From contig JADGJT010000301.1 in assembly GCA_027604005.1 (NCBI GenBank), forward strand, positions 1-29,013: a DNA stretch of 29,013 nucleotides, given 5' to 3'. A model generated the notes under the pieces. That model was not told the origin of the DNA. It searched no databases and worked only from the letters and a program-made list of their open reading frames with translations. The position numbers and the translations under genes are program-made. Positions 1-29,013 of this stretch are shown here, one piece after another (position 1 is the first letter of the stretch; each line of letters begins with the position of its first letter). Source of the DNA: Dinochytrium kinnereticum (taxonomy: Eukaryota > Chytridiomycota > Chytridiomycetes > Chytridiales > Chytridiaceae).

Positions 1-190
1 AATGTATTGAGGAATATAGCATCTCTAATTACTTAGATATGCTCTGTGAAATATTGAAACTATTGAAATCTTTCACAAATTCACGATGCTATTTGATAGA
101 GTCATGTCGTCTTGAGTGGATTGATAGCATTGATAGCCGTCCCTCTCTCCACCATCTTAAATCGAATGAAAACTGTCCGGCGAGATTGAT

Positions 191-547
191 TCACGGTATG
201 GCGGCTGTTTTATTGTATAATCGCTGAAATCTTTCTGAAAGCTCCAAAGCGACCAGGTCATGACCAATAAACTGACTGAGTTGAAGATGAGTAGCTTGTG
301 AACTGGTGTCTCGGCCGGACGGTATCTCAGACTTGTGTACTGTGATTCTTCGAGTCAAAACTTTAGTCCAGGGGTCAACGTCCACGTGAGTGCTAACACT
401 GTATGGGAATGGGCTGACTGGAACGTTGGAGTTGGTTGCAGTGATGGTTTGTTCACCAATTGAAAGAAGCATTTTGATTGTATCAGCACAGTCGTGGTCT
501 GTAAGTTCCATTGCGAAGAGTGTGTGTATCAACTTCGGGGTGCTCAT
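191..547 (-). CDS. Doubtful small ORF, unrecognised (118 aa)
   Basis: An uninterrupted 118-codon frame runs from an ATG at 547 to a stop at 191. The product is mixed polar and hydrophobic, has no membrane segment or signal peptide, and I recognise no family. Nothing convincing lies upstream or downstream on this strand. It could be a small gene, the last exon of a gene starting further right, or chance. Its composition is less biased than that of the surrounding non-coding DNA, which is the only argument in its favour. Confidence 0.25.
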   Translation of the reverse strand: MSTPKLIHTLFAMELTDHDCADTIKMLLSIGEQTITATNSNVPVSPFPYSVSTHVDVDPWTKVLTRRITVHKSEIPSGRDTSSQATHLQLSQFIGHDLVALELSERFQRLYNKTAAIP

Positions 548-829
548 TAATCATTCTTCCAGCCATAATTAATTGCACTTTGATAACTGTTGTTCATCAA
601 TTCATGAGATTCAATAACAGCTGCCAGCTTGCTCAAATGACACAGATAAACCACTTGCACAAACTGACTTGTAATTGAAATACATTTTGAATTCAAACAT
701 TGAAGGACTCTTTCATTACGGCCTCTGCTTTTATTGTCGCGATGAGGCGGCACCAAGGTGTGGAAATAGCCAGAAGGAATATTCGTAAATTTTTGCTTCA
801 TTGCCTTTTTTTTTTTTTTTGTTTGTTGC

Positions 830-1701
830 ATGGCTTCTCAAACACCCCAATCGTCTTCAGGGCCTGTTGGTCAGGGAATGGACGAGGCTGATGAAATGAT
901 CCAGAGACAGATTCGGGAGGAGAGCAAGAGGTTGAGACAGAAGGCGATGGTAGATGCGAGGTTTGGGGTAGGGTGAGTTTTTGGACTTTTGTTTTTGTGT
1001 TGTTTGGTTATTATTTCGGTTTTATTTTTGTTTTGTTTTTTTGCTTTGTTTTCTTTCGTGAGATGGGCCGTGGTTGGGGATTTTCTTGAGATTTGTGGTG
1101 TTGCGTGATGAGGGATGGGATGCTGCGATGCCAACCTTTTTTTTTTTTCGTTTTGTTTTGATCATGATTTGGTGGAGAGGTTGGAAATTTTTGAGGTTTT
1201 TGATTAGGGGGGAGTTGATTGCAGGAACGATAGTAGGAGAAGGGTTTTTTTGTTTTTGTTTTTTTTTTGGATGCGTGGTTGACAGCCGGAGATGAAGGGG
1301 GGGTGTTTTTAATGGAGTTAACCATGTGCATTCCTACTTTGTAAAGTGCCTACGATCGTGCTCAAGAGAAGATCAAGCCCCATCGATGTAATGGACATAT
1401 GGAGGATTTGATCATTGGGATGACGTCGATTCCTTTTGATGTCGTGCATCCGTTTAAACTGTTTTGGGGGTGTATGTTTTCTAAGGAGGGGTTGGTGGTC
1501 TTTTTCTTTGATGTTTGATAGCATACCCCCTCCCCTCTTCTTTTTTTTTGGCCTGTTTATCTGACTTTGCTATAATATAGAGAAGAGCCATCAAGACTAA
1601 TGAAGCAGTCTTCAGAGTTTGTTAAGGAGACTTCAACGTCTCATCCGTTTTTTTCGCGACAAGAGCCAAGGCCTAGCGCTTCTGATGCTGAGAAGAAGTG
1701 A
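830..1701 (+). CDS. Unrecognised small protein, three exons (128 aa)
   Basis: Exons 830-972, 1347-1469 and 1581-1701 join in frame with GT-AG introns and give about 128 residues. The first exon begins MASQTPQSS and then has a charged, probably helical stretch (DEADEMIQRQIREESKRLRQ). The middle exon carries a Cys/His-containing hydrophobic stretch around CNGHMEDLIIGM. The last exon is polar and ends SASDAEKK. There is no signal peptide or clear membrane span, and I do not recognise the family. The weak point is the donor of exon 2. The better-looking GT at 1388 gives an immediate stop with every nearby acceptor, so I used the GTGTAT donor at 1470, which keeps the frame open. A T-run (about 805-820) lies just before the ATG. 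Confidence 0.45.
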
Positions 1702-2121
1702 GCGGGGATGTGCAGAGTTGCTGCACAGTCTCTTTTTTCAAAAACGCTCGTGGAGCTTGTCTTTTTCTTTTTCTTTTTCTTTTACTTAATACTTTACAAT
1801 AACAAACGCATGCACTTATTATTACAGAACTTGATAATTAATTCAGCAATCTACGCGTATTTCGCTTTCTTTCTGAGTCTTGAAATATTTTATCGCCCTT
1901 GTCTTTCAGCGATAGCTGGTGGCTTCTTGAATTATTTTGCTTATGGCTGTGCTCAAATAAAAAAATTAATTGGTGTTTCCGAGATTTCGACGTGCGTGAC
2001 GGTGCGTCACTAAAAGACAATTCGATTGAGCTTCGCAGCAAGGCCGTCCCTTGGTCGAATCGGACCTCACACATCGTAACAAAGAAAGACAAAGGGCCAG
2101 AAAGGAAACGCTTGGAAGGAG
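1702..2121. other. Intergenic region upstream of the KMO gene
   Basis: This 420-base gap holds T-rich tracts (for example TTTTTC repeats near 1759-1782) and AT-rich stretches. Short frames here look like chance and show no family signal or splice continuity. It presumably contains the 3' end of the preceding gene and the promoter and leader of the monooxygenase gene. I see no RNA gene or repeat element in it. Confidence 0.6.
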
Positions 2122-3987
<1,866 letters not shown>

Positions 3988-4044
3988 ACACCTCATTTCA
4001 AATTTTTTCTGATTGAAAATTGGAACAAAGACTTCTTTGGAGTT

Positions 4045-4852
4045 ATGTCGCTGAAGAAGCTGATCACGAAGCACTTTGGGGGCATCCCGACCTCGGTCAA
4101 GGACCTTGAATGGCTCATCCGAATTGTTTGTTGAATGCTGGCTGCGTTTGGAGTTTACGCTTACTTCTTGTCAATCACAGCGTCCTGACCTCGCCCCCAC
4201 CATCGTCTCGGTGAGTGCTGATCCCTTTGATTTGCTACATTGCCATGCATCCGTCTGATTGACTAAACTATGGGATTATAGGCTGGCGAGTACCGTGAGG
4301 TTGCCCCTGGGTAATAATGGCCTCTGAATGTATCCGGTTTGTTTGCTGATGGTTTGTTTTTTTGTCGTCCAGCTCCCAACCCGATGCCCACTTGATCAAG
4401 AACCCTCCCATATCCAAGAACCACTACTACAACCGAGACAACAGACGGTCATACCCTGCGACTGTGATGTATTCGACTCAAGAGATTAATCAGTTCGTCT
4501 TGACTGCTGGATCCCAGCCACGGTCAGTTTAGTTTTCGGGTCTTTTGAGGATTGTGTGGGAAGGGATAGCCATACGTGGACCTCTGTTTTCGTTTGCTTG
4601 TTTTTTGCTTTGCTTGGATTTTCTGCAGCTGACGGACCGGCCTCTTTTTCGTGGATTGGATAATGTAGATTGGCGGCTGGAGAGATCACTGCCGTCGACG
4701 CCCCAAAGGTTGGATCGGCGACCACCACGGCCACCGAGACTGGAGACTTCTTCCCCCCCATAATTGACAACAAGTACCGGTGGCGAGAGTCCATGCCTCA
4801 TTTGAAGCCGGATGAGATCAACCCGCAGATGTGCATCCGTGGGCGGTCGTAA
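4045..4852 (+). CDS. NDUFA7: Mitochondrial complex I subunit NDUFA7/B14.5a (fungal NUZM), 5 exons (157 aa)
   Basis: Accessory subunit of NADH:ubiquinone oxidoreductase. Exons: 4045-4125, 4181-4210, 4282-4310, 4373-4522 and 4669-4852, all in phase. The family core is clear: ISKNHYYNRDNRRSYPATVM corresponds to the NNYY.RD.RR...P.... block of animal B14.5a, and the C-terminal part (IDNKYRWRESMPHLKPDE) resembles the conserved tail. Length suits the family (animal about 113, fungal about 180). The N-terminus has several basic residues and a helix-like start but no obvious long presequence. The first intron uses an unusual GTTTGT donor. The gene follows KMO by 57 bp and precedes the next gene by 73 bp on the same strand. 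Confidence 0.8.
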
Positions 4853-4925
4853 GCTGCGAACAGAAAAATACATTCATTTTCTTTGCGTGTGAATTTCTCT
4901 TATTCTCTTTACTGTGCAGTCCGCC

Positions 4926-5988
4926 ATGCCTCACAGACCTTTCATGTCCCTGAGCTCTGCCGACGACTTTCAACGGGTGCAGCGGCACGTTAAGCCGCTC
5001 TTCCAATGTCTCCTCCTTTGCATTCCTGTCTCCGCCTTGCGTTTCTGACACTTGGTTTCAGTTTCAACAGACTCGGATGAGGTCCAGCCTTCCACGAAGA
5101 CGCATGATGCGTACAGCTCACGCATCCGTGATCCAGCACCTGATAGCTCACCTCCGAGGAAAGCCAACGACTCTAGGTACAGAATTCGTTCCATTCCTTT
5201 TTCGGTTGGTTTGTTTTAAACGTACTTCAAGACGCCGTGCTAGGTCTGGCGGTGACGCCATCGCGGATCAGCTTGAACTTCTCTACGCCAAGCAAGCTGC
5301 GGCACTGATTCAAGAGGGAGATGCTCGGTTCAACCAAAAGTTGAAGGAGTCAAAGGAGTTCTTGCAGAACTTCATCACGTCCGAGGAGAGTCGTGTGTAC
5401 GTGACGTGGCCCTGTTTTCCTTCTGCCCTCTCTGTAATTTTTTTTTTGGTGTGTGAAGTGACAGTGTTTACAGGACGGCTATCATTAAAGATAAGAGGAA
5501 GAAGTATGCCGAATTGGATGAGGCCAAAACCGCTGCTCTACACAAGATCAAAACGCGGCTCGAGAAATTTCAGGTGGGCCATCTGATGAAGGGTCAAGTC
5601 AATACCCATTTTACCAGAAAAGTGCTGGAAGTCTCCATGAGGAACTGGATAAGATTAACGCGTCCATTGCTAAAGGCTGTCGAGCGTTTGATGCCTCGGT
5701 TGTGCAAATGCGTTTGTATCTTTGGGTTGCGGGAAACTTACTGAAACTGGTTGTTAGGCTCGACATACAAACGTGATTCTTCATCTCTGGTTGCTGGCAT
5801 GATTAAGGAAGTGAATGACATGCGCAAGAGCGTGAAAAACATGGAGAAGGTTGGGAGACTTGTTGTTGATTTATCTGACGGTCTCTAGCCTGATGCCGAT
5901 TACAACAAGCTCAAAGCGGTAAAAAGTCAGGTTACCGGTTAACTACTAACAAAGGACACAGAGTCTGATGTCCTTGATGAATTTTTAG
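4926..5988 (+). CDS. Coiled-coil protein, 8 exons (about 231 aa)
   Basis: Proposed exons: 4926-5007, 5071-5176, 5232-5396, 5474-5573, 5618-5711, 5758-5849, 5889-5918 and 5962-5988. All phases agree. The first exon's donor (GTCTCC) is the least certain. The N-terminal third is polar and Ser/Pro-rich (RDPAPDSSPPRKANDS). The rest is charged helix typical of coiled coils: LYAKQAAALIQEGDARFNQK, KDKRKKYAELDEAKTAALHK, MIKEVNDMRKSVKNMEK. It ends KLKASLMSLMNF. The last intron (5919-5961) carries a perfect TACTAAC branch site 11 bases before its AG, which favours splicing over read-through to the stop at 5942. Introns of 39-46 nt are the shortest in the window. The family is not recognised; a remote link to SYCP3/COR1-type chromosome-axis proteins was considered but is unsupported. 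Confidence 0.6.
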
Positions 5989-6015
5989 AACGCATATTCT
6001 GTATTTCTAGATCCT

Positions 6016-7305
6016 TCAGCTGAGAATCCTCTGCCTCCCCAAATCCATTAAGACGCCCAAAAATATAACCACACCAAACCACTTGCTGGCCCTAAACAAT
6101 TTTGCCGCGTTCACCCTATTTCCAGGATCCAAATTTGATATTGCCCAGATGTAATGAACAGCCGCACCACCGACGCTGACGAGGAAGAAGGGGTATGAAT
6201 GGTCGTTAAGGTACCCTGCGATTGAAAGGGATCCGACCGACATGGCCGCAAAGAGACTCAGCCACGGTTTGATCTGAGAGCCGAAGAAGAGGGCCGTGGA
6301 CTTCACACCGGCTTTGAGATCGTCGTCCTTGTCCTTTTAGGTGGGTAAAAAAAGGTATAAGAGGATAACCAGGTGCCAGAAAATATCTACCTGAAGCGCA
6401 TATATTGTGTCGTAGACCAAGGTCCAGCACACACCGGATGCATAGAGGGGTACCACGACGGCCCAGTTGCATGATCCAAGAATGGCGGACCAACCCAAAA
6501 GGGCACCCCAATTAAAGGTCAAGCCCAGTACGGCCTGTGGCCAGTAAGTGATCCTTTTCATAAGTGGATAGGCAGCAACTAGAACTAGAGAGGATGCGCC
6601 CAGGGCTATGCTGTAAAGAATGAGCGATTTGACATTCAACAGAAGGAATTTGGTGCCGCGAACATATACCTGTACAAGTTCAGCTGTGTCAATACTGCAA
6701 GGCCTCCTGCCAGCTGGAGACCCAGAAAAATAAATGCCTTGGGATAGGTGATCTGACCGGAAGCAATTGGCCTGTCTTTTGTGCGATCGACCTGGAATGA
6801 TGTTGAGTTATACGAAGCAATACTCGTGACTTAATAAGACCTGCTTATCCAGATCACTGTCCCACATGTCATTGATGGTGCATCCTGCTCCCCTCATGAT
6901 GAAGGCACCGATACTGAACAGAGCCAACTGTCTTCCCATTTCAAGAAGTGGGACAGCACCGCCAGAGGCAAATGTCGCCATGCCTATTGACCAGGCGCAT
7001 GGCAGGAGCAGAAGATATGTGCCAGCGGGTCTATCCACACGAGCTAGCCGTAGATAGGGTACGATCGACTTGGGGAGCCTGCTCCAAGAGTCTGGCACGG
7101 GCTCCAAAGCCTGGGAAGTCTTGTGCCTGAGAATAAGAGCCGATCGTAAAGGGAATTTCAGGCTGTATGCCTTTTGATTAAGCGGTGATAAGTTCGTGGT
7201 AAGGGTGCGGATCGAGAGGTTGAGAGAAGGGGAAAGCGTGAATCCTTTGAGGCATTCGCTGAGGGCTCTCGCTCGATGCGAGGTTGTCGGTTGCCAGCAG
7301 CGCAT
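6016..7305 (-). CDS. COQ2: 4-hydroxybenzoate polyprenyltransferase, mitochondrial, 4 exons (374 aa)
   Basis: Attaches the polyprenyl tail to 4-hydroxybenzoate in ubiquinone biosynthesis, in the mitochondrial inner membrane. Exons in transcript order: 7305-6841, 6791-6670, 6610-6391 and 6333-6016. The first prenyl-diphosphate/Mg motif NDMWDSDLD (145-153) is followed across the splice by [14 protein letters not shown]. The second motif region is [13 protein letters not shown] (from about residue 262). [20 protein letters not shown] and [20 protein letters not shown] are COQ2 blocks. Several membrane helices are evident, and the first ~80 residues are basic and Ser/Thr-rich, as for a mitochondrial presequence. 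The start is the ATG at 7305; the frame is open upstream only to a TTG. It is divergent from uL3m (43 bp between ATGs) and converges on the coiled-coil gene, whose stop is 27 bp away. Confidence 0.96.
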
Positions 7306-7348
7306 TTGTGACACGACTTGAGCTTTTCTTTTTTCAGAGGTGACCAAG
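7306..7348. promoter_or_regulatory. Divergent start-to-start gap, COQ2 / uL3m
   Basis: Only 43 bases separate the start codons of two opposite genes, both encoding mitochondrial proteins. The leaders and core promoters must therefore overlap each other or the 5' coding ends. I see no TATA box here. A pyrimidine-rich tract (CTTTTCTTTTTTC, about 7323-7335) is the only notable element. Confidence 0.5.
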
Positions 7349-8759
7349 ATGCAAGGACTTGGGGCCTATGTGTCCGCAACGACGGCATTCGCCTTCACTT
7401 GCCTGAGGCTACCGAGCATCATTCGTCATCCGTCAAAGATCCAGCGATGCGCTTCTTCTTCATCTTCCCTGGCCTCCCTGGAAATTGAGAAGGCCGTCTC
7501 GACCATGACCGTCCCCATCACGCTGAGGGCAAAGAGGCGACTTGCAAGGTTCCCTCAGCCTGGCCTTCCACAACCCGTTCCCTCCATTCAACCTCCTGCT
7601 CGACCGGGACTTCCGACTCAAAATGTTCCGCCACCTGCTTTATACCCTTTTAGTCTGGATACGATGGGCAACATTGTCAAGGCTTCTTGGACCCCAAAGT
7701 CGAAACGGACTGGAGTGATTGCTTTAAAACGCGGGATGACGGCTATATGGGATGAATGGGGGGTTTTGACACCCGTTACTGTCTTGCAGGTTGGAAATAA
7801 TGCGTCCTCCCCGTTCATTGGTTCTCTAAGCTAGGCCCTTTGTTTTTTGTTTTTTGTTTTGCTTTAGATGGTTCAAAATCAAGTCATTTGCACGAGATGG
7901 CATAATGGTTGTGGATCTTATGTGGTTGAAATTGGGGCTGTGGATCAGCCAAAGCTACATCGTGTCAGGAAGCCACAGCTGTTCCACTTTCGCCGTCATT
8001 TGATTCCTCCCAAGAAGAAGCTAACAGAGTTTAAAGTGTCTCCGGATGCTTGCCTTCCGTCAGGTATAATCCTCATGTGGCGTCAAAAGATAACATCTTC
8101 TTACAGGCACAAAGATTTCTGCTGCCCACTTCGTCGCGGGGCAGTTTGTTGATTGTCAGTCCAGGACGTAGGTTATCTTTTCTTTCTTTATTTTCTTTAC
8201 CTCTGTTTTCAACTGATTGTTTTCAGTCTGGGTAAAGGTTTCCAGGGTGGTATGAAGCGATGGGGATTTAAGGGTCTGCGTGCCTCTCACGGTGTCTCCA
8301 TCTCTCACCGTTCTCTTGGATCTACTGGAAACCGACATGTGGGTTAACTACCACGGTATTTAATGCTGATTTCAAATATTTTAGGATCCTGGAAAGGTTT
8401 GGAAGGGAAAAAAGATGGCTGGGCGTATGGGTGGCAAGATGAGGACCGTCCAAAACCTTAAGGTAAATGATGACAGTCTTTTGCAAGTTTCTCACCCTTT
8501 TCAGGTCATGAAAATTGACACAGCGCACAACCTTCTCTATGTGAAAGGTTCCATCCCTGGGCCTGAGGACAAGTACGTGTTGGTTCGCGACTCTGTCCGC
8601 AAGGGATGGTACAACCAGTGCTTCCCGCCCAACACTGTAATTCCGTTCCCCACATTCCTTGGAGACGTCAAGAGCCTTCCCCGTGAGCTCCTGCCGCCCC
8701 CACCACCCGAGGGCTCCAAGGATCCCCTCGCGCGCGCCAGACGCGAGGTCGAGAAATAA
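7349..8759 (+). CDS. MRPL3: Mitochondrial large-subunit ribosomal protein uL3m, 6 exons (380 aa)
   Basis: Structural protein of the mitoribosome large subunit near the peptidyl-transferase centre (yeast MRPL9). Exons: 7349-7789, 7868-8063, 8107-8167, 8227-8338, 8385-8462 and 8505-8759. L3 signatures: [20 protein letters not shown], the [15 protein letters not shown] loop, the block [18 protein letters not shown], and [19 protein letters not shown]. The N-terminus ([16 protein letters not shown], then Arg/Ser-rich) looks like a mitochondrial import sequence, which together with length separates it from cytosolic uL3. A Pro-rich segment precedes the fold and a charged C-terminal tail ends REVEK. 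The start is the first in-frame ATG. NTF2 begins 99 bp after the stop. Confidence 0.95.
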
Positions 8760-8858
8760 ATGAAAAAGACTCGAGCGACAAAATGTTAATTTTATTTTTC
8801 TTTCTTCTTTTTGATTCCTTCCGTCGTCACACGCTACGCACCCTTGCAAGGTTCGAAA

Positions 8859-9666
8859 ATGTCCAACTTCGCAGAGATCGCAAACTCGTTCGTCAGCTTC
8901 TACTACCAGAAGTTCGACACGGACCGCGCTGGCCTGCTGCCGCTTTACGTAAGGAGGAGATGCTGCTGGATGCCGCTTGTGCTAACTGCGCTGCCCTGCT
9001 TTGCAGAGCGATGTCAGCATGCTGTCGTATGAGGGAGAGACATTTGTTGGAGCCGCCAAGATTGTGGAGAAGCTGTCCGTGAGTGCTTGGGAATAGCTCG
9101 CTTGCTTGAATGTCTTCTTTGTCTTCTCTTCACGCGGTTCTATCTAGCGGGGTTTTTTCTTTCTTTTTATGCTTGACGCTGATCTGCACACACCTCTGTT
9201 TCTTTTTTTCTCTTTTCGTCTGTTCTTGCATGCTTTTAGAGCTTGAGATTTCAAAAGATCGCGCACGCCATCACGACAGTGGATGCCCAGCCTTCCCATC
9301 CTCAGGCAGGATCCGTTCTTATCACGGTTATGGGACAGTTGAAGGTGACTTTTTTTGTATCTTCTGTTTAGCTCTTACGCCAGCGAGATATTGATATCAT
9401 CTGCTTTTTATTAGATCGATGATGAGCCCCATCCCTTCAACTTTATCCAAACTTTCAACCTCTACCCCAATGCTTCTGGCTACTTTGTGTACAACGGTAA
9501 TGCCTCTGGCTCTCATCCTCTTGCCCACAGACGCAGAGACTAACAACCTTCTTCTCACTGCAGACATCTTCCGGTTGGTTGGTGAGTGCCTCTACCCTTT
9601 TATCCCTTCGCCTTGGCCCAAAAGCAGTGGGTTGCTGACCAGAACCTCCCAGTCCACAACGGTTAA
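8859..9666 (+). CDS. NTF2: Nuclear transport factor 2, 6 exons (126 aa)
   Basis: Small homodimeric factor that carries RanGDP into the nucleus through FG-nucleoporins. Exons: 8859-8948, 9007-9078, 9240-9344, 9415-9496, 9564-9581 and 9653-9666. The product starts MSNFAEIANSFVSFYYQKFD, matching the NTF2 N-terminus (F...YY..FD). It keeps LLPLY, a G-x-x-x-I...L block (FVGAAKIVEKLS), the central DAQPSH segment and the VMGQLK strand. The C-terminus FVYNDIFRLVVHNG closely matches the family end. Total length equals the usual 125-127 residues, which supports the tiny last two exons (18 and 14 nt). Confidence 0.95.
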
Positions 9667-9831
9667 TCGGCGCCTCTTCGTCAATAAATTTTTTGTTATT
9701 ATTACTTTTTGACTCCACCAAATCACATCCCCACTGCTGCTGCATGCTAGAGCCAGCGACGGGAAGATATTACCGTCCATCACCGACCTCTCACGTAACG
9801 ACTGACCACCGCCACCCGTGCTTGCCCAAGC

Positions 9832-11855
9832 ATGCCTGGAGGGGGATTCATCCAGACCGTCCCGTCCGACAGGGCCGATGAGCAGAATGGCCGCAAGGTG
9901 CTGCCATTGTGGCAAATGCTCATGCTGACCTGCTCGCTTGGGGGGATTCAGTTTGCATGTAATATCAGTTCTCATTCTTGTCCTTTGCGATCTGTTTGGG
10001 GCTAAAGCCATGATTCTTGCAGGGACTGTCGAGTTCGCATATGGCACGCCTTACCTTCAGTCCTTGGGCATGCCGAAGCCGCTTCTTGCGTTAGTTTGGC
10101 TTGCTGGCCCTCTTTCCGGTATGCCTTTCCATCTTTCTCCCTTACAGATTAACACGTGAGCAATAGGCCTCTGCATTCAGCCAATTGTGGGTGTGTACAG
10201 CGATCGATGCTCCTTGAGTATTGGCCGGCGCAGGCCATTCCTCATCGGTACTTTTCGATGCTTCATTCTTGTTCTAAAACTTGGTTAGGCGGTGCCCTGG
10301 TGATGCTTCTGTCCGTAATCATGGTGGCATACTCGAAGGAATTCGCACAGCTCACAAGCAGTGTGATTGAAGATGTACTCCGCACCCCCCCGCCGAGCCA
10401 CTGTGTCTAACGTGATTCTCAGCATAACTCTTTGACGATTTTCTACGCCGTGTTCGGTTTCTATCTACTGGACTTTTCTATCAACACTGTCACGACATCT
10501 GCCCGTGCTCTGATTGTTGATGCAGTACCAATCCACCAACAAGACAGAGCAAGCGTCTGGGCGTCGCGAATGGCTGGCATCGGGAACGTTGCCGGATATT
10601 TTACCGGGTGCGTTGACTTGACCTGGTTCTTTGAGGGAACGGCCAAGGCACACCCTATTTTGTTTGGCACACAGCTCAAGATTCTTTGTTTTATTTCAAA
10701 TGTGTTTCTTGTGATTTGCCTTGTTTTGGCTTGCTTGTCGGTGGAGGAAAAAAGGATTCAGAGCGATCCTGAGCATCGAAAGATGCCTTGGTATGCCCCT
10801 TTAATGGATATCGTGCGAGCGTTGAAAAGGTTGCCTGCCCCTTTGCAGAGCATCTGCAATGTGCAGTTCTTTGCTTGGCTTGGGTGGTTTCCGTTCCTAT
10901 TCTATGTGTAAGTCTTAGTGCTCTTCAACATTCTGAAACTTCCTAACTTTCGCCGTATTCTTCAGGTCCGCGTGGGTAGGTGAACGCGTTCCCGACAGTA
11001 ACCCTCCAAATCCAGTGGTAGACGCAGCTGCAAAGCAGAGAGCGGGGGCGTTTGCGCTTTTGCTTAAAGCCGTTCTTGCGCTCATTGCCAGCGGCGTTTT
11101 ACCCTTTTTTACTCTGCGAAGGGGTGATGGACGATTTAATATTTTCCGCAGCAAGTTCACTGCAAAGGTCCGGACTCTACCAGGAATCTGGGCTTCTTCA
11201 CTGCTCTTTTTTGGGATACTGTGCTTGTTGACATTTGCATCTTCTTCGCTGGTCTCTGCTATCGCTATTGTCGCGTTTTGCGGGATCTCATGGGGTGCGT
11301 GATAGGATTTCGGCTGTATTTTCTTGTTCTGGTTCATTTTGCCGCCTTGCTTTCTTGCCGCTTATCCGGGGTTTCCCCTTTTTAGGAGTTGTGCAGTGGG
11401 TGCCGTTTTCGTTGGTCTCGGAATATATCTCGCTATATTCTGGCAACCATGAGTCTCCAGTTGAAGCACCTCCCACTACTAGTGCTACAAGTGAAGGCGA
11501 TTACCAAAGTCTACCAGTTGACGAAGAGGATACTCTAACAAGCAGCTCCGCCTCGTCCCTGACACACCGCGAACAATCCCGGGAAAGTCAGCAGCCCCAT
11601 CAACACTTGAGCGCAGGGATCGTGCTGGGCATTCACAATGTTTACATCGTGATTCCGCAATTTGTTTCAACGCTAATTTCGAGCCTCATTTTTGCTACGG
11701 TTGAGAGTGTCAATAAGAAGGCCCCGAATTCGGGGGATGGTGAAGTGGTGAAGTCGAATGGGGATGCTTTTGGTTGGTGTTTGAGAGCTGGAGCTATTGC
11801 TACGATTGTGGCGGCCTGGATGGCTTGGCATGTTCGAGAGGTTAAGAGGCGATAA
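9832..11855 (+). CDS. MFS/GPH sugar transporter of the SUT/SLC45 type, 7 exons (557 aa)
   Basis: Probable proton-coupled disaccharide or glucoside importer. Exons: 9832-9958, 10023-10118, 10167-10247, 10289-10374, 10423-10907, 10966-11294 and 11386-11855. Family hallmarks: WTVEFAYGTPYLQSLG in helix 1 and the loop 2-3 motif DRCSLSIGRRRPFLIG (about 87-102), which is the sucrose-transporter RxGRRRP signature. About 12 membrane helices can be read. The central loop is polar, and a Ser/Glu-rich stretch (about residues 420-480, SPVEAPPTTSATSEGD) lies between late helices. Length fits plant and fission-yeast relatives (500-560). The donor of exon 4 (GTACTC at 10375) was chosen because it is the one that keeps phase into HNSLTIFYAVFGFY. 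The exact substrate cannot be read from sequence. Confidence 0.88.
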
Positions 11856-12062
11856 GGAATGCATTGTTTCAACGCATGTTTTTGTTTTTGCGTTTTTCAA
11901 CTCTCACGATTTTTCGTATATTCACGAGTGAATTTGCCCTCCCTGTCTGTCTCTCTTCCTCCTTATCGCACTCAACGTATTTTTTTTCTTCTCATGTATT
12001 TATATTTTATTTCCTTTTTTCCCTGAGCTATTCGCGATGTATTTTTTTTTTTTTTTTGGACG

Positions 12063-12986
12063 TTAAAAATGTTTATGTCTCATCTTTCTTCTGCGTTTTT
12101 CTCTGTTCATTGGGACAATCTTTAAGACGGTTCCTGGTGTGATTCCCGCTTTAGAGATGCGAATGCTACCTTTCTTCAGAACTTTTCGGATCTTACTTTC
12201 TCCAACACCACCGTCTTGGTCAAGTAGGAAATAGTTAGATGCATTTGACCCTACATCAATGATGGATGTGGTGATTGCCAGCTTGTGCGTTTTCCAAAGA
12301 TGGTGCCATGAAATGCTTCGAGTGGGGCCAATTTCGGGCACGTCGTGGGACGCGGCTCTTTGAAATGATGTTTCGATGCTGCGCTTCAAATCATTGATGG
12401 TGTCGGTTGATTTTACCGACACGCCTGGAATGAGAAAAGGGAGAGTGAGATAGGGTTGACGCTGGAAAGAAAACAAACAATAAATCAAGAAGCATCTTTG
12501 CTCACATATAGCTTTGAACGGTTCCCGAGATATAACGACATGGAACGTTCTCCCCTTTTTCCTTGAAATCGCCGTTCCAACCTCTGCACGCGTGACAGGA
12601 AGTGCAGGCAGTTGCCGCATAAAGACTGGCCTCAGGTCTCCAAGTCTGACAAGGTCTTTCTCAAGAAGACCATCCAGCTCCTTTGACCAGACTTCTTCGG
12701 CTCCATCCAATGATCCAAGGATGCAGCAACTTGTTCTGTACCATGATTCTGTTGGATGTGGATCTGGTTCATTGCTGGAATTGAGTTTGGTTATATTGGC
12801 TTGACGACGACGGTCGTGCTTGGTTGGGGGAGGTGGGTCAGATATGGGTGAGATGCCGAGGGTTGTGGAGATGAGAGGATCGGAGAGGAGGGTTGATATG
12901 GATGTTTCGAGGAGGTGGATTTTCTTTTGGAGGGTTATAATGCTTTTTAAACGGGCTTTGGTTTCAGCTCGTTCAGTTTCCAACAT
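12063..12986 (-). CDS. SNRNP25: U11/U12 snRNP 25 kDa-like protein, 2 exons (280 aa)
   Basis: SNRNP25 is a ubiquitin-fold component of the U11 part of the minor (U12-type) spliceosome. Exons 12986-12506 and 12424-12063 are joined by an 81-nt intron; an upstream AG would shift the frame, whereas CATTCCAG at 12432-12425 restores it. The C-terminal half has the expected order: a DLKRSI helix after a beta strand (VSVKSTDTINDLKRSIE), the diagnostic block ISWHHLWKTHKL (family ISW.YVWRTYHL), and a final Gly-rich turn with hydrophobic strand (GITPGTVLKIVPM) followed by a basic tail. The N-terminal ~90 residues are a helical, polar extension. It is longer than the human protein (about 130), and a Gly/Asp insertion (about 225-245) interrupts the fold. 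Identification is from remembered family pattern, not alignment. Confidence 0.65.
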   Translation of the reverse strand: MLETERAETKARLKSIITLQKKIHLLETSISTLLSDPLISTTLGISPISDPPPPTKHDRRRQANITKLNSSNEPDPHPTESWYRTSCCILGSLDGAEEVWSKELDGLLEKDLVRLGDLRPVFMRQLPALPVTRAEVGTAISRKKGRTFHVVISREPFKAICEQRCFLIYCLFSFQRQPYLTLPFLIPGVSVKSTDTINDLKRSIETSFQRAASHDVPEIGPTRSISWHHLWKTHKLAITTSIIDVGSNASNYFLLDQDGGVGESKIRKVLKKGSIRISKAGITPGTVLKIVPMNREKRRRKMRHKHF

Positions 12987-13078
12987 TTTTTTTTTTTTAT
13001 CTTTTCACGAAAATAAAGTTAAAGTAGATATGAAGGGCTTTACTGCCTTTGTCAATAACATTATCATGTGGGATGTTC

Positions 13079-14849
13079 CTACTTTCTGTGTAGGATAACG
13101 AGCCCAACGATTCCAAGGCAATACAACGAAATAATAATAGGCCCCCAAGCTGCCATTATTGGCTGCCTCGACACAGGGTCAATCAGCTTCAATGACGCCA
13201 CAAACCCAATCCCCGTCATCATTGACCCATTGAACCGATAAGCAGCAAAAGCGGTCGGTCTCAGCCTCTGGTCCGGAAAGAAGTTTGGGATGAGTTTGTA
13301 GATCTGATTCATCAGTACCGCGTCACTTGCTCCCAGCATAATCGCTGATGTGAACATGATGGATGGAGTTGTGCCTGGGCTTGGAGAGAACCAGAGGAGG
13401 AGGATGGAGGTTGTGTGCAGGAGGGCGGTGGAGAGGAGAATGATGCGGGAGTCTAATTTGTCGGAGATTGTGCCGATTGCGAAGGAGGAGAGCATATTTG
13501 CTGACCCGAGGATTGCGAAAAGATAGAGTATATGGGTTAGATCGGTGGAGGCTGGTAGGAATCTTGGGAGGAGGCCGCTGTAGAATGCTGGATGTTTTTC
13601 ACGGTGAGATGCATCGTAGATTGTTTTTTTGAAAACAGTAAAAGCTACAAAAGGGTGGAAATATACAAACTTTGCCCCAACGACGTTACATAGATCAAAG
13701 GAAGTAGACACAACATCCTCCCGTCCACACAAAGTTTTGAAGTTTTAAATATCAGATTAAAAAGGTTATTGTCTAAAGGCCCAACAACAGTCGCAGTGGT
13801 ATCGGGTTCGGAATGAAGGGGTATAAACACCCCGGGTTCGGGGCGCGTCCAAACGTAAACAAGCATAAGAGATCCTAGGGAGCCAACCCCGGCTACGATT
13901 GTGAATACAGCTGTCTAAGAAGAAGGTTTAGAGTTTGTTATTAGCCATATGGGTTACTCCTACCTTTGGAAGGCTCGTTCTCAGGAGAACCACTACAAGG
14001 AGAGGTCCGAGGACAGCAGATGCACCAAATAAGCCGAAAAAAATGCTAGAGTATTTGCCAACTTTGCTTTTCTCTGCACATCGGGTTAAATATGTTCTAA
14101 ACTATGTTATCTGTGCTTGTTGTGAAGAAGGTGAGCTATACCCTTGAGCCGTCCACAGAACTGATGCACCGAATCCTATCAAAACAGAGGCTGGGAATAA
14201 GATGCCGAGCTGAGCATTTACATAAAGAAAATGTTAAAGGAAAGAAATGAGTAAGTCCCACCTGAATTTTACTGTCGTCAAAGGTAAGAGCGATAACATA
14301 GGCTACATCAAGACATACGTATGTCAACGAGGCGAAAAACAAGCCGGCTCTAGAAATCCGTCATTAAGCTGATGATTTGACCTGTGTTTTACCGGCTTCC
14401 AATTCTATCGACAATCGGTGCAGCGGTCAAGAGGTTGAAAATAGCAAATGAGACATAGATGGCGCCTAGACATGGAAATGCGACGGCATCTGGAAGCGTT
14501 GTTGATGCCAAATTCTAAAAAAAATCGCCGGTCAGTTCACACCCATTCCAAAAAACGAAAAGAAGAAAAAAAAGTGGGATAAAGGCAAGATCACGACAAC
14601 TGGAGGCATAAAAATCCCAACCTGAATGACGCCGAATGCCATAAAGATAAAGAAAAACGATATCCCCAGGATCGAAACATCCATCACACGGCCTTTGAAC
14701 TGCCCCGTCGCCAAATCATGATGCTCCTGATTGAGAGACACCTCTGATCTTGAGGTGATTGGGGACTGGATGTCCTGACTGCTTGACGAAGTGAGGTGGG
14801 TGGATGCGCCCGGCCTTGCGCACACCTCCTCGGCGCCATGGTCAGACAT
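13079..14849 (-). CDS. UNC93/MFSD11-like major facilitator protein, 7 exons (453 aa)
   Basis: Multi-pass membrane protein of the UNC93 branch of the MFS; substrate unknown. Exons in transcript order: 14849-14622, 14514-14393, 14349-14262, 14209-14142, 14066-13964, 13914-13671 and 13587-13079. Helix 1 (MDVSILGISFFFIFMAFGVI) follows a polar N-terminus of about 60 residues. FGASVLWTAQG is the UNC93-family motif in the helix 3-4 region, then GKYSSIFFGLFGAS. LGQTFYSGLLPRF matches the start of the second half of MFSD11. GASDAVLMNQIYKLIP is the typical G..D...NTQ-type segment. The 91-nt intron before the last exon was chosen over a 26-nt alternative because it yields this match. About ten to twelve helices are readable. 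Confidence 0.8.
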
Positions 14850-15275
14850 TTTTTCTTCAGCACGTCAGTAGGGGCAACGGCGTCTTCCGTTGCAGAGTCG
14901 GCAGTGGCAGCAGAAATGATTTTGGTTTGTCATCCTCGTCACTTGATTCTGACAGCCATGCGAATGCTGGAAGATGGCCGAGTTTTCTAAGAAAGAGGAG
15001 AACAAGAAAGCAGAGGAAGGGTGGACGACACAGGGAATCGCTGGCAAAGGATGTGCTTTATTCTGTGCAGTGCTGAGCATGCTATCCAAAGGGGATGCAA
15101 CAGCCAGTTGATACATCCGTGCAATCAGTCTCCTGCCCCAGTGGCAGCCCAGTAACCAAAGCCCCATGCAGTGTGCAAGGCAGCAGCAGCATCCGCTCCC
15201 CAGTCCAGAACAGTCGCAGGGACCCTTGAATCCCTTCAAAGATCTCTCAAAGTCGTTTCAGAATTTCACTTTTAA
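14850..15275. promoter_or_regulatory. Divergent intergenic region, UNC93-like / SNF2-RING helicase
   Basis: A 426-base gap lies between opposite start codons. It is relatively GC-rich, with CAG/CTG-rich stretches (about 15089-15200, several GCAGCAG and CCAGT repeats). The frames across it lack ATG starts, are cysteine-rich by composition and show no family signal, so I treat the region as shared promoter and leaders. Confidence 0.5.
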
Positions 15276-18200
15276 ATGACAACTCCAAATGAGTCCGACC
15301 TCAACCACTCCTCAGGCTACAACTTCATGGCGGACCTGAACATGCTCGCCGCCTTCCAGACGCAGCACATGCAGACGCAGAACCCATTCGATGATAGCCT
15401 GATGGCCTCAATGCAGCTGCAGGCACCTTCGTCGTCAACGGATGCATCATTCATCCAACCACCTCAGCAACAGGATACCAACATCATTGATCTGACCGAC
15501 GAGGATCCACACACCCACTCGGCTCAAAACTCGCAGCTGTTTCAGCTTAATCCAATGAACTTAACAAGCCCGTTTTATTCGGCGACCCCGCAGCAATTGT
15601 ATGCGTTTAGCGAACCGATTGAGATTCTTCGATCAGCTGGGTTTTTTAATGAGAATGCAACCCTGGGTGACTCTTCCGCCTCTAAACGTAAGTTGGGTGA
15701 CCAGCAAGAAAATTCAGGAACCAAGCGGCAGAAATCCACAAAGGATTATTCCTCCCCTGTTGTTGTTCAGGAGGAGTCTGCGGGGAAGAGTTCTTCCGAG
15801 GATGTGATTGATCTGACTGATGTGACTGATATGGAAGATCAGGCACTTCTGAATAAGGCCTTGGAGCGTGCTGAGGAGAGGAGACGACAAAGAGCGGCAT
15901 CTCAAAAACAGCTGGTCTGTTATGGAGTCGTTTCTACACTAGTTGTGGAACTCAAACATCAAGTCTACATCACGGCGATACAGGGGCAGAGGGAAATTAC
16001 AGTGGAGCTGGTCCCAGAAGAATCAATTATACATTATGGCATCTACGATTTACGAGTGGCTACATTATCAGGCGAAACGGTTTGTAAACCCTTTCCACCC
16101 TCCCCCCCCCCATCCCCCCCTTATCTTATTTCTTTGGGCAGCTAGGATATGTGGAAAAGCGAGTAGCAGCAGCGTTATCACCATATCTTAACAGGTTAAG
16201 AATCGAAGCGCTTATTCCTAAAACGCAATATAATGTAAGCTCCTAGCATGGATGACTTATCACGACCGTGATATTAAACTAAACCTTCAGAAGTTCACCG
16301 CGAGCCTCTACTTGACTCTTTACGGGATGAGATATTCCGGTAAAGAGTTTGGGGACTATCTTCTTCAACATAAGATCACACTGGGAACATCTCTCCGTAA
16401 CTCGATGGTTCCGAATGAGAACCCACACCAACACCTCGCGATTTCCCGAGTTTCCTCTTCATCATCCTCTATGTCCGACGCAGGCTCCTCAGGAGCCGAC
16501 GCCAAGTCCCAAATCGATGCAATATATAATTCACTCACTTCGGCGGAAGATTTGCCTGAAATGGAACCAGGTGAGTGTTTGAAGTTTTGAGGGGTGGGTG
16601 GTAGGGTTAAGGAAGACATATTCACTGCTAATTTTTTTTTACTTCCATTTAATGTTAAGACGGTAATTTGACGACACCGATGTATAAACATCAGAAACAG
16701 GCCTTGTATTTCATGGTAAAGAAGGAGGAGCAAGTAGACTTTACGAAGTTTGATCCAAAGCATTCGTTGTGGCAGTATGAGAATCGAAGTTACAGGAATG
16801 TTATTACAAATCAACGGGCGCCTAATCAGCCGAATCAGATGAAAGGAGGAATTTTGGCAGGTAAGGAATAGGGTGTTCGCGATGTTCCTAATTTTCTATT
16901 TAATAGATGACATGGGATTAGGAAAAACAATCGAGGTCATTTCTTTACTGTTGAAAGAAAAGGCTACACCCGAGAATTATTCTTTGACGGATCGCAAGTT
17001 CAAATCTTCTGGGACTTTAATTGTATGCCCCTTGAGTACCGTTCAAAATTGGGAAGAGCAGGTTGCCGCTCATGTAAGAACGGACCATCTCAAGATAAAT
17101 ATCTATCATGGGCCGAACCGATGTCAAGATCCCAACGTTTTGGCGAAATACGTATGTTTGTTTGTGTTGCCTTTTTTGTTGTTTTTTTTTGGGAGGTGGA
17201 TTTTATCATTGACTTTGATTTCAGGATATTGTTTTGACTACATACAGTGTTCTTTCGATAGAGTACAGTAAAGACATCAAATCTGGAGCTGTCGATCCTG
17301 AAGCCCCTAAGGATGCAGCGTGGACTTCACCCTTGCTAAGCATTCAGTGGTTTAGAATTGTCCTCGATGAAGCACATATCATCAAAGATCCTAACACAGG
17401 GCAAGCAAAGGCGGCCTGCTGCTTATCAGCGGACCGACGGTGGTGTTTAACTGGTACACCCATTCAAAATCGTCTCGATGGTTTGTGTTTGAAACTTCAT
17501 GTTTATACTATTGCTTACGCTACCGCTTTTTGAAATACAAACAGATCTGTTTAGCCTGATTAAATTCCTCGGCTTGCAACCCTTCAACGCCAGAAGCGCA
17601 TGGAATCAATTCATTTCCAAACCCGCCCGATTCGCAACCAACTCTATTGGCGTTCACCGCCTCCAAACTCTTATGAAATCCATCACATTGCGGAGAACAA
17701 AGACACAGAAGATTGACGGAAAGCCCATTCTGACTCTCCCTGAGAGAATTGATAGCACGCTAATGATCACCCTCTCTCCTTCTGAACAAACTCTGTACAA
17801 TCATGTTCATCAACGAGCTAAGGCTGTGTTTCATGGATTACAGCAGTCTGGGACTGTGATGAGGAATTATGTGCATTTGTTGGAGATTATTTTAAGGATG
17901 AGACAGATTTGTGTGCATCCTTTACTTTGCAAGGATTCGGATTTGGAGTTTAAAGACCCTGGTAAGGACAATTTTGCTATCTGTTCACAGTCATTGTAAA
18001 CAGATATTTTTGTTTTCAGACTTCCATACATATTAATCAACCATCTTCCCACAGGCTCTCAAGATAACGGCCCCTTAACAAAGTCCAAAGCCTTCCATCT
18101 TTTCTCCCTCCTGAAAGATAGCGGCGATGACAAATGCACCGTCTGCGACGCGTCCATGGAGAGTCTGGGAGAAGTCGGCCGTGGCCTTTATCTCGCAAAA

Positions 18201-19138
18201 TGCGGCCACCTATTTTGCAGTGAATGCTTAGCGACTTTGACCTCTCAGTCTCAATCTACAGCTTGTGTTAACTGTGGACTGGGATTTGAGAGGAAGGATC
18301 TGTTTGAGTTGAAGGATCTTGATGGGGTAGGCGGCTTTGAAGGCATCGTAAGGTCTTTTGCTAACCCCTTATCATTCCCTTCATTTTCTCGTTAAGGATT
18401 TTGAGGATGAAAGTGGGAAATTCATCGAGTTGAAACCTACTGCGATGGAGTTTCGGTATAGCTCTAAGGTGCTTGCGTTGGTTCAGGACCTTGATACAGC
18501 AAGGCAAGAGTCAAGTCAAAGAGGCGAGCCGGCCCCCAAAAGTGTCATCTTTAGTCAATGGACAAACTTATTGGATTTAATTACTGTTAGTATGCTTTTT
18601 TTTTCTTGTCTTTTTTTTTTTGCACTATTTTCATGGCATGGTCTAACCGAATTGGAAATAAAAGCCCGCGTTGGTGGAATCAGGCTTCCTCTATACGCGG
18701 GTCGACGGAAAAATGAACCGCAACGAGAGATCCAACGCCATAACCCGTTTTAAGCAAGACCCCACCGTCCCCGTCCTCCTTCTCTCCCTCAAAGCGGGTG
18801 GTGTTGGACTGAACCTCACCATCGCAAACCGCGTCTACATCATGGAACCGTATTGGAATCCTGCAGTGGAACAGCAAGCTGTTGACCGCGTTCATAGGAT
18901 GGGGCAGACGAGAACTGTGCATGCTATACGGTTTATTGCGAAAGGGACGATTGAGGATAGTATTTTGGAGTTGCAAAGACGGAAGATGAGGTTGGCGGAG
19001 ATGGCGTTTGAAAAAAGGGGTGCGGAGGGGGATGATGACGGATTGGGGAAGAAGGGGCAGAAGAGGGCTAAAGCTAGGGAGAATAAGGAAGAGTTAGCCA
19101 GACAGAGGATGCTTGATTTAAATCTTTTGTTTCAGTAG
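15276..19138 (+). CDS. HLTF-like: SNF2-family ATPase with internal RING finger (HLTF/Rad5 class), 10 exons (1083 aa)
   Basis: DNA translocase and probable ubiquitin ligase of the post-replication repair class, nuclear. Exons: 15276-16079, 16142-16234, 16291-16570, 16660-16860, 16907-17151, 17225-17480, 17545-17961, 18055-18347, 18397-18585 and 18665-19138. Two SUMO-interaction-like motifs lie near residues 70-77 (IIDLTDED) and 177-182 (VIDLTD). Residues about 215-350 resemble a HIRAN domain (LGYVEKRVAAALSPYL, then LYLTLYGMRYSGKEFGDYLL). SNF2 motifs: DDMGLGKT (460-467), DEAH (589-592), LTGTPIQNR. The C3HC4 RING spans C793-C839 and interrupts the helicase, as in HLTF/Rad5/Rad16. The C-lobe has SLKAGGVGLN and QAVDRVHRMGQ (997-1007). 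The start ATG follows a stop-rich leader. Two introns use GTTTGT donors. Confidence 0.93.
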
Positions 19139-19245
19139 CTGGGGGAAGAAAAAAATGAAAGATGGTGTGTTTTGAAGTTATTTTAAACTACACTACTCTT
19201 TTTTTGTTTTTGTATAATAATTAAATACACTTTTAAAAATACACA

Positions 19246-22200
19246 TTATATCGACTTTTTCATAACAATTCTCTTCCGCAATGACTCTAGACTCCTTTTA
19301 AACTCCTCCCGATTCGACACCCCTCTTGTCACATCCTCAACCGACTCCCCGCTTGGGTGAACCTTTGCCAATTGCTTCTTTAAGGATTTTGACGAAACGT
19401 TCTTTGTCCCCCCACCCTCTGGCGCCACTCGCCCTCTCCTTTTCATCTCCCTCCACCTCCCAATCGTAATCAGTAAAACAAAAAAAATCATTCCTGCGCC
19501 AAGACTTGTGAAAACCGCGGCGATGGATGCGAAAAACTCGAGGGGAATGCCGTATAGACGGAGAGTGACTTGGACCTGGTGTCTGCAGTAGGACGTTTTG
19601 TTGTTGACCATTCCGGTAGACATTTCGAGGACCAGGAAGAACTCGGGGGAGGAGGAACGTTTGGGGCTTATGCCGTAACAGGGGCTTCCCACTGCACATA
19701 TCCAGCTGAACGAATGAATTTAAAACGAAACGGAAGGGATTTGTTAGTTGTTGATTGGTTGATCACGACCCCACTTTATCTCGCTTCTGTTAATGTTAAA
19801 AATCGGCGCAACAGAGTTATCATCTTCATGAGCAGCCGTCCATATCAACCTCTGGTCCCCTTGAGTAAAGTTTGGGTTGATAGTACTGATAAACGATTCC
19901 GAATAATTCGATATGGTCTCCAAATCAGTGCTTCCACCAATAATTCTCAGTCTGTAATTTTCCATAAAAACAGAATTGATGCCAGTCAGTTCGTCTTGGA
20001 TAAGGAATCTAAATTTTGATGCTGGAAAATTAAACCGTAAGTTCATTTGTTTGTTAATTATTCCCCGATAGTTTACCATTATCGAAGAAGATACAAGGGA
20101 TGTCTAAGGTGGAGTCCGGGCAGGCATAAGACGTTGCATTTAAGTCTAACTGAGCTTTTTGGAAGGGTGCACATCCAGAGTATATTACAAGAGATGTTGT
20201 GATAGGTTCCTTTTACACACCACAAGAAAAAAAAACCATTTAAGTATTTTAGTATATGAGCTCGAACGGTAAATCATTTCTTCCTCACCTGAAGAGTTGT
20301 TGCGGACACGCAGGATAAGTGCGACCCCACTACGTGAATGTTTAGAACAGAGGTAGCGAAAGTCTCCCCAGACAGTGACTGGCTCTGCAACCCCAAATCT
20401 TTAATCGTGAACTATATTCCAGACAGTACTCAGAAAAAACATCATCGCAACTGTGCACTTACATTATACCGGATTTTCCCAGACCGTAATATCGACCTCT
20501 TGTAATCAACAAATACACTGTTATTCCCATGCACACTATACGCAATCTGCAGTAAGTCTCGGTCCGTTACACCAGGAGCGGCGGTAATGTCCATACTGAA
20601 TTTGTATTCTCCGAGCCTGTCGAGGAATATCGTATGAGGGAGTTTGGAGCTCGTTGTGTTAATTAAACTCGTGCTAACAAAAGAAAGACCATCAAAATGT
20701 GAATTATTTTCTAATGGTCTTACTCTCGAACATTTTCGGCCCCAAATGTCCCAGAAAACTCGATGTCGCTGTATGGGCAGTGAAGCTTTGGAGTTTATAA
20801 GAAACTGGTGGGAGGATTTTCGTGTCATGCCTACCCCTGTTATCAGTTCCGATTCCGCCAAAACAGAATTCAAGTCAAAGAATTCTGGCTGCATTCTAAT
20901 ACCTGTCCCGTCCTTAATTATTGCGACCTCGACGATGTAGCCGTCGTGATCGTATAACGGCACATACGATAGTTCAACGCCACCTGTTCCAATTCGAGGA
21001 GGCCTGACCTGGAAAACATCTGTTGTTCCAGTTTGGCCATACCATATCTGGAAATGCAGGGATTTAATCCTTATGCAGCGGCGCAATTTGCTTACAGAGT
21101 TGTCGGAGAGAGAATAGGAGAAGGATCCATCAACCGAGGTGGTCAAAGATGCGACTATTAGTCCTGTTGGAATCTCTACTACTTCAAATACTGAGATTCC
21201 TCCGTCCGGGCTGCAAGCTACTTAGCTTCACAGTGATGGGGACTTTTACCTGTAAAAGATAGTGGTGCCCCATAAAAATAGCTGTCTTCCCATATTCTTT
21301 CCGTATGTCATGCCACTAAGGGAAAACTCGCGTGTGGGCTCATTTGTAATGGGCTGGGACCCGGTTTCATTTTGTATTTTCCGATAAGTTTCAGGAGGGC
21401 CTAGAATATATATGAGTTAGCAATATGTCTTTTCTTAAAGAAATCATATAGTGAAAGTTATTGAAGATACCTGATCGAAGGCGCTGGGGAAGGTTAAAAA
21501 CCAATTTCCATATCTACCGGGATATCAAAAAGGCGCATTTAGGGCTTTCTCTTACCCTTGCAGAAGTTATTTCGACGATACTATAGAGATTGCTGGTCGA
21601 TTTGAAAAGAATCTTGACTGCATTGCAGTCTAAAGAAGAAACGGTGGCGCCAATCACATCAATCTGACCGAATTGATCTGAAATAGTGCGATTTTCAGTA
21701 TCCTATATAATCGCATTTTAATATCGAGCATGAATTACAGCATAACGTTACCAGTAGCTCTTCAACAATATCGTCTGATTTAATTCTCCAAAGAGATTGC
21801 TGGGTCGATGACTTTCTTCCAACTACAATAGTACTTAAGCATTTATCGTCATGGAAGGGTGGGTCTTGAGTTGGATAAAACGCTTTGGGTGTACAGTACG
21901 GGACTATAACCTCCCATGCCTTTTGCTGTTTGATATTTCAGTGATATCGCTTAAGAAAAAGGAAGATACGTCACCTCTGAGCTATATCGAAGAATCCCCA
22001 TAGCAGTGTTGAGAATAATGCTCTTTGTAAACATCATCCCGTCAATCAAAAAGCCTGGACTGTTATCGCATCGGTTTATGGCTTTGAGAAGTCAGTCATT
22101 ATTATCTAGACAATAGGAACCTGGAAAAGGCAAGATCAACGGGACGGGTTTCAAGGATTGGAAAAAGTCATGAGAAAAAATCAAGATGGCGTCCGAAATT

Positions 22201-23072
22201 GTGCTGCCTGGGAACGTTCCTAATGCTATTGTGGATATGCGGGGTGCCACATTGATTCTAAAGCTGGATGGCGAATACTTTTGCAACTTAGAGAGAGAAA
22301 CGACAGATGAAAGGTCGGAGGACTAAATAAATTGTAAGATAAATGTTTTACAGTAGAGGGAACCGAAGCAAAATGCTTTTTACCAGTAAAGACGATAACC
22401 AAGACACTCCATAATGAAACACTTTATCGTCCACGTTGCCAGACGTCGCAAACGAAGTTGCCACACCATTGGAAGTCATCGTGAAATCAAGTAGGCCCGC
22501 TGTTGATGTTACCAATCGAAATATCCATCCCTGGTCTTCTGATAACCCGTCGCTGACTAAAAAACAATAAATCAGGAGAAATCCATGTCAGTCCTTTTTA
22601 TCAAAGAATGATCCTCTTCTCACAATTTGATGAAATAGGAAGCGCTGAGAAGCCCTTGACAGACGACTGCTGTGTATTGGCGATCAAAGCTGGATAACCC
22701 CCAAGGTTCCAAAACTCGTATCCACAAGCGCTGCATATGCTGCCGTTCTACCCATCATTTGCGAAATGTCAATGATACAAAAAGCTTCTCTTGAGAATAA
22801 TCAACATAACTTACTGGATACGCAATTTGAACAAGAATGTCGTAGGTGCTGTTTTCCTCCAGATAAGCGACAGCACTGTCTGTTACTCCTTGAGGTCGAA
22901 ACTTGACACTCCTGCACACACAAACAGAGAGATACTCATCAGCCTTCCTTGCGGTTTCTTTTAACACAACAGTACACCATCCCTCTGTCGCATCAACTCA
23001 CCAGGTGAGCTCTCGCCTTCCCTCGACGGCCAACAGGGCCAAAGCGGAAAGCACCACAAGCAACTTGAGCAT
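19246..23072 (-). CDS. CATSPERE-like: CatSper channel accessory subunit, delta/epsilon type, 17 exons (about 956 aa)
   Basis: Predicted single-pass flagellar membrane protein of the CatSper calcium-channel complex. Exons in order: 23072-23002, 22911-22815, 22747-22624, 22556-22384, 22322-22121, 22081-21975, 21919-21752, 21702-21556, 21513-21471, 21400-21250, 21210-21096, 21047-20903, 20836-20463, 20411-20289, 20209-20077, 20021-19770 and 19691-19246. A signal peptide (MLKLLVVLSALALLAVEG) is followed by a large ectodomain with propeller-like strands (FLWGTTIFYS, SIWYGQTG about 466-473). Then come the delta/epsilon C-terminal landmarks: HTIFLDRLGEYKFSMDI, IYSGCAPF...PCIFF, FLIQDELTG, YRLRIIGGS, LIW, GSPCYGISP, PEFFLVLEMS and SYCRHQVQVTLRLYGIPL. 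One membrane helix (about 860-885) and a basic tail of about 70 residues follow. Length equals CatSper-epsilon (about 950). Family assignment is from remembered motif order; delta versus epsilon is undecided. Confidence 0.78.
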
Positions 23073-23147
23073 CTCCGACACACTTACTGACAACTTCGGA
23101 CAATTTCAGTGAAGGACGTTTCACCTGTGTTCGATTACTGCTCTGCC
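23073..23147. promoter_or_regulatory. Divergent start-to-start gap, CatSper subunit / CREST protein
   Basis: A gap of 75 bases lies between the two opposite ATGs. It contains a CAATTT element (23101-23106) and no clear TATA box. Its shortness implies that the two genes share regulatory DNA. The plus-strand frame is open leftward to a GTG at 23109, but the first ATG is at 23148. Confidence 0.5.
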
Positions 23148-23889
23148 ATGGCCAACAACGCCGTAAACGCCTTGAGAGCAGCTGCTGACGACGGTAACGA
23201 GCACAGGGCTATAACAGCGGGATGCTGCAAATGCATTAAGGGAAGAGGCATCCACAACATTCTCCTCACTGTGACCAACCTCTATGCGCTACGTGCAATC
23301 ATCATTTCAAGGTGGGGGTTTCTTAACGGTCTGATCATTCTGACGCAATCACCATAGATCACCCCTCCTCACACCAATTCTCATCCTCTCGATGTCGTTT
23401 TCATCAATGTACCATCTCTGCGAGCGAAATTACCGAGGCCACAACCTCTCTGGTCCACGGGTCCTACTTTTCCCGTCCTTTCTCCGCAAGTGTCTAAAGG
23501 ACAAGGATCACCCGCCCTCAATCTCCCCCGTCAACGAAGAGAAACTTCTCTTGATATTGGATCGCGTGTTCTCGGTGTTAGCCATCGTGGCTGTGGTTGC
23601 AACCTGTGGGTTTAACACCGTGGGAGCTGTGGCGTCTACAAGGGGGACTGCTTGGATTGCACCAACCGCCGTTGCGAGCCTTGCTCTGTCGGAGCTACTG
23701 GGAAATAAATGGGTGGCTGCCTACTCTATCCTTCACTCGGTGAGTTTATCAACCTACCTAGTATTTGGATGATCTGATTCAAGAGAAAAAAAAAAAAAAA
23801 AGGCCTGGCACATCCTTGTCTACCACCTCCCTTTCGTCTGCGTAGAAGAAGCGATGCGCCGCGGAGAATATCGCCCATTTCTGCATTAA
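23148..23889 (+). CDS. TMEM8/myomaker-type CREST membrane protein, 3 exons (210 aa)
   Basis: Small multi-pass membrane protein. Exons: 23148-23311, 23358-23739 and 23803-23889. It carries the CREST-superfamily residue set in order: a Ser and His in SFSSMYH (S70/S71, H74) at the end of a helix, an Asp starting a later helix (LDRVFSVLAIV, D123), and an HxxxH pair (H181, H185) in ILHSAWHILVYH. This is the pattern shared by TMEM8/PGAP6, myomaker, alkaline ceramidases and PAQR proteins, which act as lipid hydrolases or bind a metal. The spacing and the final HSAWH best resemble TMEM8/myomaker. A Cys-rich patch (CCKC, about residue 28) precedes helix 1. The third exon's acceptor follows a run of A, not pyrimidines; it is supported by the HxxxH motif it completes. 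Confidence 0.65.
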
Positions 23890-23976
23890 ATAATGGTATG
23901 TACAAGAAAAGAGCGCCCCCCACCCAAACGAACATCCCAAGTAACCAGAAACAACAATAACAATAGCAGCAATAAT

Positions 23977-26464
23977 CTACAGCAAGCCATTCAAAGCCAC
24001 AACCAATTCCTCCGCCGTCTTCCATCCATGCTCCATCAAAGTCCAAGTAAATACGCACTCCTCACCCCCCGCACTATCAGGCACAAACACCAGCCCATCC
24101 GAAATATGAGGCAAATTCGGTACAAGTTCTCTCACAAGCGATGCCAACCTTCCCGTCTTCAAGCATTCCTTGTCCGTAACAGGATCAGACAAAACTGGCA
24201 CATATGATTTTAGTCGAACACGAAAGTGATCGTTCCTAGTCATGGCTTGATGAACATTGCGGGGTTGAATGAGCTTGGATTGCGCAAGTTCGAGTCTCTT
24301 GCGGAGAGGCATTTGATAGTAAAGTGGCTGACCTTCCAGGACCAGTATGTCGGTGATGAGGAAGCGTTGGGTTTTCTAAAGCAAAGAGTTAAGGAAAATT
24401 TTCTTATTCGTCAAAAGAATAGGTGATCATTTACCGTTTCGTGATCCACGTCAACCACCATCTCGCCTTGAATGACCGTGTTGTTCAAGGTTTGGGGCTG
24501 AACGTTCAGTGGACCCGATGAGCTAGGGAAAGTAATCTTAACGTGAGATAATTCCCCATGCCCAGAGTACAAAAATACACCCTCGCTGATTATCATCATT
24601 GTGTAATGGGTCCCTTGCGTCTAAAGTTTCAAAATTACTTTAAGTCTCTCATGCAGCAAGAAAGGACATCCCAAACGATCCAAGAAAACAGGCTGCACTA
24701 ACCTTCCAAGTCGCCCAGTAGTTGCCCTCTCGCAAAGCCCCCATATCAGCAGGTAACGTGCCAGAAGGTCTTAAAAACGGGTCCAATTGAATATTCATAT
24801 CTACAAAAAATACAAAAAAAAAAAAAAGAAGGACCGAATCAGCGACAAGCAAAAAAAAGAAGACCAAAAAGCCGCCCACGAAACAAAATGAAACGACCTT
24901 TACCATTAGGCTTTTCTAATAGTTTACAAAGCCTCTCAATAAGTCTCTCCAAATGCGGTGTCCTAACGTGAACTCCTACCCTCGGTGACGTCGGTGATTT
25001 ATTTGGATCCGGAGAGGTCCGTATATATTTATTTGTATGGTTCTGGTTAGTTTCGGCGTCTGCGGATCGCTTCCTCGGTAACGGGAGGGATGGGATCTTA
25101 AACGCTGCGGATGATTCTCTTTTCTTTTGCTGTCAGAAAGACAAAAGAAGGAGTATTAGAAATATTTCAAAATGCTTTCTTAAATATCTTACAGTTCTCA
25201 AAGCTGCGTACTCTTTGTCCCATGCTGGTGGATCCGGGTACCGTGAATTAAGAGGCATGCTCTCACTATACCGAGAATAAAGAGAGTCAAGCATGAAACC
25301 TATTATAGATAGATTAAAGACCATTCAGAGGCAAAACACTCCTTTGCAAGCAAAACACAAATCACACAAACTCTTACTTGAATAGATCCCTGGCGACCTG
25401 GCATTTCGAAAAGCCTCGACGGCCCTGTGTGCACTCCACCCAAGAGACTCTACGAGATAACAGACTATCATGTACCCTGTCACATTATAGGAGAGAACAT
25501 CGTGAACGCCTATAATTTTGTCTGGGTTCTAAAAAAAGTATATTATCAGACCTAAAGGAAAGAAAAGCGAGAATCACTGACCTTTCGGAACACCATATCG
25601 CACGTCTTATTTATTTTTTCAGTCGAATGTAAGATTTCAAGAATAAAGTGAAACGCTGAAAATCTTACCCTAACAAATAACTTTATATCTTTCTGCAAAG
25701 ACCATCAGCAATGAAATAAAGAATTAAAGAATAACACTCACCTCTGCTGGGGGCATGTACGGATCCGAGCAAGGAAAACTCAAATATGTAATCTTTATCA
25801 CGCATGAATTTATCAGCAACCGTCAACAACAACTACTTCAAAAGCAAACTCCAACCTGATGTTTCTCCCAGACGGAAGGATTATACCTTTTTTGGAACAA
25901 AATTAATGGTCAACCTGTTAAGGTTAAAAAGATATTACTAACCTTTGACTCTCACTTTCAGGTCCCAAATTAATAATCATTTGCAAATCGCATACGCCGT
26001 TCTTTTTCTGAGTTCCAACAAACTAATCAACGAAATAACAACCAAAAAAGCAGTGATTTTAGAATCATACCCCTTCAATTTCTCATTTAAAACAACTTAA
26101 CGCTCAAAGCCCGTAACAAACCATCTCAGGTGTAAACACAAATTCTTCATCCATCTGGTGCTCCTTCGCCAACGGGACCTTAAAAGGCAAGAACCCTTTT
26201 TGGAAAGAAATAAAAAAAAAACGTCCATCCCCATCCAAAGAAATAATCAGCAACCTTACTCATCTACGGAAAAATAACCGCACCTTCAACTACAGCTCCT
26301 CGTCTGGGCACCTCTGTCCAGCACTTTGGCGGCTCAGGAAGCTCCACAACCACCCCCCCATCCTCCGCATCACGGACAATCCCAGAGTCCATCAGCTTCT
26401 TCTCAGTCGATACCTCCTCGGTTTCGTCGTCCGACTCGGGGTCGATAAGGTTGGATATCATCAT
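23977..26464 (-). CDS. RNGTT-like: mRNA-capping-enzyme homologue with degenerate active sites, 13 exons (543 aa)
   Basis: Same domain order as the animal/plant capping enzyme: cysteine-phosphatase RNA triphosphatase, then guanylyltransferase. Exons: 26464-26284, 26195-26122, 26022-25943, 25886-25856, 25792-25742, 25692-25669, 25605-25582, 25528-25378, 25299-25193, 25129-24904, 24800-24703, 24620-24435 and 24375-23977; every phase agrees. Homology marks are an acidic start, PPKCWTEVPRRGAVVEGFLP, NPDKIIGVH, LVESLGWS, and later TVIQGEMVVD and HISDGLVFVP. The phosphatase loop expected as HC-x5-R reads HDVLSYNVT (164-172): Cys is Asp and Arg is Val. The guanylyltransferase K-x-D-G site reads KTQG (349-352): Lys is kept, Asp is Gln. 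Motif IIIa has Gln400 for Asp, and motif V (K-W-K) reads T-W-T (521-523). The OB-fold C-terminal domain is absent. Probably a pseudoenzyme; role unknown. Confidence 0.8.
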
Positions 26465-26634
26465 CTTGACGGTGTGGAGCGAACCAACAGTCGGTAAAAG
26501 TTTCGGACCTTGAGGTTGTTGTTGTTCTTTTTTTTTTTTTAGTTTTTTTGTTTGTGCAATGTGTGTTTGTTAAGAGTTTTTAGGTTGTTTGGTTGGTGAT
26601 GTTTTTTGGGTAAAGACCCAAAAAACAAGTTTAT

Positions 26635-28732
26635 TCACACACACTTAGCGCATCCACACTGCGCAATCCCATACTCCCTCAACGACCTCCTCCTCCACTC
26701 CTTCTCATCCTCATCCATCTCCTCATCCCCGCTACTAACATCCCCATGAGGATTATCATCCAAATAACTCACCAAAATCTCTTCTCCTTCCTTGATGTCC
26801 CTAATGGCTTTCACAACGGTCCGACCGTCGTAAACAGCTGGAGGGGCCGACGATCCGCCTCCTGGTGGTTGAGGCTTGAGTGTGAGATGAGAGTCATCTT
26901 TGTAAACTACCGCGTTTGGGGTGCAGGAATGGTTTATGCTGGCTTGGAGAGGGTGTAGGCCCGTTCCTATTTTTTTGGTTTGTTTGTTTTTTTGTTGGAA
27001 AGGGGGGGGTTTAGGTTCAGGTTGGGAGAAGTACCATATGTAACGAACCTTCGGCAAGGAGCGCACTGATCTGCGCTAACGGGTCAAACTCATCATCCTC
27101 ATCTTCACCGAGATCAGCGGGATCGTAATCTTCTCCATCTGCCAACCCTAATCTCTCCCGCGCAGAGATACCACGAAGCCTCTCAATGATCTCCTCCGTG
27201 ATGGTTTGAGGGAGCTCACCAAAGACCGCGAGAAGAGGGGATGGGGTTAATATTGTAACGTTGTTACGTTCAAAGAGGCCCATGAGGAGAGCAAGGAATT
27301 CTGCTGTTAAAACTAGGGAGGGGGGGTTTATATGTTAGGACGTGGCGGGTTCTACAAAACATCTGGGATTTCTTACTGGGCTGAATCTCGGTGCGTCCAG
27401 CAAATACACTCCTCATCTGCCCAATCGTGTCCTCTACAAGCGTCTTCAGGATAAGCTTAAAATCCTCTGGATCATCCTCCTCGGTTGGCTCACAAACCTG
27501 CCAAAAAAAAAGACAAAACAAACAAAAAAAAAGAACAATCAGCTTCTCCAGAAAGCAAAAAAAAAAGACCAGAAAGAGCGACAACCATACTTACGTCCCA
27601 CCAAAAATCCTTCACAAACATCCTAAAGGGCATCATCGCCTTCTTCATCTCAACACCCCTCTCAACCTCCTTCCCAATCCTCGAAAAAAATTTGGCGGCA
27701 AGGTAAAACGCCTCATTGGTTCGTTCGCAATGTGTCAGGAACGTGTTCAGCGCGTCTGTGTTGGGGTTGGTGGTCGGGCAGAGATAGTCATGACCGTTGG
27801 CGAGGTCGATGGATTTGCAGTTTTCAGAACAGTAAACATTAGTACAGGTTCCACCTAGTTTAGTTGGGAAAAGGGAAAAGGGAATGGTTAGAGGCGGCGG
27901 AGGGGAACGGCGGGAGAGGTATCTTTTCTTTCCTTTTTTCTTTTTTTCCTTTTCTTTTTCCCCCCTCATGGATTGCCTTACCGCATGGAACCTCCGGCTT
28001 GAAACATGGATGGATGGGCTTGGATTTTGACCAGATTTTTTCGATGAGCTTTTTTTCGGAGGTGTCGAGAGGGCGTTTTAGGAGGTGCGAGGTCTATTTT
28101 TTTTTATTTTTTTTTTTACAATCTTGTTGTTAATCGAAAAACATCTCATTTAACCATGAGATGAAGGATTACCTGCGATTCCAACGATCCAACGAAATGC
28201 ATGCACCGGCTACAAACTTTCGAAATAGGCTATACCGAGAAACCCCCCCCCCCCACGAAAAAAGCCATAACAACAATCCAAGACATTGAATTGCAACTTG
28301 TTAGCAACAACAACACACACACACGCACACAAAAAAAAAAAACAACCAGGAAAAAACCAGAAGAAAAAAAAAGGACGGCAAGTAATGATAATAATAATAA
28401 CAATAAACCATAAAAAAAACCATCCAGTCTTCCCACCTTATTATTAAATCCCTGCATTCCCAAAACCCCCATCTCAATCACCACAACATCACCCCTCCTA
28501 AATCCCCCCTCCCCAGCAACCATCGTCTTCCCCCTCTCCTCTCCCCTGTAAACAATCTCCACCTTCAATCCTTCCGTGAGGTTCCTGAAATACGCCTACA
28601 CGATCACCATTGTAAGTGATTGAATGTAAAGGCGGAAAAGGAATGGAAAACCTCGGTCGCATCTTTCTCGGTCGGGGAGTAGAAGGTTGCGTTGGTGCAT
28701 GCAAAGTGAGTGAGGAGGTCGTCTTTGACCAT
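26635..28732 (-). CDS. SMYD5-like: SET-domain methyltransferase with MYND-like insert (SMYD5/Set5 type), 8 exons (461 aa)
   Basis: Probable SAM-dependent protein-lysine methyltransferase. Exons in order: 28732-28652, 28595-28437, 28229-28173, 28093-27982, 27854-27595, 27497-27377, 27312-27049 and 26966-26635, all in phase. The split SET domain starts with LKVEIVYRGEERGKTMVAGE and GDVVVIEMG. A zinc insert follows: KVCSRCMHFVG, then CTNVYCSENC and HDYLC. After a helical middle part the SET core resumes with GTGLHPLQASINHSCTPNA (the NHSCxPN SAM-binding motif), IKEGEEILVSYLDD (catalytic Tyr) and a post-SET CGCAKC. An acidic patch (GEDEDDEFDP) precedes the core. The start is the first ATG of a frame that is open further upstream through a Lys/Asn-rich stretch lacking an ATG. 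Substrate cannot be predicted; Set5 and SMYD5 methylate histone H4. Confidence 0.85.
28284..28406. repeat. Low-complexity tracts inside an intron of the SET gene
   Basis: The second intron (28230-28436) contains a (CA)n-like tract at about 28305-28330, A-runs to about 28372 and an (ATA)n tract at about 28386-28402, plus a C-run at about 28245-28254. These are simple-sequence repeats with no coding sign. Confidence 0.7.
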
Positions 28733-29013
28733 TCTATTTTTATTTTTATTTTTATTTTTTGTTTTTTTGTTTTTTTGTTTTTGTTTTTTTTTGGTATTTG
28801 GAGGTGGGGAAAAATTTACGTTGTGGGTGTGCAGAGCAGTAACGAGGAATGAACTACTGTAAATATGTGGAGGTGCGAAAAGACGCGACGCTGCAAGATA
28901 ATACTTGGAAAAGAAGAACAAAAGAAGCTACAAAAATAAAAAATAAAAAATCCACCCCCCTTCCTCATCTCCAAAACCAAAACCAAAAAAGGAAACAATA
29001 AAAAAAACTATGA
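28733..29013. other. Upstream flank of the SET gene with T-rich simple repeats
   Basis: From about 28735 to 28794 the plus strand is ATTTTT and GTTTTTTT repeats. Read with the gene it is an A-rich leader directly before the start codon. Further right are AC-rich and A-rich stretches to the window edge. No gene is recognisable here. Confidence 0.6.

Follow-up and report, generated by a model that had tools for sequence, protein, structure and literature searches.

We identified, in a 29,013-nucleotide stretch of the genome of Dinochytrium kinnereticum (hereafter the window), a relative of the animal/plant-type fused capping enzyme that its residues show to be catalytically dead, as far as sequence can tell. 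D. kinnereticum belongs to the order Chytridiales and the family Chytridiaceae, and at the limited sensitivity of our searches this double pseudoenzyme was found only in Chytridiaceae. The gene is already known as a deposited hypothetical protein. It probably has a new, non-catalytic job; our tentative first choice among the readings weighed below is that a tunnel-type enzyme performs the triphosphatase step in these fungi and that the conserved, dead relative has been kept as a non-catalytic partner or scaffold.

Gene structure and relationship to fused capping enzymes

The gene occupies 13 exons on the minus strand of the window, from 26464 to 23977, which were spliced in silico. The joined exons (1632 nt) stay in frame with a sole, terminal stop codon, and their 543 codons yield a protein of 543 aa (P0001) identical to the deposited D. 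kinnereticum hypothetical protein HDU67_005580; all 12 introns (49-103 nt) run from GT to AG. The claim of 13 exons without frameshift or stop, made in a first-pass annotation of this DNA, is thereby borne out. Neither an alternative genetic code nor skipped exons need be invoked, as the standard code gives a single intact frame equal to the deposited protein. The parts of the gene are as follows.

Exon 1, 26284..26464, minus strand: start codon, acidic N-terminus and beginning of the phosphatase domain (PPKCWTEVPRRG); protein identical to P0001
Exon 2, 26122..26195, minus strand: phosphatase domain, from splicing and translation
Exon 3, 25943..26022, minus strand: phosphatase domain, with Asn 103 at the human D66 position, from alignment
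Exon 4, 25856..25886, minus strand: phosphatase domain, from splicing and translation
Exon 5, 25742..25792, minus strand: phosphatase domain, from splicing and translation
Exon 6, 25669..25692, minus strand: phosphatase domain, 24 nt, from splicing and translation
Exon 7, 25582..25605, minus strand: phosphatase domain, 24 nt, from splicing and translation
Exon 8, 25378..25528, minus strand: P-loop GVHDVLSYNVTG where GVHCxxxxxRTG is expected, from alignment
Exon 9, 25193..25299, minus strand: end of the phosphatase domain and conserved linker (MPLNSRYPDPPAWD), from orthologue alignment
Exon 10, 24904..25129, minus strand: linker with SP/TP and basic residues, then a conserved stretch preceding the guanylyltransferase (GTase) part, from orthologue alignment
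Exon 11, 24703..24800, minus strand: NYWATWK and the beginning of GTase motif I, with the nucleophile Lys 349 kept, from alignment
Exon 12, 24435..24620, minus strand: TQG (motif I), FLYSG (motif III) and QGE (motif IIIa), from alignment
Exon 13, 23977..24375, minus strand: motif IV DGLVF kept, FTWT at the motif V position and the stop codon, with no OB domain after it

The other reading frames of the contig resemble ordinary intron-bearing eukaryotic genes. Just upstream of the capping-enzyme relative and in the same orientation lies a SET domain (PF00856, E = 2.7e-08; window 26638-27075, minus strand), whose gene seems by eye to extend to about 28600. A helicase C-terminal domain (PF00271, E = 6.1e-16) was detected at window 18662-19135 on the plus strand, and the frames from 16843 onward have, by eye, an SNF2-like look with a RING-like cysteine stretch. 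Window 6340-7831 contains a UbiA-type prenyltransferase on the minus strand (PF01040, E = 2.9e-12) next to a frame on the plus strand, which by eye looks like mitochondrial ribosomal protein L3 and has no Pfam match at E = 0.001; the two may have a common promoter region. Finally, a FAD-binding monooxygenase domain (PF01494, E = 1.6e-08; window 3348-3689, plus strand) looks kynurenine-monooxygenase-like by eye.

We then compared P0001 with domain profiles and known structures. The Pfam capping-enzyme catalytic domain (PF01331) matched at E = 3.6e-23 (82.9 bits, cut-off 29.6), and the dual-specificity phosphatase domain (PF00782) matched weakly and below its cut-off (E = 9.5e-05; 22.7 vs 33.5 bits). 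The corresponding values for the two orthologues described below were E = 5e-22 and 5.5e-20 for PF01331 and E = 0.027 and 0.0018 for PF00782, and NCBIfam returned weak DNA-ligase matches far under the cut-off for two of the three orthologous proteins and none for the third. In a PDB search with P0001, RNGTT chains were the best hits, with both domains matched collinearly (E = 2.1e-34, 122 bits); no other phosphatase exceeded 34.6 bits, and fungal GTases gave weak single-sequence matches (E = 0.001-0.0023). An N-terminal domain of the Cys-phosphatase fold is thus fused to a GTase domain, the phosphatase part being recognised through its RNGTT matches, with PF00782 below cut-off. Because RNGTT is matched in both domains and the fungal GTases only weakly, P0001 is, on these comparisons, closer to the animal/plant-type fused capping enzyme than to fungal Ceg1.

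Catalytic residues and their conservation in Chytridiaceae

Residues of P0001 and its two orthologues were compared in RNGTT numbering, using a MAFFT alignment and hhalign profile-profile alignment. In the phosphatase domain, the HCxxxxxR signature gives way to HD(V/I)LS(Y/H)NV in all three members (HDVLSYNVT in P0001), which therefore share both C126D and R132V. The position of human D66, which we take to be the general acid of the phosphatase domain, holds Asn, Ser and Thr in the three members, the Thr (in P0003, from Phlyctochytrium planicorne) lying within an apparently misannotated stretch. Cys126 is the triphosphatase nucleophile of RNGTT (excerpts of PMC5640233). With the P-loop Cys and Arg lost, binding of a 5'-phosphate in the phosphatase pocket is disfavoured.

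The GTase domain shows a mixture of lost and kept residues. Motif I, KxDG in active enzymes, reads KTQG in all three members (D296Q), with its Arg299 changed to His, His and Pro; in motif III, D314S is common to the three and Arg315 has become Gly, Ala or Gln; motif IIIa is QGE in place of DGE throughout (D343Q); and the first motif V lysine (Lys458) is replaced by Thr, Val or Ser, being lost in every member. All three proteins stop just past motif V, so the C-terminal OB domain with motif VI is missing, and the OB-domain profile PF03919 had no match in the D. kinnereticum genome, nor in any of the 14 controls. The FPGxQPVS segment could not be aligned. Kept in all three genera are the nucleophile Lys294 (K349 in P0001), the motif IIIa Glu345 (E402) and the motif IV Asp438 (D504). 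Four active GTases have 47 invariant positions in common, of which 33 were mappable and 14 were not; 18 of the 33 are retained in all three members, comprising 7 of the 12 charged positions and 11 of the 21 others.

The first-pass annotation had read HDVLSYNVT, KTQG and QGE and had remarked on the retained nucleophilic lysine, all of which agree with the alignment to RNGTT. Its T-W-T for motif V is upheld by hhalign (probability 98.9), which sets W522 on the motif V Trp and T523, common to the three members, in place of the second lysine, but is less sure in view of one MAFFT alignment that puts K530 in that lysine column. Its statement that the fold landmarks are intact did not hold, given the absence of the OB domain and motif VI from the three orthologues and the unalignable FPGxQPVS. 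It had overlooked, besides these, the losses of the motif I Arg, the motif III Asp and Arg and the general-acid Asp.

Because of the lost residues, removal of a 5' phosphate by this protein should not occur and a GMP-lysine intermediate should not form on it; catalysis of either capping step is very unlikely. We assume that the motif I Arg, the motif III Asp and Arg, the motif V Lys and motif VI grip the ribose and phosphates, and on these roles the loss of motifs III, V and VI disfavours ordinary GTP binding. It would thus be unlikely that the GTase pocket serves as a sensor, binding nucleotide or cap without chemistry: the invariance of K349, E402 and D504 in three genera speaks for such a pocket, but the residues presumed to hold the nucleotide, including the motif I Arg, are gone.

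The gene appears to be maintained. A full-length orthologue in Chytridium lagenaria has 68% identity over 95% of the query, and that in P. planicorne has 55% identity over 92%; the three genera share the main losses, the truncation without an OB domain and full-length frames. When neutral drift was simulated (60 runs each), a mean of 9.0 stop codons (range 4-16) had accumulated at 68% identity and a mean of 13.1 (range 5-24) at 55% identity. Sequencing error is ruled out because the orthologues in C. lagenaria and P. planicorne carry the same changes, as the first-pass annotation had suggested checking; a gene-model error was likewise rejected on the agreement of records from three genera, and a decaying pseudogene on the intact frame and the simulation. 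An artefact or decaying pseudogene would account for the lost residues and the truncation and for nothing else, and we consider it highly improbable. The proposal of a maintained double pseudoenzyme, with catalytic residues lost and the gene preserved across species, is therefore well supported by these comparisons; the roles that the first-pass annotation offered for it (cap binding, a 5'-end scaffold or a decoy) are conjectural.

Conservation was also examined by domain. At the level of whole domains, conservation is highest in the GTase part (81/68/64% pairwise identity vs 73/54/49% for the phosphatase domain), with the phosphatase core (140-215) reaching about the same level (76/70/63%). 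P0003 diverges from the other two proteins around residues 100-150 (alignment columns 100-160, phosphatase domain); this stretch is probably a wrong exon in the gene model and lowers the counted identity. The idea that the replaced catalytic residues are specially conserved was dropped, as 6 of 10 are invariant against about 57% around them (P about 0.56). Since the replaced sites are no more conserved than the surrounding domain, no special new pocket is indicated.

Searches for protein homologues returned the same three proteins each time, all from Chytridiaceae. Two of these searches scored 8000 candidates and the third 41, and none of them extended to RNGTT, despite its PDB match to P0001 at E = 2.1e-34; diverged or intact relatives may therefore exist in other fungi. 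Among viral contigs, 28 pattern matches were obtained, none of which was a relative.

Other capping genes in the D. kinnereticum assembly

The same assembly contains a gene for a tunnel-type RNA triphosphatase of the Cet1/Pct1 family (contig C46, 84730-85745), read as seven predicted exon pieces. The part read (229 aa, with the N-terminus outside it) matches the capping-enzyme beta subunit of PDB 4pn0, which we take to be Schizosaccharomyces pombe Pct1, at E = 8.2e-37 and Cet1 at E = 8e-21. It also matches the family profile PF02940 and has both glutamate motifs, LEIECKFG and HELEVEF. The presence of this gene in D. kinnereticum is shown, and we infer that Chytridiaceae use the enzyme for the triphosphatase step.

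No canonical capping GTase was identified in the assembly by PF01331, two proteins and six DNA patterns, in a weak exon-by-exon search run without a positive control. The PF01331 search (E up to 10) gave three places, namely the window itself, by exon 13 only, and contigs C437 and C518, which Pfam assigns to DNA ligases and which were rejected as capping GTases; the sensitivity of this search was such that exon 12 of the window was missed and that 2 of 14 controls were matched below the cut-off. A Pce1 fragment and whole Ceg1 matched nothing in the assembly, an uninformative answer given that no genome was known to match these queries. The six DNA patterns occurred, in order, at 0, 1, 1, 24, 7 and 22 places (backward-pattern controls: 1, 0, 0, 10, 5 and 17), the sole place of the second being among the 24 of the fourth, and none of the translations of these places, read by eye, was recognised as Ceg1. 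At the end of contig C59 (bases 4-26, minus strand; locus L014), the DNA reads EKTDGWRLL. No FPGxQPVS-like segment was observed ahead of it, and a tblastn search with Ceg1 (E up to 1) had no hit at this locus, which may represent a truncated capping-GTase exon or have arisen by chance. A gene whose motifs are split by introns, or that falls in an assembly gap, could escape searches of this kind.

The first-pass annotation had proposed to look for a second, catalytically complete capping enzyme; a second RNA triphosphatase gene is present, on C46, and a second GTase was not identified by these weak searches; redundancy is shown for the triphosphatase step only, because of that result. These findings bear on the reading in which P0001 still guanylylates RNA by an altered chemistry, as the only GTase of these fungi. 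The retained nucleophile lysine and the lack of another identified capping GTase in the weakly searched assembly are what it can draw on. However, P0001 lacks the OB domain and its motif VI and has substitutions at the Asp of motif I and the first Lys of motif V, and the search behind the missing GTase had overlooked exon 12, had used protein queries without a known-positive genome and had left L014 as a candidate; we regard this reading as very improbable.

Possible roles and comparison with known systems

Given the tunnel-type gene, the fused relative may have been freed from catalysis when the tunnel-type enzyme took on the triphosphatase step. The two-domain protein would then have been kept because it binds other proteins that act in early transcription or in capping, and could scaffold or regulate the active enzymes, in the manner of an inactive partner subunit. 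We infer that it most likely serves early transcription or capping as a non-catalytic partner or scaffold. A function in some other part of the cell comes close to this in likelihood; in one such reading, less likely than not, the dead enzyme was recruited to a task that has nothing to do with RNA 5' ends, such as a general protein-binding platform. The loss of the P-loop Cys and Arg, of CDS1 (see below), motif III and the first motif V Lys, and of the OB domain is consistent with such a job; against it, the protein retains both domains in order, with a well-constrained GTase part, and the nucleophile Lys, the motif IIIa Glu and the motif IV Asp are retained in all three members.

To evaluate a link to RNA polymerase II, we inspected the pockets through which RNGTT contacts the Pol II CTD, of which the CTD-phosphate pocket CDS1 consists of R330, K331 and R386 (excerpts of PMC8034621). 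CDS1 is lost in all three members, which weakens the link to Pol II, yet CDS1 is poorly conserved in yeasts too, save for the positive charge at 386 (excerpts of PMC8034621). In CDS2, the three members retain R358 and R411 but not K403; R392 is also kept. R358 is present in Ceg1 as well and may be structural. The Tyr pockets have substitutions at F367, V372, C383 and E387, and two of the three members retain L381. Together, these residues offer a weak hint of CTD contact.

The fused phosphatase-type capping enzyme is used as a marker of non-fungal lineages. In fungi the tunnel-type triphosphatase and the GTase are separate, and the same article cites a model that includes a transitional organism holding both triphosphatase types (excerpts of PMC2904801). 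The co-occurrence in one fungus of a tunnel-type gene and a dead fused enzyme bears directly on the question of such an organism, and it provides research on capping with a natural example of a double pseudoenzyme. Chytridiaceae might even preserve a relic of the stage with both triphosphatase lineages, in which the fused enzyme was present in the fungus/animal ancestor, the tunnel type took over in fungi and the displaced enzyme survived in this one fungal family as a non-catalytic regulator of capping; we put this forward as a speculative and rather unlikely scenario. Among the matches listed in literature searches on capping, chytrids and pseudoenzymes or pseudophosphatases, with most subscription journals outside coverage, no title or abstract described a chytrid capping enzyme that is inactive or fused, and none of the residue names sought occurs in the excerpts of PMC11139899. 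Among the same kind of listed matches, D. kinnereticum appeared in one paper, on CDKL kinases.

Compared with known systems, P0001 most resembles the bifunctional metazoan RNGTT/Mce1, with which it shares a phosphatase domain followed by a GTase domain in one chain, the PRRG..V.G.FLP start, IGVH, P-GIY and motif IV. It differs from RNGTT/Mce1 in its altered catalytic Cys, Arg and D66 position, in KTQG and QGE, and in the lack of motif III, of at least the first motif V Lys, of an alignable FPGxQPVS and of the OB domain. The fungal capping GTases Ceg1, Pce1 and Cgt1 share the GTase fold and can be aligned to P0001 by profile, but have no phosphatase domain and possess the OB domain and the motifs. 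A dead relative of a capping enzyme that regulates the active one has a working analogy in vaccinia virus, where D12 is an inactive methyltransferase-like partner of the capping enzyme D1; the analogy would be one of function only, as D12 is a different, non-homologous domain in a different organism. A metazoan/plant-type fusion in a unicellular eukaryote is also represented by TvCE of Trichomonas vaginalis, which, unlike P0001, has the phosphatase motif and six GTase motifs, and in whose organism the authors found no tunnel-type triphosphatase (excerpts of PMC2904801).
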